Of a stretch of 64,000 bases of DNA, positions 1 through 64,000 are shown one piece after another (within the stretch, counting starts at the first letter, position 1; each line of letters begins with the position of its first letter). A program made the position numbers and the translations under genes. The stretch spans positions 1,488,001 to 1,552,000 of the forward strand of contig NZ_AP023354.1 of NCBI RefSeq assembly GCF_018324685.1, read 5' to 3'. The notes under the pieces were generated by a model that was given only the letters and a program-made list of their open reading frames with translations, searched no databases and was not told the origin of the DNA. The DNA comes from Actinocatenispora sera (lineage in GTDB: Bacteria > Actinomycetota > Actinomycetes > Mycobacteriales > Micromonosporaceae).

Positions 1-368
1 TCGCTTGGATCGAGGGAGGCCGGCACACAACCGACGTCACTTTCGTCGACAACGCCGTCGAGGGACTCGTGCTCGGATGGCAGCGCGGCCGACCAGGTCA
101 GGCCTACTTTGTCACGGACCGGCATCGCGTCACTCTCCGTGAGTTCCTGGAGATCCAGTTCGAGATCTATGGTGTCGATGTCGCGATTCCCGACATGGAC
201 GCCGAGACCGCCGCCGGCCAGGTCCCCGTCCCCGCTCGATGGTTCCTCGGGCAGGAGTGCACCCTGCGCACGGACAAGGCCGTAACCGAACTCGGATACA
301 AGCCCGTCGTCGAGCATGCCGCAGGCCTGGACGCTGTCAGGAACTCCGTGGCCGTCGGCCGCGTCTGA
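1..368 (+). CDS. NAD-dependent epimerase/dehydratase, C-terminal part
   Basis: The frame is open from the window edge and ends at TGA 366-368, so only about the last 121 residues are present. The sequence near the edge (DVTFVDNAVEGLVLG) matches the conserved segment of extended short-chain dehydrogenases of the 3-beta-HSD/epimerase type, where the protein lines the substrate pocket. The Rossmann GxxGxxG and YxxxK motifs would lie upstream, outside the window. The rest (LREFLEIQ, then TDKAVTELGYKPVV) fits the family's C-terminal region. The substrate cannot be told. Confidence 0.7.
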   Translation, partial: AWIEGGRHTTDVTFVDNAVEGLVLGWQRGRPGQAYFVTDRHRVTLREFLEIQFEIYGVDVAIPDMDAETAAGQVPVPARWFLGQECTLRTDKAVTELGYKPVVEHAAGLDAVRNSVAVGRV

Positions 369-636
369 CGCGCCCTCGACCTTCAACCGCCGCACACCAC
401 CGTTCTGGCCCGTCCTGGTACGGCAAGGTGCACAAGCAGCGACGTGGCGGAGCGACGCATAGGTCGAAGACCTCGTACATCGATGGCGAGGGAGATCGCG
501 ACGTCCCGCGGGACAGGAATACGTCGTCGGTTGGCGCACAACGGGTGACTGTTCCACTCGATTAAATTCCGGCGATGTGTATCCATCGCCGTGCGTTCAT
601 GACCGCCAGAGCGCGGTCCACCGTTTGGAGATCTTC

Positions 637-1131
637 ATGTTTGAGGCGATAAATTGGCCGGAGGCCATGACTCCTAGTCGATCCCCCATCCACTTCACCA
701 ACGAGCTGGAGGTCGGAGCCTCTCCGGAAACGATATGGTCCCTGCTCGTGGACCCGCGCACCTGGCCCACGTTCTACCCGGGCGTCGGGGATGTTCAGAT
801 TCTTGACGGCCATGACTCGCTGCGCCTCGGAACTCGATTCGAAACCAACCTGGCCGGCCAGGACGTCTTCGCGTCCGTGCAGGAGTTCCAGCCCGTGTCG
901 CGTATCGCCTGGGGCGGTTATCCCAAGGCGTCCGAAGCGTCCAGGGCTTACCACGCCTGGATCATCACCCCCACGCCAAAGGGGAGCCATCTCTGGACCG
1001 AAGAGACGATGCAGGGTCCGCTCTGGATCGAACTGGCGAAGCAGGACCCCGAGGTATTTTGGCGCACGCACGAGAACCTCCTCGCAGCACTCGCCAAGGT
1101 GGCGACCGAGCGTGAAAATCAGGCCGGTTGA
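637..1131 (+). CDS. SRPBCC (START-like) family protein
   Basis: A protein of 164 residues with the START/polyketide-cyclase-like pattern: an N-terminal strand (FTNELEVGASPETIWSLLVDPRTWPTFYPG), a middle GTRFETNLAG strand and a C-terminal helix. Members bind hydrophobic ligands in a helix-grip cavity; no catalytic residues can be assigned. I chose ATG 637 because GGAG lies at 627-630, with good spacing. An ATG at 577 would add 20 unlikely residues. The next gene is a paralogue of the same fold (both have HxWxITPT...TEETxQGP), so the pair looks like a tandem duplication transcribed together. Confidence 0.75.
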   Translation: MFEAINWPEAMTPSRSPIHFTNELEVGASPETIWSLLVDPRTWPTFYPGVGDVQILDGHDSLRLGTRFETNLAGQDVFASVQEFQPVSRIAWGGYPKASEASRAYHAWIITPTPKGSHLWTEETMQGPLWIELAKQDPEVFWRTHENLLAALAKVATERENQAG

Positions 1132-1176
1132 CTCGAAGTGCTCTCAGCGGAACCACCCAGAAAGGAAAGATGGCCG

Positions 1177-1680
1177 ATGTACGACAAGGTGATATGGCCC
1201 GAACAGTACGACCCGAAGTCGTCTGCTCTCTACGCGCTCAATGACATCGACGTGAAGGCGCCACCTGAAGTGGTATGGAAGCTGCTCGTCGATGCCGAGA
1301 ACTGGTCGAGCTATTTCCCTCCCGAAGACCGCGTCAAGATCCTTTCCGGCGGTTCGGAACTGGCTCTGGGGGCCAGGTTCAGCCGAGTGACGGTGGGATT
1401 TCCCATGAGTCTCCACGTGACGGAGTACGAGCCGTTCACCAGGCTTGCGTGGGAGACGACAGTCGACGGCGACGAAACGGGTTCGAGCGCATACCACGGC
1501 TGGGTCATCACGCCTACGGACGATGGCTGTCACGTACTGACCGAGGAAACGCAGCAGGGTCCCTTCTTCGTCGAGGAACTCGGGCGTAGGCATCCCGGTG
1601 CGCTGTACCGCTACCACCAGGACTGGGTCGAGCGGCTCGCCCGTGCCGCGGAGGCGGAAGTGGCAAAGCCCGCGGCCTGA
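1177..1680 (+). CDS. SRPBCC family protein, paralogue of the upstream gene
   Basis: A protein of 167 residues with the same helix-grip fold as the gene ending 45 bases upstream. Shared landmarks are an N-terminal APPEVVWKLLVDAENW stretch, YHGWVITPT, TEETQQGP and a C-terminal helix. ATG 1177 is preceded by an AAAGGAAAG ribosome site at 1161-1169. The two proteins may bind similar small hydrophobic ligands, but nothing nearby names the substrate. The 190 bases after this gene contain nothing I can identify before the convergent MFS gene. Confidence 0.75.
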   Translation: MYDKVIWPEQYDPKSSALYALNDIDVKAPPEVVWKLLVDAENWSSYFPPEDRVKILSGGSELALGARFSRVTVGFPMSLHVTEYEPFTRLAWETTVDGDETGSSAYHGWVITPTDDGCHVLTEETQQGPFFVEELGRRHPGALYRYHQDWVERLARAAEAEVAKPAA

Positions 1681-1870
1681 CCCGCCCGAATGCGTGAGCG
1701 TCGGCGAGGCATCCCACCACCCTTACGCCGCCGCATCGCCGGCGGCGTCAGGGCGTTCCGCAACGGCACACGGGATGGAGAAGGCTGCCGCAGCGGAGGG
1801 CGACAAGAGAGACCAACCTCGAGCGTGCCCGCTGGGCAGGGGTCACCGCGTATGGCGGTGAGGTGGTGTG

Positions 1871-3097
1871 CTAGCGGCTGGTTGGCGTGGTGGTGGCTGC
1901 GGCGATGGTGGCTAGAACGGTGAGGGCGCCGAGGGCGAGGAACACGGCGGGGTAGCCGCCGAGCAGGGTGGCCAGTGCGGCGCCGGCGGCGGGTGCGGTG
2001 GCGGCGGCGAGGGTGGTGGGGGCGGAGAGCAGGCCGTTGAGGCGGCCGTAGTGGCGGGTGCCCCAGCGGTCGGAGATGGCGGTGGCTTGCAGGAGGGTGA
2101 ACACGCCGCGGGCGGTGCCGGCGAGGATGGCGCCGGCGATCAGCAGGGCCGCGGGTCCGGGGATCAGGCCAAGTAGCAGGGTGGTGGCTGCGGCGGCGGC
2201 GAGGATGGCGATGGTGCGGGTGCGCACGCTGCTGTGGGCGACGAGGCGTTGGTAGCCGAGGCGTCCGGCGACTTGGCCGAGTCCGCCGAGGCCCAGTGCC
2301 CAGGCGGCGAGGGTGGGGGTCAGGCCGCGGGCGGTCAACAGCGGGACTTGGTTGACCACGACGGCATAGACGGTGAACGCGGCGAGAGTCAGGACGGCGG
2401 TCAGGGTCAGGAAGGGTCGGCTGCGGGCGATGCGGGTTGGTGAGGTGTCGGCCGGTGCGGGCTGGTGGGGTTCATGGCTGGGTGGGGTTGGCCAGGGCAG
2501 GCGTAGCCCGAACAGGTGGGCGGGGATGGTGATCGCGGCCAGGGCGGCGGCGAGGGTGAGGTAGACGCCGCGCCAGCTGAGGTGGTCGGCGAGGGCGGCG
2601 GTCAGCGGCGCGAACACGGTGGAGGCCAGACCGCCGATGAGGGTGAGGGCGGTGAGGGCCTTGACCCGGTCGGGCCCGTACCAGCGGGTCAGCGCGGCGA
2701 ATGCGGGCGGGTAGAGGGTGCCGGCCATGGCGGCGCCCACGGCGATCCAGGCGGCGAGGAACCAGCCGAGGGTGGGGGCGTAGGCGACGGCGGCGAGGGC
2801 GGGTGCGGCGATCACCGAGGCGGTGGTCATGATCGCGCGGGGGCCGTGTCGGTCCAGCAGGCGGCCCAGCGGGATGCCCAGGGCGGCGGCGACCAGTTGG
2901 CTGATCGACAGGCCGGCGGTGAGTGCGGGTAGTGGCCAGCCGGTGTCGTGGTGGATGTGTGGGGCAAGGACGGGGAAGGCGTAGTAGAGCACTCCCCAGC
3001 TGGTGATTTCGGTGCCGCACAGCACGATCAGCACCTGCCGTAGCCGCCGTGCGGTGAGTGCCGTGGCCGTCGAGGTGGTGGGTTCGGGCTGCGTCAC
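1871..3097 (-). CDS. MFS transporter at the end of the ars operon
   Basis: A protein of 408 residues with about 12 hydrophobic segments and the MFS loop 2-3 signature (GRLLDRHGPRAIM). It is an inner-membrane secondary transporter. It follows the FAD oxidoreductase gene on the same strand by 82 bases and is the last gene of the leftward arsenic operon. MFS proteins such as ArsJ and ArsK export arsenical adducts in other ars clusters, so export of an arsenic species is plausible. Sequence alone does not identify it as either, and no GAPDH gene (the ArsJ partner) is present. Confidence 0.75.
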   Translation of the reverse strand: MTQPEPTTSTATALTARRLRQVLIVLCGTEITSWGVLYYAFPVLAPHIHHDTGWPLPALTAGLSISQLVAAALGIPLGRLLDRHGPRAIMTTASVIAAPALAAVAYAPTLGWFLAAWIAVGAAMAGTLYPPAFAALTRWYGPDRVKALTALTLIGGLASTVFAPLTAALADHLSWRGVYLTLAAALAAITIPAHLFGLRLPWPTPPSHEPHQPAPADTSPTRIARSRPFLTLTAVLTLAAFTVYAVVVNQVPLLTARGLTPTLAAWALGLGGLGQVAGRLGYQRLVAHSSVRTRTIAILAAAAATTLLLGLIPGPAALLIAGAILAGTARGVFTLLQATAISDRWGTRHYGRLNGLLSAPTTLAAATAPAAGAALATLLGGYPAVFLALGALTVLATIAAATTTPTSR

Positions 3098-3179
3098 GGG
3101 CTCCTGCCTTCGGTGGGATCGGCGGCGCGAACCGCCCGGCCTCGCCCCGTGCCGGGGCGGGGCCGGTAACGCCGGCGGG

Positions 3180-4505
3180 TCAGGGGCGCAGGGTCGGTAG
3201 CGCGATCAGTTCGGGTTCGCTGGTCGTGCAGCAGCCGCCGGTGGCGGTGGGGTCGTCGAACACACCGGAGCCGCCGCAGACTCCGGTGTCGGGCAGGGTC
3301 AGCTCGACGCGGTGGGCGGCGTCGTGGTCGCCGGCGAGGGCGGCGACGATGCTGCGGACCTGTTCGTAGCCGGTGAGAGCGAGGAAGGTGGGTGCGCGGC
3401 CGTAGGACTTCATTCCGGCCAGGTAGAAGTCGGGTTCGGGGTGGGCCAGTTCGGCCACGCCGTGGGGGTAGACGGTGCCGCAGGAGTGCACGTTGGGATC
3501 GATCAGCGGTGCCAGCGCGGTCGGTGCCTGCAGGGTGGGGTCGACGCCGAGGCGGATCTCGGACAGCAGCCGGTGGTCGGGGCGGAAGCCGGTGACCGCG
3601 ACGATCTGGTCGACCTGCTCGATGCGGCGCCCGTCGTCGGCGACCACGGCCCATCGGCGGTCGCCAGCCGGGTCGAGGCGGTCGGTACGGAAGCCGGTGA
3701 CGGTGGTGATGTGCCCGGCCTGTACGGCGGCTTGCGCGCGTTGGCCGAGCGCGCCGCGGGCGGCCAGCTCATCGGCTGCGCCGCCGCCGAACACTGCGCC
3801 GGTCTGGCCGCGGCGCAGCAGCCAGCTGATCCGGGTGCCGGGGGCTGTGGCGGCCAGTTCGGCCAGGCCGACCAGGGCGGTCAGGGCGGAGTGGCCGCTG
3901 CCGGCGACCGCGGTGTGGCGGCCGGCGTAGCGGGCGGCGACGGCCGGGTCGGTCAGGTCGGGGATGCGGTAGCTGATCGCTTCGGCGGCGTCGGTTTCGC
4001 CGGCGGCGGGCAGCCCGTCGGCGCCCAGCGGGTTCGGACTCTGCCAGGTGCCGGAGGCGTCGATGACCGCCCGCGCGAGTATCCGACCTTCGCGGCCACC
4101 CGCCTCGCGGGTGTGCACGACGAACGGGGTGGTGTCGCGGCCGGCGTCGACGACACGGTCGCGGCCCTGCCGTGACACCCCGATCACGCGGGTGCCGAAC
4201 CGCACCGTGTCGCCCAGCGTGTCGGCCAGCGGCTGCAGGTACGCGTTGGCCCAGTCGGCCCCGGTCGGGTAGGCGTCACCGGCTGGCGCCTGCCAGCCGG
4301 TGGGTTGCAGCGCGCGGGCGGCGGCCGGGTCGACCAGCTGGCTCCACGGCGAGAACAGCCGGACGTGCCCCCAGCGGTGCACCGCGGCCCCGGCGCGCTC
4401 GCCGGCCTCCAGTACCAGGGCGGGCAGTCCGCGTTCGGTCAGGTGTGCGGCGGCGGCCAGCCCGATCGGGCCGGCGCCGATGACAACCACAGGTGACTCG
4501 ATCAC
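3180..4505 (-). CDS. FAD-dependent oxidoreductase with Cys-rich tail, in ars operon
   Basis: A protein of 441 residues. The dinucleotide motif GAGPIG is at about residues 10-15 and a second AGSGHSA motif lies near the middle, as in flavin-containing monooxygenase/thioredoxin-reductase-like proteins. An ATG-like motif (AVTGFRPDH) precedes the last third. The C-terminus carries an unusual cysteine tail, with one Cys near 410 and a Cys-Cys pair at about 425-426. GTG 4505 is preceded by AGGAGG at about 4513-4518. It sits between the acetyltransferase remnant and the MFS gene. A redox role on an arsenical is inferred from context; the Cys pair could bind As(III). Confidence 0.75.
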   Translation of the reverse strand: MIESPVVVIGAGPIGLAAAAHLTERGLPALVLEAGERAGAAVHRWGHVRLFSPWSQLVDPAAARALQPTGWQAPAGDAYPTGADWANAYLQPLADTLGDTVRFGTRVIGVSRQGRDRVVDAGRDTTPFVVHTREAGGREGRILARAVIDASGTWQSPNPLGADGLPAAGETDAAEAISYRIPDLTDPAVAARYAGRHTAVAGSGHSALTALVGLAELAATAPGTRISWLLRRGQTGAVFGGGAADELAARGALGQRAQAAVQAGHITTVTGFRTDRLDPAGDRRWAVVADDGRRIEQVDQIVAVTGFRPDHRLLSEIRLGVDPTLQAPTALAPLIDPNVHSCGTVYPHGVAELAHPEPDFYLAGMKSYGRAPTFLALTGYEQVRSIVAALAGDHDAAHRVELTLPDTGVCGGSGVFDDPTATGGCCTTSEPELIALPTLRP

Positions 4506-4521
4506 GAAATCCTCCTACTGT

Positions 4522-4537
4522 TTCGATGTTCATCAAT
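4522..4537. promoter_or_regulatory. Imperfect inverted repeat, possible ArsR operator
   Basis: TTCGATG-TT-CATCAAT is a near-palindrome just upstream of the FAD oxidoreductase ribosome site, in an AT-richer patch. Its GATG/CATC halves resemble the outer arms of the operator at 5286-5310. It may give the last two genes an internal ArsR-controlled promoter. Confidence 0.35.
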
Positions 4538-4578
4538 ACAAAAGGGTGGCGTTTTCCTTGTAGTGCAAGGCAATGCGG

Positions 4579-4944
4579 TCAGGTGATGGTCGGGCTGCGG
4601 CGCTCCAGCAGCAGCGTGTCGCGCCAGCGGTCGTGGTGGCGGGCGATGCGTTCGCGCACCCCGATGGTGCGAAAGCCGCAGGCGGCGTGCAGGGCGAGGC
4701 TGGCGGTGTTGTCCGGGAAGATCGACACCGCACTCACCGCCACCCACCCGACCACCTCGCCGGCGGCGAGCGCGACATGGCGGTGCTCGGGCAGATGGGT
4801 GGCGTCGAACCGGTCCCAGTCGGGGGCGGTGGTTTCGAAGCTGGCCTGCCCGGTGTCCAGGCCGGCCTGGTAGATGGCGAGGACCGGTTCGGCGTCGGCA
4901 CCGACCATCGGCCGTACCGTCACCGCGCGCGCGTCGGTCAGCAT
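4579..4944 (-). pseudogene. ArsN-like GNAT acetyltransferase with motif A deleted
   Basis: A protein of 121 residues whose two ends match GNAT acetyltransferases of the ArsN/phosphinothricin-acetyltransferase type: the N-terminus VRPM..ADAEPVLAIYQAG..TGQASFET and the C-terminus DNTASLALHAACGFRTIGV. ArsN1 inactivates arsinothricin by N-acetylation. Between VAVSAVS and IFPDN, at about 4731, roughly 40 residues are missing. In the family this segment holds the strand with HSVYV and the acetyl-CoA loop QxxGxG/A. The deletion is in frame, so a shortened protein may be made but should not bind acetyl-CoA. ATG 4944 overlaps the arsR stop by 7 bases. Confidence 0.75.
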
Positions 4945-5288
4945 CGGGGTTGCTGTGGGTTGGGGGCGGGCCGGCCCATCACCACGTCCGCGGCGGTGGG
5001 GAAGCACTCGATGCACGCCTCGTTGACCCGGTAGTGCCGCGAGGTGCCGACTGCCTCGACCAGCACGAACCGCACCCGGGCGAGCACGGCGAGATGCTGC
5101 GAGACCGTCGACTGTGCCACGCCGACCTCGGCCACGACGGCCCCGACGCTCATCGGCTCCCGACGTCGAGCCAGCAACTCCAGGATCTGGATGCGGGTCG
5201 GGTCGGACAGCGCCTTGAACCATCTCGCGTACTGCTCGGCGCTCGCCCGATCCAACAACCCGCCCACGGTGTCACTCTCACCATTCAT
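4938..5288 (-). CDS. arsR: ArsR/SmtB-family repressor of the leftward ars operon
   Basis: A winged-helix repressor of 116 residues (FKALSDPTRIQILELLA, then VAQSTVSQHLAVL as recognition helix). It lacks the classical CxC in helix 3. Instead CIEC lies near the C-terminus (VNEACIECFPTAADVV) with a terminal Cys, an arrangement like other ArsR proteins with C-terminal As(III) sites. ATG 5288 is preferred because family members have short N-termini and the operator palindrome covers this codon. An in-frame ATG at 5336 overlaps the peptidase stop as ATGA and would add 16 residues, so coupled read-through translation is the alternative. Confidence 0.85.
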   Translation of the reverse strand: MNGESDTVGGLLDRASAEQYARWFKALSDPTRIQILELLARRREPMSVGAVVAEVGVAQSTVSQHLAVLARVRFVLVEAVGTSRHYRVNEACIECFPTAADVVMGRPAPNPQQPRC

Positions 5289-5310
5289 CGTTAATCGACG
5301 ATAGACGATG
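5286..5310. promoter_or_regulatory. 25-bp inverted repeat over the arsR start codon
   Basis: Arms CATCGTTAATCG and CGATAGACGATG around a central A pair at 10 of 12 positions. The site covers the ATG at 5288-5286 and lies just after the M28 peptidase stop. It is a good candidate ArsR operator that could let arsR and the downstream genes be transcribed from within the operon. Confidence 0.55.
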
Positions 5311-5332
5311 AAGGGGTCGGTGGCCAGCGTGT

Positions 5333-6535
5333 TCATCGGCGTGTCCGGTCCGCGAGAATCCGCACGGTGGCGGTGACCAGGCGGGTGGCGGCCAGCAGGG
5401 TGTCCGGTTCGACCCGGTCGGGGGTTTCGGCAGGGGTCTGGTAGCCGGGCATGCCCATGCCGACCCCGGCCGCGGGTAGCCCGGCGGCGGCGTAGCGGCG
5501 GTTGTCGGAGGCCATCGGCCCCGCCCGCAGCGCCGTCCCCACCGTGCGGCCGGCCGTATCGAGGGCGTCGAGCAGCTCGTCGGCGGCCCCGCCGGCCTCG
5601 ATGGTGGCGGCCCCGTCGAGGTGGGCGGCGCCGTCGACGTTGAGCACCACCGTGCCCGAGGTCAGACCGCCGGCACGGGTGAGCTGGGTGGCGTGGTGGG
5701 CCGAGCCGAGCGCGCCGGCCTCCTCGGCGTCCAGCAGCGCGACCGCGAGCCCCACGCCGGCCGGCAGGCTGCCGGCGAGATGGCGGGCGGCTTCGAGGAC
5801 GACGGCGACGCCGGAGGCGTTGTCGGCGGCGGCCGGTAGCCGCTGCTGCGGGTCGTCGCCGACCCCGTCGTAGTGCGCGGTCAGCAGGATCGACCGGCCG
5901 CCGGGCGGCGCCTCGCGCAGCACACCGTGCACGTTGGTGCCGGTCGTGGCCACCACCCGAACCGGGATGCGCCCGGTCATCGGGGCCGGGTCGTCGCCCG
6001 CGGTGGCCAGCGTCGCGTGCAAGACGGTGTGCAGGCTGACCACCGGCAGCGGGAGCGGTGTGGGGCCGGTGATCATCTTCGGCATCCAGCCCGCCTCGTC
6101 GACCCCACGCGGCACCAGGATCCCGATCGCCTTCTCGGCGGCGGCCCGCGCCACCGACGCGGCATCCAGCACGGGCAGCAGAATCCACCGGCCACGCCAG
6201 TGGCCGGCCTGCGCCGTGACCACCGGGCCGGCCGCCCCGTCAGGGAGCCCGGCCGAGGCCCCGTGCTCGGCCCAGTCACGCCGATGGGCCAGGGCTCGGC
6301 CCTGGTAGATGAGGGTGGGGGTGTCGGTCAACTCCCGCACCCCGGCGACCGGGAACGCCTCGACTCGCGTGGCCGCTCCCGCCGCGCGCAGCTGAGCGGC
6401 CAGCCACTGGCCCGCGGCCCGGCCGCCGGACGTGCCGACCCGGCGGCCGGTGAACCGGTCGCCGGCCAGCGCCGCCACCGTGTCCACCAGCCGCCGGGTC
6501 GCGCCCGCCTGCCGCGTCGCGGCGGGTGTGCTCAT
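5333..6535 (-). CDS. M28-family zinc aminopeptidase-like protein in ars operon
   Basis: A protein of 400 residues with the M28 metal-ligand series: H221/D223 in AHYDGVG, D238 in AADNASG, E271-E272 in LLDAEEAG and D301 in NVDGA. The usual last ligand, a histidine in YHTxxDT, is Gln366 here (GYQTPAE), which may alter the second metal site. No signal peptide is seen, so a cytoplasmic peptidase is expected. ATG 6535 overlaps the stop of the Cys-pair protein as ATGA, showing translational coupling. The open frame upstream of 6535 is a GC artefact. The substrate could be Cys-rich peptides or thiol-arsenic conjugates; this is inference. Confidence 0.8.
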   Translation of the reverse strand: MSTPAATRQAGATRRLVDTVAALAGDRFTGRRVGTSGGRAAGQWLAAQLRAAGAATRVEAFPVAGVRELTDTPTLIYQGRALAHRRDWAEHGASAGLPDGAAGPVVTAQAGHWRGRWILLPVLDAASVARAAAEKAIGILVPRGVDEAGWMPKMITGPTPLPLPVVSLHTVLHATLATAGDDPAPMTGRIPVRVVATTGTNVHGVLREAPPGGRSILLTAHYDGVGDDPQQRLPAAADNASGVAVVLEAARHLAGSLPAGVGLAVALLDAEEAGALGSAHHATQLTRAGGLTSGTVVLNVDGAAHLDGAATIEAGGAADELLDALDTAGRTVGTALRAGPMASDNRRYAAAGLPAAGVGMGMPGYQTPAETPDRVEPDTLLAATRLVTATVRILADRTRR

Positions 6536-6765
6536 CCGCAGCACCCGGCCCCGGACTCGACCACGTTCTGCGTGGCCACCGGTGCGGTGGCCGCCGGCGT
6601 GCAGCAGCTGCCCGATGTCTGACTCGGCGCGGTCCCGCAGCAGCCGCCCGCCGCATCGCTGGTCGCTGCCGGGGCCGGGCCGCCGCAACACCCGCCACCC
6701 GCCGGCGGCGCGTACGCCTGCGCCGGATCGCCAATGAACCCACCCTGCGTTGCCGTGTCTGTCAT
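6532..6765 (-). CDS. 77-aa protein with four vicinal Cys-Cys pairs
   Basis: A small Gly/Ala/Pro/Thr-rich protein with CC at residues 26-27, 42-43, 54-55 and 75-76, each flanked by glycine or small residues, and no other cysteines. The low-complexity composition suggests little fixed structure without metal. Vicinal Cys pairs bind As(III) in ArsD and in several ArsR proteins, so an arsenic-binding chaperone or metallothionein-like buffer is likely by inference. A strong GAGGAG ribosome site precedes ATG 6765, and the stop overlaps the peptidase start as ATGA. I recognise no named family. It is the best candidate in the window for a new function. Confidence 0.75.
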   Translation of the reverse strand: MTDTATQGGFIGDPAQAYAPPAGGGCCGGPAPAATSDAAGGCCGTAPSQTSGSCCTPAATAPVATQNVVESGAGCCG

Positions 6766-6867
6766 GACCGTCTCCTCTCGTTGCTGCCTGGTCGCTGTTG
6801 TCTGCTTGGTCCCGACGGGGGTTGCTCTCGCGCTGCCTGCGGCCGGTGGGCCACGGCGGACTGCCGG

Positions 6868-7008
6868 CTACGGCCGACCCCACCGCAGACCCAGCGCCTG
6901 GTCACGAATCCGGTCGAGCCGGACCGCGGACCGACACTGCCCCGAGCAGGCGTTCCCGCAGCGCTCGCAGTAGGTCACCGACCGGCGGCGACCGAACAGT
7001 CGCACCAT
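6868..7008 (-). CDS. 46-aa Cys4 mini-protein, first gene of the ars operon
   Basis: The protein starts MVRLFGRRR and has a compact cluster YCERCGNACSGQCRS (spacing CxxCx3Cx3C) followed by a basic amphipathic tail. Four cysteines in 11 residues suggest a bound zinc or other thiophilic metal. AAGGAG stands upstream of ATG 7008, giving a normal ribosome site. It lies 46 bases from the operator at 7054-7081 and 102 bases before the Cys-pair gene, so it would be the promoter-proximal gene of the leftward operon. No function is known to me. Confidence 0.55.
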   Translation of the reverse strand: MVRLFGRRRSVTYCERCGNACSGQCRSAVRLDRIRDQALGLRWGRP

Positions 7009-7053
7009 CACGACTCCTTGAATAGACGCTTGTCGAACCAGAAGCTTGCCTCG

Positions 7054-7081
7054 TTCTTCGATAACTGTCAAGATAGAAGAA
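7054..7081. promoter_or_regulatory. Bidirectional ArsR operator, TTCTTCGAT-N10-ATAGAAGAA
   Basis: The 9-bp arms match at 8 of 9 positions, and the right arm runs into the A of the arsR ATG at 7081. TTGCCT (7046-7051) and CAAGAT (7069-7074) at 17-bp spacing could serve as -35/-10 with transcription starting at the ATG. The site lies between two divergent units and probably controls both. Confidence 0.6.
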
Positions 7082-7452
7082 TGTCGAAGCAACTCCCGGT
7101 GTTGACCACCGACGCCGCCGGCTGCTGCGCGCCGCTGGCGCAGATGCCGCTGCCGGCCGAGCACGCCGCCCGGTTGGCCAAGGCGTACAAGGCGTTGGGT
7201 GATCCGGTGCGCCTGCAGTTGCTGTCGCTGATCGCCTCGCACCCGGGTGGTGAGGCGTGCGTGTGTGACATCACCGCGCCGTTCGAGTTGACCGGTCCGA
7301 CGATCTCCCACCACCTCAAGGTGCTGCGCGAGGCCGGGCTGATCGCCGGCGAGCGGCGCGGCACCTGGGTGTACTACCGGCCGGTGCGTGAGGCCATCAC
7401 CGAGCTGTCCACCTTGCTGGTGGTGCCCCAGGCCACCGCCACCGTCTCCTGA
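7081..7452 (+). CDS. arsR: ArsR-family arsenic-responsive repressor
   Basis: A winged-helix repressor of 123 residues (KALGDPVRLQLLSLIA; recognition helix TGPTISHHLKVL). It carries Cys15-Cys16 near the N-terminus and a CVC motif at 60-62. The N-terminal pair is at the same position as in Corynebacterium glutamicum ArsR, whose As(III) site uses Cys15, Cys16 and Cys55, and CxC is the classical helix-3 site. So it could bind As(III) with three or more thiols. No good ribosome site precedes ATG 7081, and the operator reaches the start codon, so a leaderless transcript is likely. It is divergent from the Cys4 gene and is followed by convergent arsO. Confidence 0.9.
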   Translation: MSKQLPVLTTDAAGCCAPLAQMPLPAEHAARLAKAYKALGDPVRLQLLSLIASHPGGEACVCDITAPFELTGPTISHHLKVLREAGLIAGERRGTWVYYRPVREAITELSTLLVVPQATATVS

Positions 7453-7494
7453 CCGTCTGCGGGAGCACCATCGGCAGGTCGGCGCATGCGGTGG

Positions 7495-8559
7495 CTATCG
7501 GCGTGCCGGGCGGTGGAGTTGGCGTACGACGTGCGCGGCGTCGCGGCCCACGCCGCGCAGGGTGGCTGAGCAGAAGCTGCGCTGCCATTCCAGCCCGACA
7601 TAACCCAGCCCGGCATGGGTGCTCGACACGCCGCCGTGGTGGCGGGGCAGCCTGTGTTTGTCGAGGGCGCCGAGGGCGGCCAGGTAGCCCACGGCGGGCC
7701 GGTACCCGGTGGCCAACAGCACGGTGTCGACGTGCTCGCGCTGGCCGTCAGCGAAGGTGAGGCTGCTCCCCGCGGCGCGCACGAACATCGGCCGCCGATC
7801 CGGGTTCCCGGCAGCGATCGCGGCGGCGTAGCTGCCGGTGTCGAATACCGGGGTCCCGGCGCCGCCGGTCAACAGCCGCCGCGCCCACCCGGCGGTGTCC
7901 AACCGGGTGGCCGTGAGCCAGAAGTGCATGTCGCGGCCGGCGACGCGCTGCGGCAGGAACCGGATCGGGTGCCGCGAGGCGATCGTCACCCGCGCGCCTT
8001 CGGCCAGCTCGATGGCGATCTGGATCGCGGAGTTGCCGGCACCGACCACCACCACCCGCTGCCCGGCAAACGGGCCCGGACCGCGGTAGTCCGCGGCGTG
8101 CAGCACCCGTCCGCCGAAGCCCTCCAGCGCGGGGATGCGCGGCCGGTACGGAGTGCCGAACCCGCCGCTGGCGGCGATCACCCGCCCCGCCGAGACCTCC
8201 AGCCCGCCGGCGGTACGCACCACGAACCCGCCAGCGGTCTGGGCGACCTGCTCGACCTGCTGGCCGTAGCGGATGTCGAGCTCCAGACGTTTCGCGTAGT
8301 CGCGCAGATAGTCGACCACCTCGTCGCGGCGCGGGTACCGATCCGGATCACCCGGGAACCCCACACCCGGCAGCGCGCTGAACCGCGCCGGGGAGAACAG
8401 GGTGAGGCTGTCGTAGAAGTGCGGCCAGGACCCGACCGGCTCGCTGCCCGCCTCCAACAGGACCGGTTCGCCGCCCGCGGCGCGCACCGCCCCCGCCGCC
8501 GCCAGACCCGCCTGGCCGGCACCCACGATCACCACCGACTGCCTCGTGTCGCTCTGCAT
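7495..8559 (-). CDS. arsO: ArsO-like flavin-dependent monooxygenase
   Basis: A protein of 354 residues with an N-terminal FAD motif GAGQAG (13-18), the family segment YDSLTLFSPARFSALPG, a second dinucleotide motif (VVGAGNSA, about 168-175) for NAD(P)H, and LLATGYRPAVGYL near the C-terminus. The pattern matches the FAD/NAD(P)H oxidoreductases named ArsO in Streptomyces ars clusters, whose exact reaction is not settled. It is divergent from an arsR gene across an operator at 8568-8605, so induction by arsenic is expected. A paralogue at 9.0-10.1 kb is broken, so this may be the only working copy. Confidence 0.8.
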   Translation of the reverse strand: MQSDTRQSVVIVGAGQAGLAAAGAVRAAGGEPVLLEAGSEPVGSWPHFYDSLTLFSPARFSALPGVGFPGDPDRYPRRDEVVDYLRDYAKRLELDIRYGQQVEQVAQTAGGFVVRTAGGLEVSAGRVIAASGGFGTPYRPRIPALEGFGGRVLHAADYRGPGPFAGQRVVVVGAGNSAIQIAIELAEGARVTIASRHPIRFLPQRVAGRDMHFWLTATRLDTAGWARRLLTGGAGTPVFDTGSYAAAIAAGNPDRRPMFVRAAGSSLTFADGQREHVDTVLLATGYRPAVGYLAALGALDKHRLPRHHGGVSSTHAGLGYVGLEWQRSFCSATLRGVGRDAAHVVRQLHRPARR

Positions 8560-8567
8560 GCCGCCAT

Positions 8568-8605
8568 CATATCGTCATATCGTGAAATGACAAATTGTCG
8601 ATATG
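8568..8605. promoter_or_regulatory. Divergent arsO/arsR operator region
   Basis: A perfect inverted repeat CATATCG (8576-8582) / CGATATG (8599-8605) encloses a second palindrome GACAAATTGTC (8589-8599). A further direct copy of CATATCG lies at 8568-8574. The nested symmetry between two divergent genes is typical of a dimeric repressor site and probably binds the ArsR encoded at 8638. Confidence 0.6.
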
Positions 8606-8637
8606 AGGTTAGCGTGGGCCCGCGGGGAGGTGGCGGG

Positions 8638-9000
8638 ATGGCAGACGAGCGGGCAGCAGATCAGACCGAGCAGGTAGCAGATCAGACCGAGCAGGCCTGT
8701 TGTGAACAGGGGCAACCGCAGCTGTCGGAGATGACCCACGACTTCCTCAAGGCGCTGGCCAGCCCGACCCGGCAGCAGATCATGCTGCTGTTCGCCCGCG
8801 GCGCCGAACTGTCGGTCGGAGAAGTCGCCGAGCGGGCCGGGATCGGCCAGTCGACCGCCTCCCAACAGCTCGCACTGCTGCGCCGCGGCGGCATCGTCAC
8901 CGCCCGCCGCGACGGCAAGATCGTGCTCTACCGCGCCGACAAGACCCGCGCCGGGCAGGCCCTCGCCGACCTGCAGGCGTACCTCCGGTTCTGCTGCTGA
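8638..9000 (+). CDS. arsR: ArsR-family repressor with Cys pairs at both ends
   Basis: A protein of 120 residues with a winged helix (FLKALASPTRQQIMLLFA; recognition helix GQSTASQQLALL). Helix 3 lacks CxC. Cysteines occur instead as C21-C22 near the N-terminus and C119-C120 at the very end, which suggests an inter-subunit or terminal As(III) site. The N-terminus repeats ADQTEQ twice, an apparent small duplication. GGGGAGG at 8624-8630 supports ATG 8638. It is divergent from arsO and convergent with the broken arsO paralogue. Confidence 0.85.
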   Translation: MADERAADQTEQVADQTEQACCEQGQPQLSEMTHDFLKALASPTRQQIMLLFARGAELSVGEVAERAGIGQSTASQQLALLRRGGIVTARRDGKIVLYRADKTRAGQALADLQAYLRFCC

Positions 9001-9016
9001 CGCCGCAGACCGCGGC

Positions 9017-10148
9017 TCAGGCGGCCAGGGCGGCGGTGAGCTGCGCGACGCAGGCCTTCGCGGTGCGGGCGGCGCCGATGATGGTGGCCGACGCGGTGCC
9101 GGTCCAGTCGCCGTAGCCGAGCAGGTGCAGCCGCGGCTCGTCGACCGAGCGGGTGCCGACCGTCGCCGGAACCCCCTGCACCGTGGACAGGCCGAGCGGG
9201 TCGAGGTGCCCCAGGTCGGGCCGAAACCCGGTACACCAGATGATCGTGTCGAAGCGGCCGAGGGTGTCGTCCGGCCACACGACGCCCTCGGGAACGAGCC
9301 TGGTGAACATCGGCCGCGCCACCAGGACCCCGCGCTCGCGGGCCGCCCGAACGCTGGGCACCATCACGATCTCGCCCAGCGCCGCGGCTCCGCGGTCGTC
9401 ACCCCGGCCGGCGGCCACCGCGGCCTGCCGGCGACTGGCCACATCGAACAGCACCCGGCCGTCGACCTCGTCGGGCAACAACCGCGGTGGCCGCAGCGTG
9501 GCCCAACTGGTCTTCGCCACGGTGGAGACCTCGGCGAGGATCTGCGCCGCCGAGTTTCCGCCACCCACCACCAGCACCCGCTGCCCGGCGAACGGTTCCG
9601 GCCGCCGGTACGACACCGTGTGCAACTGCCGGCCGCCGAACCGGCCCGGATAGCGCGGCCAATAGGGGCGCCGCCAGGTCCCGGTCGCCGAGACCACCGC
9701 ACCGGCCCGCCACCGCACCGGCCCGCCACCGCGCCGACCGGGACCGCACCTCCAGCCCGCCGGCGACGCGGCCGAACGCGGTGACCTCGACCGGCCGCAC
9801 GATCGGCAGCGCGTAGCGCCGCTCGTAGTCGGCCAGATAGCCGCGAACGTGCGCGGCGGTGGGGAACGGCTCACCCGGCTGCGGCGGCATCCACCACCCG
9901 GGCAGCGGACTGTACCGGGCCGGGGAGAACAGCCGCAGCGACTCCCAGCCATGCCGCCACGCCCCACCCGCGCCGATCTGCGCGTCGAGGATCACGAACG
10001 ACACCCCGGCCCGCCGCAGGAAGTACCCGGCCGCGAGCCCGGCCTGGCCGCCGCCGACCACCACGACATCGACCGCGCCACCCCGATCCAGGGCGGCGTC
10101 GGCTTCGGTCACCGGCCCCGACCCGCGGTCGGCTTCCCGTCGATCCAC
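9017..10148 (-). pseudogene. Second ArsO-like flavoprotein gene, frameshifted
   Basis: The N-terminal part ([33 protein letters not shown]) is in one frame and the C-terminal part ([45 protein letters not shown]) in another. The shift occurs in a 16-bp tandem duplication at 9695-9726. Removing one copy restores a single protein of about 370 residues of the FAD/NAD(P)H monooxygenase type. The start is probably GTG 10148, behind AGAGGTG. It is divergent from the arsR-acr3-arsC unit. The gene is either a recent pseudogene, a reversible slipped-strand variant or an assembly error. Confidence 0.75.
9695..9732. repeat. 16-bp tandem duplication inside an arsO-like gene
   Basis: CACCGCACCGGCCCGC occurs at 9695-9710 and 9711-9726 and is followed by a 6-base partial copy. 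The unit is not a multiple of three, so one extra copy accounts exactly for the frameshift in the surrounding gene. Confidence 0.85.
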
Positions 10149-10181
10149 GGACAGGCCACCTCTCGTCCACCGGTTCGTCGT

Positions 10182-10230
10182 TTGACACGGCCGCACCGGC
10201 CGAGCTTAGATCAATCCATGTTGATATCAA
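10182..10230 (+). promoter_or_regulatory. Leaderless arsR-acr3 promoter with canonical ArsR operator
   Basis: TTGACA (10182-10187) and TTAGAT (10206-10211) at 18-bp spacing place transcription start at or next to the ATG at 10218. ATCAA (10210-10214), six bases, then TTGAT (10221-10225) is the classical ArsR half-site arrangement, and TTGATATCAA (10221-10230) continues the symmetry. The operator covers the start codon. Confidence 0.7.
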
Positions 10231-10523
10231 CCGAGCCTGATGTGATTCGGCTGCTGGCCGATCCCATCCGGGCCCGGATCGTGGACCTGCTGGCCGACGG
10301 CGCCCTGTGCACCTGCCACCTGGTCGACGACCTCGGCGCGAAACAGCCGCTGGTCTCCCACCACCTGCGCGCCCTGCGGGAAGCCGGCCTGGTCGAACGC
10401 GAACCACACGGCAAGTTCACCTACTACCGGCTGCGACCCGACATGCTGCGCGCGACGGCGACACGGCTCACCGACCTGGCCGACCGCGCCGCAGGCAACG
10501 CGGACGTCCGGCGGGAATGCTGA
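10218..10523 (+). CDS. arsR: ArsR repressor of the acr3-arsC unit
   Basis: A compact protein of 101 residues: IRLLADPIRARIVDLLADGALCTCHLV, then recognition helix KQPLVSHHLRAL and wing EREPHGKFTYYRL. Cys31 and Cys33 form the classical CxC As(III) sensor in helix 3, close to the ELCVCDL motif of E. coli ArsR, with a further Cys at the C-terminus. There is no ribosome site before the ATG; the promoter spacing predicts a leaderless mRNA. Its TGA overlaps the downstream acr3 ATG by one base, so the two are co-translated. Confidence 0.92.
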   Translation: MLISTEPDVIRLLADPIRARIVDLLADGALCTCHLVDDLGAKQPLVSHHLRALREAGLVEREPHGKFTYYRLRPDMLRATATRLTDLADRAAGNADVRREC

Positions 10524-11629
10524 TGGGCGCCACCGACACCGCCACACCCGCCGACCAGGCGGTCGTGGGCCGGCTGTCGCGCCTGGATCGGTTCCTGCCG
10601 CTCTGGATCCTGCTCGCGATGGCCGCCGGGCTCGGCCTGGGCCGGCTGATCCCCGGCCTCAACACCGCCCTCAACGCCGTACGGGTCGGCGACGTGTCCC
10701 TCCCGATCGCCGCCGGGCTGCTGATCATGATGTACCCGGTACTGGCCAAGGTCCGCTACGACCGGCTCGACACCGTCACCCGCGACCGCCGCCTGCTGAT
10801 CCCCTCGCTGCTGCTCAACTGGATCGTCGGGCCGGCCGTGATGTTCGCGCTGGCCTGGCTTCTGCTGCCTGATCTGCCTGCCTACCGGACCGGGCTGATC
10901 ATCGTCGGGCTGGCCCGCTGCATCGCCATGGTGATCATCTGGAACGACCTCGCCTGCGGCGACCGGGAAGCCGCCGCCGTCCTGGTCGCCCTCAACTCCG
11001 TGTTCCAGGTCATCGCGTTCGGACTGCTCGGCTGGTTCTACCTGACCGTCCTGCCCGGCTGGCTCGGCCTGCCCGCCACCGACCTGCACTTCTCTGTCTG
11101 GTCCATCGCCCGCTCCGTGCTGATCTTCCTCGGCATCCCGCTGATCGCCGGATACCTGACTCGCCGACTCGGTGAACGCGGCAAGGGACGCGACTGGTAC
11201 GAGGGCCGGTTGCTGCCCAAGCTCGGACCGTTCGCGCTCTACGGGCTGCTGTTCACCATCGTCATCCTGTTCGCGCTGCAAGGCGACGCGATCACCCGCA
11301 GCCCCATCGACGTGGCCCGCATCGCGCTGCCGCTACTCAGCTACTTCGCCATCATGTGGGCCGGCTCGTTCGCCCTCGGCCGCGCTGTCGGCCTGCCGTA
11401 CCAGCGGACCGCGACGCTGGCGTTCACCGCCGCCGGCAACAACTTCGAACTCGCCATCGCCGTGGCCATCGCGACCTTCGGCGTCACCTCCGGCCAAGCC
11501 CTCGCCGGTGTGGTCGGGCCGTTGATCGAAGTACCCGCCCTGGTCGCGCTGGTCTACGTGTCGCTGTGGCTACGCCGCCGACTCAACCCCGCCACCGCAA
11601 CGCTCGCACCCTCGGGGAACTCGTCATGA
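10523..11629 (+). CDS. acr3: ACR3-type arsenite efflux permease
   Basis: A protein of 368 residues with about ten membrane segments. The conserved Cys-containing stretch GLARCIAMVIIWNDLACGD (the Cys needed for As(III) transport in characterised ACR3 proteins) and the FTAAGNNFELAIAVAIATFG stretch in a later helix identify the BASS-superfamily arsenite/H+ antiporter. It exports As(III) across the cytoplasmic membrane. ATG 10523 overlaps the arsR stop; ATG 10517 is an alternative two codons upstream. Downstream lie the three-helix gene and arsC, giving a full arsenate reduction and efflux unit. Confidence 0.93.
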   Translation: MGATDTATPADQAVVGRLSRLDRFLPLWILLAMAAGLGLGRLIPGLNTALNAVRVGDVSLPIAAGLLIMMYPVLAKVRYDRLDTVTRDRRLLIPSLLLNWIVGPAVMFALAWLLLPDLPAYRTGLIIVGLARCIAMVIIWNDLACGDREAAAVLVALNSVFQVIAFGLLGWFYLTVLPGWLGLPATDLHFSVWSIARSVLIFLGIPLIAGYLTRRLGERGKGRDWYEGRLLPKLGPFALYGLLFTIVILFALQGDAITRSPIDVARIALPLLSYFAIMWAGSFALGRAVGLPYQRTATLAFTAAGNNFELAIAVAIATFGVTSGQALAGVVGPLIEVPALVALVYVSLWLRRRLNPATATLAPSGNSS

Positions 11630-11870
11630 CCGACCAGCCCCACCACTGCGCCGACGCCGAAGACTGCCGACTGCTCGACACCGATGCCACGCCTGCGCCG
11701 CCGACCGTCTCGCCGGGATCTTCGGCCCGGAGACGATCCACCACTACCTGCAACGGTCCTACGCGATGCTGGACGCCGCTGCCCGCGTCCACCGCCACAC
11801 CCCGGTCCTGGGCGTCCACTTCGCCACCGACCGGCTCGCCGCACTCGTGAATCCCATGGAGCCGTCGTGA
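11626..11870 (+). pseudogene. Three-helix bundle domain gene upstream of arsC, frameshifted
   Basis: ATG 11626 starts a short N-terminus (MTDQPHHCADAEDCRLLDTD). The recognisable domain (ADRLAGIFGPETIHHYLQRS, then YAMLDAAARV and FATDRLAALV) lies one frame away and ends at TGA 11868-11870. In many actinobacteria this domain is fused to the N-terminus of ArsC or encoded just before it. A single missing base near 11680-11695 would explain the break. The domain's stop overlaps the arsC start as GTGA, so normal coupling to arsC is disturbed. A sequencing error is possible. Confidence 0.65.
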
Positions 11871-12280
11871 CCACCACGCCGGAAGTACTGTTCGTCTGCG
11901 TCCACAACGCCGGACGCTCCCAGATGGCCGCCGCCCTGCTGCACCATCACGCCGCCGGACGCGTCACCGTACGCTCCGCCGGCTCCGCACCCGCCGACAC
12001 CATCAACCCCGCGGTCATCGAAGCCATGAACGAAATCGGGCTCGACCTCACCCAGGAATTCCCGAAACCCCTGACCACCGAAGCAGTCCACGCCGCCGAC
12101 ATCGTCATCACCATGGGCTGCGGCGACGCCTGCCCCGTCTTCCCCGGCAAGCGCTACCTCGACTGGAGCCTTCCCGACCCCGCCGGCAAAACCCTCGACC
12201 AGGTACGCCCCATCCGCGACCAGATCGACCACCGCGTCCAAGCCCTGCTGGCCGAACTGACCACCACCGGCAGGCACTAA
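11867..12280 (+). CDS. arsC: Arsenate reductase, LMW protein-tyrosine-phosphatase type
   Basis: A protein of 137 residues. The phosphatase loop CVHNAGRSQ places catalytic Cys11 and Arg17 (CX5R). Cys85 and Cys89 in MGCGDACP form the redox relay, and the DWSLPDP segment supplies the general acid. It reduces arsenate to arsenite, which ACR3 exports, with electrons from thioredoxin or mycoredoxin. GTG 11867 follows GGAG at 11858-11861 and overlaps the preceding TGA. It is the last gene of the rightward ars unit; the 140 bases after it show no clear terminator. Confidence 0.92.
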   Translation: MTTTPEVLFVCVHNAGRSQMAAALLHHHAAGRVTVRSAGSAPADTINPAVIEAMNEIGLDLTQEFPKPLTTEAVHAADIVITMGCGDACPVFPGKRYLDWSLPDPAGKTLDQVRPIRDQIDHRVQALLAELTTTGRH

Positions 12281-12420
12281 CTCTGCTCAAACACTTCGCC
12301 TGCGCCGCACCGTGATCAGCAGCATCGTCCTGCGCAACGCACGCCGTGCGGGCAGCCGTCGGCAGGCCGAGATCCGGGTCGTGGCCGGTTCCTGCCCACA
12401 AGATCAACTTCAAGCAGACC

Positions 12421-13365
12421 CTAGAGCCAGCCGCGTTTGGCGGCCTGTACCCCTGCGGCGAAGCGCGTGGTCACGCCGAGCCGGTCGAGGATCGCGGCGA
12501 CGTTGCGCCGTACCGTGCGGATCGACACGTGCGTTCGGGCGGCGATCTCCTCGTCCTTGAGACTGGCCGCCAACAGCGTGAGCACATGCCGCTGGTACGG
12601 GGTCAGCCCGCCGGCGTGACTCGGTGCGCCGGGACGCGACGTGGCGCGGTCCCACAGGTTGCCGAACAGTTCGACGAGCGCCCCGACCACCGTCGAGGAG
12701 CGGAACAGGACGACACCGGCCGAGCCGCTCTCGTCCAGTGGTACCAGCGCGGTGCTGCGGTCGGCGATGAGCAGCTTCATCGGCAGGGTCGCGGCGAGCC
12801 GTACCTCACCTCCCGCCTGCCGGGTCCCGTCGAGGATCCAGGACAGTTCCGGGGTGTCGAAGTCGGCGGTGAATACCGTCTTCCACACCGCTGGCGGGCT
12901 CGCCACCACCGGCGACAGCCGCGGTTGGCAGCTGGATCCGGCTGCCGCGGTGGAGTCCAGCGACAGCAACTCGTGCCGGGCGCCACGCTGAACGCTGTCG
13001 ACCAGGTCGATGACGGCCGCGGCGTTGGTGACCACCTCGACCTGCGGCCGGACGGCATGTCCGTCGATGCTCAGGGCGCTGCGCTGGAGCGTGATCAGGT
13101 CGTGAACGGTGTGCGCGGTGTGCTCCTGCCACGAGGAGATCCGCGTTGCCAGCTTGCCGAGCACCTCCTGCACGGCGGCTGCCGGCGCGACCGGGCGCAG
13201 CAGCGGTGGGTCGCCGTCCTGGACCCGCGCGAAGCCGGCGCGTACCAGTTCGAGGGCGTCGTGGTCGAGCGAGTCGATGGCGTCCGATGCCAGCGAGTGG
13301 TACTCCCCGGCGAGTAGCCGCTGGTAGAGATCGCCCGCCTGGCGGGAAAGCACCGAGTCCAGCAT
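12421..13365 (-). CDS. LuxR-type HTH regulator with TrmB-like N-terminus
   Basis: A protein of about 314 residues. The C-terminal 60 residues form a LuxR-type helix-turn-helix (LTPYQRHVLTLLAASLKDEEIAARTHVS, then RTVRRNVAAILDRLGV). The N-terminus (LYQRLLAGE, then EVLGKLATRIS) resembles TrmB-like regulators, and the middle resembles a phospholipase-D-like sensing region seen in such proteins. ATG 13365 is tentative because AGGA directly abuts it. The open frame continues upstream without homology. It is convergent with arsC, and its ligand is unknown. Confidence 0.7.
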   Translation of the reverse strand: MLDSVLSRQAGDLYQRLLAGEYHSLASDAIDSLDHDALELVRAGFARVQDGDPPLLRPVAPAAAVQEVLGKLATRISSWQEHTAHTVHDLITLQRSALSIDGHAVRPQVEVVTNAAAVIDLVDSVQRGARHELLSLDSTAAAGSSCQPRLSPVVASPPAVWKTVFTADFDTPELSWILDGTRQAGGEVRLAATLPMKLLIADRSTALVPLDESGSAGVVLFRSSTVVGALVELFGNLWDRATSRPGAPSHAGGLTPYQRHVLTLLAASLKDEEIAARTHVSIRTVRRNVAAILDRLGVTTRFAAGVQAAKRGWL

Positions 13366-13512
13366 TCCTGCATCGTAAGGCCGCAGCCGTGGCCGGAACC
13401 TGCCACTGACCGGTTCTCTCCTTGAACGGGCTCGGCGAAGCCCGGACGCTGATTGATGGGCACTCGCGCGCTCCGTTCCGCGGCCCTGACCCCACCAGAC
13501 AGGAGTACCTGC

Positions 13513-13818
13513 GTGGAACCGACGCCAGCCCCGCCCCGCGCCGCGGCCAACCATCTCGGCCGGGCAATCGTGGGCATCGTGCTGTTCTGGCCGCTCGGCA
13601 TCCCCGCCGTGGCCAACGCCATCAAGGTCGACCCGTTGTCGGCATCCGGTGACCATGCGGGAGCAGCACGGGCTGCGGAGGCGGCGCGTGTCTGGTCACT
13701 CCGGGCCACCATCGTCGGCGTCGTCTGGTTGGCGCTGTCGGGGGTCTGCGTGCCGCTGGTCGCCTCGGCGATCGTCGACCCGGTGGACACCGCCGCGTGG
13801 GTCCGAGCGCATCTCTGA
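13513..13818 (+). CDS. CD225/dispanin-family small membrane protein
   Basis: A protein of 101 residues with a Pro/Ala-rich N-terminus, a first hydrophobic segment (GRAIVGIVLFWPLGIPAVANAIKVD) followed by a cytoplasmic loop (GDHAGAARAAEAARVWS) and a second hydrophobic segment. This layout, with W-P-L-G-I-P-A, is diagnostic of CD225 (interferon-induced transmembrane-like) proteins. GTG 13513 follows AGGAG at 13501-13505. It is divergent from the LuxR gene. The bacterial function is unknown. The 220 bases downstream contain nothing I can identify. Confidence 0.75.
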   Translation: MEPTPAPPRAAANHLGRAIVGIVLFWPLGIPAVANAIKVDPLSASGDHAGAARAAEAARVWSLRATIVGVVWLALSGVCVPLVASAIVDPVDTAAWVRAHL

Positions 13819-14042
13819 GGGCACGGCCCGGGCGGAGGACACGAGGCGGGAGCTGCCCGGTCGGGCGAGCGAAACACAGCTGCCGTGCGGGAAGCGCCAG
13901 TCGCAGCCGACCGTACGCGACCGCGGGATCGCCGGCGCCGACCGTGCCGCGCGACGCCATCAGGGACGGCGGATTTGCCCGGCCCGTCCGGCCTGGATGA
14001 GTCGCGCGAGTTCGACGTGTCGAAGGCTCCGGATCCGGCGCG

Positions 14043-14624
14043 TCAGCTGAGTTGTTTGAGCAGGGCATCGGTGAGCCGGCGCGCTACGCCGGCCGACAGC
14101 GGACCATCGTCGATGAGAAGTCGGTACCACAGCATGGCGAAGACCTGGTCCACGGCGAGGTCGACCGAGGTGTGGGCGGGCAGCTCACCGCGCTCGACAC
14201 CGCGGCGAAGGATCGCGCTCAGCGCCTGGCGCCGATCCCGGCCGAAGGCGCGCAGGGTGCTGCGGCTCTGCCGGTCGTTCTGGGCTTGTGCCGCCAGGGC
14301 GCGCAGGAGCGGGGCGACCTCGTCGGATCCAGCGCCGAGGAAGGTGGCTGTGATGTACCTCCGCAGGTCCTTGTGCACGCTGCCCGTATCGGGTTGGGGC
14401 ACGCGGGAGGCGCTCAGGTCGCTCAGCGCTTCGGCCAGGATGGCGTACTTCGACGGCCACCAACGGTAGATCGTTTGCTTTCCGACACCGGCGGAGGCGG
14501 CGATGGCACTGACGGTCACGTCTGTAGCCGCACGCTCGGTGAACAGGCGGAGGGTGGCACTCATGATGGCGCACCGGGCCTCTTCGCTGCGGCGTCGTCC
14601 CGTGTGAGGGCGTCGTTCGGCCAT
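14043..14624 (-). CDS. TetR-family repressor
   Basis: A protein of 193 residues with the TetR helix-turn-helix at the N-terminus (TVSAIAASAGVGKQTIYRWWPSKYAILAEAL) and an all-helical ligand domain. The YRWW variant is common in actinobacterial members with a TetR_C_33-like effector domain. It is divergent from an SDR gene, with two related palindromes in the 80-bp gap, so it very likely represses both genes. The inducer is probably the SDR substrate or an analogue. Confidence 0.88.
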   Translation of the reverse strand: MAERRPHTGRRRSEEARCAIMSATLRLFTERAATDVTVSAIAASAGVGKQTIYRWWPSKYAILAEALSDLSASRVPQPDTGSVHKDLRRYITATFLGAGSDEVAPLLRALAAQAQNDRQSRSTLRAFGRDRRQALSAILRRGVERGELPAHTSVDLAVDQVFAMLWYRLLIDDGPLSAGVARRLTDALLKQLS

Positions 14625-14643
14625 GTGACGAGCCTATCAGTTG

Positions 14644-14688
14644 TCGAGACTCAGAGTCTCGATAAGATTGCCGAGACTCGAAGTCTCG
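14644..14688. promoter_or_regulatory. Two palindromic TetR operators
   Basis: TCGAGACTCAGAGTCTCGA at 14644-14662 is a perfect 19-bp palindrome. CGAGACTCGAAGTCTCG at 14672-14688 repeats the same arms (CGAGACT / AGTCTCG), 27 bases centre to centre. Both lie between the divergent TetR and SDR genes. Confidence 0.75.
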
Positions 14689-14704
14689 TCAAATGGAGAG
14701 CCAC

Positions 14705-15424
14705 ATGAGTTTCGAAGGGCAGCGCATCCTGGTGATGGGCGGCAGCTCAGGCATCGGCGCCGCTACGGCCCGGCGGTTCGCGCATCGGCATGCCACGGTG
14801 ACGGTCACCGGGCGCGATCCGGAGAGGTTGCACGCGATCGAGTCCAGTACCGGTGCGCGAGCCGTCGCCGTGGATGCGACCGACAAGGCAGCTCTGGCCG
14901 GCTTCTTCGGCGAGGACACCACGTACGATCACCTCGTCCTGGCGCTCAGCGAAGCGGCCGGCGCCGGACCGATCTCCACCATGGACCTTGACGAGATCGC
15001 GGCCGGCTTCGCGGGGAAGTTCTGGCCACAGCTGCGTACGCTGCAAGCGGCCTTGCCAAGGCTGGCTGCCTCGGGGTCGGTCACCTTCATCACCGCGGTC
15101 AGCGCTCGGATCGCGATGCCGGGCACTGCGGGTCTTGCGGCGATCAACGGCGCGCTGGAGTCGATGATCCCGCCGCTGGCGGCCGAGCTGGCACCGTTGC
15201 GGATCAACGCGGTCTCGCCTGGAGTCATCGACACCCCCTGGTGGTCCTCGATGCCCGAGGACGCTCGGGCCGAGATGTTCCAGCGGTACGGGCGGGCCCT
15301 GCCTGCGGGCCGGGTCGGTACGGCCGACGAGGTTGCGCAGGCGGTGGAGTTCCTGGCCGGCAACGGCTACATGACCGGCTCGGTGATCGAGTGTGCGGGC
15401 GGGGCGCAGCTGGCGTCGCTCTGA
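14705..15424 (+). CDS. SDR-family protein lacking the catalytic Tyr-Lys pair
   Basis: A protein of 239 residues with the Rossmann motif GGSSGIG near residue 13 and the C-terminal RINAVSPGVIDTP segment of classical short-chain dehydrogenases. At the active site, where YxxxK is expected after the Ser strand (TAVSARIAMPGTAGLAAINGAL), Leu and Asn occupy the Tyr and Lys positions. Normal dehydrogenase chemistry is therefore doubtful, and a binding or altered enzymatic role is possible. ATG 14705 is preferred over 14693 because GGAGAG lies at 14695-14700. It is probably controlled by the divergent TetR. Confidence 0.8.
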   Translation: MSFEGQRILVMGGSSGIGAATARRFAHRHATVTVTGRDPERLHAIESSTGARAVAVDATDKAALAGFFGEDTTYDHLVLALSEAAGAGPISTMDLDEIAAGFAGKFWPQLRTLQAALPRLAASGSVTFITAVSARIAMPGTAGLAAINGALESMIPPLAAELAPLRINAVSPGVIDTPWWSSMPEDARAEMFQRYGRALPAGRVGTADEVAQAVEFLAGNGYMTGSVIECAGGAQLASL

Positions 15425-15466
15425 CGAACGCCCCATGTACCGCGATCCCGGTGGTGTGATGGTGGT

Positions 15467-15545
15467 GTGGAGCTTCAACAGATGCGCGCGTTCGTGACGG
15501 TCGTCGAAGAGGACGGTTCGTCGGCTCGCCCGTCACACCGGGAGC
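15467..15545 (+). pseudogene. LysR-family regulator remnant, first ~20 codons
   Basis: GTG 15467 opens a frame reading MELQQMRAFVTVVEEDGSS, the standard N-terminus of a LysR regulator. Homology stops after about 20 codons, where the frame enters sequence matching an SDR fragment. The rest of the regulator is absent. Confidence 0.55.
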
Positions 15546-15584
15546 GGCCACCACTGCGACGGGCAGGACCTGGTGCTGCGGACG

Positions 15585-15800
15585 ACGTCCTGGGAGGCGG
15601 AGTACGGGCCGCGCGGCGTGCGGGTCAACGCGGTGAGCCCAGGCCCGACCCGTACCGAGGGGACGGCCGTCATGGGCGACGGCCTGGACCAGCTCGCCGC
15701 CGCCGCACCGGCGGTCCGGCCGGCCTCCGCCGAGGAGATCGCCGAGGCGACCGCGTTCCTCGCCCCGGAGCGGTCCAGCACCTGGCATCCCAGGGCTGGG
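15585..15800 (+). pseudogene. SDR dehydrogenase remnant, C-terminal fragment
   Basis: About 65 codons read EAEYGPRGVRVNAVSPGPTR and then ASAEEIAEATAFLAPE, the C-terminal part of a classical short-chain dehydrogenase. There is no N-terminal Rossmann half. The fragment directly follows the LysR remnant and ends against the convergent GNAT gene, marking a deletion or recombination scar. Confidence 0.65.
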
Positions 15801-15804
15801 CCGA

Positions 15805-16344
15805 TCAGGCTGGATGGTGTCCGGCACGGGGCTCGTCCGGAGCGAGGGGCAACTGGTAGGAGACCTCGGTGACCGGAGCCCCGTCGATGTTCTCGACGCG
15901 GATGCCCTCGGGCACGGGCGTCCAACCCAGCTTCCGGTAGAACCGCTGCGCACCATGGTTGTCGGCGAGCACCCAGAGCACGGCACGATCGCATCCCCAG
16001 GATCCCAGCACCTCCAGAGCGCGGTGGATCAGCAGCCGACCGATGCCCTGCCCCTGCGCCTGCGGGTGTACGTGGATGGCGAATATCTCGCCCCGAACGC
16101 CCGCCGCCTGGAGGAAGGCAAATCCTTGCGGGGTGCTCTCGGCGTCCGCCACGAGCAGCGTGTTCGGTCGTGGCGCCTGCGGCAGGTACTCCCGCCACCA
16201 GGCCGCCACCGAGGCCGGTGTCATGACGTCCAACACCTCGTCCGGGAGTATCCCTCGATACGTCGCCCGCCGAGTCGCGAGGTGAACGCTCGCGATCCCG
16301 GTGATGTCCTGGGGGACACCGGTCCGAATTCGCATGGACGCCAT
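15805..16344 (-). CDS. GNAT-family N-acetyltransferase
   Basis: A protein of about 179 residues (MASMRIRTG start at 16344; 16335 is an alternative). Motif A is intact: IFAIHVHPQAQGQGIGRLLIHRALE with Q-x-x-G-x-G for acetyl-CoA, followed by NHGAQRFYRKLGW, the GNAT motif B helix. The N-terminus (IRTGVPQDITGIASVHLATRRATYRG) matches Rim-like acetyltransferases. The acceptor is unknown. It is followed on the same strand by nothing and preceded by a DHFR-like gene 104 bases upstream. Confidence 0.8.
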   Translation of the reverse strand: MASMRIRTGVPQDITGIASVHLATRRATYRGILPDEVLDVMTPASVAAWWREYLPQAPRPNTLLVADAESTPQGFAFLQAAGVRGEIFAIHVHPQAQGQGIGRLLIHRALEVLGSWGCDRAVLWVLADNHGAQRFYRKLGWTPVPEGIRVENIDGAPVTEVSYQLPLAPDEPRAGHHPA

Positions 16345-16448
16345 CTTGATCACCCCCGGCCGTATCCCGCAAGGCGGTGGTCCGGCGATGTCCTGAACCA
16401 GGCGAGCAGATGGTGCGTCGGGCGCGGCGCCTACCGGCTGAGGGTGCA

Positions 16449-17033
16449 TCACGCGCGCTGACCGGTCGTCGGCCTGGTCGGCCCGTCGACCGCGTAACGC
16501 AACACCATGGTCTCGCCCTCCCTTCGAGAGGACAGCGTCCGCAGCCTGATCGGGGCGCCATCGCGGCGTTCGAAGAAGCGAACCCCCGCGCCGAGCAGGA
16601 ACGGCGCGATGTGAACGATGATCTCGTCCACGAGCCCGGCCTCGATGCACTGCCGAGCCACGTTGGCGCCGAGGATGACTACATCCAAGCCACCCGCCGC
16701 ATCCTTGGCACGCGCCACCGCCTCCTCGATCCCCGTGTCGAGGAACTGCCCCGTCACCCCCTTCACGACGGGAGGCTGTGCCGGCGGATCGTGACGCAGC
16801 ACGAAGAACGGCCCGCGAAAGCTGCCTCCGTAGAAACCCGGCTGGTCGCGGTCCTCGACATCCTGAGTACGTCGGCCAACCAGCAGCGCTCCCGTCGATC
16901 GAACGACCTCGTCCGCGGTCTGGCCGGACCCGCCATCGACGTCGAAGACCCACCCCATGTCGTCGCCCGGACCGGCGATGAAGCCATCCAGGCTCAACGC
17001 GTGTGCCAGAGCAGCTTTCCCATCGTCACTCAC
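16449..17033 (-). CDS. Dihydrofolate reductase-like (RibD C-terminal) protein
   Basis: A protein of about 194 residues: ALSLDGFIAGPGDDMGWVFD at the N-terminus, then VRSTGALLVGRRT, LDVVILGANVARQCIEAGLVDEIIVHIAPFLLGAG and a final strand. This is the pattern of the small RibD_C/DHFR-like family in actinobacteria, which probably bind NADPH. GTG 17033 fits the family N-terminus but its ribosome site is too close, so a start slightly upstream is possible. It lies downstream of the LysR gene on the same strand, with 74 bases between. Confidence 0.75.
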   Translation of the reverse strand: MSDDGKAALAHALSLDGFIAGPGDDMGWVFDVDGGSGQTADEVVRSTGALLVGRRTQDVEDRDQPGFYGGSFRGPFFVLRHDPPAQPPVVKGVTGQFLDTGIEEAVARAKDAAGGLDVVILGANVARQCIEAGLVDEIIVHIAPFLLGAGVRFFERRDGAPIRLRTLSSRREGETMVLRYAVDGPTRPTTGQRA

Positions 17034-17107
17034 CTTCCTGGCGGTACGCACGACCCTGTTGATCGGATCTTCCCCTGAACTCGTCCCGCCGTGCGTCGGC
17101 TGGCCCC

Positions 17108-18112
17108 TCAGGCAGGTCGCCACGCGCGCTTCGGTGTCCCTGATCTACGACCAGCGTCAGATCGCTGGCGAGTCTCTTCCGCTGGGTCTCCCGCAAGCGC
17201 CGCGCTCGCGAGATGCGCTCTGAGCGCTGCTGCTGGAGCTGACAAGGCGACGGTGGGGTGCGTGACGAGAAGGAGCTGGCGTGCAGCCCAGTCGTCACTG
17301 AGGGGCACGGTCGCGAGGTGATGAACATGCTGCCAACGTCGGACGGCCGCAATGGGCAGGACACCGACGCCGACACCGGCGGCGACCGTTTGGCAGACGG
17401 TTTCGACACTTGGCAGCCGGAGCCGGTAGTGGGGCCGCTGCCCCAGCGGCTGCGCATGGCCTTCGAGGTGTTCTTGGAGCGCGCTTCCCTCGCTGAGACC
17501 AATGAATGGCTGGTCAAGGCACTCCTCGAAGCGAATCCGTCTGCGGCGGGCGAAGCGGTGCTTCGGTGGTGTGACGAGTGCGAGCCGGTCGTCGCGAAGG
17601 GCAACGTGGCGGAGCTGGCCGACACTGACCGAACTGGCCACGATTCCGATCTCGGCGCGTCCTTCGGCCACGGCCTGCACGATGAGGTGGCTGGGGCGCT
17701 CCTCCAGATCGACGTCGATGGCCGGGTGGGCGACGAGGAACGTGACCAACTCTTCGGGCAGGGTCGTTGTGGCTGCTGCGGTGTTGGCCAGAAGACGGAT
17801 GGTTGCAACCAACCCGGCGGCGTACTCGGTGAGGTCCCCGCGCATCCGGTCGATCTGGTGCAGCACGGAGTGGGCATGGCGCAGGAGCAGCAGGCCTGCC
17901 GGGGTGACCGTCACGCCGCGGCGACCGCGGGTCAACAGCGGCGTCCCGATCGCCCTTTCCATCTGCCGGATACGGGCGCTGGCGGACGGCAGTGCGAGGT
18001 GCACCTCGCGGCTGCCGTGAGTGATGCTGCCCGCCTCGACGACCTGGGCGAACAGCTCCAGGTCGAGGAGATCGAAGCCGAGCGTGCGGGCGGCTGGCCC
18101 AGTGGTCTCCAT
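17108..18112 (-). CDS. LysR-family transcriptional regulator
   Basis: A protein of 334 residues. The N-terminal winged HTH (LELFAQVVEAGSITHGSREVHLALPSASARIRQMERAIGTPLLTRGRRGVTVTPAG is its conserved span, at about 18-70) is followed by a two-lobe effector domain. It is divergent from a DHA2-type efflux pump with an 82-bp gap, the usual arrangement for a regulator and its target. The C-terminal tail beyond about 300 is basic and probably disordered. The ligand is unknown. Confidence 0.87.
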   Translation of the reverse strand: METTGPAARTLGFDLLDLELFAQVVEAGSITHGSREVHLALPSASARIRQMERAIGTPLLTRGRRGVTVTPAGLLLLRHAHSVLHQIDRMRGDLTEYAAGLVATIRLLANTAAATTTLPEELVTFLVAHPAIDVDLEERPSHLIVQAVAEGRAEIGIVASSVSVGQLRHVALRDDRLALVTPPKHRFARRRRIRFEECLDQPFIGLSEGSALQEHLEGHAQPLGQRPHYRLRLPSVETVCQTVAAGVGVGVLPIAAVRRWQHVHHLATVPLSDDWAARQLLLVTHPTVALSAPAAALRAHLASAALAGDPAEETRQRSDAGRRSGTPKRAWRPA

Positions 18113-18194
18113 GGCTCCTGCCTTCGTCCCAGGCGAAGTCTAACTCGATCTATTCCGCATTGTGGGCCGATCGGAGCCGGGCGACGCTGGACGC

Positions 18195-19655
18195 ATGTCC
18201 CGTAGCGCTGTCCCGGTCGTCTTTCGTTCACGACCACCTGGCGACCGGGGGACGGTGGCGCTGGTGGCCATCTGCCTCGGGTTTTTCGTCGTCCTTCTCG
18301 ACGCCACGATCGTGAGTGTGTCGCTGCCGGCCATCGGCTCCTCGCTGAACGCATCGCTGTCCGGTCAGCAATGGATTCTGAATGCCTACACGCTCACGTT
18401 CGCGGCTTTCATGATCAATGCTGGCGCGCTGGGTGATCGGTGGGGGGCACGTCGGCTCTACCTCGCTGGACTGGCGGTCTTCACCGCGGCGACCGTCGTC
18501 TGCGCATTCGCCTCGACGGTGCCGACCATGATCGCCGCGCGTGCCGTGCAGGGGATCGGCGCAGCGGCACTCGTTCCCTGCTCGCTGGCCCTGATCGCGC
18601 ACCGCTTTCCGGAGGGTCGGGCTCGCGCCCGCGCGTTGGGGGCGTGGGGCGCCATCTCCGGCGTCGGCCTGGCCGCGGGCCCGGCGATTGGCGGAATCCT
18701 CGTGGATTCGGTTGGTTGGCACGCAGTCTTTCTCGTCGCGGTGCCCGTAGGGGCGGCGTCCGGACTCATGGTCCTGGCCACGGTGAGCGAAGCTGCGAAA
18801 CGGCCGCGGTCAAGGACCGACCCGTACGGGCAGATCCTGGCGGTGGCCGCCCTGGCGGCGATCACGATCGCGTTCACCACGACTTCGGCGCACGGCTGGG
18901 TCAGTTGGCAGCTTCTGACGTTCGGGCTGCCAGGCCTCGGACTGGCCGTAGGCTTCGTGATCGTCGAACGAGTCACCGACGAGGCGATGCTCCCGTTGCG
19001 CATGTTCAGGAGCGGGCGATTTTCGACCGCCACCGTCATCGGCACGCTGTTCAACTTCGGCCTGTACGGCACGCTGTTCTGCCTCGCGTTGTTCCTGGAG
19101 CGCACCCAGCACCGATCCGCGGCGGAGGCCGGTCTTGCCATCCTCTCACTCGCTGTCGTGGTGGTGGCCTGCACGATGCTCTCCGGACATCTGAATGCTC
19201 GCTTTGGCGCACGACTCCCGATGCTCATCGGGCTCTTGGCGGGCGCCGTTGGCGCGGCGCTCTTCGCAACGACCGACGCCCGCACTCCCTTCGGCTCGGT
19301 AGCCGTCTTCGCCGCGATCTTCGGGCTGATCGGCACGGCGATGCCGGCCATGACTGCGGTTGTCCTGGATGCGTCTCCACCCGGCCGAGCGGCACTGGGC
19401 TCGGCGGTGCTCAACACGGCACGACAGATCGGTGGTCTACTCGGCGTCGCGATCCTGGGCAGCGTTCTTGCGCCCCGTGGTGGGCTCCCGAGCCTCCACC
19501 TCCCCATGTCGATCGTGGCGGGCGGCTATCTGGCCGCTGGCGTGCTCGCAACGCGCGTTTCGAGCGGTGCGGCGAAGAGCACATCAGGAACAGCTGACCT
19601 CGAGCCGTCCGGTACGCGGTCGGCCACGCCAATGTGTGGCAGCAGGTTTCGGTGA
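18195..19655 (+). CDS. DHA2-family MFS drug efflux transporter
   Basis: A protein of about 486 residues with around 14 hydrophobic helices. Motifs of the EmrB/QacA family are clear: FFVVLLDATIVSVSLPAIGSSL in helix 1 (motif D1), GDRWGARRLYLAG (motif A), and the AARAVQGIGAAALVP and ISGVGLAAGPAIGG stretches (motif C). It uses the proton gradient to export hydrophobic or cationic drugs. ATG 18195 is preferred over 18162. It is divergent from LysR and so is the regulator's probable target. Confidence 0.85.
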   Translation: MSRSAVPVVFRSRPPGDRGTVALVAICLGFFVVLLDATIVSVSLPAIGSSLNASLSGQQWILNAYTLTFAAFMINAGALGDRWGARRLYLAGLAVFTAATVVCAFASTVPTMIAARAVQGIGAAALVPCSLALIAHRFPEGRARARALGAWGAISGVGLAAGPAIGGILVDSVGWHAVFLVAVPVGAASGLMVLATVSEAAKRPRSRTDPYGQILAVAALAAITIAFTTTSAHGWVSWQLLTFGLPGLGLAVGFVIVERVTDEAMLPLRMFRSGRFSTATVIGTLFNFGLYGTLFCLALFLERTQHRSAAEAGLAILSLAVVVVACTMLSGHLNARFGARLPMLIGLLAGAVGAALFATTDARTPFGSVAVFAAIFGLIGTAMPAMTAVVLDASPPGRAALGSAVLNTARQIGGLLGVAILGSVLAPRGGLPSLHLPMSIVAGGYLAAGVLATRVSSGAAKSTSGTADLEPSGTRSATPMCGSRFR

Positions 19656-19758
19656 GAACCCGTACCCGGGCTCTCGATCCGCCCGCGAGCATGGGCCGCT
19701 CGTCGGGGTTGAGCCCGAGCCTGGATCCACCACGTAGGTTGTTTCGAAGTGGAAAGGC

Positions 19759-20577
19759 ATGCTCATGCTGATCTCGACGGCTGCGGCCGTTGCCATGACC
19801 CTGACCGCCCTCGCGATGGTGGTCACTCCTGGCCCCAACATGATGTACCTGGCGTCGCGCAGTATCAGTCAGGGGCGAATCGCCGGACTCACCTCGTTGG
19901 CCGGCACCGGTGTCGGGTTCGTGATCTACCTGGTCATGGCCAATGTCGGCCTCGCGGCGGTGTTCGTCGCGGTCCCTTTCCTGTTCATCGGGTTCAAGGC
20001 CGCCGGTGCGCTCTACTTGGCGTACCTGGCGTGGCGGGCACTCAAACCTGGTGGCCGAGGCATGTTCGAGACACGGCAACAAGGGTCTGTTTCGGAGCCC
20101 CGCGTGCTGGCTGCGGCGGCCCGGTTTGCCCGCTCGCGGCGTTGCCGGTCAGCCCGTGTGCAGGCCCGGCACACGAACTGCCCTTCGCCTTGCGAGCAGG
20201 CAACCGGGACTCGCCTCGGCCGGCCGGGGGCCCCGAAACAGACCCTGGCGCGGGATCCCGCCCGAAAGCTGTTCCGGATGGGGCTGATCACCAACCTGCT
20301 GAACCCCAAGGCCGCGATCATGTACCTCGCGTTGATCCCGCAGTTCATCGACCCACGTCTCGGCCATACCGCAGTGCAGGGAGTCACCCTCGGCAGTGTG
20401 CAGATCGGGGTGAGCCTGACGGTGAACGCCTTGATCGTCATCGCGGCCGGCGCGATCGCGGGATTCATCGAACGTCGGCCAACGTGGGCCGTGTGGCAGC
20501 GCCGGATCACCGGAACCGTGCTGGGGGCGGTCGCCGTTCTGCTCGCGCGCGAGATACCCGAGAAAGCGCATGTCTAG
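19759..20577 (+). CDS. LysE/RhtB-family exporter with in-frame 165-bp insertion
   Basis: A protein of 272 residues, about 55 longer than the family norm. The N-terminal half (MVVTPGPNMMYLASRSISQGRIAG, AYLAWRAL) and the C-terminal half (LFRMGLITNLLNPKAAIMYLALIPQFI) match RhtB-type amino-acid exporters. Between METRQ-like residues ending at 20079 and LARDPARK starting at 20245 lies an Arg/Ala/Cys-rich stretch encoded by a DNA segment with 20-bp terminal inverted repeats. The reading frame is kept, so a protein with an enlarged cytoplasmic loop could be made; whether it still transports is unknown. Confidence 0.75.
   Translation: MLMLISTAAAVAMTLTALAMVVTPGPNMMYLASRSISQGRIAGLTSLAGTGVGFVIYLVMANVGLAAVFVAVPFLFIGFKAAGALYLAYLAWRALKPGGRGMFETRQQGSVSEPRVLAAAARFARSRRCRSARVQARHTNCPSPCEQATGTRLGRPGAPKQTLARDPARKLFRMGLITNLLNPKAAIMYLALIPQFIDPRLGHTAVQGVTLGSVQIGVSLTVNALIVIAAGAIAGFIERRPTWAVWQRRITGTVLGAVAVLLAREIPEKAHV
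20082..20246. mobile_element. MITE-like 165-bp element inside lysE
   Basis: The ends form inverted repeats: AGGGTCTGTTTCGGAGCCCC at 20082-20101 and GGGGCCCCGAAACAGACCCT at 20227-20246, pairing at 19 of 20 positions. The element is too short for a transposase gene. I see no convincing target-site duplication. Its length is a multiple of three and it has no stop in the lysE frame. Confidence 0.65.
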
Positions 20578-20581
20578 GGAG

Positions 20582-21014
20582 TCAGCGGGTGGCGTTGTCG
20601 GGCAGCAGGGTCTCGATGAGGTCGGCGGCGCGCGTGGTACCGCCCTCGGCGCGAGCGGCGGTCCGCAGCTGCCGGGATCGGCGGGCCCGGGCCGGGTCGG
20701 CGACCGGGTCGGTCAGCGCCGTGCGCAGGGTCTCGGCGGTGGCGTCCGCGGTGCCCATCCGGCGGGCGACGCCCAGTTCCACCAGCCGGTCGGGGTACCT
20801 GAACTGCTCGGCGCCCTGCGGTACGGCGATCATCGGTACGCCGGCGAGAAGCCCCTCGCCGCAGCCGCCCGTGCCGGCGTGGGTGACGAAGGCGTCCGCC
20901 TGGGCCAGGATCGACCGCTGCGGGCCCCCAGGGGTGCACCTCGCGTCGTCGACGGGGCAGTACGTGGCTGACGATGGGAACGCCGACCACCGCGATGTGG
21001 GCGCGGCGGGGCAT
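20582..21014 (-). pseudogene. Glycosyltransferase (MGT type) remnant with internal deletion
   Basis: ATG 21014 starts MPRRAHIAVVGVPIVSHV, the N-terminal strand of macrolide-type UDP-glycosyltransferases. After about 18 codons the homology jumps, in another frame, to the C-terminal domain: SILAQADAFVTHAGTGGCGEG, GVPMIAVPQGAEQF and LVELGVARRM, with the HAGTGG nucleotide-binding motif. About 250 residues of the normal enzyme are missing, so this is a deletion remnant. It may formerly have inactivated macrolides or modified a natural product. Confidence 0.75.
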
Positions 21015-21054
21015 GGTGATGACTCGTTTCCGGTGCGGTGCGGGCAATGCGGAG

Positions 21055-21708
21055 TCAGGGGTGCTCGATCTGGGCGGCGGCCGCCTCCAGATCGGCGACC
21101 GTGCCCGACATGATCGTGCGGAGATGGGTGGTGATCGACTCGACTGGCCAGTCCCACCAGGCGATGGCGAGCAGCCGGGCGATGTCGGCGTCGTCGTAGC
21201 GGGTACGGATCAGTCGGGCAGGGTTGCCGCCGACGATGCCGTAGTCGGGCACGTCGCTGGTGACCACGGCGCCTGCGGCGACGATGGCGCCGTGCCCGAT
21301 GCGTACGCCGGGCAGGATCGTGGCGCCGTGGCCGAACCACACGTCGTTGCCGACGACGGTGTCGCCGCGGCCGGGCAGGTTGGTGATCAGGTCGAAGTGC
21401 TCCGCCCAGGAGCCACCCATGGTGGGGAACGGGAAGGTGGACGGGCCGTCCATCCGGTGATTGGCGCCGTTCATGACGAACCGGGTTCCGGTCGCCAGCG
21501 CGCAGTACTTGCCGATGACCAAGCGCTCCGGCCCGTAGTGGTAGAGCACGTTGCGGGTCTCGAACGCGGTCGGGTCGTCCGGGTCGTCGTAGTAGGAGAA
21601 GTCGCCGACCTCGATCAGCGGCGAGGTCACCAGCGGCTTGAGCAGGACCACACGCGGATGCTCCGGCATCGGGTGCAGCACGGTGGGGTCGGCGGGCACG
21701 GGCCGCAT
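21055..21708 (-). CDS. CatB/Vat-like xenobiotic O-acetyltransferase (hexapeptide repeat)
   Basis: A protein of 217 residues. [22 protein letters not shown] and the later [22 protein letters not shown] and [38 protein letters not shown] spans (quoted in part) show the left-handed beta-helix hexapeptide repeats of the streptogramin/chloramphenicol acetyltransferase group. The catalytic His lies in the MNGANH segment. It uses acetyl-CoA to acetylate hydroxyl groups of antibiotics or other small molecules. ATG 21708 has a modest AGAGGA site. It is divergent from a TetR gene, so it is probably inducible. Confidence 0.8.
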
Positions 21709-21730
21709 CACGGAGGCGGATCCTCTCGAC

Positions 21731-21761
21731 TTGACTAGAGCGACAACTGTCGCGTTAAGAT
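21731..21761 (+). promoter_or_regulatory. TetR promoter/operator in the acetyltransferase-TetR gap
   Basis: TTGACT (21731-21736) and TAAGAT (21756-21761) could form a -35/-10 pair with 19-bp spacing. GCGACA-AC-TGTCGC at 21740-21753 lies between them and is a symmetric 6+6 site suited to a repressor dimer. Confidence 0.5.
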
Positions 21762-21805
21762 GCTCGCACACCCAGCCGCCCGAACCAACCGGATACCCAC
21801 TGCCG

Positions 21806-22420
21806 ATGGCCGACCTGCCCGCAACCGACCGCCGCCCCGGCGGGCGCACTGCCCGCGTCCGCGCCCGGGTGCTCGACGCCGTCCGTGCCGAGCTCGCCCG
21901 CGGCGGCCACGACGCGCTGACCGTGGAGGGCGTCGCGACCCGGGCCGGCGTGCATCGCGCCACGGTCTACCGGCGCTGGCGCGATGTCGGCGGCCTGATC
22001 GTCGATGTGATCGACGCCGCCGGCGAGATCGACTGGCAGCCGCCGGACACCGGATCGCTGCTCGGCGATCTGACCGAGCTCAACCGACAAATCCAGCAGT
22101 CCCTGGTCGAACGACCGTCGCTGGCGCTCGCACTGATGGCCGCCTCGTTCCACTCCGAGCAGGCCGCGCGCGCCCAGACACGGCTGTGGGCCGACCGGTA
22201 CGCCCAGTCCGAGGTCCTGGTCGCCCGCGCCACCGGGCGCGGCGAGTTGCCCGCGGGTACCGACGCGCGGGCACTGCTGATCGCCGCCACGGCGCCGGTC
22301 TACCACGAGCTTGTCCTGCTGCGTACGGGGCCGGACCCGGCCGTCCCGGCCCGCGCCGCGCAGGCTGCGGTGCTCGCGGCCGCCGCAGGCGCCTTCGCCC
22401 ACCCGGAACTGCCCGCGTGA
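21806..22420 (+). CDS. TetR-family repressor
   Basis: A protein of 204 residues. The N-terminal HTH reads [32 protein letters not shown] and the C-terminal helices match the TetR_C_11-like group ([21 protein letters not shown]). ATG 21806 is the first sensible start downstream of the palindromic site at 21740-21753. The divergent CatB-like acetyltransferase is the likely target, giving a drug-inducible resistance pair; this is inferred from layout. Confidence 0.87.
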
Positions 22421-22520
22421 TCGCGAAATCCGGGCCGAACCACGGGTCGGGTTCTGCTCACCGGAAAGGCCTCGAACTGTCCCACCGGCGGCAGATCCGC
22501 CGCTCCACCAAGGAGTACCG

Positions 22521-22916
22521 ATGACAAGCAGGTTCACCGAGTTGAACGTCGACTGCCACGACCCGGAGCGGCTGGCGGCCTTCTGGTGCGAGGTGCTGGG
22601 CTTCACCGTGCTCGACCGCAACGAGCGCATGGTCGAGATCGGCTCCTGGGAGCCGACCATCGAGGACATCCGGGCCCGCCAGATGCCACCCACCATGGTG
22701 TTCACCCGAGTACCCGAGGACAAGTCGGTGAAGAACCGGCTGCACCTCGACGTCAGCCCGATCGACGCCAGTACCGACAGCGAGGTCACCAGGTTGCTCG
22801 CGCTCGGCGCTGCCACCACCGATGTGGGCCAGGGACCCGACCGGAACTGGGTGGTCATGGCGGACCCCGAAGGCAACGAGTTCTGCGTCGTGCGCACCCT
22901 TGCCCCATCGGACTGA
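22521..22916 (+). CDS. VOC-family (glyoxalase-like) protein
   Basis: A protein of 131 residues with a single VOC domain made of two beta-alpha-beta-beta-beta units: FTELNVDCHDPERLAAFWCEVLGF at the start and NRLHLDVSP, then WVVMADPEGNEFCVV at the end. Potential metal ligands are the early Asp/His pair, the central His and the terminal Glu (GNEFC). ATG 22521 follows AGGAG at 22511-22515. The substrate is unknown; relatives include antibiotic-binding proteins and dioxygenases. The 130 bases after it contain a GC-rich palindrome but no gene. Confidence 0.8.
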   Translation: MTSRFTELNVDCHDPERLAAFWCEVLGFTVLDRNERMVEIGSWEPTIEDIRARQMPPTMVFTRVPEDKSVKNRLHLDVSPIDASTDSEVTRLLALGAATTDVGQGPDRNWVVMADPEGNEFCVVRTLAPSD

Positions 22917-23045
22917 CCGGTTCGGAGAGCGGAAAGGCCCGCCGGCGGGTGCCATTCGGCACTGGGGTTCGGCGGTCGGTGTGCGGGAACCTGGGGCGGT
23001 TCCACCGTCCCCGTCCGTAGCCCCCGGGTCGTGGGGAGGCATCCG

Positions 23046-24617
23046 GTGAAAACCACGATGCGGATTCTGGCCAGCCTGGCGGTCGTTGCGGTCGCCGAGA
23101 CGGCGGCACTGACGGTGGGATCGGCTCCGCAGCGGGCGCTGGCGGCGAGTCCGGCGCCCGGATCGTTCACCGGACAAGGCTTCGACGCCTGTTCCGCCCC
23201 GTCCTCGACGGCGATGCAGGCGTGGGCCGCGTCGCCGTACCGCGCGGTCGGCGTCTACGTCGGTGGGATCAACCGGGCGTGCAGCCAGCCGAACCTGACC
23301 GCGGGATGGGTGGCCGAGCAGCAGGCGGCGGGCTGGCATCTGGTCCCGATCTACATGGGGTTGCAGGCGCCCTGCACGACGTCGAACAAGAAGTACCTGA
23401 TCGATCCGGCGACCGCCGCGGCACAGGGCCGGGCAGCCGGTGACGACGCGGTCGCCGCGGCGACCGCATTGGGGCTGCCGCGGGGCAGCACGCTGTACGA
23501 CGACATGGAGGCGTACCGCACTGGCGACAGCGCGTGCCGTACCGCGGTGCTGAACTTCGTCAGTGGCTTCGACACCCGGGTGCACGATCGCGGTTACCTC
23601 GCCGGGCTGTACGGCAGCATGGCGTCCACCGTCGCCGACCAGGTCGCCGCGTACTCGTCGACGAGCCTGGTTCGCCCGGATCATCTCGACTTCGCGCGGT
23701 GGGACGGCGTGGCTACCGTCTCCGACTCGGCGATCCCGTCGTCGTACTGGTCGCCGCACCGCCGGATCAAGCAGTACCGGGGTGGACATGATGAGACCTG
23801 GGGTGGCGTGACCATCAACATCGACAACGACTACCTCGACGTGGCGCCCCTCCCGGCCACCAAGGTCGGCGACTTCACCGGCAACGGCTGGTCGGACCTG
23901 CTCGGCCGCAACGGCTCGAACTCGACCCTGTACCTGTATCCCGGAAACGGAACCAACCTGGAAAGCCGCACGAGCCTCGGTGCCGGCTGGGGGCCGATGA
24001 ACTCGATCAACCGGCTGGGCGATTTCACCGGCGACGGCCGGGAGGACGTGATCGCCCGGGACACGAACACCGGTTACCTGTGGCTGTATCCCGGTACCGG
24101 CACCGGCCTGGGTGCCCGGGTTCGGCTCGGCACCGGATGGAACGCGATGCGCGAGATCGCCGCGGTCGGCGACCTGACCGGCGATGGGCGGCCGGATCTC
24201 GCCGCGGTCCAGACCTCCTCCGGCTACCTCTACCTGTACCCCGGCCGCGGTACCAGCCTCGGCGCCCGCACGAGCCTCGGCGCCGGCTGGAACGCGATGA
24301 GTGAACTGACCGGTGTCGGCGACTTCAACCGGGACGGCCGGCCCGACCTGATCGCCCGCCTGTCGTCGAGCGGCGATCTGTACCTGTACCCGGGACGCAG
24401 CAGCGGTTTCGCGGCGCGGGCGCGGATCGGTACCGGCGGCTGGAACTCGATGCGCAGCCTGGACGGTATCGGTGACTTCAACCGGGACGGCTATCCGGAC
24501 ATGATGGCCATCCACTCCTCTTCCGGGTACCTGTACCTGTATCCGGGGCGTGGCACCGGTTTCGCGTCTCGGATACGACTCGGTACCGGCTGGGGGAGTC
24601 TCGGCCCGCTGTCCTGA
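23046..24617 (+). CDS. Secreted DUF1906 glycoside-hydrolase-like protein with VCBS/FG-GAP repeats
   Basis: A protein of 523 residues. A Sec signal peptide with hydrophobic core (ILASLAVVAVAETAALTVG) ends near ALAAS. Residues of about 40-265 form a DUF1906 (Rv2525c-like) TIM-barrel domain: GFDACSAPSSTAMQAW, AVGVYVGGINRACSQPNLTAGWV, TLYDDMEAY and HLDFARWDG. The rest holds five blocks of about 50 residues with DFTGNGWSDLL-type calcium-binding loops and LYLYPG strands, a VCBS propeller. It is an exported protein likely to act at the cell envelope. GTG 23046 follows GGGGAGG. Confidence 0.88.
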   Translation: MKTTMRILASLAVVAVAETAALTVGSAPQRALAASPAPGSFTGQGFDACSAPSSTAMQAWAASPYRAVGVYVGGINRACSQPNLTAGWVAEQQAAGWHLVPIYMGLQAPCTTSNKKYLIDPATAAAQGRAAGDDAVAAATALGLPRGSTLYDDMEAYRTGDSACRTAVLNFVSGFDTRVHDRGYLAGLYGSMASTVADQVAAYSSTSLVRPDHLDFARWDGVATVSDSAIPSSYWSPHRRIKQYRGGHDETWGGVTINIDNDYLDVAPLPATKVGDFTGNGWSDLLGRNGSNSTLYLYPGNGTNLESRTSLGAGWGPMNSINRLGDFTGDGREDVIARDTNTGYLWLYPGTGTGLGARVRLGTGWNAMREIAAVGDLTGDGRPDLAAVQTSSGYLYLYPGRGTSLGARTSLGAGWNAMSELTGVGDFNRDGRPDLIARLSSSGDLYLYPGRSSGFAARARIGTGGWNSMRSLDGIGDFNRDGYPDMMAIHSSSGYLYLYPGRGTGFASRIRLGTGWGSLGPLS

Positions 24618-24660
24618 GCGGGGCCGTCGGCCGATCTGGCCGGAGCGGATGACCCTCCCG

Positions 24661-24825
24661 AAACCGTGCGGCACAGGCGATCACGGACCAGCGCGGGTGG
24701 ACGATGCGGCGGGACGGCAACTCGTGGTCGGCGGCTTCCTCGAACGCCCAGCCGATCGCGGGATCGCTGGCCGATCCGTCCACCCCCACCACGACCGGGC
24801 CGCCCGGCTGCCGGCGGCGCCACAA
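24661..24825 (-). pseudogene. Universal stress protein remnant, N-terminal fragment
   Basis: About 50 codons read PGGPVVVGVDGSASDPAIGW and continue AFEEAADHELP, the first strand and helix of a universal stress protein. Homology ends there, without the ATP-binding GxxGxxG region. It lies in the 386-base gap between two rightward genes and is the only recognisable content of that gap. Confidence 0.5.
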
Positions 24826-25003
24826 CGGCCCAACCGGGCCGATCTTCCCGGCACAACTGGGCCCACTGGCCGTACGCGGCAGGGCCGGTCATCTCTACGG
24901 CACCAGCCTCGTCGCGGCGAGGATCGACGGTGTGGCAGGTCGCGGCCCCGGACCGGGACTGCGGCCGGATCCGGACTTCGCGCAGTTGCCATCAGGGGGC
25001 GAC

Positions 25004-25642
25004 ATGGAGACGCGGCACGGGAGCAATCGTGCGTGGGCATCGCTCGATCGGGCCCTGTACCGCCTCTGGCCGTCCCGAAGCCCGATGTGCCGAGGCTCGG
25101 ATCGCATCGAGGCCGCCGTCCTGCGGGCCGCGTGCGTTGCGCTGCTCGCCGCGATCGGCGCCGGGATCATCCTGGGCGCGTACACGGCCGAAGGCGCGGA
25201 ACGCACCGCTCGGCTGGCCCGCGCCCACACCCACCCGTACGACGTCGTCCTGCTGGAGGACGCGCCGGCAGCGACGCCGGTGTCCGGCCGGACGAGTACC
25301 GTCGGTGCCCAGGCCAGCGCCCGGGTTCGTTGGCACACACCGGCTGGCAGCCGGACGGGCACCGTGCGGGTCGACGCGGACACCCGGGCCGGAGCGCACG
25401 CGACCGTCTGGTTCGACGCGAACTGGCACCAGGTGCCCCGTCCGGAAACCCGGCTCGGCACGATCCTGGACGGCATCGGACCCGGACTGTCGGTACCCCT
25501 CGGTACGGCGGCCGTCGGCGCCCTGGTCGTCGTCGCGACCCGAGTCACGGTGAACCGGCGAAGGCTCCGAGACTGGGACCGCGAGTGGCAGCGCGTGGAA
25601 CCCGTCTGGAGCCACCGGCCACGCCGTGACCATCGCGGCTGA
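25004..25642 (+). CDS. Rv1733c-family two-helix membrane protein
   Basis: A protein of 212 residues. One membrane helix lies at about 40-65 (VLRAACVALLAAIGAGIILGAY) and a second near 165-185 (LSVPLGTAAVGALVVVATRV), with an extracytoplasmic domain between that contains the W-x-x-P-G-x-R-x-G and WFDANWH segments. This matches the Rv1733c family, named for a dormancy-regulated Mycobacterium protein; function unknown. A G-rich ribosome site precedes ATG 25004. The neighbouring USP remnant is of interest because both belong to dormancy-type gene sets in mycobacteria. Confidence 0.7.
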   Translation: METRHGSNRAWASLDRALYRLWPSRSPMCRGSDRIEAAVLRAACVALLAAIGAGIILGAYTAEGAERTARLARAHTHPYDVVLLEDAPAATPVSGRTSTVGAQASARVRWHTPAGSRTGTVRVDADTRAGAHATVWFDANWHQVPRPETRLGTILDGIGPGLSVPLGTAAVGALVVVATRVTVNRRRLRDWDREWQRVEPVWSHRPRRDHRG

Positions 25643-25652
25643 CCTCGCCGCG

Positions 25653-25744
25653 CCGCGTCCCGGCCGCCCCGACAGGCTCCTTGCTGCGTCCCAGATGCCT
25701 CGACAGGCTCGTTGCTGCGTCCCGGCCGCCTCGACGGCTCCTCG
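25653..25744. repeat. Three tandem copies of a ~31-bp repeat
   Basis: Units containing GCGTCCC, about 9 bases, then TCGACAGGCTC-TTG follow one another at about 25653, 25684 and 25715, with the last one slightly divergent. They lie between the Rv1733c-like gene and the convergent membrane gene. Confidence 0.6.
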
Positions 25745-25886
25745 CCGCGATCGAGCGCCGGTGTAGGCACCGGCCGCCACCAACGCGGGCCAGTACCAGC
25801 GGCAACACCAGCGCCCGGGCCGACCTGTGCTCAGCCGCGGGTGTCGCCGCCCCGCCTGCGTCTGTCACCGCCACGACGCGGCGGCG

Positions 25887-26461
25887 TCAGCTCGATGGCG
25901 ACGAGGACTGCCGGGATCCCGGCGCCTCGGCCGGCCGTTCACCGTCGGACGGCGTCGTCCGCGTCGTCGGCGCATCCATCCGCGCCGACGCCGAGGTACC
26001 GGTCTGGTTGGACATCGGCCACCGCTCGGCCGCCGCGTCCATCCCGCCAGGCTGCTGCTGAGCCTCACGCGAGCGCGAACCCACCGTAGCCAGCGACCAG
26101 ATCACGAACACGTCCAGCGCGATGATCAGCAAGGACCAGAACGGGTAGTACGGGATGAAGAAGAAGTTGGCGATGGCAGACAGGCCCGCCAGGGCGATGC
26201 CGGCCCCCGGGCCCATGCCGAGCCGCTGAGGAACAGGAACGCTCCGGTCAGCATGGCAACGGCGCCGATGCACAGATGGATCCAACCCCAGGCCGTGGTG
26301 TCGATCTGGTAGAGGTAGTTGTTCGCGACGACGTAGAACCCGCTGCGGACAATTGCCTCGATGCCTTGGAATACCTGGAACATGCCCACGAGGAGCAACA
26401 TCGTGGCAGCGAACATCGTGCCGCCCCATGCCCACGATCGCGCAGCGCTCGACTGGCTCAT
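25887..26461 (-). pseudogene. Four-helix membrane protein (DUF7144-like), frameshifted at a G run
   Basis: ATG 26461 follows AAGGAGAC and starts MSQSSAARSWAWGGTMFAAT, with hydrophobic segments and the conserved TTAWGWIHLCIGAVAMLTG span. After GSAWARG the homologous continuation (AGIALAGLSAIANFFFIPYY, LLIIALDVFVIWSL) is one frame away. The shift falls at the five-base C run 26204-26208 (G run on the coding strand); one more base would restore a single frame. The C-terminus is a Ser/Thr/Pro-rich tail. It may be a real mutation, a homopolymer sequencing error or a phase-variable tract. Confidence 0.65.
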
Positions 26462-26602
26462 GGCGGTGTCTCCTTCCGGTTCGGTCGCGCCTGGATCGGC
26501 GGCGGCCCGCCGAACACGACACCAGCCGAGCGTCTCCCACCGCACGTCCACGGGCCTCACCCGGCGAGGGTGAACGACCGGTGTCGAGCCGCGCCGCGCG
26601 AC

Positions 26603-29374
26603 TCAGATCCGGTACGGCGGGCGGCTGGCTTCTTCCCGAAGCGGTGCCGGCTGCTGGGCGGGCGACCCCAGCAGCTCGCGTACCCGGCCCTGCCGGATGG
26701 CTTCGCGCCGGTTGCCGACGCCCAGCTTCCGGTACAGGCTCTTCAGGTGTGTCTTGACGGTGTTCACGCTGATGTGCAGATCGGCCGCGATCTCGTCGTT
26801 GCTGCTCATCGTGGGCAAATATCGCAGCACGGTCAGTTCGCGTTCGGTCAACGGTTCGGCGGCCGGCGCACCGGTCGCCGCGGCGTGCTCGTCGATCAGC
26901 GTGCTGGCGAACGAGGCGTAGCTGCCGAGCACGCGTTGCTGCCTGCGGATCAGCGGCTCCAGCCGATGACCGGCGGCGCGGAACGGGTGGCTGAGCTGGT
27001 CCTCGAAGGCCAGGCCGAGCGCTCGATCGACCGCCTCGACGGCGACACCGTCCTGCCGGAGCGCCTCCGCGGCGAGCGCCGTGATGAGCGATTCCTCGAC
27101 GGCCACGGCACGGCCACGATCGGCCGATCGGCGCAGCGGCGCAATGCGCTGCCGGGCACCGCCCGGTCGGTGCAGCGAAAGGTCGGCCCAGCCAAGCCAG
27201 ATGCGGTCCCAGTCGCCTGGCTCACCGCGGGCGGGCAGCCGGTCGATGATCGCCGCCGGTGCACCGGCGGCGAGTTCTGCCTCGACCTCGGCTCCGGCCA
27301 GCCACTCGGTCAACAACCCGGGAAGGCCGCCGGCTCGCAGCTCGGCGATCACCCGCCGGGCCGTACCCTGGTCGCCGCTCTGCACCAGCAGCCGGGCCTC
27401 GGCGACCCGGACGGCGCAGCGTACGGGTTGGTCGGCGCCGGTTTCCGCGGCCGTGGCGGCCTGCGCCAGGTAGCGGGCGGCGACGAGCGGATGGTCCCGC
27501 TGGAGTTCGGTGAGCGCAAGGGCCAGGTACGCGCCCCCAACGTACGGTTCCAGTCCGGCGGCACGGCGTTGCGCATCGGCGGCGGTCGAGCGGGCCAGCT
27601 TCGTGCCGGCCCGCAGCTCGCCGCGGACGACCTCGGCGACGGCCCGGTGTGCGTCGGCACTGAGTTCGGTCAGATCGAGCCGGCACTCCCCGGCGGCAGT
27701 GGCGGCATCCTGCAAGGTCCGGTGCGCGGCGCTGACCGCACCCTGCCACAGCTGCGTACGCCCGATGCACCAGTGGGCCAGCGCCCGGTACTCGGCCATC
27801 GCCGGCATATCCGACGCAGCGCCCGGGCCGGTCAGGGTCAGGACCCGGCCCGCCGCCTTGCGGGCGGCGCGATTCTCGCCGAGCGATCCGGCCGCGATCG
27901 CGCCGAGTGCGGACAGCCCGATCTCGGCCGCCGGCCGTAGCCCGGCCGGCTCACCGGACAACATCGAGCGCGCCTGCCGCAGTCGCGTGCGGGCCCGCAC
28001 GAAGTCGCGTCGGTACAGGGCGGTGACCGCGGCGCACGCCAGCGTCGTCACCGAGGGTGCCGTGTCGGCGGCGGCCGCGAGCGGCCGTACCTCCTCGGCG
28101 AGGATGGCGCCGTCGGCAGACATCAGCCGGGGCAGGGCCCGGGTGAAGAGGATCCGACCGACCTCGTGGTGATCGGCGGAGGCCACCGCGTGCCGCAGCG
28201 CCGGCAGGGGCGCCCCGTGCTGCGCGTACCAGTGGGCGGCCCGCCGATGTATCGCCGGCGCGGTGTCCGGTTCCTCCAGCTGCAGGCGGTGGTACAGGTA
28301 CTCCCGGAGAAGTTCGTGGTGGTCGAACCATTCCCCCTGGCGATCCACGGGCCGGACCAGGCCGGTGCGCGCCGCCAGGTCCTCCAGCAGCCGCTGGCTG
28401 TCGAGCCGCCCGGACAGCGCGGTGGCGAGCGAGCCGCTGATCCGCTCGGCGACGCTCGTGTGCAGCAGGAACGATCGAACCGCTGGCGACAGCGGTGCCA
28501 CCTCGTCGGCCAGGTAATCGGCGACCGGTGCCGCCGTGCCGGAGAACCGCGCAAGGCTCCGAGCCGGGTCGGCGGGATCCAGGGACATTGCGGCAAGGCG
28601 CAACCCGGCCGCCCAGCCGCCGGTACGCGCCAGGAGCCGATCGATCTGCTCGTCGTCGAGCGACAGGCCATGCGCCTGGAGGAGACGAACCGTCTCGGCA
28701 CGGTCGAACCGGAGGTCCGCCGTGCTCATCTCGCCGAGCAGCCCGTCGAGCCGCAACCGCTGCAATCTCAGCCGGAGCGCACCTCGCCCCAGCAGAACGA
28801 GCCGGAGAGCCGGCGGAGGCTCCATCAGGAGCAGGTCGAGACAGTCCAGAACGAATCGATCCCGAATCCGGTGCACTCCGTCGAACACCAGTACCACTGG
28901 TTCCGACAGGTCGTAAAACAGCGCGAGAATGTCGTCCAAAGGCTGGTAGGGCCGATGTTCAGCGGTGCTCAACAGCCTCGGCCGGCCGTCGCCCAGCCGT
29001 ACACCGGCCCGGTTGAACGCGGTGAGCAGATCGGACCAGAACGTCGCCAGATCGGTGCCCTGCTCCGGCAACGTGTACCAGGCGAGGGCACCCGGAACCC
29101 GCCCGGAGGCGGCCCATCCCGCCACGAGGACGGTCTTTCCCTCGCCGGTACCCGCGCTGACGAGTGTCGATCCGGCCGCGGTCAGTTCGGCCAGCCGGCC
29201 CTCTGGCCGAGGGCGGGCGATCCGGACCGACGGACCGCGCGGGACGGCCACTCGCGCGGCCAGCCTCGGCGTCACATCGACCGACTCCGGAGGCGGCAAC
29301 GCGTCCTGCGCCGCGTGGTGGTACGCCACTGGCTGCGCGTTCACCCCACGTGTCACCCCAACCAGTGTCACCAC
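26603..29374 (-). CDS. MalT-like LuxR regulator with STAND ATPase domain
   Basis: A protein of 923 residues. The P-loop VSAGTGEGKTVLVAGW is at about 80-95 and the Walker B-like VVLVFDGVHRI follows near 150. Then come winged-helix and TPR-like helical repeats, and the last 65 residues are a LuxR HTH (LTERELTVLRYLPTMSSNDE, then NTVKTHLKSLYRKLGV). These large LAL/MalT-type regulators couple ATP and ligand binding to transcription activation. It sits alone, with no obvious target next to it. The gap to the divergent side, 29375-29601, shows nothing recognisable. Confidence 0.87.
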   Translation of the reverse strand: MVTLVGVTRGVNAQPVAYHHAAQDALPPPESVDVTPRLAARVAVPRGPSVRIARPRPEGRLAELTAAGSTLVSAGTGEGKTVLVAGWAASGRVPGALAWYTLPEQGTDLATFWSDLLTAFNRAGVRLGDGRPRLLSTAEHRPYQPLDDILALFYDLSEPVVLVFDGVHRIRDRFVLDCLDLLLMEPPPALRLVLLGRGALRLRLQRLRLDGLLGEMSTADLRFDRAETVRLLQAHGLSLDDEQIDRLLARTGGWAAGLRLAAMSLDPADPARSLARFSGTAAPVADYLADEVAPLSPAVRSFLLHTSVAERISGSLATALSGRLDSQRLLEDLAARTGLVRPVDRQGEWFDHHELLREYLYHRLQLEEPDTAPAIHRRAAHWYAQHGAPLPALRHAVASADHHEVGRILFTRALPRLMSADGAILAEEVRPLAAAADTAPSVTTLACAAVTALYRRDFVRARTRLRQARSMLSGEPAGLRPAAEIGLSALGAIAAGSLGENRAARKAAGRVLTLTGPGAASDMPAMAEYRALAHWCIGRTQLWQGAVSAAHRTLQDAATAAGECRLDLTELSADAHRAVAEVVRGELRAGTKLARSTAADAQRRAAGLEPYVGGAYLALALTELQRDHPLVAARYLAQAATAAETGADQPVRCAVRVAEARLLVQSGDQGTARRVIAELRAGGLPGLLTEWLAGAEVEAELAAGAPAAIIDRLPARGEPGDWDRIWLGWADLSLHRPGGARQRIAPLRRSADRGRAVAVEESLITALAAEALRQDGVAVEAVDRALGLAFEDQLSHPFRAAGHRLEPLIRRQQRVLGSYASFASTLIDEHAAATGAPAAEPLTERELTVLRYLPTMSSNDEIAADLHISVNTVKTHLKSLYRKLGVGNRREAIRQGRVRELLGSPAQQPAPLREEASRPPYRI

Positions 29375-29601
29375 CGGGAGCGCCGGGCGTGATCGAAAAC
29401 GCGTCGCGGTACACCATCGGACCGGCCGCGCGGTGCGTCCGGCCGTCCCGCCATCAACCCATCGCCCACCGTTTCGCGACGATGGACCGACCCCGGGCCA
29501 CCCGATAGGGGTCGGTCACCCGGTGCGGTAGGGACGCGGCAGGCGAAGTCGCCGGATGTCACCGCGAACCGGTGTGCGCGAGTGGTCCGCGGGTCGCCCG
29601 A

Positions 29602-30516
29602 TCACCGTCGGAGTTCGCGCTGGCCGCTGGCGTCGACCTCGGTCACGAGCAGGCTCAGATCGAGGGCCTGGACGCTGTGGGTCAGAGCGCCCAACGACAT
29701 CGCGTCGACGCCGGTCGCAGCAACCGCCATTGCGGTGTCTGCGGTGATCCGTCCCGATGCCTCGAGCTTCGTCCCCGGCCCCAGCTCGTCGCGCAGCGCA
29801 ACCACCGCTCTCAACTCGCGGGGGGCCATGTTGTCCAGCAGCAGCCAGTCAGCGCCAGCCGCGAGCGCTTCGCGCGCCTCGTCGGCGGTACGGACCTCGA
29901 TCTCCACCTCGACCGGACGCGACTCGGTCCGGCTACCCCGCCGTACCGCGCGAAGGGCAGCCGTCACGCCGCCCGCGACGGCCACATGGTTCTCCTTCAA
30001 CAGCACCATCGTCGAGAGGTCCAGTCGATGCCCGTGAGCGCCGCCCGCCCGCACCGCGTACTTGTCCAGCGCGCGAAGTCCCGGCGCCGTCTTCCTGGTG
30101 TCCAGGACACGCACCGGCAGATCGGCGAGTTTCTCGACCAGCGCGCCGGCCATCGTTGCGATCCCCGACATGCGCTGGAGGAAGTTGAGTGCCACCCGTT
30201 CACCCGTGATGATGCTGGCGGCGGGACCGGACACCACCGCGACCACGTCACCGGGCTCGACGTGGTCTCCGTCGACGAAACCCGGCTCGACCACCACGGC
30301 TGGGTCCACCTGGCGGAAGACCTCGGTCAGGGCGGGTAGACCGGCGAGAATGCCAGGGTCTCGTGCGATGAGTTCGGCGCGCACCACCGCGCCCGCTGGC
30401 ACGCTCCAGAGCGTGGTGATGTCGTCGCCTGCGGCGTCCTCGACCAGCGCATCGCCCACCGCGGTGACCGCGGCGGACTCTGGCCAACTGGGCCGTACTC
30501 GGGTCGTCTCGACCAT
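29602..30516 (-). CDS. nadC: Nicotinate-nucleotide pyrophosphorylase (quinolinate PRTase)
   Basis: A protein of 304 residues. It converts quinolinate and PRPP to nicotinate mononucleotide in de novo NAD synthesis. Key motifs: GDITT-like start of the N-terminal domain, ERVALNFLQRMSGIAT, RVLDTRKTAPGLRALDKYAVRAGGAHGHR (part), LLKENHV, and EVEIEV. The active-site Arg and Lys residues of these motifs are kept. ATG 30516 follows GGGAGGG. nadA and nadB are not next to it, so it stands alone here; it might also serve in a special pyridine pathway. Confidence 0.9.
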   Translation of the reverse strand: MVETTRVRPSWPESAAVTAVGDALVEDAAGDDITTLWSVPAGAVVRAELIARDPGILAGLPALTEVFRQVDPAVVVEPGFVDGDHVEPGDVVAVVSGPAASIITGERVALNFLQRMSGIATMAGALVEKLADLPVRVLDTRKTAPGLRALDKYAVRAGGAHGHRLDLSTMVLLKENHVAVAGGVTAALRAVRRGSRTESRPVEVEIEVRTADEAREALAAGADWLLLDNMAPRELRAVVALRDELGPGTKLEASGRITADTAMAVAATGVDAMSLGALTHSVQALDLSLLVTEVDASGQRELRR

Positions 30517-30838
30517 CTCCACCCTCCCGCAATCACTTCTATTTTCGAACTGCTCTGAGTGTGCGGAGCCGGCGCTCCCCGTGCAATGAACTACCTCACG
30601 CCGCGGCATCGCGCCGATGCTGACGCACATCACAGGTCCGCGCCGGCGCGCTCGCTTCCGAATCCGAAGCACTGATGTTAGCGTTCGATGTGCACGTGAT
30701 TTCGAAGCATTGATCTACTGTGGACGATCGAGCGTCCCGCACGGCAGCCGGTCGACCCGAACCGCTCCGTGCCGTCCCTCGCACTTGGCAGCAGATCCCA
30801 GGCCACCGGCAACAGTCTCGTTTCTGGACGGAGTCGTC
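30517..30838. other. Gene-free gap between nadC and the EthD gene
   Basis: This 322-base divergent gap holds an AT-richer patch near 30535-30550 and a near-palindrome GCTTCCGAATCCGAAGC at 30654-30670 that may be a regulator site. A second TTCGAA palindrome occurs near 30701. No coding or RNA signal is convincing. Confidence 0.35.
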
Positions 30839-31150
30839 ATGCAAAGGTTGCTCGTCCTGTATCCCCCGCCCGCCGACCCGGACCACTTCCGCGACTACTA
30901 CCTGTCCCACCACCTTCCGCTGGTCGAGGACTGGCCCGGTGTGCTTGCGTGGCGCTACAGCTTCGACGTGGCGACGACCACGGGAGAAGCCGCGTACTTC
31001 GCGGTCTTCGAAGCCGACTTCGCCGACGCGGCCGCCATGGCCGCGGCACGGGAGTCCCCGCACGGCCGGCGGCTGACCGCCGATGTCGCCAACTACGCCA
31101 CCGGCGGTGTGATCGTCATCCACTATCCGGTGCCGGACGGCGCCAGCTGA
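30839..31150 (+). CDS. EthD-family small protein
   Basis: A protein of 103 residues: MQRLLVLYPPPADPDHFRDY, then YLSHHLPLVEDWPG with the conserved His, and a second half VFEADFADAAAMAAARESPHG. This is the ferredoxin-like dimeric alpha/beta barrel fold of EthD proteins, found with ether- or aromatic-degrading systems; the family's reaction is not settled. A weak GGA-type ribosome site precedes ATG 30839. It stands 95 bases before a PhzF gene on the same strand, so they may be co-transcribed. Confidence 0.75.
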   Translation: MQRLLVLYPPPADPDHFRDYYLSHHLPLVEDWPGVLAWRYSFDVATTTGEAAYFAVFEADFADAAAMAAARESPHGRRLTADVANYATGGVIVIHYPVPDGAS

Positions 31151-31245
31151 GGGGCCGGTACGAGTCTGGGACGCGCTTGGTCGGCCGTTGCGGTCAGGTT
31201 CGGTCATCGGCCGTTTCCGGTTCGCCGAGTGTGGAGGGTGGGCCG

Positions 31246-32115
31246 ATGTCCTGGCCGGGTGTCACGGTGGTCGACGCGTGCGTGCGGCGCGACGGCCGGG
31301 GCGGTAGCCCCACGGCCGTCACCGACGACGACCCGGCGGCGACCGACGCGGACCGGCGTGCGGTTGCTGCCGCGGCCGGCACCTCGCACGCGGCGCTCCT
31401 CGGCCCGGGGCGCACGCCGGACGGTGGCTGGCCGGTCCGGTTCTTCACCGCCACCGCCGAACTGTCCGGCTGCGGCCACGGCACCGTTGCCGCGCAGGCG
31501 GTCCGGTTGACCCGCACCGAGCTTCGCGAGCTGTACGACCGCCAACACACCGGCGGGCGCACGTTCGACACCGTCGCGATCCGCCGCCCCACCGGCATCG
31601 AGGTGTGGTTCGACCAGGGCCTCGTCGCGCTGCGTCACCCGGCACCGGACGAGCGCGCCGCGATCGTCGCCGCACTCGGGCTCGTCGCCGGTGACCTTCA
31701 TCCGACCGACGCGCCACGGATCGCCGCGCCCGGCGCACCGCGCATGCTGGTACCGGTCCGCGACCGCCCGGCGCTGCTTCGAGTCCGCCCGCACCTCGAC
31801 AGGTTGACAGCGGCGTGCACGCGGTACGGGCTCCTCGGCTGTTTCGTGTACGTACCGCCGGCGGGCGACCGACCGGGTGCGGCGCGGATGTTCGCGCCGG
31901 CGATCGGTGTCGACGAGGACGTCGCCAACGCCAACAGCACCGGCTGCCTCGCCGCCCACCTGCTCGACGCGACAGGGGCGCGGACGATCGCGATCGAGGT
32001 GGAGCAGGGTGACACCCTCGGTCGACCGGCCAGCGTGCTTGCTTCGGCCCGCCGTGTGCCCGCGGGCATCACGACCCGGGTCGGCGGGTTGGCGGTGGTC
32101 CGCGGGGGACGCTGA
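31246..32115 (+). CDS. PhzF-family isomerase-like protein
   Basis: A protein of 289 residues with the two-lobed diaminopimelate-epimerase-like fold of PhzF proteins: N-terminal VTVVDACVRRDGRGGSPTAV, WPVRFFTATAELSGCGHGTV, with Glu-Leu-x-Gly-Cys-Gly-His matching the conserved catalytic segment, and a C-terminal DEDVANANSTGCLAAHLL. It probably catalyses isomerisation or proton transfer on a small acid. No other phenazine gene is present, so a phenazine role is unlikely. GGAGGGTG precedes ATG 31246. Confidence 0.8.
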   Translation: MSWPGVTVVDACVRRDGRGGSPTAVTDDDPAATDADRRAVAAAAGTSHAALLGPGRTPDGGWPVRFFTATAELSGCGHGTVAAQAVRLTRTELRELYDRQHTGGRTFDTVAIRRPTGIEVWFDQGLVALRHPAPDERAAIVAALGLVAGDLHPTDAPRIAAPGAPRMLVPVRDRPALLRVRPHLDRLTAACTRYGLLGCFVYVPPAGDRPGAARMFAPAIGVDEDVANANSTGCLAAHLLDATGARTIAIEVEQGDTLGRPASVLASARRVPAGITTRVGGLAVVRGGR

Positions 32116-32444
32116 GGCGACGACTGGACCGATCTGCGTGGGGTGCATGGCACCGACTGCCGGTGGGACTCCTGCCATCAGGGTCGACGGACCGCCGAGT
32201 ACCGAACCGGAGAAGCCCCGCACGTTCGGTCACTGCTCGAGCATGTCGGTGTAGCATCGGGCCGGCCAAGCCCGAGCAGATCGCCGCGGAGAAGTGTGAG
32301 CTACCCAGTCGTCATGCCTTTCGTACGCCCCGCGGGCATCGCCGAACCTTCCGCTGCGGCAACGGGGCCGAGTCGACCGTCGGCGCGGACAACCTCCGTT
32401 GAGCAGACCTCGTCCGGCTGGTACCGGGGGCGGGGTGCGCGCTG
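32116..32444. other. Gene-free gap before the first HxlR gene
   Basis: These 329 bases keep the high GC of the region but contain no frame with recognisable protein similarity, no strong hairpin and no clear repeat. It probably holds the promoter for the HxlR gene. Confidence 0.4.
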
Positions 32445-32822
32445 ATGGCCATGTCTGGATCAGCCAACCGGGGCAACGAACGGGGACCACGTCCGGGCAG
32501 CCCGGTGCGAGGCTCCGCCACTGGCCGTCCGATGATGGCGGCGCTCGATCTGTTCGGGCGGCGCTGGGTGCTCCGTATCATCTGGGAGTTGAGAAACGGT
32601 CCGCTGGGCTTCCGCGCTCTGCAGAAGAACTGTGACGGTATGTCGTCGAGCGTGCTGGATCAGCGCCTTCGCGAACTGAACGACGCACGCATCGTCGAGC
32701 AGAGCGAGGACGGTCTGTACCTGCTGACGAAACTCGGCGATGACGTCTACCGCTCGCTGAAGCCGTTGATCGCCTGGTCGCATCGCTGGGCACGGGAGTT
32801 GTCCGACAGCCCCGGGGAATGA
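32445..32822 (+). CDS. HxlR-family regulator
   Basis: A protein of 125 residues. The core reads ALDLFGRRWVLRIIWELRNG, then FRALQKNCDGMSSSVLDQRLREL and a wing (VEQSEDGLYLLTKLGDDVY), the usual HxlR winged-helix, although the typical first-helix Cys is absent. The N-terminal 25 residues are Gly/Arg-rich and may not be translated (ATG 32445 or 32451). HxlR proteins respond to aldehydes or quinones. The next gene is an NTF2-like protein 101 bases downstream. Confidence 0.78.
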   Translation: MAMSGSANRGNERGPRPGSPVRGSATGRPMMAALDLFGRRWVLRIIWELRNGPLGFRALQKNCDGMSSSVLDQRLRELNDARIVEQSEDGLYLLTKLGDDVYRSLKPLIAWSHRWARELSDSPGE

Positions 32823-32923
32823 AGCGATTGCTGTGCCGGCTGGCGTGATGTCGCTGGATCGGCAGTGGGGCGATCGCATCTGGGTTAGTATCGGTATTGA
32901 ACTGACTCGGACAGGGAGGGCTC

Positions 32924-33388
32924 GTGTTCCGCTTGATCGCCCGCCGCCAGTACCGGCGCGTCTGGCAGGCCATGAACGCCCACGACTACGACGCGATCAT
33001 CCGGCGGTTCGCGCCGGACTTCCGCGTCACCTTCCACGGCGACACCAGCCTGGGCGGCACCCGTACCACCCGGGCGGCGATGGCGGCCTGGTTCGACCGG
33101 CTGTTCCGGCTGCTCCCCGACGCCGAGTTCGAGCTGCGCCAGCTGGCCGTCGACGGCCCACCGTGGAACACCCGCATCGCGGGGTTGTTCACACTCACCG
33201 CCACCACTCCGCTCGGTGAGCCCTACCGGAACGTGTTCGTGCAGTTCGTGCGGCTGCGGTTCGGTCGGATCTGCTGGTACGAGGTGCACGAGGACTCGCT
33301 CCGGTGGTCCCGGCTGTGCCAGCACCTGGGCTCGAACGGGGTGACCGAGGCGGTCGCCCCGCCCATCCTCGACGCCGTGAGCGCATAG
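32924..33388 (+). CDS. NTF2/SnoaL-like protein
   Basis: A protein of 154 residues with the cone-shaped NTF2 fold pattern: ARRQYRRVWQAMNAHDYDAI, then FAPDFRVTFHGDTSLGGTRT, MAAWFDRLFRLLPDAEFEL, and FVQFVRLRFGRICWYEVHED. Such proteins act as small isomerases/hydrolases or ligand binders. GTG 32924 follows an AGGGAGGG-type site. It ends 2 bases before the next HxlR gene, so the two form an operon and the regulator probably controls it. Confidence 0.72.
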   Translation: MFRLIARRQYRRVWQAMNAHDYDAIIRRFAPDFRVTFHGDTSLGGTRTTRAAMAAWFDRLFRLLPDAEFELRQLAVDGPPWNTRIAGLFTLTATTPLGEPYRNVFVQFVRLRFGRICWYEVHEDSLRWSRLCQHLGSNGVTEAVAPPILDAVSA

Positions 33389-33390
33389 CG

Positions 33391-33882
33391 ATGCGACAGA
33401 CGAGCTTCGCCGAGATGCACTGCTCGCTGGCCCGGTCCCTCGAGGTGGTCGGCGACTGGTGGACCCCGCTGATCCTGCGCGACGTGTACCTGGGCATCGA
33501 CCGGTTCGCCGACCTCGCCGAGGATCTGGGCATCAGCCGCAACCTGCTCACCGAACGGCTCAACGGCCTGGTCGACGACGGTGTCCTGCGGCGAGAGCGG
33601 TACCGGCAGCGTCCGCCCCGCGACCGGTACGTGCTGACCGAGTCCGGCCGGCAGCTCATCCCGATCCTGGTGGCGCTGACGGCCTGGGGTGACCGCTGGC
33701 AGCCGCCCGACGGCGGCCCACCCATCCGGTTCGAGCACCGCGACCACGACGCCGTACCGGTCGTGGCGTGCGGGGCGTGCGGCGACGCGATTGTGGCGGA
33801 CGAGCTGACCGCCCGACCGGGCCCGGGCGGCCGCGCGGCCCCCGGCACGATGGTGCTGGCCCGCCGCCTCGCCACGCCCTGA
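33391..33882 (+). CDS. HxlR-family regulator with C-terminal extension
   Basis: A protein of 163 residues. The winged helix is MHCSLARSLEVVGDWWTPLILRDV (first part), DLAEDLGISRNLLTERLNGL and RYVLTESGRQLIPIL. Cys11 sits at the conserved N-terminal position used for thiol sensing in HxlR/HypR proteins. A C-terminal extension contains CGACGD, a CxxC pair that could bind metal or sense redox state. The start ATG follows the NTF2-like stop by 2 bases. The 272 bases downstream contain no recognisable gene. Confidence 0.83.
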   Translation: MRQTSFAEMHCSLARSLEVVGDWWTPLILRDVYLGIDRFADLAEDLGISRNLLTERLNGLVDDGVLRRERYRQRPPRDRYVLTESGRQLIPILVALTAWGDRWQPPDGGPPIRFEHRDHDAVPVVACGACGDAIVADELTARPGPGGRAAPGTMVLARRLATP

Positions 33883-34154
33883 TCGGCGCCCGGGCAGCGC
33901 GGCAGGACGACGGGGGCGGAAGCGTGGGGTGCCCGCCGGCGAGCCGTACCGCCAGTGGCACCTGCACCAATCGCCACCGGACCCGGTGGCGGCGCATCCT
34001 GGGCGCGCGGCTCGCCGGCGACCAGCAGGGCAGGATGGCGCAGGGCCAGCTCCCCGACCGGCGCCTGGTAACGCCGGTTCCGAGCCTGCGCGCGGCGACC
34101 ACATTGGTTTCAATCGATACGGTTTCGAATGATCGATAGTTGTAGTGTGGGGGC

Positions 34155-34640
34155 ATGGCTTCCGATGTTCCTGACCGCATCGTCGCTGGGCGTGCGACCG
34201 ACCGTCGGGGCGATGAATCACCGTTCGCGCTCGGCTTGCTGCTGCGTCGGGCGCACTGGCGCGCGGCTGCGGTGATGGGGGAGGCGCTTCGGCCGCTCGG
34301 CATCGAGTTGCGGCACTTCGCGGTGCTGATCGTCCTGGTCAACCAGGGGCCCATGATGCAGCGGGATCTGGCGGCCGAGACGGGGTCGGACAAGGCGGGA
34401 ATCATGCGGATCGTCGACGACCTGGAGCGCAAGGGGCTGGCCGTCCGTAAGGCCGTTCCGGGGGACCGTCGGGCTCGGGCGGTGCACGTCACACCGCAAG
34501 GGGTCGAACTTTTCGATGCGGCCCACGTGGCGGCGAAGCCGCTGGCCGAGCGGCTTGCCGCCGAGCTGGGGCCGGGTGAGTCCGAGCGTCTGGCGGATCT
34601 GCTGGCCCGGCTCGTCTATCCCGGTGGCGCCGAGGCGTAG
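34155..34640 (+). CDS. MarR-family regulator
   Basis: A protein of 161 residues: FALGLLLRRAHWRAAAVMGEALRP, recognition helix LAAETGSDKAGIMRIVDDLE and wing RKAVPGDRRARAVHVTPQG. MarR repressors of this form sense phenolics or electrophiles. Upstream at 34112-34139 two CGATA-type half-sites (CGATAC, ATCGATAG) occur, similar to the palindrome between the azoreductase and nitroreductase genes, so this protein may control them too. The last codon lies 57 bases from the convergent azoreductase gene. Confidence 0.85.
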   Translation: MASDVPDRIVAGRATDRRGDESPFALGLLLRRAHWRAAAVMGEALRPLGIELRHFAVLIVLVNQGPMMQRDLAAETGSDKAGIMRIVDDLERKGLAVRKAVPGDRRARAVHVTPQGVELFDAAHVAAKPLAERLAAELGPGESERLADLLARLVYPGGAEA

Positions 34641-34697
34641 GCGCGGCGAGGGTGCCGCGTACCGGGTTGGGGTGCGGCGCCCCTCGCGCGCGGGTGG

Positions 34698-35348
34698 TTA
34701 GGCGGCGAGGCGCTCGACGAGTTCCGCTGCCTTGGCGGTCGCGTCCTCGAAGGCGCGCGTTCGGGATGCCTCGTAGCGCGGGATCAGTTGCGACATGGCC
34801 GGGTTGCGCGGGGCCATGGTCAGCTCCGGGACGATGAAGTCGACGGCCAGCCCGAGCGCGCCCTTCAGTACGGCTTCCAGGTAGTTCTGCACGTACTCGA
34901 AGCCCTCCCGCGGGGTGCCCGGCGCGTAGGAGCCGCCGCGGCTTGCCACGACGACCGCTGGTGTGCCCTGAGCGGAGGGGTGCTCGCCCGTGGTGCGGCC
35001 AGCCAGGATCACGCTGTCCAGCCATGCCTTCAGGGTCGACGGGATCGAGAAGTTGTACATCGGTGCGCCGAGCAGGACCGTGTCCGCCCGCTCCAGCTCC
35101 TCGATGAGCTGTACCCGGGCGCTGAACGCGGCGGACTGCTCCGGGGTGCGATCGGAGGGGTCCGTGGCGCCGGCGGTCCATGCGGCGGCGGTGATGTGCG
35201 GGACGGGGGCCGCGGCGAGGTCGCGGTAGACCACCGTGCCGGCCGGATGCTTCTCCTGCCAGGTCCTGCGGAAGGCGGCCGTGATCGAACGGGACGCGGA
35301 CGCCTCGCCGGGAAACACGGACGAGTCGATGTGCAGCAGCGTAGCCAT
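34698..35348 (-). CDS. FMN-dependent NADH-azoreductase
   Basis: A protein of 216 residues with the flavodoxin-like fold of AzoR: MATLLHIDSSVFPGEASASR for the phosphate loop, then LLGAPMYNFSIPSTLKAWLD and VVVASRGGSYAPG, the FMN and quinone contact regions of the family. It carries out two-electron reduction of quinones and azo compounds with NADH and protects against electrophiles. GGGAGAG precedes ATG 35348. It is divergent from a nitroreductase gene across palindromic sites and convergent with the MarR gene. Confidence 0.88.
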   Translation of the reverse strand: MATLLHIDSSVFPGEASASRSITAAFRRTWQEKHPAGTVVYRDLAAAPVPHITAAAWTAGATDPSDRTPEQSAAFSARVQLIEELERADTVLLGAPMYNFSIPSTLKAWLDSVILAGRTTGEHPSAQGTPAVVVASRGGSYAPGTPREGFEYVQNYLEAVLKGALGLAVDFIVPELTMAPRNPAMSQLIPRYEASRTRAFEDATAKAAELVERLAA

Positions 35349-35418
35349 GAGCTCTCCCAGGTGCCGTGCCCGCGGCGACGTGCCGGGGCGGCGGTTCATG
35401 CTCGACGATAGTCAAACA

Positions 35419-35440
35419 CGATACAGTATCGAGTGATACT
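35419..35440. promoter_or_regulatory. Overlapping palindromes between azoreductase and nitroreductase
   Basis: CGATACAGTATCG (35419-35431) is a perfect palindrome and AGTATC-GAGT-GATACT (35425-35440) overlaps it. The site lies in the divergent gap and shares the CGATAC half with the MarR promoter region at 34115-34120, suggesting shared MarR control. Confidence 0.6.
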
Positions 35441-35487
35441 ATCTCGGCTGAACGTAAGCTGTCGAGCAGAGGAAGATCCAGACGGTC

Positions 35488-36156
35488 ATGGACGTTTACG
35501 AGGCGGTTGCCAGCCGGCGGGCGGTGCGCGGCTTCACCGATCGGCCGGTACCGAGGAAGGCGCTGGAACGGGTGCTGTCCGCCGCGTCCTGGTCGCCGTC
35601 CGGATCCAACATCCAGCCCTGGCATGCCTACGTGTTGACCGGCCGGCCGCTGGCCGAGGTCAAGAAGCGCGCCGGTGCCCGTCTGGCCGCAGGCGACCCG
35701 TGGGACGAACCGGAGTACGAGCAGTACCCGGCCGAGCTGAAGTCGCCCTACCACGAGCGCCGGTCCGCCTTCGGTGCGCAACGCTACGGAGCGCTCGGTA
35801 TCGCGCGCGACGATCTGGCGGCGCGACAGCGGGCCTCGTCTGCGAACTGGGACTGCTTCGGCGCGCCGGCCGCTCTGTTCTGCTACATCGACCAGGACAT
35901 GGGGGCACCCCAGTGGGCCGACGTCGGCATGTACCTGCAGACCGTCATGCTGCTGTTGCGTGCCGAAGGGTTGCACAGCTGCCCGCAGATGGCCTGGGCG
36001 AAGTTTCACCGCAGCGTCGCCGAGGTCCTGTCGCCCCCGGCGGGACTCCTGCTCTTCTGCGGCATGTCGATCGGCTTTCGGGACGCCACGATCGATCACG
36101 CCCGCACGCCCCGGGCGCCGCTCGACCAGACGGTCACGTTCGTCGACGGCCGCTGA
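35488..36156 (+). CDS. Nitroreductase-family flavoprotein
   Basis: A protein of 222 residues. The N-terminal SRRAVRGFTDRPV supplies the FMN phosphate contacts and SWSPSGSNIQPWH is the family's conserved second motif; DMGAPQWADVGMYLQTVMLL and GLHSCPQMAW form the later core. It is an FMN enzyme reducing nitro compounds or quinones with NAD(P)H. ATG 35488 has a weak purine-rich site. Divergent from the azoreductase gene with shared operator-like sites, it is likely part of the same MarR-controlled detoxification response. Confidence 0.86.
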   Translation: MDVYEAVASRRAVRGFTDRPVPRKALERVLSAASWSPSGSNIQPWHAYVLTGRPLAEVKKRAGARLAAGDPWDEPEYEQYPAELKSPYHERRSAFGAQRYGALGIARDDLAARQRASSANWDCFGAPAALFCYIDQDMGAPQWADVGMYLQTVMLLLRAEGLHSCPQMAWAKFHRSVAEVLSPPAGLLLFCGMSIGFRDATIDHARTPRAPLDQTVTFVDGR

Positions 36157-36225
36157 CCCCGCGGCTTCAGCCGATGCGGCCCCGGATTCCGCGACGGCCG
36201 GATGGATGTCCGCCCCGGCGCGCGG

Positions 36226-36648
36226 TCACTGCGAGACCGTCGCGACGATGACGAGGATGCCGATGACGAGCATCATCAACAACGCGATGCCGGCCGGGAC
36301 GAGCCTGGACACCAGCGCGGCGGCCCGGCCGCTGCTCTGCACGGGGGCGAAGCCGATGGCGCCCGGCTGGGACCAGACGAACGACGCCACGTACGGGGAG
36401 GCGTAGTAGACGACCACCCGCTGTCCGGGGTGCGCGTCCAGGATCAGGTCGGCGGAGCCGAAGGCGCGCAACGGAGCCCGGGCCTGCACCCGCAGCCGGT
36501 GTCGGCCGGGCCGCACGGGCAGCTGGTTCCAGCCCCAGCTGAGCCGGATCGGCCACCCGTCCAGCACCGCCTCCGGTTGCACCAGCCCCATCGAGAAGTT
36601 GGGGTTCGAGGCGTTCACCGTCAACAGCGCGGTCGGGGGACTGGTCAT
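36226..36648 (-). CDS. Small protein with C-terminal membrane anchor
   Basis: A protein of 140 residues. About 100 residues of beta-rich sequence (LDGWPIRLSWGWNQLPVRPG, HRLRVQARAPLRAFGSADL) precede a single C-terminal hydrophobic helix (PAGIALLMMLVIGILVIVAT). The N-terminal part resembles actinobacterial domains written as GxHxxxV for carrier or binding roles, but I cannot name the family. ATG 36648 was chosen because homology-like composition begins there. It has no operon partner. Confidence 0.55.
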   Translation of the reverse strand: MTSPPTALLTVNASNPNFSMGLVQPEAVLDGWPIRLSWGWNQLPVRPGRHRLRVQARAPLRAFGSADLILDAHPGQRVVVYYASPYVASFVWSQPGAIGFAPVQSSGRAAALVSRLVPAGIALLMMLVIGILVIVATVSQ

Positions 36649-36778
36649 GGCCCCATGGTCGCCTAACCGGGCAACAACCGGCGGGTGCGTCGCCTGGCTC
36701 GTCGCGCGCTTCGGCAAGGCCCGCGACGGACGACGTACCGCGGGAGATCGCTCGGTGGATGGCGATGCGGCGTGCCCG

Positions 36779-37591
36779 TCAGGGTGCGTTTCGGGCGGCG
36801 ATGGCCTTCTGGATCCGGCCGAGCGTGCGCAGCGCCTTCTTCGCGGCGGCGCGGACCTGGCCGTCGAACACCGTGGCGCCGCGGTCGGTGGCCTGCAACC
36901 GTTCGAGTACCGGTACGGCACGGTCGTCGCCGGTCGAACCGAGCGCCACGGCCGCCCAGTACCGCTGGTCCGGGTCCGGGCTCGCGGCGGTGTCGAGCAG
37001 CCGGGGCAGCACGACGTCGGGCGGGAACAGCGCCAGCGCGCTGGCCAGGTAGCCGATGCGCGGGAAGCGGCGGTGGATGAACTCGTCCCACAGCCCGGCG
37101 AGTGCCGCGTCGCCGCCGATCGTGGCCAGCGCCTCGGCGCTGCGCGCGCGCATCCACTCGGCCGGGTCCCGTAGCAGCGGTACCAGGGCCGGCACGGTCG
37201 AGTCGTCGCCCAGCTCGCCGAGGGCGACGACCGCCTCCTCCCGGGCGATCCACTGATCGTGGTGCAGCATCTCCAGCAGGTCCGGGACCGCGGCGCGGAA
37301 GCCGAGGGCGGCGCAGCCCTTCGCCGCCCAGGCCTGGCAGTTGTACCGGGTGTCGGTCAGCGCGGCCAGCAGCGGCTCTTCGAGGCTGGCGTCGCCGAAC
37401 GCGGCCGCCCGGTTCATCGCCCGGCAGAACAGCGAGCGGTGCGCGGAACCGTAGTCCCGGACGAACGCGCGCAGCGTTTCCGCCGCCGACTCGTCGCCGA
37501 GGTCGCCGGCCCGGTCGAGCAGTCGGGTCAGGCGCTCGGTGCGGGTGTCCAGGTCGCCGTCCGACAGGGAGCGCAGTGCAGCGGGATTCAC
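36779..37591 (-). CDS. HEAT-repeat protein
   Basis: A protein of about 270 residues composed of helical repeats: LEEPLLAALTDTRYNCQAWA, VPDLLEMLHHDQWIAREEAV, VPALVPLLRDPAEWMRARSA and VLPRLLDTAASPDPDQRYWA, each about 31 residues apart. PBS-lyase/HEAT repeats act as protein-binding scaffolds or in tetrapyrrole-associated roles. There is no clear ribosome site; GTG 37591 is a guess and ATG 37669 is the upstream alternative. The binding partner is unknown. Confidence 0.72.
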   Translation of the reverse strand: MNPAALRSLSDGDLDTRTERLTRLLDRAGDLGDESAAETLRAFVRDYGSAHRSLFCRAMNRAAAFGDASLEEPLLAALTDTRYNCQAWAAKGCAALGFRAAVPDLLEMLHHDQWIAREEAVVALGELGDDSTVPALVPLLRDPAEWMRARSAEALATIGGDAALAGLWDEFIHRRFPRIGYLASALALFPPDVVLPRLLDTAASPDPDQRYWAAVALGSTGDDRAVPVLERLQATDRGATVFDGQVRAAAKKALRTLGRIQKAIAARNAP

Positions 37592-37793
37592 CGCCCGACT
37601 GTACCCACCGGCCTTCGCCGCACCGCGGTGCCCGGCGTCGACGTTCCGAAGACCGGCCGTCGTGATCATCCTGGCCCTCTGGAGCGCGATCGCCGCGGAG
37701 CCGGTGAACTACGGGTCGCGCCAGCCCCGACGGAGCGGCACACGCCCCGGACCTCCGCCGGGTCTGGCACGTACGTACCTTGCTTGTTATGTA

Positions 37794-37804
37794 ACCAGCT
37801 TGGT
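37794..37804. promoter_or_regulatory. Short palindrome before the ArsR-AHSA1-DUF899 operon
   Basis: ACCAGCTTGGT, inside GTAACCAGCTTGGTAC, lies 12-22 bases before the ATG at 37816. This is a plausible autoregulatory site for the ArsR-like protein. Confidence 0.4.
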
Positions 37805-37815
37805 ACATTGGCGCG

Positions 37816-38142
37816 ATGGACGCGATCTTGCAGGCGCTGGCGGATCCCAGCAGGCGCACCGTGCTCCGGTCCCTGCGGGACGGTCCGGCAACCGTCACCG
37901 AGCTCGCCGCCCAGCTGCCGATCGCGCGTCCGGGCGTCTCGCGGCACCTGCGGGTGCTGCGGGAGGCGGGCCTGGTCGAGGTGGAGCAACGGGCCCAGTT
38001 CCGTCTGTACCGGTTGCGGCCCGAGCCGCTGGCCGAACTCGACGAATGGCTCGGCGACTACCGGGCCCTGTGGCAGCAGCGATTCGACGCCCTGCACACC
38101 GAGGTGGCGCGGGGAAGGAAACAACGGAGGGACGAAGGATGA
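37816..38142 (+). CDS. ArsR-like winged-helix regulator (SRPBCC-linked type)
   Basis: A protein of 108 residues: DAILQALADPSRRTVLRSLR, recognition helix IARPGVSRHLRVL and wing EQRAQFRLYRL. It lacks metal-binding cysteines, so it belongs to the ArsR group that pairs with AHSA1 proteins rather than to the arsenic repressors. Its TGA overlaps the next ATG as ATGA, so it is co-translated with the AHSA1 gene. The family pairing suggests a regulator whose signal is bound by the partner. Confidence 0.86.
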   Translation: MDAILQALADPSRRTVLRSLRDGPATVTELAAQLPIARPGVSRHLRVLREAGLVEVEQRAQFRLYRLRPEPLAELDEWLGDYRALWQQRFDALHTEVARGRKQRRDEG

Positions 38143-38648
38143 GCAGGGACGGCCGGCCCGGCGTGATCGGGACGCTGCGGGCGCAGGACGGCAAGGGCGT
38201 CGTCCGGATGGAAGACCGGTTCGACACCGACATCGACGACCTGTGGTCGGCTCTCACCGAGCCGGCCCGCTTGGCGCGCTGGATCGCCGAGGTCGACGGC
38301 GACCCGCGACTCGGCGGTGTCGTTCGGGCCCGCTTCACCAGTACGTGGCAGGGCCGCGTTCGGGTCGACCGGTGCGAGCCGCCGGATCGCCTGCTGGTGA
38401 CCATGATCGACGACGAGGACGGCGAGGACACCGTCGTCGAGGCCCAGTTGCGCCGCGACGGCGAGCAGACGCTGCTCGTCATCGAGGAACGCGGGCTCCC
38501 GCTGGACGTACTCGACGGGCACGGTGCCGGCTGGCAGGCGCACGTGGAGGATCTCGCCGCGCATCTCGCCCACCGGTCGCCGGCGCCGTGGCGTACCCGC
38601 TGGCTCGAGCTGACGCCGCACTACGAGGTCCTGGCCAAGGATCTCTGA
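38139..38648 (+). CDS. AHSA1/SRPBCC domain protein
   Basis: A protein of 169 residues with the Bet-v1-like fold seen in AHSA1 proteins: EDRFDTDIDDLWSALTEPARLARW and later LLVTMIDDEDGEDTVVEAQL, GAGWQAHVEDLAAHL. The Trp in the C-terminal helix (GxGW) is typical. It is coupled to the ArsR-like gene by ATGA and followed 20 bases later by a DUF899 gene. It probably binds a hydrophobic ligand. Confidence 0.8.
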   Translation: MSRDGRPGVIGTLRAQDGKGVVRMEDRFDTDIDDLWSALTEPARLARWIAEVDGDPRLGGVVRARFTSTWQGRVRVDRCEPPDRLLVTMIDDEDGEDTVVEAQLRRDGEQTLLVIEERGLPLDVLDGHGAGWQAHVEDLAAHLAHRSPAPWRTRWLELTPHYEVLAKDL

Positions 38649-38668
38649 CCGAGCACACGGAGGATGCG

Positions 38669-39430
38669 ATGGCACTGCCCCAGGTGGTGGATCGGGCCGA
38701 GTGGCTGGCGGCGCGTCGCGCGCTGTTGGCGCGGGAGAAGGAGCACACCCGCCAGGGCGACGCGCTGAACGCGGACCGGCGCCGGCTGCCGATGGTACGG
38801 GTGGAGAAGGACTACGTCTTCGAGGGGCCGTCGGGCCGGGTCGGGCTCGGTGCGCTGTTCGCCGGGCGCCGTCAGCTGGTCGTACGGCACGTGATGTTCG
38901 GTCCCGACTGGTCGGCGCCGTGTCCGGCCTGTTCGGCCGACATCCGCCAGCTGACCGGCGCGCTGTTCGACGATCTCGCCGCCCGGCAGACGACCTACGT
39001 GCTGGTTTCCCGCGCCCCGTACGAGAAGATCGCGTCGGCCCGGCGGGAGCGCGGCTGGGACGTGCCGTGGTTCTCGGCGTTCGGTAGCGACTTCAACTAC
39101 GACCTCCAGGTGTCCATGGATGCCGCCCGCCCGCAGCCGGAGTACAACTACCGGCGCGAGCCGGAGCTGTTGGAGCCGGCGCCGGACCGCTCCGTCGAGC
39201 TGGCCGGGGTCAGCTGCTTCCTGCGTGCCGGCGACGACGTCTTCCACACCTACTCCACCTACGCGCGCGGGATGGACCACCTGGGCGGCACCTACCCGCT
39301 CCTCGACCTGACCGCGCTCGGCCGGCAGGAGGACTGGGAGCTGCCGCGGGACCGCAACGAGACGGTCACCGCGTGGGACCCGGAAACGTACTGGACGGTG
39401 CCCGCTGCCGACCGGAAGCCGATCGGCTGA
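38669..39430 (+). CDS. DUF899 thioredoxin-like protein
   Basis: A protein of 253 residues: EWLAARRALLAREKEHTRQG, LPMVRVEKDYVFEGPSGRVG, then a CPAC pair in PDWSAPCPACSADIR and VLVSRAPYEKIASARRERGW. The DUF899 family has a thioredoxin-like fold, and the CxxC motif could be redox active. The GTYPLLDLTALGRQEDWE block and a C-terminal domain follow. A GGAGG site precedes ATG 38669. It is the last gene of the ArsR-AHSA1-DUF899 operon. Confidence 0.82.
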   Translation: MALPQVVDRAEWLAARRALLAREKEHTRQGDALNADRRRLPMVRVEKDYVFEGPSGRVGLGALFAGRRQLVVRHVMFGPDWSAPCPACSADIRQLTGALFDDLAARQTTYVLVSRAPYEKIASARRERGWDVPWFSAFGSDFNYDLQVSMDAARPQPEYNYRREPELLEPAPDRSVELAGVSCFLRAGDDVFHTYSTYARGMDHLGGTYPLLDLTALGRQEDWELPRDRNETVTAWDPETYWTVPAADRKPIG

Positions 39431-39445
39431 ACCCCGCGGCGCCGG

Positions 39446-39985
39446 TCAGTCGATGCGGTACTGCCAGCCGTGCGGCTGCCAGGTGAAGTCGGCGGCGACG
39501 AGCTCGCGGACGGTGCGGCCGGTGCTGGCGTGTTCCAACCCCCGGTAGGTCGCGAGGTGCCCGATCACGAGGACGCGCCGGTCGGACCACCGGGTCGGCA
39601 GATCGGCCAGAAACCGCACCACCCGGTCGATCGCCTGGGCGTGGCTCTCCCCGCCGGGATAGGGGCGGTCGCAGTGGTCGAGCCGGTCGGCCTTGACCTC
39701 GGCGGCCGGCGTGCCGTTGCGGGTACCGAAGTCGCACTCGCGCAGCCGCCAGTCGGCCAGGATCGGGATGTCGCTGTCGCCGAAGGCGATCCGCGCCGTG
39801 TCCGCTGCGCGACGCAGGTCGGAGGTGAACACCGCGGCGATGCCGTCGTCGCGCCGGCGCCGGCCCAGGTCGGCGGCGTTGCTGCGGCCGCGGTCGGACA
39901 GCCGTCCGGGCAGCCAGCCGGTGGCGATGCCCCGCTCGTTGTCCTCGGTCAACGCATGGGTCTCGAACACGATCTCGATGGGCAT
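39446..39985 (-). CDS. Histidine-phosphatase-superfamily protein (phosphoglycerate-mutase-like)
   Basis: A protein of 179 residues. The first catalytic motif, normally RHG, reads ETHALTED: His is kept at the nucleophile position but Arg and Gly are not (EIVFETHAL). The second half is typical (ADLGRRRRDDGIAAVFTSDL-RRAADTA, GESHAQAIDRVVRFL, VLVIGHLATYRGLE). ATG 39985 lies next to a palindrome in an AT-rich promoter (40005-40019). It converges with DUF899, ending 16 bases away. Function: a phosphatase with unusual active site, or a non-catalytic relative. Confidence 0.7.
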   Translation of the reverse strand: MPIEIVFETHALTEDNERGIATGWLPGRLSDRGRSNAADLGRRRRDDGIAAVFTSDLRRAADTARIAFGDSDIPILADWRLRECDFGTRNGTPAAEVKADRLDHCDRPYPGGESHAQAIDRVVRFLADLPTRWSDRRVLVIGHLATYRGLEHASTGRTVRELVAADFTWQPHGWQYRID

Positions 39986-40004
39986 CAACCGAGGATATAA
40001 AGGA

Positions 40005-40019
40005 ACTGTTATTAACAGT
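40005..40019. promoter_or_regulatory. Perfect palindrome in an AT-rich promoter island
   Basis: ACTGTTA-T-TAACAGT is symmetric over 15 bases. It lies 20 bases upstream of the histidine-phosphatase ATG in the most AT-rich patch of the window (39990-40045), which also holds a TTTATAT-like -10. It is likely an operator for a repressor encoded elsewhere. Confidence 0.55.
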
Positions 40020-40180
40020 AAAGACTCTTTCCATAATTTTGTACGGCTTCCTGCCCCGCCGCACGGCTCGGTGGCGGCGCCGACCCGCGCGACCACCTCG
40101 CCTCACACTTTTCCGCCGTGCCTCGTCGTAGTACCGAGTCGGGCTGATCGGCACCGACGCGCAGCAGAGAGGACCACGTC

Positions 40181-40567
40181 ATGGCCACCCAGTTGACGGC
40201 AGCGCGGCACGGCACCAGCACGTTCGTCCGGGTCTCCGTCGCGCTGCAGACCGCGGCGATCTTCTTCCAGGCGATCACCGCCGGGATCATGCTGGGCACG
40301 CACCACGGCGAGGTGCTGCACAGCGTCAACGCCCGGGTGATGTTCGGGGCGTCCATGCTGTACGTGCTGGCCGCGGTGCTCGGCTGGAAGCCGGGCGGCG
40401 GCTCGCCCCGCCCCATCTGGTACTCGGTGGGCTTCCTGGTGCTCGCCGGCCTCCAGGTGGTTCTGGGCATCAACCATGTGATGGAGGCGCACGTACCGCT
40501 GGGCATCCTGATGTTCGGCATGAGCATGGTGCTGCTGGCCCAGCAACTGTCCCGACCGCGCCGCTGA
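40181..40567 (+). CDS. Four-helix small membrane protein
   Basis: A protein of 128 residues with four predicted membrane helices: VSVALQTAAIFFQAITAGIML, NARVMFGASMLYVLAAVLGW, PIWYSVGFLVLAGLQVVLGI and VPLGILMFGMSMVLLAQQL. Conserved His residues occur in loops (HHGEVLHSVNAR, NHVMEAHVP), which might ligate heme or metal. No family name is recognised with confidence; DoxX- and cytochrome-like proteins have similar layouts. ATG 40181 follows AGAGAGGACC. Confidence 0.65.
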   Translation: MATQLTAARHGTSTFVRVSVALQTAAIFFQAITAGIMLGTHHGEVLHSVNARVMFGASMLYVLAAVLGWKPGGGSPRPIWYSVGFLVLAGLQVVLGINHVMEAHVPLGILMFGMSMVLLAQQLSRPRR

Positions 40568-40609
40568 GCGCCCGGCACGCTACCGTGCTCCCGCTGATCC
40601 ACCTGCGCT

Positions 40610-40711
40610 GCAACGACCCCGGCGCCGCAACGACACCGGCGCCGCAAGGTCACCGGCAGCGCAACGACACCGGTGCCGCGAGGTCACCGGTGCCGCAACG
40701 GCACCGACGGC
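40610..40711. repeat. Six exact-length 17-bp tandem units
   Basis: GCAACGACACCGGCGCC and variants (GCAAGGTCACCGGCA-GC, GCGAGGTCACCGGTGCC, GCAACGGCACCGACGGC) repeat every 17 bases for 102 bases. They end 28 bases before the phosphotransferase ATG. Confidence 0.75.
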
Positions 40712-40738
40712 GCGGGGACGTCGAGGGGAGCGGGTCCG

Positions 40739-41623
40739 ATGGCCGAGGCGCGGCCGATGGCCGAGGTGGCGCGCACGATCGCGGCGACGGTGCTGAGCCG
40801 CGATCCGGGCCCGATGTCGGCCGTACCGAGCCTGTCCCACCACGTGTTCGCCGGCTCGGACGTGGTCGTGAAGGTCATCGAGGGCGGTCGCCATCGCCGG
40901 CTGGACCGGGAGGTCGGGCTGGTCGAGCGGCTTCCCACGGGGCTGACCGCGCCGCTGCTGGCCAGCGGCACCGAGCGGCTCGGTACCAGCGAGTTCCGGT
41001 ACGCCTGCTACGCGCGGGTCGTCGGGACGGCGCCGGGCATGGGCCTGCCCGGGGTGACCGCGACCGCCGCGCGGTCGCTGGCCGAACAGGCGGTCGAACG
41101 GCTGCTGGTCCTGCACGCCTGGCAGCCGCCCGGGGTGGCCGACCGGATCCTGCGGGAACCGTTGGCGCACGATGGATTCGTCGACCGGGCGGGGTTGCTT
41201 GCCGCGGTCGGGGAGCTGGGGTCGGACGGCCGGCTGGCCCCGCCGGTACTGGACGGGTTGGCGGCGATCGCGGCGCAGGCGCCACCGCGGGCGCGCACCG
41301 GCGTACCCGTCCATGCGGACTGCCACTGGGACAACTGGCTCGCCCGGGACGGGCAGGTACTGGCGTTGCTCGACTTCGAGTGGGCCCGTTGGGGCGAGCC
41401 GCTCGACGACTGGTTCTTCCTGGCCGCGTTCAGCGGCCCGCACCTGCGTACGGTTCTCGACGTCGTCGCCGCCGCGACCGGTCTGACGCCGGACGAGCTG
41501 GCGGCCGGCTGCGAACTGCGGGAGGCCGCACACCTGGTGTCCGAACTCCGTACCGGCAACCCGCCGCCGCACCGGCTCCGCGAGCTCGACGCGCTCACCG
41601 TCGGCCGGCGCTGGTGGCGCTGA
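40739..41623 (+). CDS. Aminoglycoside-phosphotransferase-family kinase
   Basis: A protein of 294 residues. The fold is the eukaryotic-like kinase type: VVVKVIEGG places Lys45 as the ATP lysine, VHADCHWDNWL gives His192, catalytic Asp194 and Asn199 (HxDxxxxN), and LDFEWARWGEPLDDWFF gives the magnesium-binding Asp. Substrates of APH relatives include aminoglycosides, choline and macrolides; nothing nearby identifies it. The 17-bp repeats and a GAGGGGAG site precede ATG 40739. Confidence 0.82.
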   Translation: MAEARPMAEVARTIAATVLSRDPGPMSAVPSLSHHVFAGSDVVVKVIEGGRHRRLDREVGLVERLPTGLTAPLLASGTERLGTSEFRYACYARVVGTAPGMGLPGVTATAARSLAEQAVERLLVLHAWQPPGVADRILREPLAHDGFVDRAGLLAAVGELGSDGRLAPPVLDGLAAIAAQAPPRARTGVPVHADCHWDNWLARDGQVLALLDFEWARWGEPLDDWFFLAAFSGPHLRTVLDVVAAATGLTPDELAAGCELREAAHLVSELRTGNPPPHRLRELDALTVGRRWWR

Positions 41624-41655
41624 GCGCTGGTGGCGCTGAGCGCTGAGGCGCTGAT

Positions 41656-41719
41656 GCGTTGATCAAGGGATCCGGGCAGGACAGGCCCGGACGATGTGGC
41701 CCGATCCCTTGATCAACGC
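41656..41719. terminator. Long inverted repeat downstream of the kinase gene
   Basis: GCGTTGATCAAGGGATC (41656-41672) pairs perfectly with GATCCCTTGATCAACGC (41703-41719). An inner CCGGGC/GCCCGG stem (41672-41690) lies in between. It can act as a terminator or cruciform and lies in the 316-base gap before the L,D-transpeptidase gene. The rest of that gap holds only that gene's promoter and ribosome site. Confidence 0.7.
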
Positions 41720-41939
41720 CTTCGGGGCGCTTGTCCGGTACGGCGGGTGAGAAACCTCGGTCGGTTTCGGCGTGTCGCGTTGCCGTTCCGGACTTCGGTG
41801 TCATTGCGCTGGCACGCCCCGTCTATTCTGGTGGCGAGCAGGCGGCCGGAGCCGGGCCGAGGCCGATCCGTGATCGTCCTGCAGCCCACCCGCCCGTCGG
41901 GACCTGGTAGTTCATGAGGGACGTACCGGGTGGGGAGGC

Positions 41940-43163
41940 ATGATGCGTGTGCGTCGGGTCGTGTGGGTCGGGTGGTTGGCCGTTGCCGTGCTGGCGGTGG
42001 CCGGGTGTACGTCGTCGGGTGGTCCACAGGTCCACGCGAAGCCGTCGCACTCACCCGCACCCGCCGCCGTGATCAGTACCAGCCTGACCGCGACGTCGGA
42101 CGTCAGTCCGGCCGGGCTGGTGCAGGTGAAGGTGGCTGACGGCGCGCTGAAGTCGGTGACGCTGCGCAGCGCCAAGGGCGCCGACGTCGCCGGTGCGGTG
42201 GCCAAGGGCGGCGCGTCCTGGCAGGCCACCGGCAAGCTCAAGTACGACACGAAGTACACGCTGTCGGCCGTGGCGACCAACGCCGACGGCAAGAAGGTGC
42301 AGACGAGCAAGTCCTTCCGCACCGTCAAACCGTCCAACTTCACGCTGCCCTACCTGCAGCGGACCGGTGGGTACGCGTTGCAGAACGGCGCGACCTACGG
42401 CGTCGGCATCGTGCCGGTGGTGCACTTCGACGAGCCGATCGCCGACAAGGCGGCCGCGGAGAAGTCGCTCGTGGTGACGACGAGCCCGCACGTCGACGGT
42501 TCGTGGTACTGGGTGGACGACCAGAACGTGCACTGGCGGCCGGAGAGCTACTACGCGTCCGGCACGAAGGTGACCGTCGACGCCAAGGTCTACGGCGTTC
42601 GCGTCGGCAAGGGGCTGTACGGGCAGGCCGACCGCAAGGCCAGCTTCACCATCGGCGACAAGCGGGTGGCGATCGCCGACGACAAGACGCACCACGTGAA
42701 GGTCTACGAGAACGACAAGCTGGTCCGCGACATGCCCACCTCGATGGGCCAGGGCGGGTACGTGAAGGGCAAGAACGGCTCGATCTCGCTCTGGACGATG
42801 TCGGGCACCTACACCGTGCTGGACCACGGGAACCCGGTGACGATGTCGTCGGACAGCTACGGCCTGCCGGCCGACTCGCCGTACGGGTACGCCGCCGAGT
42901 CGGTCTACTACGCGACGAAGATCAGCACCGACGGCATCTACCTGCACGAGCTGGACACCACGGTGTGGGCGCAGGGCCATCAGGACGTGTCGCACGGCTG
43001 CCTGAACCTGAACCGCAAGAACGCGGTCTGGTACTACAACCACTCGCGGATCGGCGACGTGGTCCAGGTCGTGCACACCACCGGCCCGAAGATCGAGCTG
43101 TGGCAGAACGGCGACTGGTCGGTGCCGTGGTCGACCTGGCAGAAGCACAGCGCGCTGCACTGA
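41940..43163 (+). CDS. L,D-transpeptidase lipoprotein (LdtMt-like)
   Basis: A protein of 407 residues. A lipoprotein signal peptide (VRRVVWVGWLAVAVLAVAGC) ends with the lipobox VAGC at Cys23, so it is anchored to the outer face of the cytoplasmic membrane. Two Ig-like domains (about 45-130 and 131-245) are followed by the YkuD domain with HDVSHGC-type active site, here HQDVSHGCLNLN (His352, Cys354). It forms 3-3 cross-links in peptidoglycan. ATG 41940 follows GGGGAGG. Confidence 0.9.
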   Translation: MMRVRRVVWVGWLAVAVLAVAGCTSSGGPQVHAKPSHSPAPAAVISTSLTATSDVSPAGLVQVKVADGALKSVTLRSAKGADVAGAVAKGGASWQATGKLKYDTKYTLSAVATNADGKKVQTSKSFRTVKPSNFTLPYLQRTGGYALQNGATYGVGIVPVVHFDEPIADKAAAEKSLVVTTSPHVDGSWYWVDDQNVHWRPESYYASGTKVTVDAKVYGVRVGKGLYGQADRKASFTIGDKRVAIADDKTHHVKVYENDKLVRDMPTSMGQGGYVKGKNGSISLWTMSGTYTVLDHGNPVTMSSDSYGLPADSPYGYAAESVYYATKISTDGIYLHELDTTVWAQGHQDVSHGCLNLNRKNAVWYYNHSRIGDVVQVVHTTGPKIELWQNGDWSVPWSTWQKHSALH

Positions 43164-43168
43164 CCGGC

Positions 43169-43214
43169 GCCGCGGGTCCGCGCCGGGGGCATCGCCCGAC
43201 GCGGACCGCGCGGC
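43169..43214. terminator. Hairpin terminator between convergent genes
   Basis: GCCGCGGGTCCGCG (43169-43182) pairs with CGCGGACCGCGCGGC (43200-43214) with one bulge and an 17-base loop. It lies exactly between the transpeptidase and methyltransferase stop codons, so it can end transcription in both directions. Confidence 0.65.
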
Positions 43215-43979
43215 TCAGGCCGGGTCGGCGCGCACCGCGGTGGCGGCGAGCGTCACGTAGTCCATGGTGAAGCCGCCGCCGACCGTGTCGATGGCGGCGC
43301 CGACCGCGGCCAGGATCTCGGCCCGCTGCCCGGGTTGCAGCGGAGCGATGCCGCCGGTGGTCGGCAGCAGCGCGAGCCACTCGTCCCGGGTGTAGTCGCG
43401 CTGCCAGTCGAAGCGCCACTGCTCGACGTCACCGAACTCGCCCGACTCCCGCAGCGTGCCGGCGATCTTCGCGTACCCGGCCTGGTAGACCTCGATCGGG
43501 CGGCGCCCGGAACCCTGGGCGAACGGAGAGTCGGGCACGACCCGGCGGTACGCCTCGGCGAACGGCCCGGCGATCTCGGCGGGCGGCTCGAACACGTGCC
43601 CGAACAGCGCGAACCGGCCGCCGGGGCGCAACACCTCGGCCGCCTTGCGCAGTCCTTCGACCGGCTCGACCCAGTGCCAGGACTGGGCGGCGATCAGCAG
43701 GTCGAAGCTGCGGCCGCGGGGCTGCCAGTCCTCGAACGTCGCCACCTCGACCGGCAGGCCGTGCGCCCGGGCATGCTCGGCCATCCGGGCATCCGGCTCG
43801 ACGCCGAGCACAGTGCCGCCGGCGGCCTGGAACTGGCGCCCGGCGATGCCGGTGCCGCAGCCGATGTCGAGCACCGCCGGTGTCGTGCGGTCGCCGATGA
43901 TGCGCGCCACGAGCTCGGCCGGGTATTCGGGTCGGGCCCGGTCGTAGCCGGCCGGATCGGTGCCGAACGACTCGGCCAT
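43215..43979 (-). CDS. Class I SAM-dependent methyltransferase
   Basis: A protein of 254 residues from ATG 43979. The SAM motif is VLDIGCGTGIAGRQF, then Glu-Pro-Asp of motif II (VLGVEPDARM), and AAQSWHWVEPVEGLRKAAEV in the motif III region. The Methyltransf_25/11 pattern fits small-molecule or natural-product methyltransferases. ATG 44042 is an in-frame alternative that adds a Pro-rich leader but would sit inside the operator; MAESFGTD at 43979 is the typical start of this family. It is divergent from a TetR gene that probably regulates it. Confidence 0.8.
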   Translation of the reverse strand: MAESFGTDPAGYDRARPEYPAELVARIIGDRTTPAVLDIGCGTGIAGRQFQAAGGTVLGVEPDARMAEHARAHGLPVEVATFEDWQPRGRSFDLLIAAQSWHWVEPVEGLRKAAEVLRPGGRFALFGHVFEPPAEIAGPFAEAYRRVVPDSPFAQGSGRRPIEVYQAGYAKIAGTLRESGEFGDVEQWRFDWQRDYTRDEWLALLPTTGGIAPLQPGQRAEILAAVGAAIDTVGGGFTMDYVTLAATAVRADPA

Positions 43980-44035
43980 CCGGCGGGCCCGGTGCAGCTC
44001 CGGCGGCGGTGGTGTGGCTTTCTCTGGAGGTAGAA

Positions 44036-44069
44036 TGGGCATGCGCCCACATTAATGGGCAAGCGCCCA
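44036..44069. promoter_or_regulatory. Two identical-phase TetR operators
   Basis: TGGGC-ATGC-GCCCA (44036-44049) and TGGGC-AAGC-GCCCA (44056-44069) are 14-bp palindromes exactly 20 bases apart, so both dimers face nearly the same side of the helix. They lie between the divergent methyltransferase and TetR genes. Confidence 0.72.
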
Positions 44070-44136
44070 CTAGCGCAATCCGGGACACCTGCCGGTGGGG
44101 GCGCGCACCGAAGGAGCGGTACGAGAGGATCGGTGG

Positions 44137-44736
44137 ATGCCAACCGGGGTGCACCTGCAGGACGCCCGGCAGCAGCTGTTCGACGCCGCGGAGCGGGTGC
44201 TGCTGCGGGCCGGGGCGAACGGGCTGACCAGCCGCGCCGTGACCGACGAGGCCGGCTGTGCCAAGGGGGTGCTGCACCGGTACTTCGCCGACTTCGACAC
44301 GTTCCTCACCGCGCTCGTGCTCGACCGGGCGGCGGCACAGCTGGCACCGCGCGCCGCCGAGTTGCGGCAGGCCGCCGGTACCGGCGCGGTCGTCGACAAC
44401 CTCACCACCGCGCTGACCGCGCTGTTCGGGCCGATCTGGGTGGCGCTCATCCCGCTCATCACGTTCCGGGACGAGCTGCGCGCCCGGCTGCGGGCCGCCC
44501 GGCCCGGCGGCGGGACCGCGATCCTGGGCGAGGTCACCGGTGCGGTCGGCGACTACCTGACGGCCGAGCGCGAACTCGGTCGGCTCGCCGCCGACGCCGA
44601 CATCGCGTCGCTGACCCTCTCGCTGGTCGGCGGCGGACACCTGCTGTTCGCCGAACCCGGCCAGCCGGCGCCCGACGCCGTCGCGCGGTTCGTCACCTCG
44701 GTCCTCGCCGACGTGCTTCGCCGCCGCCCCCGCTGA
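44137..44736 (+). CDS. TetR-family repressor
   Basis: A protein of 199 residues. The HTH is LTSRAVTDEAGCAKGVLHRYFADFDTFLTALVLDR (part), with the C-terminal effector helices after it. ATG 44137 follows GAGAGGATC; GTG 44095 would add 14 residues. The tandem operators at 44036-44069 lie 70-100 bases upstream, between it and the methyltransferase gene, so autoregulation and control of that enzyme are expected. Confidence 0.84.
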   Translation: MPTGVHLQDARQQLFDAAERVLLRAGANGLTSRAVTDEAGCAKGVLHRYFADFDTFLTALVLDRAAAQLAPRAAELRQAAGTGAVVDNLTTALTALFGPIWVALIPLITFRDELRARLRAARPGGGTAILGEVTGAVGDYLTAERELGRLAADADIASLTLSLVGGGHLLFAEPGQPAPDAVARFVTSVLADVLRRRPR

Positions 44737-44737
44737 C

Positions 44738-44867
44738 CTCGCACACCGCAGTGCGCGGCGCCGCCCCGGCGGCCTCGCATGCCGCGTGCGCCGCCGTCCT
44801 CGCATGCCGCGTGCGCCGCCCGTCCCCGCTGGCCTCGCATGCTGCATCGTGCGGCGCGGCCCCCGCG
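44738..44867. repeat. Four degenerate copies of a CTCGCATGCCGC repeat
   Basis: CTCGCA(T/C)(G/A)CCGC followed by G/C-rich sequence of variable length recurs at 44738, about 44776, about 44801 and about 44834. It fills most of the gap between the TetR and AraC genes and codes for nothing recognisable. Confidence 0.5.
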
Positions 44868-44947
44868 ACCGCCCAGACCGCAGCGTCCGCCGCCCCTGCT
44901 GGCTTCACCCGCCTGCGGCGGCATCGAAGGTCCACAGTGGATGGTGG

Positions 44948-45832
44948 TCAGATTGCTTGCCGGGCAGGGAAACCCGGTCCGCGACGTCGGCGCTGCAGGG
45001 TCGGCCAGGCGACGTCGTCGACGGCCAGGAACGGCTCCTCGGCGAGCGTCGCCGGGGTGACGCCGGTACACGACACCACCTCGCGGTGCAGGTGCGACTG
45101 GTCGGCGTAGCCAGCGTCCGCGGCGACCCGGGCCGGATCCCGCCCCGTCGCCAGGTGGTACGCGGCGTGGTCGAACCGGATCAGCGTCGCGGCACGCTTC
45201 GGCGGCAGGCCGAGCTGCGCGGCGAACCGGGACCACAGCCGCTTGCGGCTCCAGCCGACCTCGGCTGCCAGGGGGTCGATCCGGACCAGCCCGCGACCGG
45301 CGACGAGCCGGCGCCAGGCCCACGCCACCTCCGGGTCCGGGTACGAACCGGGCCGGCGCCGGCGCGCGAGCGCCTCCTCGACCAGCGCGAACCGGTCCGG
45401 CCACGAGGCCGCCGCGGCCAGCCGCTCGCGCAGCCGGGCGGCGTCGGCGCCCCAGAGGTCGTCCAGCGGTACGCCGATGCCGCTCAGGTCGCCGGCGGCC
45501 ACGCCGAGGATCGAGCGGGCCAGTACCGGCGAGAGCCGTACCTGGACGCAGGTGACGTCCGCGCCGCGGGCCAGCGCGCCGCCGAGGCCGAACCCGGGCC
45601 CGGCGACCAGGCTGCCGCGCCGCTCCCGGCCGGCCGCGTCGGCCACGATCGGCTGGCCGGCGCCGAACTCCACCACCACCGTCACCGCGGGATGCGGGAC
45701 GAGCCGTACCGGCGCGGCGAGATCCAGGACGTCGAACCCGGCCATGATCACGCCGGGCAGCCGACCGGGCCGGCCGGGGCTCACCACGTCCCACCCAGCC
45801 GTCACGTCGCGCCCGCGCCCGCCGGCCCGCAT
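44948..45832 (-). CDS. AraC-family regulator
   Basis: A protein of 294 residues. The N-terminal half has the WDVVSPGRPGRLPGVIMAGF pattern typical of actinobacterial AraC proteins with a small beta-barrel sensor. The C-terminal half has two HTH segments: DPLAAEVGWSRKRLWSRFAA and PARVAADAGYADQSHLHREV, followed by TGVTPATL. It converges with the TetR gene and is divergent, across repeats, from a hydrolase gene. The ligand is unknown. Confidence 0.84.
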   Translation of the reverse strand: MRAGGRGRDVTAGWDVVSPGRPGRLPGVIMAGFDVLDLAAPVRLVPHPAVTVVVEFGAGQPIVADAAGRERRGSLVAGPGFGLGGALARGADVTCVQVRLSPVLARSILGVAAGDLSGIGVPLDDLWGADAARLRERLAAAASWPDRFALVEEALARRRRPGSYPDPEVAWAWRRLVAGRGLVRIDPLAAEVGWSRKRLWSRFAAQLGLPPKRAATLIRFDHAAYHLATGRDPARVAADAGYADQSHLHREVVSCTGVTPATLAEEPFLAVDDVAWPTLQRRRRGPGFPARQAI

Positions 45833-45906
45833 CAGCCCATGCTAGGCCGCGTCTCCCCGCATCGGCCGGCATCCGAGTCGACCGTCACTCCGGGCCGCCC
45901 CGGCCC

Positions 45907-46148
45907 CCGGCCCGCGGCCCTCGGCCTCCGGCCCGCGGCCCTCGGCCTCCGGCCCGCGGCTCCCGGCCTCCGGCCCGCGGCTCCCGGCCTCCGGCCTCCG
46001 GCCTCCGGCCCGCGGCCCGCGGCCCGCAACAGCTTGCGTCCGGTGCCGACCTGTGGCCCCAACCGGCCCGCATCCGGTGCCGGCCCGTGGCCCCGGCCAG
46101 CCCGGACACCGGTGTCGGCCTGGCCCCAGCCGGCCCGCTCCGGTGTCC
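45907..46148. repeat. 21-bp and ~34-bp GC-rich tandem repeats
   Basis: CCGGCCCGCGGCCCTCGGCCT repeats four times at 45907-45990, the last two with one small change, then decays into CCGGCCT heptamers to about 46026. From about 46040 a second family of about 34 bases starting CCGGTG(C/T)CGGCC runs to about 46148. Together they occupy most of the 395-base gene-free gap between the AraC and hydrolase genes. Confidence 0.75.
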
Positions 46149-46227
46149 GCCCGTACTCGGGGTGCCGTCGCGGGTGGTGGGAACATTCGTTCAATCCGTG
46201 CGGGCGACGGTGGGGCACCGTGGGGGC

Positions 46228-47052
46228 ATGACGACGGAAGAGACCACGCTGTCGCGGGACGACGGCGACATCTTCGTACGGCAGGACGGCCCGCGGGACG
46301 CGCCGGTACTGCTGCTCATCCATGGCACCGCCGCGTCCGGCCGTACCTGGGACGCGCTGGTACCGCTGCTGACCGGTACCCACCGGGTCATCCGGGTCGA
46401 CCTGCTCGGCTGCGGCCGGTCGGCCAAGCCGGTCGACGGCGACTACCGGACCCCGGCCCAGGCCGGCCGGGTCGCCGCGGTACTGGACCGGCTCGGTGTC
46501 GGGCGCGCCGTGGTGGTCGGCCACTCCAGCGGCGGCATCACCGCGACCGCGCTCGCCGAGCAGCGGCCCGACGTGGTGGCGGGGCTGGTACTGGTGGACA
46601 CCGGGCCGAGCATGGCCGCCTTCACCGCGCCGGAGACCGCGGCGATCGGGCCGGCGCAGTGGCCGCCGACCGACGACCAGATCCGCCAGTTCGCGGCGAC
46701 CGGCTTCGCCCGGCCGGACTTCGAGCTGCCGGCCGACATCCTGGCCGAGATGCGCGAGACGCCGTTCGAGGTGTTCGCCGCGCTGATGCAGGATCCCCGC
46801 TGGTACCTGGAGGAGAAGACGCTGCCGGACCGGCTCGCGGCGCTCGGCACGCCGCTGCTGGTGCTGTTCGGCGAGCAGGACCGCCGCTGGCGCCCGTCGT
46901 CGGCGAACGACTACCTCGTGGTACCGGGCGCCCGGGTGGAGATGCTGCCCGACGTGGGGCACACCCCGATCATCGAGGACCCCGCCCGCACCGCGGAACT
47001 GGTGCTGGACTTCGCCGCGAGCCACCCCGCGCCGCGGCTCACTCCCGGCTGA
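46228..47052 (+). CDS. Alpha/beta hydrolase
   Basis: A protein of 274 residues. Oxyanion-loop HGTAASGRTW follows strand LLLIHG; the nucleophile elbow is GHSSGG; the acid Asp lies in LFGEQDRRW and the catalytic His in PDVGHTPII. It is a serine hydrolase of the haloperoxidase/lipase-like group, with unknown ester or C-C substrate. ATG 46228 has a run of G upstream (TGGGGGC). Its 3' end overlaps the convergent AIM24 gene by 14 bases. Confidence 0.85.
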   Translation: MTTEETTLSRDDGDIFVRQDGPRDAPVLLLIHGTAASGRTWDALVPLLTGTHRVIRVDLLGCGRSAKPVDGDYRTPAQAGRVAAVLDRLGVGRAVVVGHSSGGITATALAEQRPDVVAGLVLVDTGPSMAAFTAPETAAIGPAQWPPTDDQIRQFAATGFARPDFELPADILAEMRETPFEVFAALMQDPRWYLEEKTLPDRLAALGTPLLVLFGEQDRRWRPSSANDYLVVPGARVEMLPDVGHTPIIEDPARTAELVLDFAASHPAPRLTPG

Positions 47053-47716
47053 ACGGGAGCTTGTCGGTGAGCCAGGCGAGGAACTCCGTCGGGTTGCGGC
47101 TCTGGATCCACAGTGGACCGGGGCCGGTGAAGTCGAACACGAACCCCTCGCCCGACTTCAGCGTCTGCACCAGCCCGCGGGTGACGGTACGGGTGGTGTA
47201 GGTCAGGCCGTCGCCGAAGGCGACGACGTGCCCGGAGTCGACGACGACCCGCTCCCCGGGCCCGAGTTCGATCCGGTCGAGCGCACCGTAGCAGGTGGCG
47301 AGGACCTGCCCGGTGCCCTCGGCCCGGATCAGGAAGCCGCCCTCGCTGCCGGCGAGGTTCTTGAACCCGCCCCACTTGGTGTCGATCTCGACGCCGTCGG
47401 ACGAGCACAGCCAGCCGCCCCGGGTCAGGTTCACCGCGCCGACGACATCGATGGTGGTGACGTCGCCTGGCAGGTTGCCGGCCAGGTCGATCCAGCCGCC
47501 GCCGGGGCCGGCCGTGAACCGGGTGACGAACAGCGACTCGCCGCCGAGCACGCTGCGCCGCAGCCCCTTCAGCAGGCCGCCGCCGGTCTTCGCCTCGATG
47601 GCCACGTCCGGGGACATCGCCATCATGGCGCCGGATTCGGCTCGTACGCTCTCGCCGGCGGCCAGGGTCACCCGGGCGACGGCGAACGACGGATCGTGGC
47701 GGACATCGACCTGCAT
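47039..47716 (-). CDS. AIM24-family protein
   Basis: A protein of 225 residues built of repeated beta-helix-like strands: VTLAAGESVRAESGAMMAMS, LFVTRFTAGPGGGWIDLAG, GGWLCSSDGVEIDTKWGGFK and VVVDSGHVVAFGDGLTYTT. It belongs to the AIM24/TRAP-like beta-sandwich family, whose bacterial role is unknown (the mitochondrial member shapes cristae). ATG 47716 starts the conserved MQVDVRHDPSFAVAR. The C-terminal FTGPGPLWIQSRNP block is the family signature. Confidence 0.83.
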   Translation of the reverse strand: MQVDVRHDPSFAVARVTLAAGESVRAESGAMMAMSPDVAIEAKTGGGLLKGLRRSVLGGESLFVTRFTAGPGGGWIDLAGNLPGDVTTIDVVGAVNLTRGGWLCSSDGVEIDTKWGGFKNLAGSEGGFLIRAEGTGQVLATCYGALDRIELGPGERVVVDSGHVVAFGDGLTYTTRTVTRGLVQTLKSGEGFVFDFTGPGPLWIQSRNPTEFLAWLTDKLPFSRE

Positions 47717-47905
47717 GCGTGGTCCCGGATGCGGCTCGGCGAACGGCGGACGACGTGCCGCCGGCGTCGATCGTCCACGCTGCACCGTGCGGTCACGGTA
47801 GCCACGCTAGCAACGGGTGCCGGGCCGGACGGCCGGATCGCCGAAACGGCAGCCGGTTCCGCTGCCTGATCGATCGGAAGGGCCTGACGGCCGGGAACGG
47901 CCCGG

Positions 47906-47949
47906 CGATCGGAAACGGCGATCGGAAACGGCCGGGCGATCGGAAACGG
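47906..47949. repeat. Three copies of CGATCGGAAACGG
   Basis: The 13-base unit occurs at 47906-47918, 47919-47931 and 47937-47949. It lies in the 680-base gap between the AIM24 and DGPF genes, whose other contents are the MFS remnant and a promoter. Confidence 0.7.
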
Positions 47950-48067
47950 CCGGAGGCTGGGGAACGGCCGGGTGGCAGGGAACCGCGGGGCAGTCGAGCA
48001 CGGCCGGGCGGTCAGGTACGGGTGGGCTCCCGCTCCGGTTGCCGGGCCGCGCGGTTCGCCGCTACGT

Positions 48068-48217
48068 GTCGCTGATCCACAGCTGCTGCACGCTGCTCGC
48101 GCCCCAGGTCGGCGGACAGCCGCGGCAGCGCCAGGAACAATGCGGTCAGATCCATCGCGACGAACGTCGTCGGCAGCATCGGTACCGGCAGGCTCAGCCC
48201 GACCGGTCGACTCGCAT
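48068..48217 (-). pseudogene. DHA2-type MFS transporter remnant, first helix only
   Basis: One frame reads SRPVGLSLPVPMLPTTFVAM and DLTALFLALPRLSADLG, the helix-1 stretch of DHA2 exporters. After that, SSVQQLWISDT in a neighbouring frame ends in TAG. GAGGAGG and an ATG at 48217 precede it but are out of frame. So about 50 codons of a transporter N-terminus survive with two frameshifts, divergent from the DGPF-sigma operon. Confidence 0.6.
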
Positions 48218-48322
48218 GGTGCGAAACCTCCTCGTTCGGGGGCTCTCGACGGGTGGCCGAGGCGGCGGCGCGATTCTTGACACGGGTACCGGCGAGAAAT
48301 TCGTGGAAAGGTTCGGCGGGGA

Positions 48323-48350
48323 TGTCAAGACGGGGGCGGCGGCTCCGACC
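48323..48350 (+). promoter_or_regulatory. Possible ECF-type promoter of the DGPF-sigma operon
   Basis: TGTCAA (48323-48328) and CGACC (48346-48350), 17 bases apart, resemble the TGTCGA / CG(A/T)C elements reported for ECF42 promoters. They lie 47 bases upstream of the DGPF gene. One position of the -35 differs. Confidence 0.35.
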
Positions 48351-48396
48351 TACCCTCGAACGCCCCGGCGCAGGGGCGCCGACCGAGGAGTACGAC

Positions 48397-48768
48397 ATGC
48401 AGTTCCTGATCTCGATGCACATCAACCCGGCCGTACTGGACGCGCTGACCGACGAGGAGAAGGAGGCGATCGGGACCGGGCACGCCGCGCTGTTGTCCGC
48501 GGTGAAGGAGTCCGGTGAGCTGATCACCACGCAGGCGCTGGTCGATCCGTCGCAGGCGGCGGTGGTCAAGGTTCGCAACGGGCAGCCGGTGGTGACCGAC
48601 GGCCCCTTCCTGGAGGCGAAGGAGTTCCTGGGCGGCTTCTACCTGGTCGACTGCGAGAACAAGGAACGCGCGATCGAGCTGGCGGCGATGGTCCCGGACG
48701 CCGCGATCGAGGGGCTCGGGGTCGAGGTGCGCCAGGTGATGTTCGCCGACGGGCCACTGGAAGCATGA
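48397..48768 (+). CDS. YciI/DGPF-domain protein, partner of ECF42 sigma factor
   Basis: A protein of 123 residues with the YciI-like alpha/beta fold. The signature is NGQPVVTDGPFLEAKEFLGGFYLVDC, containing D-G-P-F that names the family. The His in SMHIN and the Asp of the DGPF motif may line a small pocket. A GAGGAG site at 48385-48390 precedes the ATG. Its stop overlaps the sigma gene start as ATGA. DGPF proteins accompany ECF42 sigma factors and are thought to be part of the signalling or regulon. Confidence 0.88.
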   Translation: MQFLISMHINPAVLDALTDEEKEAIGTGHAALLSAVKESGELITTQALVDPSQAAVVKVRNGQPVVTDGPFLEAKEFLGGFYLVDCENKERAIELAAMVPDAAIEGLGVEVRQVMFADGPLEA

Positions 48769-49994
48769 CGACGCCGGTCGGGGACCTGCTGCGGACGCTG
48801 ACGCCGCAGGTCCTCGGCACGCTGCTGCGCCGGTACGGGCGGTTCGACGGCTGCGAGGACGCGGTGCAGGAGGCGGTGCTCGCGGCCGCCGCGCAGTGGC
48901 CGGCCGCGGGGGTACCGGACAACCCGCGTGGCTGGTTGGTGACGGTGGCCTCGCGGCGGCTGATCGATCAGGTACGCAGCGACCACGCGCGCCGGCAACG
49001 CGAGGCGACGATCGCCGCCGAGCCGGCGCCGGACGACGTGCCGGACGCCGACGACACGCTGGTGTTGCTGTTCCTGTGCTGCCATCCGACGCTGACGCCG
49101 GCCTCGCAGACGGCGCTGACGCTGCGCGCGGTGGGCGGCCTGACCACGGCGGAGATCGCCCGCGCGTTCCTGGTGCCGGAGGCGACGATGGCGGCCCGGA
49201 TCAGCCGGGCCAAGCAGCGGATCCGGACCGCGGGCAGCTCGTTCCGGCTGCCCGCGGACGCCGAGCTGGCCGAGCGGCTGCGGGTGGTGCTGCACGTGCT
49301 CTACCTGATCTTCAACGAGGGGTACACCGCCTCGTCCGGGTCCGACCTGGACCGGGCCGACCTGGCGTACGAGGCGATCCGGCTGACCCGGCTGGTGCAC
49401 GCGCAGCTGCCGGACGACGACGAGGTGACCGGGCTGCTCGCGCTGATGCTGCTCACCCATGCCCGGCGCGCGGCGCGGACCACCGCCGCCGGCGACCTGG
49501 TACCGCTGGCCGAGCAGGACCGGTCGCGCTGGGACCGCGAGCTGGTCGAGGAGGGTACGGAGCTGGTCAAGGCGGCGCTGGCCGGGCCGGCGCTCGGCCC
49601 GTACCAGTTGCAGGCGGCGATCGCGGCGACGCACGCGGATGCGGCCACCGCCGCGCAGACCGACTGGCGGCAGGTGGCGGCGCTGTACCTGATCCTGAGC
49701 CGGATCGCGCCGAACCCGATGGTCACGCTGAACCGGGCGATCGCGGTCGCCGAGGTGGACGGTCCCGCCGCCGGCCTGGCGCTGCTGTCCATGCTGGAGG
49801 ACGATGACCGGATGGCCGGGCATCACCGGTTGCTGTCGGTGCGGGCACATCTGCTGGAGCGCAGCGGTGACCGGGCCGGCGCGTACGACCACTACCGGCG
49901 GGCGGCGCGGGCCACCGCGAGCCTGGCCGAGCAGCGCTATCTGGAGTCGCGCGCGAGCCGGCTGCGACGGTATGCCGCGCCCGGAGCCGGGTGA
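48765..49994 (+). CDS. ECF42-type RNA polymerase sigma factor
   Basis: A protein of 409 residues: region 2 (LRRYGRFDGCEDAVQEAVLA, NPRGWLVTVASRRLIDQVRS), region 4 (LTLRAVGGLTTAEIARAFLV-PEATMAARISRAK), then a 200-residue C-terminal extension with TPR-like helices (HVLYLIFNEGYTASSG, ALNRAIAVAEV-like NRAIAVAEVDGP, RSGDRAGAYDHYRRA). The extension replaces an anti-sigma factor in this group. It directs RNA polymerase to its own class of promoters, probably including the DGPF gene. Confidence 0.9.
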   Translation: MTTPVGDLLRTLTPQVLGTLLRRYGRFDGCEDAVQEAVLAAAAQWPAAGVPDNPRGWLVTVASRRLIDQVRSDHARRQREATIAAEPAPDDVPDADDTLVLLFLCCHPTLTPASQTALTLRAVGGLTTAEIARAFLVPEATMAARISRAKQRIRTAGSSFRLPADAELAERLRVVLHVLYLIFNEGYTASSGSDLDRADLAYEAIRLTRLVHAQLPDDDEVTGLLALMLLTHARRAARTTAAGDLVPLAEQDRSRWDRELVEEGTELVKAALAGPALGPYQLQAAIAATHADAATAAQTDWRQVAALYLILSRIAPNPMVTLNRAIAVAEVDGPAAGLALLSMLEDDDRMAGHHRLLSVRAHLLERSGDRAGAYDHYRRAARATASLAEQRYLESRASRLRRYAAPGAG

Positions 49995-50045
49995 CGGCGA
50001 CGGAACCGCTCGGGTGGCCGCGGCCCCGCATGCTATCTTCCTGAA

Positions 50046-50066
50046 ATCATTCATCGTATGAACGAT
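50046..50066. promoter_or_regulatory. 21-bp inverted repeat before the MBL-fold gene
   Basis: ATCATTCAT-CGT-ATGAACGAT pairs at 8 of 9 positions (TTCATCGTATGAA is perfect in the core). It lies 15-35 bases upstream of the ATG at 50081. It is likely an operator for a TetR- or MarR-type regulator encoded elsewhere. Confidence 0.55.
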
Positions 50067-50080
50067 TCGAGATGAGAACG

Positions 50081-50797
50081 ATGAAGCTCGGACCCCACCT
50101 GCACCGCCTCGGCAACGATCTCGTGGCGTGCTACCTCGTCGACACCGACGAGGGCATCACACTCGTCGACGCGGGCCTGCCCGGCCACTGGCACGACCTG
50201 CAGCGCGAACTCCAGTCGCTGGGCAAGTCGGTCGGCGACATCCGCGGACTCGTCCTCACCCACGGCGACTCCGACCACATCGGCTTCGCCGAACGGCTGC
50301 GCAGCGACCACGGCGTCCCGGTGTTCGTGCACGCCGCCGACGCCGTCCGGGCCCGTACCGGAAAGAAGCCCAAGGTCGCGACCGGCCCGATGCGGCTCGG
50401 CCCGACGCTCGGCTTCTTCGCCTACTCCCTCCGCAAGAACGGCCTGCGCGCCCGCTACGTCGGCGAGGTCACCGAGATCGCCGACGGCGACGTGCTGGAC
50501 CTGCCCGGCAGCCCGGTCGTCGTGGGCATGCCGGGGCACTCGCCCGGCAGCGTGGCGGTGCACGTCCCGGTCGCCGACGCGGTCTTCGTCGGGGACGCCC
50601 TGACCACCCGGCACGTCCTGACCGGGCGGCGCGGCCCGCAGCCGGCGCCGTTCACCGACGACCCGGCCGAGGCGCTCGCCTCGCTCGACCGGATCGCCGG
50701 GCTGTCCGCCTCCTGGGTACTCCCGGGCCACGGCACCCCCTGGCACGCCTCGCCGGCCGAGGTCGCCGCGGCGGTACGGTCCGGGTCGGCCGGCTGA
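50081..50797 (+). CDS. MBL-fold metallo-hydrolase
   Basis: A protein of 238 residues. Metal motif: LTHGDSDHIGF, i.e. HxDxDH with Asp where the second His of HxHxDH normally stands, a variant seen in one MBL subgroup; then GMPGHSPGSVAV, AVFVGDAL and LPGHGTPWH complete the ligand set. It probably hydrolyses an ester, lactone or thioester. ATG 50072 is an alternative three codons upstream. The preceding palindrome suggests tight regulation. It converges with the two-component genes. Confidence 0.84.
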   Translation: MKLGPHLHRLGNDLVACYLVDTDEGITLVDAGLPGHWHDLQRELQSLGKSVGDIRGLVLTHGDSDHIGFAERLRSDHGVPVFVHAADAVRARTGKKPKVATGPMRLGPTLGFFAYSLRKNGLRARYVGEVTEIADGDVLDLPGSPVVVGMPGHSPGSVAVHVPVADAVFVGDALTTRHVLTGRRGPQPAPFTDDPAEALASLDRIAGLSASWVLPGHGTPWHASPAEVAAAVRSGSAG

Positions 50798-50814
50798 CCG
50801 CCCGGACCGCGCGG

Positions 50815-51459
50815 TCAGTGGTTGAGGTAGGCCAGGACGGCACGGACCCGGCGGTGGCTGTCCGCGTCCGGCGGCAGGTCGAGCTTGGCCAGGATGTTCG
50901 TGATGTGCTTCTCCACCGACACCGCGGCGAGCGACAGCGCGGCGCAGATCGCCGAGTTCGACAGCCCCTCCGCGACCAGCGCCAACACCTCCCGCTCCCG
51001 TACGGTCAGGGCCGCCACGCCGCGGTCCCGGGTGTTGCGCGCGAACAGCTGCCGCACCACCTCCGGGTCCATCGCGGTACCGCCGGCGGCGACCCGGTCG
51101 ATCGCGTCGAGGAAGTCGTCCAGCGAGGTGACCCGGTCCTTCAGCAGGTAGCCGACCGCGCCGTCGCCGTCGGCGAGCAGGTCGACGGCGTAGCTGCGCT
51201 CGACGTACTGGGACAGGATCAGCACCGGGGCGCCCGGGTGCTCGGCCCGGATCGCCAGCGCCGCGCGGAGCCCCTCGTCCCGGAACCCCGGCGGCAGCCG
51301 GACGTCCACGATGGACAGATCGGGCCGGTGTTCGGCCACCGCGCGCTCTAGGTCGGGGGCGTTGTCGACGGCGGCGAGCACCTCGTGCCCGGTGTCGGTG
51401 AGGATCCGGATCAGCCCGTCCCGCAACAGCAGCAGGTCTTCGGCGATCACGATGCGCAT
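50815..51459 (-). CDS. NarL/FixJ-type response regulator
   Basis: A protein of 214 residues. Receiver domain: acidic pair in VIAEDLLLLRDG, phospho-acceptor Asp52 in LSIVDVRLPP, Lys in YLLKDRV. The C-terminal LuxR HTH reads LTVREREVLALVAEGLSNSA and VSVEKHITNILAKLDLP. It overlaps the kinase stop by 13 bases, so the two are co-translated as a two-component system. The ABC exporter next to it on the same strand is the likely target, as in LiaR/DesR-like systems. Confidence 0.9.
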   Translation of the reverse strand: MRIVIAEDLLLLRDGLIRILTDTGHEVLAAVDNAPDLERAVAEHRPDLSIVDVRLPPGFRDEGLRAALAIRAEHPGAPVLILSQYVERSYAVDLLADGDGAVGYLLKDRVTSLDDFLDAIDRVAAGGTAMDPEVVRQLFARNTRDRGVAALTVREREVLALVAEGLSNSAICAALSLAAVSVEKHITNILAKLDLPPDADSHRRVRAVLAYLNH

Positions 51460-52679
51460 GGGAACTCCGCGGACACGACGGTCGGCCCCCCGGCCGGACT
51501 CTGCACCGAGAGTATGCCGTCCAGCGCCTCCACCCGGCGGCGCAGCCCGTCCAGCCCGGCGCCGGCCGGGTCGGCGCCGCCGCGCCCGTCGTCGCGTACC
51601 TGCACGGTGAGCCCGCCGCCCGCGGTACCGGCCAGGGTCACCTCACACCGCTGCGCGCCGGCGTGCTTCGCCGCGTTCGTCAGCGCCTCGGACACCACGA
51701 AGTACGCGGCCGCCTCCACCGCCGGCGGTACCGACGTGTCGTCGGGTACCCGCAGGTCGACCGGCAGCGGGCTGTCGGCGATGAGCGCGCCGAGTGCCGC
51801 GGACAGTCCACGGTCGGTGAGGATCGGCGGGTGCGCGCCGCGTACCAGGTGGCGCAGCTCGGCGAGGGCGCCGTCCAGCTGCCGCCGGGCGAGTTCCACG
51901 TCGGCCCGGACCGGGTCGTCGGGCCGGCCGCGCAGCTTGCGGTCGGCCAGCGCCAGGGTCATGCCGGCGGCCACGATGCGGGCCTGGGCGCCGTCGTGCA
52001 GGTCGCGCTCGATCCGGCGCAGCTCGGCGGCCTGCGCGTCGACCACCCGCGCCCGGGTGGTGGCGAGCCGGGCGGCCAGCGCGGTCAGCTGCTGCCGGTC
52101 GTCGGGCCGCAACAGCAGCCGGGCGAGGCCGGCCTGGCCGCGGGCCAGGGTGAGTACCCAGCGGGCGGCGAGCGGCGCGAGCGCCAGCCCGAGCACCGCC
52201 GCCGCGGCCCGGCCCGGCCAGGTGCCGACGATCGGGGCGACCAGCTCCGGCGCGTTGGGGTTCGGTACCGCCCACAGCCAGGCCGGCGCGGTCGCCAGGC
52301 CGACCGCCAGCAGGGTCGGCACGAGCGCCAGCAGCATGCTCGGCAGCGCCAGCGGGAACAGCGTCGCGAGCCAGCCGGCGTCGCGCCGGGTCGCCGGCTC
52401 CCGGAACACCGCGGCGGCCCGGACCCGGACCGGGCCGGCCACGGTGGGCTGGTAGGGCACCGCGACGGGGCGCCCCGAGTACCAGCCGAGCCGCCAGCGC
52501 TCGAACCGGGCCAGCGACCGGCTGACGACCGTGGCGCCGAGCAGCGCGCGCGGCGCCAGCTGGGTGGGCGCCAGCAGGAGCAGCAGGATCGACGAGACGA
52601 GCGTCCAGGCGAGCGCGAGGATCGCCACGGGCGCGCCGAGCGCCAGGTAGCCCAATGCCCGTCCGGTCCGACCGATCAC
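51447..52679 (-). CDS. Sensor histidine kinase (HisKA_3 type)
   Basis: A protein of 410 residues. N-terminal membrane segments (LGYLALGAPVAILALAWTL, FPLALPSMLLALVPTLLAVG) with the extracytoplasmic GRPVAVPYQPTV stretch form a sensor module; the dimerisation helix ELRRIERDLHDGAQARIVAA holds the phospho-accepting His; the ATPase part shows EALTNAAKHAG and VRDDGRGGADPAGAGL. GTG 52679 follows GGTGGC. The open frame extends far upstream without homology. It pairs with the response regulator it overlaps. Confidence 0.87.
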   Translation of the reverse strand: MIGRTGRALGYLALGAPVAILALAWTLVSSILLLLLAPTQLAPRALLGATVVSRSLARFERWRLGWYSGRPVAVPYQPTVAGPVRVRAAAVFREPATRRDAGWLATLFPLALPSMLLALVPTLLAVGLATAPAWLWAVPNPNAPELVAPIVGTWPGRAAAAVLGLALAPLAARWVLTLARGQAGLARLLLRPDDRQQLTALAARLATTRARVVDAQAAELRRIERDLHDGAQARIVAAGMTLALADRKLRGRPDDPVRADVELARRQLDGALAELRHLVRGAHPPILTDRGLSAALGALIADSPLPVDLRVPDDTSVPPAVEAAAYFVVSEALTNAAKHAGAQRCEVTLAGTAGGGLTVQVRDDGRGGADPAGAGLDGLRRRVEALDGILSVQSPAGGPTVVSAEFPCAS

Positions 52680-52840
52680 GCCACCCAGCCTACGAACGCC
52701 GCGTGCCGCCGCCCGCCGCGCCCACCCGGCACCACCGGCCCGACCGGCCGGAATGCGGCCGGGCCGGGCCGGTCGGCGCGGCGGGTTCCCGCCGCCGGGA
52801 GGGCGCGGTGGGTTCCCGCGGCTGGCAGGGCGCGGTGGGT

Positions 52841-55342
52841 TCACGCGGCCGGTAGGGCGCGGCGGCGGACCAGCAGCCGGGTGGGGACGATGCCGGCCAG
52901 CAGGCCGAGCAGGCCGGTGCCGCCGATCACCGCGGCGTACCCGGCCGGGTCGACGACCAGGTGCCACCGCCCGTCCTGGGCCAGCCCGTACGCGCCGACG
53001 ACCGCCGCGGTCACCAGGCAGCCGAGCAGCAGCCCGAGGCACACCGCGATGAGCGTCTCGCGTACCGCCAGGGTGTGTACCTGCCGGGCGGTCGCGCCGG
53101 CGAGCCGCAGGTCGGCGAACTCGCGCCGCCGCCCGAGCGCGGCGATCGCGAACGTGTTCGCCACCGAGATGGCGATGAACCCGAGCAGGATCACGGTGAG
53201 CGCGTCGAACGCGGCCTGCTGCGTCTCGATCCCGCGTACCGCGACGGTGCGCTGCGCGCCGGTGACCGTCAGCTGCGGGTACCGGTGCCGTACGGTCGCC
53301 GCGAGCCCGGCGCCGCCCCGCAGGTACAGCGCGCCGACCAGGCCGCGCGGGTCGTGCGCCGCGACCAGCTTCGCCGGCAGCACGACCTCGCCGAACCCGG
53401 CGACCCGCTGGTACACGGCGTCGATGCGCAGCGATGCGGTGCTCGCGTCCGGCAGCCAGATGCTGACCTGGTCGCCGACGTGCCAGCCCTGCCCGGCGGC
53501 GAGGTCGGCGCCGACCGCCATGCCGCTGCCGAGCCGGCCGGCGGTGACGCCGAGGTCCAGCGCCGGTGCGCCGGCCGCATAGAGCCCCTGCGCGGAGTGG
53601 TGTTCCGGCTTGCCGTGCTCGTTGGTCATGATGGTGCTGGGCAGGGTGGCCGCGACGCCGGTCGCGCCCGGCAGCCGGCCCAGCCGTTCCGCGACCGCCA
53701 CCGGTACGCCGCTGCCGGCGCGCGGCGCGAGCTGCCAGTCCGCGGCGGACGACCGCTGCGCCTGCTGGTGCTCGGCCACCTGGCCGGTCAGCGTGCTGGT
53801 ACCCAGCAGCGTCACGGTGATCGCCACCATCAGCGCGAGCGGCAGGGCGACCGCGGCGACCCGGCGCGCCTGGGTACGGGTGGTGGCGGCGGCGAGCCGC
53901 CCGGTGGCGCCGCCGCGGCCGAACACCGCGCCGAGCACGCCGCCCAGCAGCCGGGCGAGCAGCGGTCCGGCGGCCGCCACCGCGCACATCAGCAGCGCGG
54001 CGGCGACGAAACTCATCCCGATGCCCATGTTCGACCGCAGCGGCACGAACGCCAGCACCGCGGCGGCGCCGGCGGCGCTCACCGTCGCGACGACGCCCCG
54101 GAACGCGGTGCCGCCGGTCGGCGCGGTGACCGTCTCGCGCAGCGCCTCGGTCGGCGCGATCGTGGTGGCCCGGCGTGCCGCGAGAGCACCCGACAGCACG
54201 CTGATCGCGACCCCGGCGACGACCGCGGCGAGCAGCACGCCGGCGTTGGTCCGTACCGGGAACTGGGCCGGGACCACGCCGGCGTCCCGGAACCGCTGGG
54301 CGACGACGTCGGCGGCGAGCGCACCGCCGACCGCTCCCGGTATCCCGGCGAGCAGCCCGACCAGCGCGGTCTCGATGCCGAGTAGCCGGCGCAGCTGGGC
54401 CGGGGTGGCGCCGACGGTGCGCAGCAGCGCGAGCTCCCGCAGCCGCCGCCGGGCCACCAGTGAGATCGCGCCGACCAGGACGAACACCGCGGTGAAGCCG
54501 GTGACGCCGAGCATGATGCCGAACACCGAGACGGCGCCGACGTAGCTGGTGGTGGCGCCGGGCAGGTCGGCCGCGATCCGCTCGTCGCCGGTGAACACCG
54601 ACAACCCGTCCGGTACCCGGTGGTCCAGCCGCCGGGCGAGCGTGCCGGCGGACACGCCCGGCGCGGCGAGCACGGCGACCGCCGTCGGCCCGGCGAGCCC
54701 GGACAGCGTCGCCACCGCGCCGTCGGCGACGAACACCGCGCCCTGGTTGGCCAGCGCGTCGGTGCCGGCCGGTGCCGCGATCCCGGTGACCCGCAGCCGG
54801 TGCGTACCGGTCTTCGTCGCCACCGTGACCCGGTCGCCCGGCCGCGCCCCGAACGACGCGTCCAGCACCGCGCCGCCGCGCGCCGGCGCCGTCCCGGCCC
54901 GCAGCCGGTACGGGGTGAGCGCCGCCGACGACCACCCGTGCGCGACGACCGCCGAGCCGTGCGGCCCGCGTACCGGGCGGCCGGCGACGGTCAGGTCGAC
55001 CGGGAACGCGGTGTCGGCAACCGTACGGGCCACCCCGGCGGTGCCGGCCAGCCGCCGGGCCAGGCCGGCCGGCAGTACCGCGGCGCCGGTCAGCGGCTTG
55101 GTCTTCGACTTGACCTTCGTCTTGTCCTTCTTGTGCGTCACGGTGCGCAGCGTCACCGACCGCTGCTTCGCCACCACGGCGGTCGCCGCGGCGAACCGGT
55201 CCGGCCCGGGGCCGGCGGTCAGCGCCGAGAACATCAGCAGCCCGCTGACGGTCAGCAGCCCCACGGTGAGCAGCACCGCCAGCAGCGACCCGACGAACCC
55301 GCCGAGCCGGTGGCGCACCGAGGCGATCGCGAGTGTCCTCAC
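52841..55342 (-). CDS. FtsX-type ABC transporter permease
   Basis: A protein of 833 residues with the MacB/LolC-like plan duplicated: helix 1 (FVGSLLAVLLTVGLLTVSGL), a periplasmic-like domain, three helices with the FtsX consensus (VSVFGIMLGVTGFTAVFVLVG, RRRLRELALLRTVGATPAQL), then a second copy (FDALTVILLGFIAISVANTF, RRREFADLRLAGATARQVHT). It is the membrane part of an exporter of peptides, lipids or antibiotics. GTG 55342 overlaps the ATPase TGA as GTGA. The kinase gene lies 161 bases downstream. Confidence 0.88.
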   Translation of the reverse strand: MRTLAIASVRHRLGGFVGSLLAVLLTVGLLTVSGLLMFSALTAGPGPDRFAAATAVVAKQRSVTLRTVTHKKDKTKVKSKTKPLTGAAVLPAGLARRLAGTAGVARTVADTAFPVDLTVAGRPVRGPHGSAVVAHGWSSAALTPYRLRAGTAPARGGAVLDASFGARPGDRVTVATKTGTHRLRVTGIAAPAGTDALANQGAVFVADGAVATLSGLAGPTAVAVLAAPGVSAGTLARRLDHRVPDGLSVFTGDERIAADLPGATTSYVGAVSVFGIMLGVTGFTAVFVLVGAISLVARRRLRELALLRTVGATPAQLRRLLGIETALVGLLAGIPGAVGGALAADVVAQRFRDAGVVPAQFPVRTNAGVLLAAVVAGVAISVLSGALAARRATTIAPTEALRETVTAPTGGTAFRGVVATVSAAGAAAVLAFVPLRSNMGIGMSFVAAALLMCAVAAAGPLLARLLGGVLGAVFGRGGATGRLAAATTRTQARRVAAVALPLALMVAITVTLLGTSTLTGQVAEHQQAQRSSAADWQLAPRAGSGVPVAVAERLGRLPGATGVAATLPSTIMTNEHGKPEHHSAQGLYAAGAPALDLGVTAGRLGSGMAVGADLAAGQGWHVGDQVSIWLPDASTASLRIDAVYQRVAGFGEVVLPAKLVAAHDPRGLVGALYLRGGAGLAATVRHRYPQLTVTGAQRTVAVRGIETQQAAFDALTVILLGFIAISVANTFAIAALGRRREFADLRLAGATARQVHTLAVRETLIAVCLGLLLGCLVTAAVVGAYGLAQDGRWHLVVDPAGYAAVIGGTGLLGLLAGIVPTRLLVRRRALPAA

Positions 55343-56100
55343 CGGACACCCGCCGCGGTGGCGGTGAGCCGGGTCATCCGGGCGGTCACCTGCTCGACGT
55401 CGGGGGCGGCGAGTTCGCCGGCGAGCCGGCCGTCGGCGAGGAACACCACCCGGTCGGCCCAGGCGGCGGCGGCCGGGTCGTGCGTGACCATCACGACCGC
55501 CGCGCCAAACTCGTCGACCGACTGGCGCAGCAGCGCCAGCACCTCCCGGCCGGTACCGAGGTCGAGGGCGCCGGTCGGCTCGTCGCCGAAGATGACGTCG
55601 GGGCGGGCGGCGAGCGCGCGGGCCAGGGCGACCCGCTGCTGCTGGCCGCCGGACAGCTGGACCGGCCGGTGGTGCTCGCGGCCGACGAGCCCGACCCGGC
55701 TCAGCACCTCCCGGGCCCAGCGCCGGTCCGGCCGCCTGCCGGCGAGCCGCTGCGGCAGCATTACGTTCTGCCACACGGTGAGCGAGTCGATCAGGTTGAA
55801 CGACTGGAAGACGAACCCGACGTGCGCCCGCCGGATCTTCGTCAGCCTCGGTTCCCGCACCGTGGCGATGTCGTTCCCGGCGAGCCGCACCCGCCCGGTG
55901 GTGGGCCGGTCCAGGCCGGCGGCGCAGTGCAGCAGGGTCGACTTCCCGGACCCGGACGGCCCCATCACCGCGGTGAACGTACCGGCGCCGAACGAGACGG
56001 TCACGTCCCGCAGCGCCTGCACCGCGGTTCCTCCGGGGTAGGTGCGGGACACCCCGGCCAGCTCCACCACGTCGGTGGTTCGTGTCGTTGCCTTGACCAT
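55339..56100 (-). CDS. ABC transporter ATP-binding protein (MacB/LolD type)
   Basis: A protein of 253 residues with all ATPase motifs: Walker A GPSGSGKST at about 47-55, Q-loop FVFQSFNLI, signature LSGGQQQRVALARAL, Walker B VIFGDEPTGALD and H-loop VMVTHDP. It pairs with the FtsX-type permease to form an efflux or mechanotransmission complex. ATG 56100 has GGGAAC upstream. With the adjacent kinase-regulator pair it forms a two-component/ABC module probably responding to cell-envelope agents. Confidence 0.92.
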   Translation of the reverse strand: MVKATTRTTDVVELAGVSRTYPGGTAVQALRDVTVSFGAGTFTAVMGPSGSGKSTLLHCAAGLDRPTTGRVRLAGNDIATVREPRLTKIRRAHVGFVFQSFNLIDSLTVWQNVMLPQRLAGRRPDRRWAREVLSRVGLVGREHHRPVQLSGGQQQRVALARALAARPDVIFGDEPTGALDLGTGREVLALLRQSVDEFGAAVVMVTHDPAAAAWADRVVFLADGRLAGELAAPDVEQVTARMTRLTATAAGVR

Positions 56101-56248
56101 GTTCCCAGCCTCGCCGGGCGGCGCCGCCGGCAACACATGGCGACCGTGGAACCTCGCGGTAGGGCCACCCCTACCGCGGCCGGGCGGTGCCCACAGAATG
56201 GCGTCGACGGTCCGGTTCGTACGGACTGCGACGGCGAGGGGAGTGGCG

Positions 56249-56833
56249 ATGGACGCCGAGGAACGGATCGCGCGCGGATTGCTCTACACCGAGGACGATG
56301 CGGCGTTCCTGAGCGGTGGGCGGCGCGCCGACCTGCTGTTCGAGTACAACCGGACGCCGCCGGGTGCGGTCGAGGCGCGCACCCGGCTGCTTGGCCGGAT
56401 CCTCGGCTCGGTCGGCCGCAACCCGGTGATCGCGTCGCCGCTGCACGCCGCGTACGGCAGCAACGTGCACATCGGGGACGACTTCTACGGCAACGTGAAC
56501 CTGACGCTCGTGGACGACGTGGAGATCCGGATCGGCGACGGGGTGATGATCGCGCCGAGCTGCACGTTGACCACCACCGGGCATCCGGTGCATCCCGCGC
56601 TGCGGCACGACTACAACCGGTTCTCCGAGCCGATCGTGCTGGCGGACAGGGTGTGGCTGGGCAGCAACGTCGTGGTGCTGCCCGGCGTGACCATCGGGTA
56701 CGGGGCGGTGATCGGTGCCGGCAGCGTGGTGTCGAAGGACGTACCGCCGATGGTGGTGGCGCTCGGTGTGCCGTGCCGACCGGTACGCGAGATCAGCGAC
56801 GCCGACCTCGATCAGCGTCAGCCACCGCGCTGA
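56249..56833 (+). CDS. Maltose/galactoside O-acetyltransferase-like protein
   Basis: A protein of 194 residues. N-terminal helices (MDAEERIARGLLYTEDDAA), then left-handed beta-helix repeats: NVHIGDDFYGNVNLTLVDDV, IRIGDGVMIAPSCTLTTTGH with the catalytic His, VWLGSNVVVLPGVTIGYGAVIG and KDVPPMVVALGVPCRPV. This is the Maa/NodL/LacA family, acetylating sugar hydroxyls with acetyl-CoA. It follows GAGGGGAG. Its last 41 bases overlap the convergent WYL-regulator gene. Confidence 0.87.
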   Translation: MDAEERIARGLLYTEDDAAFLSGGRRADLLFEYNRTPPGAVEARTRLLGRILGSVGRNPVIASPLHAAYGSNVHIGDDFYGNVNLTLVDDVEIRIGDGVMIAPSCTLTTTGHPVHPALRHDYNRFSEPIVLADRVWLGSNVVVLPGVTIGYGAVIGAGSVVSKDVPPMVVALGVPCRPVREISDADLDQRQPPR

Positions 56834-57896
56834 CGGCCGACCCCTCCACCGGCCGCCTGTCGTCCACAGTGGACCGTTCGACCGTGGCGGCGAGGCTGGT
56901 GGCGAGGGAGCGCAGCCGGTCGGTGACCTCCGGGCCGGCGATCAGGCAGGTGGGTGCGTCGAGTGAGACGACCATCGCGACATACTGCACGACCAGATCG
57001 AGCGAGTCGGCGCTCATCGACGCCAGGCAGCGGTTCGGGGCGAGCTCGGTGACCTGGCCGGGCGCCGACAGGCACATCCGGGTCCGGACGGTGTCCGCGG
57101 GCAGTGCCACCTCGACCCGGGCGGTGTAGCGGTAGCTGGCGCCGGCGAACGACCGGCCCAGGTAGGTCGCGGCGTCCGGCGCCGGCAGCGCCCGCGGGGC
57201 GAACCGGTGCCGGGTGCTGGCCGGCGACCGCACCCGGTCGAGCCGGAAGGTGCGCCAGTCGGCGCGCTCCGGGTCGTAGGCCACCAGGTACCAGTTGCCG
57301 CCCAGGGTGACCAGGTGGTGCGGTTCGACCCGGCGCCGGCCGGGCGGGCCGGACCGGCCGTGGTAGTCGAACGTGACGATCTCGGTGTCCCGGCACGCCG
57401 CAGCGAGCGTCGCCAGCACGCCCGGATCGGTACCGGCGGCCTGCCGGTGCGGCACCACCGCGACCGCGTCGGCGAGCCGGGCCAGCTGCGGCCGCAGCCG
57501 GGCCGGCAGTACCTGGGTCAGCTTGGCCAGCGCCCGCGCGCCGACCTCGTCGACCCCCGGTACCGCGGTGGAGAGGGCGAGCGCGATCGCGACCGCCTCG
57601 TCGTCGTCGAGCAGCAGCGGCGGCAGCGCCTGGCCGGACGCCAGCCGGTACCCGCCGGCGGTGCCGGTGCTTCCGACGACCGGGTAGTCGAGCTCGCGCA
57701 GCCGGTGGATGTCGCGGCGCAGGGTGCGTTCGGTGACGCCGAGCCGGTCGGCCAGCTCCCGTCCGGACCACTCCCGGCGCGCCTGCAGCAGCGACAGCAA
57801 CCGCAGCATCCGGCCTGGCAGCTCGCGCCGCGGCGCCCGCCCGCCGGTGCCGGGTGGTCGGCGCTCGGTAATGCCGTCCGACGCGCTTTCGTTCAT
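56793..57896 (-). CDS. WYL-domain HTH regulator (YafY-like)
   Basis: A protein of 367 residues. The N-terminal HTH_11 reads RMLRLLSLLQARREWSGREL, then ADRLGVTERTLRRDIHRLRE. The WYL core includes VEPHHLVTLGGNWYLVAYDP and RADWRTFRLDRV. WYL proteins sense nucleic acids or small ligands and regulate transcription. It is divergent from an FAD oxidase gene (54-base gap), which it likely controls. Its 3' end overlaps the acetyltransferase gene by 41 bases on the other strand. Confidence 0.87.
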   Translation of the reverse strand: MNESASDGITERRPPGTGGRAPRRELPGRMLRLLSLLQARREWSGRELADRLGVTERTLRRDIHRLRELDYPVVGSTGTAGGYRLASGQALPPLLLDDDEAVAIALALSTAVPGVDEVGARALAKLTQVLPARLRPQLARLADAVAVVPHRQAAGTDPGVLATLAAACRDTEIVTFDYHGRSGPPGRRRVEPHHLVTLGGNWYLVAYDPERADWRTFRLDRVRSPASTRHRFAPRALPAPDAATYLGRSFAGASYRYTARVEVALPADTVRTRMCLSAPGQVTELAPNRCLASMSADSLDLVVQYVAMVVSLDAPTCLIAGPEVTDRLRSLATSLAATVERSTVDDRRPVEGSAVSAVADADRGRRR

Positions 57897-57950
57897 GTGA
57901 CCAAGGTTGCCATACGTTCCGGACACGTTAAGACCGGAAGGGGACTTAGC

Positions 57951-59312
57951 GTGTCCGACATGATCGATGTGACGACACTGCGTGACGACGCCCACGGGCA
58001 GGTGCTGCTGCCCGGCGACGACGGTTTCGACGCCGCCCGGGGCGGATTCCAGCTGCTCGACCCGCACCGGCCCGACGCGGTACTGGCCGCGGCCGACGAC
58101 CACGACGTCCACGTGGCGGTGGCGTTCGCCGCCGACCGCGGCGTGCCGCTCGCGGTACAGGCGACCGGGCACGGCCGCAACGCCGGCCTGGACGGCGGGC
58201 TGCTGCTGTCCACCGCCGCGCTGACCGGCGTGAGGGTCGACCCGGACGCCCGGACCGCCTGGGTGTCGGCGGGCGCCACCTGGCGGCAGGTCATCGACGC
58301 GACCGCCCCGTACGGGCTGGCGCCGGTGTCCGGCAGCTTCCCCGCGCTGGGCGCCGTGTCGTACACCCTCGGCGGCGGCATCGGCCTGCTGTCCCGCCGG
58401 TACGGGTTCGCCGCCGACCACGTGCAGCAACTCGACGTGGTCACCGCCGACGGGCAGCTCCGGCACGCGACCGCCGACACCGAGCCCGACCTGTACTGGG
58501 GGCTGCGCGGCGGGGGCGGCAACCTCGGCGTGGTGACCGGGATGCGCATCGGGCTGCTGCCGGTGGCGCGCGTCTACGGCGGCTCGCTCGCCTTCGACCT
58601 CGACAAGGACCCGGGCGTGCCGGCCGGCTGGTGGAGTTGGACGCGGAACCTGCCGGACGAGATGACCTCCGCGGTGAGCATGCTCCGCTATCCGGATCTC
58701 CCGATGGTCCCGGCCGGGCTGCGCGGCCGGAACATCGGCAAGCTGCAGCTGTGCTGGTGCGGGCCGGCCGACGAGGGGGAGCGGCTGATCGCGCCACTGC
58801 GCGAGCTCGGCGAGTGCGTGCAGGACAGCGTCGGCGAACTGCCGTACACCGAGTCCGGGGCGATCTTCGCCGAGCCGGAACGCCCGCACCAGTACCGGTC
58901 CAACCCGGTGCTGCTGCCCGCGCTCGACGCGGACCGGCTCGACACGCTGCGCGCCGAGACCGCCGCGGAGCCGGTGATGTGCATCGTCGGCATCCGGCAC
59001 CTGGGCGGCGCGATGGCCCGCCCGCCGCAGGTGCCGAACGCGGTCGGCCACCGGGACGCCGAGTACCTGGTGTCGGTGCTGTCGCCGGTCGACTCGGACC
59101 CGGCGGCGGTGACGGCGGTGCACCGCCGGCTGATCGCGCCGTGGCAGCCCGACGCGGTCGGCCGGCCGCTCAACTTCAGCTTCGGGCCGCTCGCACCGGA
59201 CCAGGTCCGGGCCGGTTTCGGGGACGCCGACGGTCGGCGACTGGCCGAGTTGCGGGCCCGGTTCGACCCGCAGCACGTGCTGCGCCCCAATCACCCCGTT
59301 TCGGCCGCCTGA
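57951..59312 (+). CDS. FAD-linked oxidase (berberine-bridge-enzyme-like)
   Basis: A protein of 453 residues. The FAD-binding (PCMH) domain shows PLAVQATGHGRNAGLDGGLL with the conserved His that binds FAD covalently, TAWVSAGATWRQV and LGGGIGLLSRRYG. The C-terminal substrate and BBE segment ends DPQHVLRPNHPV. No signal peptide is seen. Such enzymes oxidise sugars, alkaloids or polyketides. GTG 57951 follows GGAAGGGG; ATG 57960 is an alternative. It is divergent from a WYL regulator. Confidence 0.87.
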   Translation: MSDMIDVTTLRDDAHGQVLLPGDDGFDAARGGFQLLDPHRPDAVLAAADDHDVHVAVAFAADRGVPLAVQATGHGRNAGLDGGLLLSTAALTGVRVDPDARTAWVSAGATWRQVIDATAPYGLAPVSGSFPALGAVSYTLGGGIGLLSRRYGFAADHVQQLDVVTADGQLRHATADTEPDLYWGLRGGGGNLGVVTGMRIGLLPVARVYGGSLAFDLDKDPGVPAGWWSWTRNLPDEMTSAVSMLRYPDLPMVPAGLRGRNIGKLQLCWCGPADEGERLIAPLRELGECVQDSVGELPYTESGAIFAEPERPHQYRSNPVLLPALDADRLDTLRAETAAEPVMCIVGIRHLGGAMARPPQVPNAVGHRDAEYLVSVLSPVDSDPAAVTAVHRRLIAPWQPDAVGRPLNFSFGPLAPDQVRAGFGDADGRRLAELRARFDPQHVLRPNHPVSAA

Positions 59313-59389
59313 TCCCGGGCAGCCCTGCTGGCCGGCCGTCGTCCGCACGGTCCGCGCCGCACCAGCAGCGCCGGCCGGGCGGCGAGCAG

Positions 59390-60376
59390 CTACCGCTCGG
59401 GTGGGTCGGCCGGCCGCCCGGCCGGGTCGGCGACGGCCGCGGTGAACTGGGCGGCGACGGTGGCGGCGACCTCGCGCAGTTCCGGGCCGCCGACGATCCG
59501 GAACGGGAAGGGGGACGTCGCCAGCCATTCCCGGGCGTACATGTGCGGGTTGCTGGTGCTGCCGACCAGCACGCAGCCGTCGCCGGCCGGCTCCAGCCGC
59601 CCCATCGGCGGCCGTACCCAGGACGCCACCTTGGCCAGGGGCGCGTCGAACTCGACCCGGGTCTCGTACTCCCAGCCGACGCCGAGGTTCTCCTCCAGCG
59701 CGGCGACCGGGTCGAGGTCGGCGGGCGGCTCGAACCGGTACCGGGTCTGCTCGACCGCGCGGATCCGGTCGACCCGGTAGGTGCGCACGGCGTCCGCCCG
59801 GTGCGAGTGGCACAGCAGGTACCACTTCCCGAAGCGGACGACGACCGCCCACGGGTCCACGTCGGTCTCCCACTCGTTGCCCGACTCGCTCCGGTACCGC
59901 AGCCGGACCCGCTGCTGGCCGGCCGAGGCGGCGACGAGCGCACTGGTGGTGACCGGGTCGGGCCGGGCGGCGTGCCGGTCCGGCGTGGCGGCGGCGTGCG
60001 CGCGCAGGGCGGCGGCCTGCCGGCCGATCCGGTCCGGCAGCACCCGGATGACCTTGCTGAGCGCGGCGCCGATGCCGTCCTCGCCGGCGGCGGCCGCGGG
60101 GTGCCCGTCCAGTACCGCCATGACCAGGCCGAGCGCCTCCTCCTCGGTGAACACGACCGCGGGCAGCTGGGCGCCGCGGCCGAGCCGGTACCCGCCGTAC
60201 GGACCGCGGGTGGATTCGACGGGGACGCCGGCCTCGCGCAGGATCCCGACATAGCGGCGCGCGGCGCGTTCGGTGACGCCGAGCCGGGACGCCAGCTCCT
60301 CTGCGGTCACACCGGGACGTTGGTGCAGGATCTCCAGCGCGAGCAGGGCGCGCGCCGTCGGACTCAGCTCGGACAC
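59390..60376 (-). CDS. WYL-domain HTH regulator, second copy
   Basis: A protein of 328 residues: HTH RALLALEILHQRPGVTAEEL, ASRLGVTERAARRYVGILRE, and the WYL part VDPWAVVVRFGKWYLLCHSH with RTYRVDRIRAVEQT. It is a distant paralogue of the WYL regulator 1.5 kb away. GTG 60376 has only a weak ribosome site. It is divergent from an alpha/beta hydrolase with a 108-base gap, repeating the pattern of the first WYL/enzyme pair. Confidence 0.85.
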   Translation of the reverse strand: MSELSPTARALLALEILHQRPGVTAEELASRLGVTERAARRYVGILREAGVPVESTRGPYGGYRLGRGAQLPAVVFTEEEALGLVMAVLDGHPAAAAGEDGIGAALSKVIRVLPDRIGRQAAALRAHAAATPDRHAARPDPVTTSALVAASAGQQRVRLRYRSESGNEWETDVDPWAVVVRFGKWYLLCHSHRADAVRTYRVDRIRAVEQTRYRFEPPADLDPVAALEENLGVGWEYETRVEFDAPLAKVASWVRPPMGRLEPAGDGCVLVGSTSNPHMYAREWLATSPFPFRIVGGPELREVAATVAAQFTAAVADPAGRPADPPER

Positions 60377-60484
60377 CCGAGCAGGGTAGCCAGAACCGGC
60401 AGCTCTTCGTCCGGAATCCGTCCTACCGTGACGGCGAGCGGGTCGCACCACACCCATCACGCCACCTTCGGGAGGAATTCGATC

Positions 60485-61171
60485 ATGGACATCGTGCTCG
60501 TGGCCGGTCTCTGGCTGGACGGCTCCGCCTGGGACGAGGTCGTACCGGCGATCGAGGCACTCGGCCACCGCCCGGTGCCGCTGACGCTGCCGGGCCAGGG
60601 CGACGGCCGCGCCGACGCCACGCTCGACGACCAGATCGGCGCGGTGCTGGCCGCGGTGGACGCGGCCGCGGCGCCGCCGCTGGTGGTCGGCCACTCCGCG
60701 GCCACCTCGCTGGCCTGGCTCGCCGCCGACGCCCGGCCGGAGCGGCTCGCCGGGGTGGCGCTGATCGGCGGCTTCCCGAACCCGGACGGCGAGAAGTACG
60801 CCGACTTCTTCGAGGTGCAGGACGGCGGGATGCCGTTCCCCGGCTGGGGCCCGTTCGAGGGCCCGGACTCGGCCGACCTGGACGAGCCGACCCGCCGCCG
60901 GTTCGAGGCCGCCGCAATGCCGGTCCCCGAGCAGGTCGCGCGCGGTGTGGTGCGGTTGACCGATGCTCGGCGGTACGACGTGCCCACCGTGCTGGTGTGC
61001 CCCGAGTTCAGCCCGGCCCAGGCGCGCGCGTGGATCGACGCCGGTGAGGTGCCCGAACTGGCCAAGGCGAAGCGGCTGGAACTGGTCGACATCGACTCCG
61101 GCCACTGGCCCATGTTCAGCAAGCCCGCCGAACTGGCCCGCCTCCTCGCCACCGCCGCGGACGAGCTGTGA
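60485..61171 (+). CDS. Alpha/beta hydrolase (RsbQ/EstA-like small type)
   Basis: A protein of 228 residues. DIVLVAGLWLDGSAWDEVVP sets the oxyanion loop, VVGHSAATSLAW the nucleophile Ser, DSGHWPMFSKPAEL the catalytic His. The small cap and GxSxx pattern match hydrolases annotated as alpha/beta-fold family 6. The start follows GGAGGAATT. It is probably controlled by the divergent WYL regulator. A strong hairpin terminates it. Confidence 0.85.
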   Translation: MDIVLVAGLWLDGSAWDEVVPAIEALGHRPVPLTLPGQGDGRADATLDDQIGAVLAAVDAAAAPPLVVGHSAATSLAWLAADARPERLAGVALIGGFPNPDGEKYADFFEVQDGGMPFPGWGPFEGPDSADLDEPTRRRFEAAAMPVPEQVARGVVRLTDARRYDVPTVLVCPEFSPAQARAWIDAGEVPELAKAKRLELVDIDSGHWPMFSKPAELARLLATAADEL

Positions 61172-61187
61172 CGCCCTGAGCGGTCAC

Positions 61188-61216
61188 GGCCCGCCACCTG
61201 GTCTGGGTGGCGGGCC
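61188..61216. terminator. Hairpin terminator
   Basis: GGCCCGCCACC (61188-61198), a 7-base loop and GGTGGCGGGCC (61206-61216) form a perfect 11-bp stem right after the hydrolase stop and before the convergent peptidase gene. Confidence 0.8.
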
Positions 61217-61288
61217 GCGGCGGGTCAGCGTTGCGCCCCGGGTCGCCGGGTCACGGAGCCAGCGCCCCGGACCAGGCAACCTCGATGG

Positions 61289-63511
61289 TCAGACCGCCTG
61301 GCAGGTTCGGCTTCCGACGAAGACGTCGTCGACCTCCCACCACTTCGACCAGCTTCCGGTGTAGTGGAAGCGGAAGGCGACCGCGTGCTGGTGCACCGCC
61401 GCCGGCACCGGGACCACGACCATGGCGGTGCCGTGCGGGCCGTGCATGCCGGTACTGCTCCACACGGTGTGCCAGGTGGTTCCGCCGTCGACGGAGACGT
61501 CGACCGCTGCGGTGGAGTTGACGGCGGGGACGAGATCCGACGAGAACCGGATCGTCGGATTGTCCACTGTGGACATATCGGTGACGGGCCCGGTCAGTAC
61601 GGTGTCCTGCACGTGCAGGGCGCCGCTGTGGTCGGAGTCGACGATCGCGAAGCCGCCCGTACCGCCCGTGGTGTTGGTGCGGTTGCCCGGATCGGTGAAC
61701 TGCCAGCCGGGCTTCGCGGTGTACCCGGGGTAGTGCGGGTCGGTGTTGGCGACGCTCCAGCCCGACGGCGCCGACCGGCCCGAGAACGGCTGTGTCGTCC
61801 CGGATTCGACCGGCTGGTAGCCCGGTGCGGTGCAGGCGTCCTGGTCGATCAGGAGCGCCACGTCGAGGTCCACGTCGGCGGTGGTGACCGCGACCTTCTT
61901 CGTTTCGGCCAGGTAGCCGGGCACCGTCGCCTCGACCCGCAGCGTGTAGCTGGTGTCGGTCAGGACCCGCAGGGAGTAGTGCCCGGACGAGTCGGTGGTG
62001 GCGGTCACGGGATGGTCGGTACCGTCGTCGGCGGTGACCGTCGCGGCGAGCGCCCAGCCATGCCCGGAGCCATCGGTGACGGTACCGGCGATCGTGGCCG
62101 TGGCGTGCGCGGTGAGCGTCACGTCGAGGCTGGTGGTCGAACCGGCGGTCACCGTGACGGGCGTGCTCTGGGACAGGTACCCGTACTTGTCCACGGTGAG
62201 CTGGAACGACCCGGCGGGCAGTCCCAGCGTGTACCGGCCCTGGGCGTCGGTGGTGGTGCGCCGGCCGGCGACCGCGACGGAGGCGTCCGGTACCGGTGCG
62301 CCGCCGGAGGTGACGGTGCCGGCCACGGTGCCGGGCTGCCGGTAGGCGAACCCGGCCGTGCCGTTCGGCGTGCCCAGCCCGGTCGGCCCGTCGTAGCCGG
62401 CGGCGCCGGTGCACAGGTACGCCGGCGAGCAGTTGCCGTTGCTGCCGCCCACCGCGTCGTTGAGCGCGGTCGGGTCGGCGAGCTGATCGTCGTACGGGTA
62501 CCGGGCCGGGTTGGTGCCGGCCTGCGGCGTGCCCGCCAGCGCGTACACCGAGGCGATGATCGGGGTCGCCGCGCTGGTGCCGCCGTACATCATCCAGCCG
62601 CCGTTGTAGACGGCGAGCGGGGTGTTCGGGTCGGAGACCGCGGACACGTCCGCCTCGGCCCGGTTCGCGCAGCCGGAATCGGCCTGCCATGCCGGTTTGG
62701 GCTCGTACGCCGAGCAGCCGCTCCCGGCGAGGCTCCAGGCCGACTCCGACCAGCCGCGGGCGGAGCCGTCCCGGAGCAGCGTGGTGCCGCCCACCGCGGT
62801 CACGTTCGGGGAGGCCGCCGGGTAGTACACGCCGTAGCCCCAGTCGCCGGTGGCGGCGGTGATCGCCACGCCCGGATGGTCGAAGTAGTGGTCGTAGCTC
62901 TGCTCATCCGAGCTCTCGCTGCCGGCCCAGCTGTTCGACACGTACTTCGCGCCGAGCGTCACGGCCTCGTCCACCGCCGTACCCAGGTTGTCCATCTCCG
63001 CATCGTCGGACTCGACGAGCAGGATGTGGCAGCTGGGGCAGACCGCCGAGACCATGTCGACGTCCAGGGCGATCTCGCCGGCCCAGTCGCTGGTCGGCGC
63101 CGGGTAGCTCGTCCCGCCGCGCTGGTCGACCTTGCGGAAGCAGCCGTTGGCGGTCGTGCAGGCGGGCAGCCCGTACTGGGCGCGGTAGGTGGCCAGGTCG
63201 GCCTCGGCGTTCGGTGAGTCGTACGCGTCGACGATCGCGACCGTTGCCGTGGTCGTCGCCGCCGGCAGGTCGTAGGCGGCGGTCAGGTCCGCCGGACCGT
63301 ACCCGGCCGGGGCGGTGGCGTGCTGGATTCCCTTGGGCCGCACCACGTTCGTCCGTACCAGTGCCTGGCAGGAGGCGTAGCCGGGGCGGGGGTCCGAGCA
63401 GGCGTGCCGGACGCTCACCGGGGATGCGGCCGGTGGCGCGGCACTCGCGACCGCCGGGATGGCAAGGGCGCCGGCGACGAGCGCCAGTACCAGGATGCGG
63501 ATTCTCATCAT
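61289..63511 (-). CDS. Secreted sedolisin-family (S53) peptidase with carboxypeptidase-regulatory-like domains
   Basis: A protein of 740 residues. Signal peptide MMRIRILVLALVAGALAIPA with AVASA cleavage. The catalytic domain (about 60-380) has SDWAGEIALDVDMVSAVCPS (Glu/Asp of the Ser-Glu-Asp triad), ITAATGDWGYGVYYPAASP and GGTSAATPIIASVYALAG with the Ser. Then come two CarboxypepD-regulatory-like domains (GTVAGTVTSGGAPVPDASVA, ATIAGTVTDGSG) and a C-terminal beta domain. It is an acid-type serine carboxyl peptidase, exported. GGAGGGAAG precedes ATG 63511, which overlaps the upstream gene's stop. Confidence 0.87.
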   Translation of the reverse strand: MMRIRILVLALVAGALAIPAVASAAPPAASPVSVRHACSDPRPGYASCQALVRTNVVRPKGIQHATAPAGYGPADLTAAYDLPAATTTATVAIVDAYDSPNAEADLATYRAQYGLPACTTANGCFRKVDQRGGTSYPAPTSDWAGEIALDVDMVSAVCPSCHILLVESDDAEMDNLGTAVDEAVTLGAKYVSNSWAGSESSDEQSYDHYFDHPGVAITAATGDWGYGVYYPAASPNVTAVGGTTLLRDGSARGWSESAWSLAGSGCSAYEPKPAWQADSGCANRAEADVSAVSDPNTPLAVYNGGWMMYGGTSAATPIIASVYALAGTPQAGTNPARYPYDDQLADPTALNDAVGGSNGNCSPAYLCTGAAGYDGPTGLGTPNGTAGFAYRQPGTVAGTVTSGGAPVPDASVAVAGRRTTTDAQGRYTLGLPAGSFQLTVDKYGYLSQSTPVTVTAGSTTSLDVTLTAHATATIAGTVTDGSGHGWALAATVTADDGTDHPVTATTDSSGHYSLRVLTDTSYTLRVEATVPGYLAETKKVAVTTADVDLDVALLIDQDACTAPGYQPVESGTTQPFSGRSAPSGWSVANTDPHYPGYTAKPGWQFTDPGNRTNTTGGTGGFAIVDSDHSGALHVQDTVLTGPVTDMSTVDNPTIRFSSDLVPAVNSTAAVDVSVDGGTTWHTVWSSTGMHGPHGTAMVVVPVPAAVHQHAVAFRFHYTGSWSKWWEVDDVFVGSRTCQAV

Positions 63512-64000
63512 CACTTCCCTCCGCAGCTCAGGTGCGCGATCCGCAACTGGATGCGCCACTCGGGGTCGGTGTAGTTGGTGGTGACGCCACCGAGGACCCA
63601 CACGTCGTCCGGGCCGGTGCCGCCGATGTCCATCGCCCAGGGGTAGGCGTTGTACTCCGCACTGCCGGGATAGGGCACCTGCGTCCAGCTGGAACCGTCG
63701 TAGTGCAGCAGCTGCATGCTGGTGTGCTCCGGCACCTGTTCGGTGGCCCACACGTCGGTCGGGGAGGCCGCGTAGACGCCGGTCAGCTTGGCGTTGCCGA
63801 TGTCCGGCAGGTCATCGACCACTTTCCACGACGTACCGTCGAAGTGCTCGACGAGAGGCACGGCCGTGTCGCTGGTGCCGGCCATCGTCTGGTCGCCCAC
63901 CGCCCAGATGTCGGTGGAGCTGCTGACGCTCAGCCCGAAAAACGCGGAGGGAGTCGACGCTGCGGGCACGTCGACCCTGGTCCAGCTCGTCCCGTCGTAG
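63511..64000 (-). CDS. Secreted WD/kelch-like propeller protein, C-terminal part
   Basis: About 163 residues remain; the start is beyond the window. The repeats SSTDIWAVGDQT, ASPTDVWATEQV and TGPDDVWVLGGV, with HFDGTSWKVV and HYDGSSWTQV between, give blades of about 48 residues typical of actinobacterial extracellular propellers. Its stop TGA (63513-63511) shares one base with the peptidase ATG, so the two are co-translated and may act together outside the cell. Confidence 0.75.
   Translation of the reverse strand, partial: YDGTSWTRVDVPAASTPSAFFGLSVSSSTDIWAVGDQTMAGTSDTAVPLVEHFDGTSWKVVDDLPDIGNAKLTGVYAASPTDVWATEQVPEHTSMQLLHYDGSSWTQVPYPGSAEYNAYPWAMDIGGTGPDDVWVLGGVTTNYTDPEWRIQLRIAHLSCGGK

Follow-up and report, generated by a model that had tools for sequence, protein, structure and literature searches.

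Why should an arsenic-resistance island carry a gene for a peptidase, placed directly behind a gene for a small protein rich in cysteine pairs? We know of no arsenic-resistance pathway that includes a peptidase. The pair lies in a window of 64,000 nucleotides (the whole stretch of DNA that was analyzed) from the Actinocatenispora sera genome (7.04 Mb, single contig), and the arsenic-resistance island occupies about 1.9-12.3 kb of this window. In order, it contains genes for an ArsK-like MFS transporter, a Cys-tailed flavoprotein, an ArsN1-like acetyltransferase, ArsR, the M28 peptidase, the Cys-pair protein and a 46-aa Cys4 protein; the divergent half continues with ArsR, further ArsO-like flavoproteins, ArsR, ACR3 and ArsC, the last of which was named by eye and served as a query only. 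The main features are as follows.

1871..3097, minus strand: ArsK-like MFS transporter, 162.8 bits, under the curated ArsK cut-off of 400
3180..4505, minus strand: flavoprotein, named ArsOa here; it has DTGVC and a CC tail at the C-terminus
4579..4944, minus strand: ArsN1-like acetyltransferase with a 47-residue in-frame gap relative to the related locus L002
4938..5336, minus strand: second ArsR
5281..5315, no strand: candidate operator, an imperfect palindrome of 17 nt located between the second ArsR gene and the peptidase gene
5333..6535, minus strand: M28 peptidase, 400 aa, with H221, D238, E272, D301 and the catalytic E271 kept and Gln366, not His, as the fifth ligand
6532..6535, minus strand: ATGA overlap of stop and start codons, with possible translational coupling
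6532..6765, minus strand: Cys-pair protein, 77 aa, with four CC pairs, an N-terminal GGF motif and a C-terminal GCCG
6868..7008, minus strand: 46-aa Cys4 protein with the motif CxxCx3Cx3C, which in several relatives lies between the ArsR and Cys-pair genes
7009..7080, no strand: divergent promoter region with an inverted repeat at 7054-7081 and TCTATCTTGAC at 7067-7077 on the minus strand
7081..7452, plus strand: divergent ArsR-family repressor with CC15-16 and a CVC motif, like the As(III) ligands of Corynebacterium glutamicum ArsR
10517..11629, plus strand: ACR3 arsenite efflux transporter

The answer to which we give an even chance is that the pair forms an accessory module of an arsenite-resistance cassette, in which the small protein would be an As(III) carrier and the M28 enzyme its dedicated peptidase. 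A preliminary description, made from the letters of the window, had already pointed to the 77-aa reading frame with its Cys pairs at 26-27, 42-43, 54-55 and 75-76, its ATGA overlap with an M28-type peptidase gene and the 46-aa Cys4 protein ahead of both. These elements were confirmed: the translation has the pairs at these positions, the two frames (6532-6765 and 5333-6535, both on the minus strand) overlap as described, the 400-aa product matches Peptidase_M28 (PF04389) with an E-value of 1.4e-24 and 87.3 bits against a cut-off of 21.3, and the CxxCx3Cx3C protein is encoded at 6868-7008 on the minus strand.

What kind of protein does the small gene encode? All four pairs were kept in only 10 of 200,000 shuffles of the 77-aa protein, so the pairing of its cysteines exceeds chance. 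The relatives are 60-116 aa long, with abundant Ala, Gly, Thr, Ser and Pro and approximately 10% Cys, and consist of repeated (G)CCG units separated by variable, low-complexity spacers. Among the matches listed, 454 of the 458 cysteines in 55 distinct proteins lie inside CC pairs; 50 of the 55 have four pairs, four Ktedonobacter and Tengunoibacter proteins have six and L037 has three. In the same set of distinct proteins among the matches listed, the spacers between pairs range from 6 to 29 residues and the last pair lies no more than two residues from the C-terminus in 54 of 55. The eight cysteines, Gly8 and Phe10 are the invariant columns of an alignment of 18 of the 56 relatives, hand-chosen from Actinomycetota and Chloroflexota with L037 (three pairs) and L049 left out. 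Since the spacers vary while the pairs are fixed, this organization suggests independent dithiol sites in a disordered chain.

The protein has no family model. The 77-aa sequence matched no family in Pfam or NCBIfam at E-values up to 1, none of the 18 relatives matched NCBIfam, and the alignment profile found nothing in the PDB at E-values up to 1; in particular, neither the 77-aa protein (E up to 1) nor the 18 relatives matched an ArsD model of NCBIfam or Pfam, or a Pfam metallothionein model. The galaxin repeat (PF24748), a eukaryotic repeat with Cys pairs, gave weak Pfam matches to 4 of the 18 relatives (E-values up to 0.01, best 0.00045) and none to the 77-aa protein; these were taken as coincidence and probably reflect shared Cys-pair spacing. 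As(III) is the presumed ligand, because of the ars context and because the divergent ArsR carries ligands of the C. glutamicum type (CC15-16); the pairs could instead bind Cu(I) or Zn(II) or act in redox chemistry. In C. glutamicum ArsR, the As(III) ligands are given as Cys15, Cys16 and Cys55 in the relevant passage of PMC11868830.

These features lead to a key question: is the association of the small gene with the peptidase gene a peculiarity of the window, or is it conserved? A contig scan with the peptidase gave at least 51 loci, to which six whole-genome matches, the window included, were added. A CC-rich reading frame lies directly upstream on the same strand in 50 of the 51 contig-scan loci among the matches listed, and the Cys-pair gene is directly upstream of the peptidase gene in 56 of 57 distinct loci (matches listed, window included). 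The first scan had also given 56 of 57; L013 and L053 are one place, and L147, the single relative in the plasmid collection, has the pair and restores the count. Conservation of the Cys pairs and of their adjacency to the peptidase, which the preliminary description had named beforehand as a test, therefore held at these 56 of 57 loci. Its proposal of translational coupling fared differently: the ATGA overlap is real in the window, but coupling is not general, since the exact four-base overlap is estimated to occur in 4 of 56 loci among the matches listed.

The pairing persists at peptidase identities of 34-80%. It was found in isolates of two phyla, Actinomycetota and Chloroflexota, and in one contig binned as Thermoplasmata; in Chloroflexota, one actinobacterial MAG and the Thermoplasmata-binned contig (binning unchecked), the peptidase is 34-39% identical and the Cys-pair gene is still present. 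In the lone exception, L052, a single deletion of approximately 1.5 kb relative to the closely related L027 removed the small gene together with the greater part of the peptidase gene; the flanks of the two loci are 96.7-98% identical. As a control, other M28 genes were inspected, and none of 28 fetched loci had a comparable Cys-pair partner; in two of the 28, a CC-containing reading frame was judged out of frame by composition, and less upstream DNA was seen in nine of the 28 because the match starts past profile position 100. The partner peptidases appear to form a separate M28 subfamily by score: they reach 549 and 584 bits in a search of 121 genomes of the order, in which the best candidates of each genome were scored and every other M28 protein stayed at or below 99 bits. 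The pair is uncommon, as six of 298 genomes from the order and one of 396 from a phylum sample contain the peptidase (E-value 1e-20; own genome in both).

Searches that started from the small protein gave a similar distribution. In the 298 genomes there were nine matches, eight of them real, and six of the eight lie beside an M28 gene; in the phylum sample, the one real match in 396 genomes is the window's own copy. The match L066 (genome G077) was dropped as a chance match, out of frame or repeat-derived, as was L148 (G345), also out of frame or repeat-derived. A second profile applied to 11 genomes of named loci revealed three further copies, all three adjoining an M28 gene. Because the known copies in L042, L047 and L049 escaped this search, profile counts are lower bounds, and copies without a peptidase may be commoner than seen. 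The two remaining real copies have no partner peptidase in their genomes at an E-value of 1e-20. In G197 (L064, L112), a four-pair protein is encoded directly upstream of an ArsK-like MFS gene, and in G275 (L065, L105), the Cys-tailed flavoprotein carries a three-pair domain as an N-terminal fusion.

These copies bear on the N-terminal GGF motif. It is present in 54 of 55 distinct peptidase-linked proteins among the matches listed (L003 has GRF) and also in L147, L166, L167 and L168, and it is absent from both M28-less stretches. With only these two peptidase-less cases and relatedness uncontrolled, the one-sided Fisher probability for the link is ~0.0016; judged by these sequences, GGF tracks the peptidase. 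A short precursor-like gene with a conserved N-terminal motif and an adjacent peptidase is also what RiPP-like maturation would produce, with GGF as the leader, the M28 enzyme as the maturation protease and the Cys-rich part as the modified, arsenic-binding product. We consider this very improbable indeed: no conserved modifying enzyme was recognized, either among the reading frames listed at six loci or in comparisons of the others with ars queries, and versions without M28 exist.

The decay of the two genes is not always joint. Among the matches listed, the peptidase frame is interrupted and the small gene intact in L038, L041 and L051 (the last with a large internal gap), and in L167, Ktedonobacter robiniae's second module, an open peptidase frame accompanies a Cys-pair gene that is divided between two frames. 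The three interrupted peptidases, together with the ArsN1-type acetyltransferase genes (a family named for arsinothricin resistance) that flank 19 of the 51 named loci listed, would be in line with mere co-regulation, in which the peptidase has its substrate elsewhere, for instance, an arsenic antibiotic peptide or a thiol conjugate. Such a loose relationship is decidedly unlikely in view of the near-strict pairing across 34-80% peptidase identity, the joint loss in L052 and the tracking of the peptidase by GGF. For the alternative in the preliminary description, cleavage of arsenic-thiol or mycothiol conjugates, the sequences offered no support. As for copy number, a further copy (L005 and L034) is present in both the L041 and the L051 genome, and Catelliglobosispora koreensis has three separate Cys-pair and peptidase modules (L026, L036 and L166).

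Another important question is whether the peptidase is likely to be active, and where. Its profile aligns with those of BSAP (2ek8) and YwaD (6hc6) over nearly the full length. In an alignment of 54 partner peptidases among the matches listed, which excludes L041, L051 and L052 because they fall short of 300 aa and counts L013/L053 twice, H221, D238, E271, E272 and D301 are invariant in all 54. The window's enzyme has Gln as its fifth metal ligand; among the 54, this ligand is Gln in 41 and His in 12, and L038 has a gap there. His goes with Asp four residues further on in all 12 and Gln with Glu in all 41, with no mixtures. His366 and Asp370 thus set L042, L044-L050 and L054-L057 against the other aligned peptidases without intermediates. 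With the His/Asp group set by us as the root, the peptidase tree is in agreement with one switch of both residues inside Actinomycetota, and this paired change suggests a metal site that was adjusted rather than decayed. Most Actinomycetota enzymes have Gln at this position, which leaves their catalytic activity uncertain. No strongly hydrophobic stretch occurs in the first 45 residues of any of the 54 partner peptidases among the matches listed; as the starts were set near the start of homology, a signal peptide could be masked unless the genes overlap, as they do in the window. Depletion of cysteine in the peptidase (0.33% versus 0.55% in matched control segments) was too small to be of use.

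The nature of the enzyme also weighs on another possibility, namely, that the peptidase cuts the small protein into CCG peptides that chelate As(III) and are exported as complexes by the MFS transporter, similarly to phytochelatin and mercapturate systems, which use nonribosomal thiols. A chain of (G)CCG units set apart by variable spacers of low complexity would suit such a scheme, as would the ArsK-like MFS genes in the flanks of 35 of the 51 named loci listed and, in L064, directly downstream of the Cys-pair gene. L064, however, has the protein and the transporter without the peptidase, the flanks of 16 of the 51 named loci listed contain no MFS match, and the closest solved M28 enzymes, BSAP and YwaD, are known as aminopeptidases and not as endopeptidases. 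We therefore judge export in this form unlikely.

Is the surrounding context consistently that of arsenic resistance, as the preliminary description assumed for the window? Six loci were compared with their reading frames listed and the others against ars queries only. At least one ars-type marker was found in the fetched flanks of 50 of the 51 named loci among the matches listed, which bears the assumption out. The markers at these 51 loci are ArsR (46), the Cys-tailed flavoprotein (39), MFS (35), ArsC (31), ACR3 (23), ArsO-like flavoproteins (22) and ArsN (19). Five of the 50 contexts (L019, L024, L036, L045 and L049) are ArsR-family matches without another strong marker, the match in L036 being 30%; L045 adjoins an arsenite methyltransferase-like (ArsM-like) gene just below the curated cut-off, and no ars-type marker was found in the fetched flanks of L050. 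Within 1.1 kb upstream of the 56 Cys-pair genes listed, there is a divergent ArsR gene in 18, the 46-aa gene with a divergent ArsR behind it in 8, a same-strand ArsO-like gene in 11, a same-strand ArsR gene in 4, the flavoprotein gene in 1 and none found in 14. The CxxCx3Cx3C protein lies between ArsR and the Cys-pair gene in the window, L002, L003, L004, L007, L008, L010, L034, L041 and L051, and a weakly similar stretch of the EVCDAACRA type was noted upstream of the flavoprotein gene in L015, L021, L027 and L052. The window's ArsN1-like acetyltransferase is probably inactive, since the 47 missing residues belong to the domain core.

The pair itself looks like an insert in a standing ars cassette, because ArsR, ArsR, ArsN and the flavoprotein occur in the window's order with fewer than 260 bases between the two ArsR genes in 7 of 20 stretches; these were hand-chosen, and 19 of them come from the window's family. 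Candidate operators were sought on both sides of the pair. The imperfect inverted repeat at 7054-7081, a putative operator, contains TCTATCTTGAC, which is found again ahead of the small gene at other loci. The second ArsR may start at an internal ATG at 5288, which would leave the palindrome at 5281..5315 upstream of it. TCTAATCA and AAGATAGA occur in 26 and 18 of 55 upstream regions, respectively, against maxima of 9 to 14 in 20 shuffles; the 420-base upstream windows include ArsR coding sequence, which itself gives GC-rich 8-mers at up to 19. The recurring 8-mers are a stronger signal than the inverted repeats surveyed in 18 divergent intergenic regions. A single match of the window-derived pattern is circular, because the pattern was taken partly from the window.

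Which partner could receive arsenic from such a carrier? Of 298 genomes of the order, 109 contain the Cys-tailed flavoprotein; among them are all six that carry the peptidase and all eight that carry the Cys-pair protein (hypergeometric probability for the eight, 2.7e-4, kinship uncorrected). It scores 52.4 bits against the ArsO model NF040505, below the curated cut-off of 425, and resembles YpdA/thioredoxin-reductase-like and flavin monooxygenase enzymes. A CC tail follows (E/D/A)TGVC in 87 of 88 distinct flavoproteins (86 by the strict motif and L113 by eye; L015 is without CC), often not at the very end. In 24 chosen sequences, there is no invariant Cys before residue 342, C342 being the first. 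The flavoprotein is not nearby in 12 loci; of seven genomes searched, four have it elsewhere, and in three MAGs with the pair, it was not found by the genome search. A look-alike (GGAGLFDEP...GGCCG versus GGF.GDP...GGCCG) had suggested homology between the Cys-pair protein and the flavoprotein tail, but hhalign aligned only ten columns, with a probability of 45.6, which shows no homology beyond GGCCG, and the idea was rejected as established homology. The Cys-Cys tail and the fusion in G275, together with the tracking of the peptidase by GGF, change the picture drawn in the preliminary description.

The fusion and the Cys-Cys tail common to both proteins, as well as the resemblance of the flavoprotein to YpdA/thioredoxin-reductase-like and flavin monooxygenase enzymes, would also agree with a small protein that serves as a redox or metal buffer and as the substrate of the flavoprotein, in disulfide reduction or arsenic oxidation, with the peptidase only clearing oxidized or damaged copies. 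The three pair-bearing MAGs without the flavoprotein and the tighter linkage of the small gene to the peptidase gene than to the flavoprotein gene make this rather unlikely.

In the carrier-and-peptidase module that we favor, arsenite would relieve ArsR repression, and the Cys-pair protein would be made. Its chain of 60-116 aa, predicted to be disordered and bearing vicinal dithiols, would take up As(III), or possibly Sb(III) or trivalent organoarsenicals. By analogy with NmerA, which serves mercuric reductase in this way, it could then deliver As(III) to the efflux proteins and the Cys-tailed flavoprotein. The M28 enzyme, as the carrier's dedicated cytoplasmic peptidase, would recognize the N-terminal GGF segment and trim or degrade the carrier, whereby thiols and bound arsenic would be released. 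A more specific version, which we offer tentatively and with clearly less confidence, is that the small protein is a ribosomally made poly-dithiol resembling phytochelatins, and that a dedicated cytoplasmic peptidase reading GGF either frees its arsenic load or enables its export in the form of small thiol peptides, with the flavoprotein as an acceptor through its Cys tail. If a poly-dithiol with a GGF-reading peptidase is real, it would represent a new principle of detoxification, and the ars cassette would gain a proteolytic step.

Several known systems offer a comparison. ArsD is a small ars-operon protein that uses vicinal Cys pairs, and the Cys-pair protein is likewise small, encoded in ars operons and equipped with vicinal Cys pairs; it differs in having no NCBIfam or Pfam ArsD match, in its low-complexity chain and in its tie to a peptidase. 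Metallothioneins and phytochelatins are small flexible chains that bind metals and metalloids by many thiols, as is expected of the Cys-pair protein, whose cysteines, by contrast, make up ~10% of residues, nearly all in CC pairs, in an encoded protein with an adjacent peptidase gene. The partner peptidase resembles BSAP and YwaD in its nearly full-length profile match and catalytic residues and departs from them in showing no sign of export and in the replacement of the fifth-ligand His by Gln and of Asp by Glu in 41 of 54. The window's flavoprotein and MFS transporter share ars neighborhoods and family similarity with ArsO and ArsK, although both score well under the curated cut-offs and the flavoprotein carries a Cys tail. 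With NmerA and MerA, the module shares a Cys carrier, separate or fused, and a flavoprotein with its own vicinal Cys tail; unlike NmerA, the carrier has no sequence match to a known domain, and unlike MerA, ArsOa has no redox-active Cys pair near FAD, since no invariant Cys precedes residue 342. A C-terminal vicinal Cys pair is described for MerA in a passage of PMC3466566, and a function as an As(III) metallochaperone for ArsD in one of PMC6514093. The module may thus work like NmerA/MerA or ArsD, the likeness being one of mode of working, while the sequences support membership in neither.

In the open literature around arsenic, M28 peptidase and operon, with subscription journals largely outside the scope, we found no description of the pair. 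With a small protein that has no family model, a peptidase and a flavoprotein, it is a compact, testable system, and it opens a way to study what ArsO-type flavoproteins do in ars clusters, which is called undeciphered in a passage of PMC6205960.

Two minor observations concern the rest of the island and its border. A third ArsO-family flavoprotein gene at 9017-10196 on the minus strand is apparently split over two frames, as judged by eye, near 9.7 kb; a short tandem duplication lies at the split, and the downstream part matches the family. Ahead of the island, two adjacent reading frames at 577-1680 on the plus strand, which we take to be SRPBCC-like, show mutual similarity by eye.
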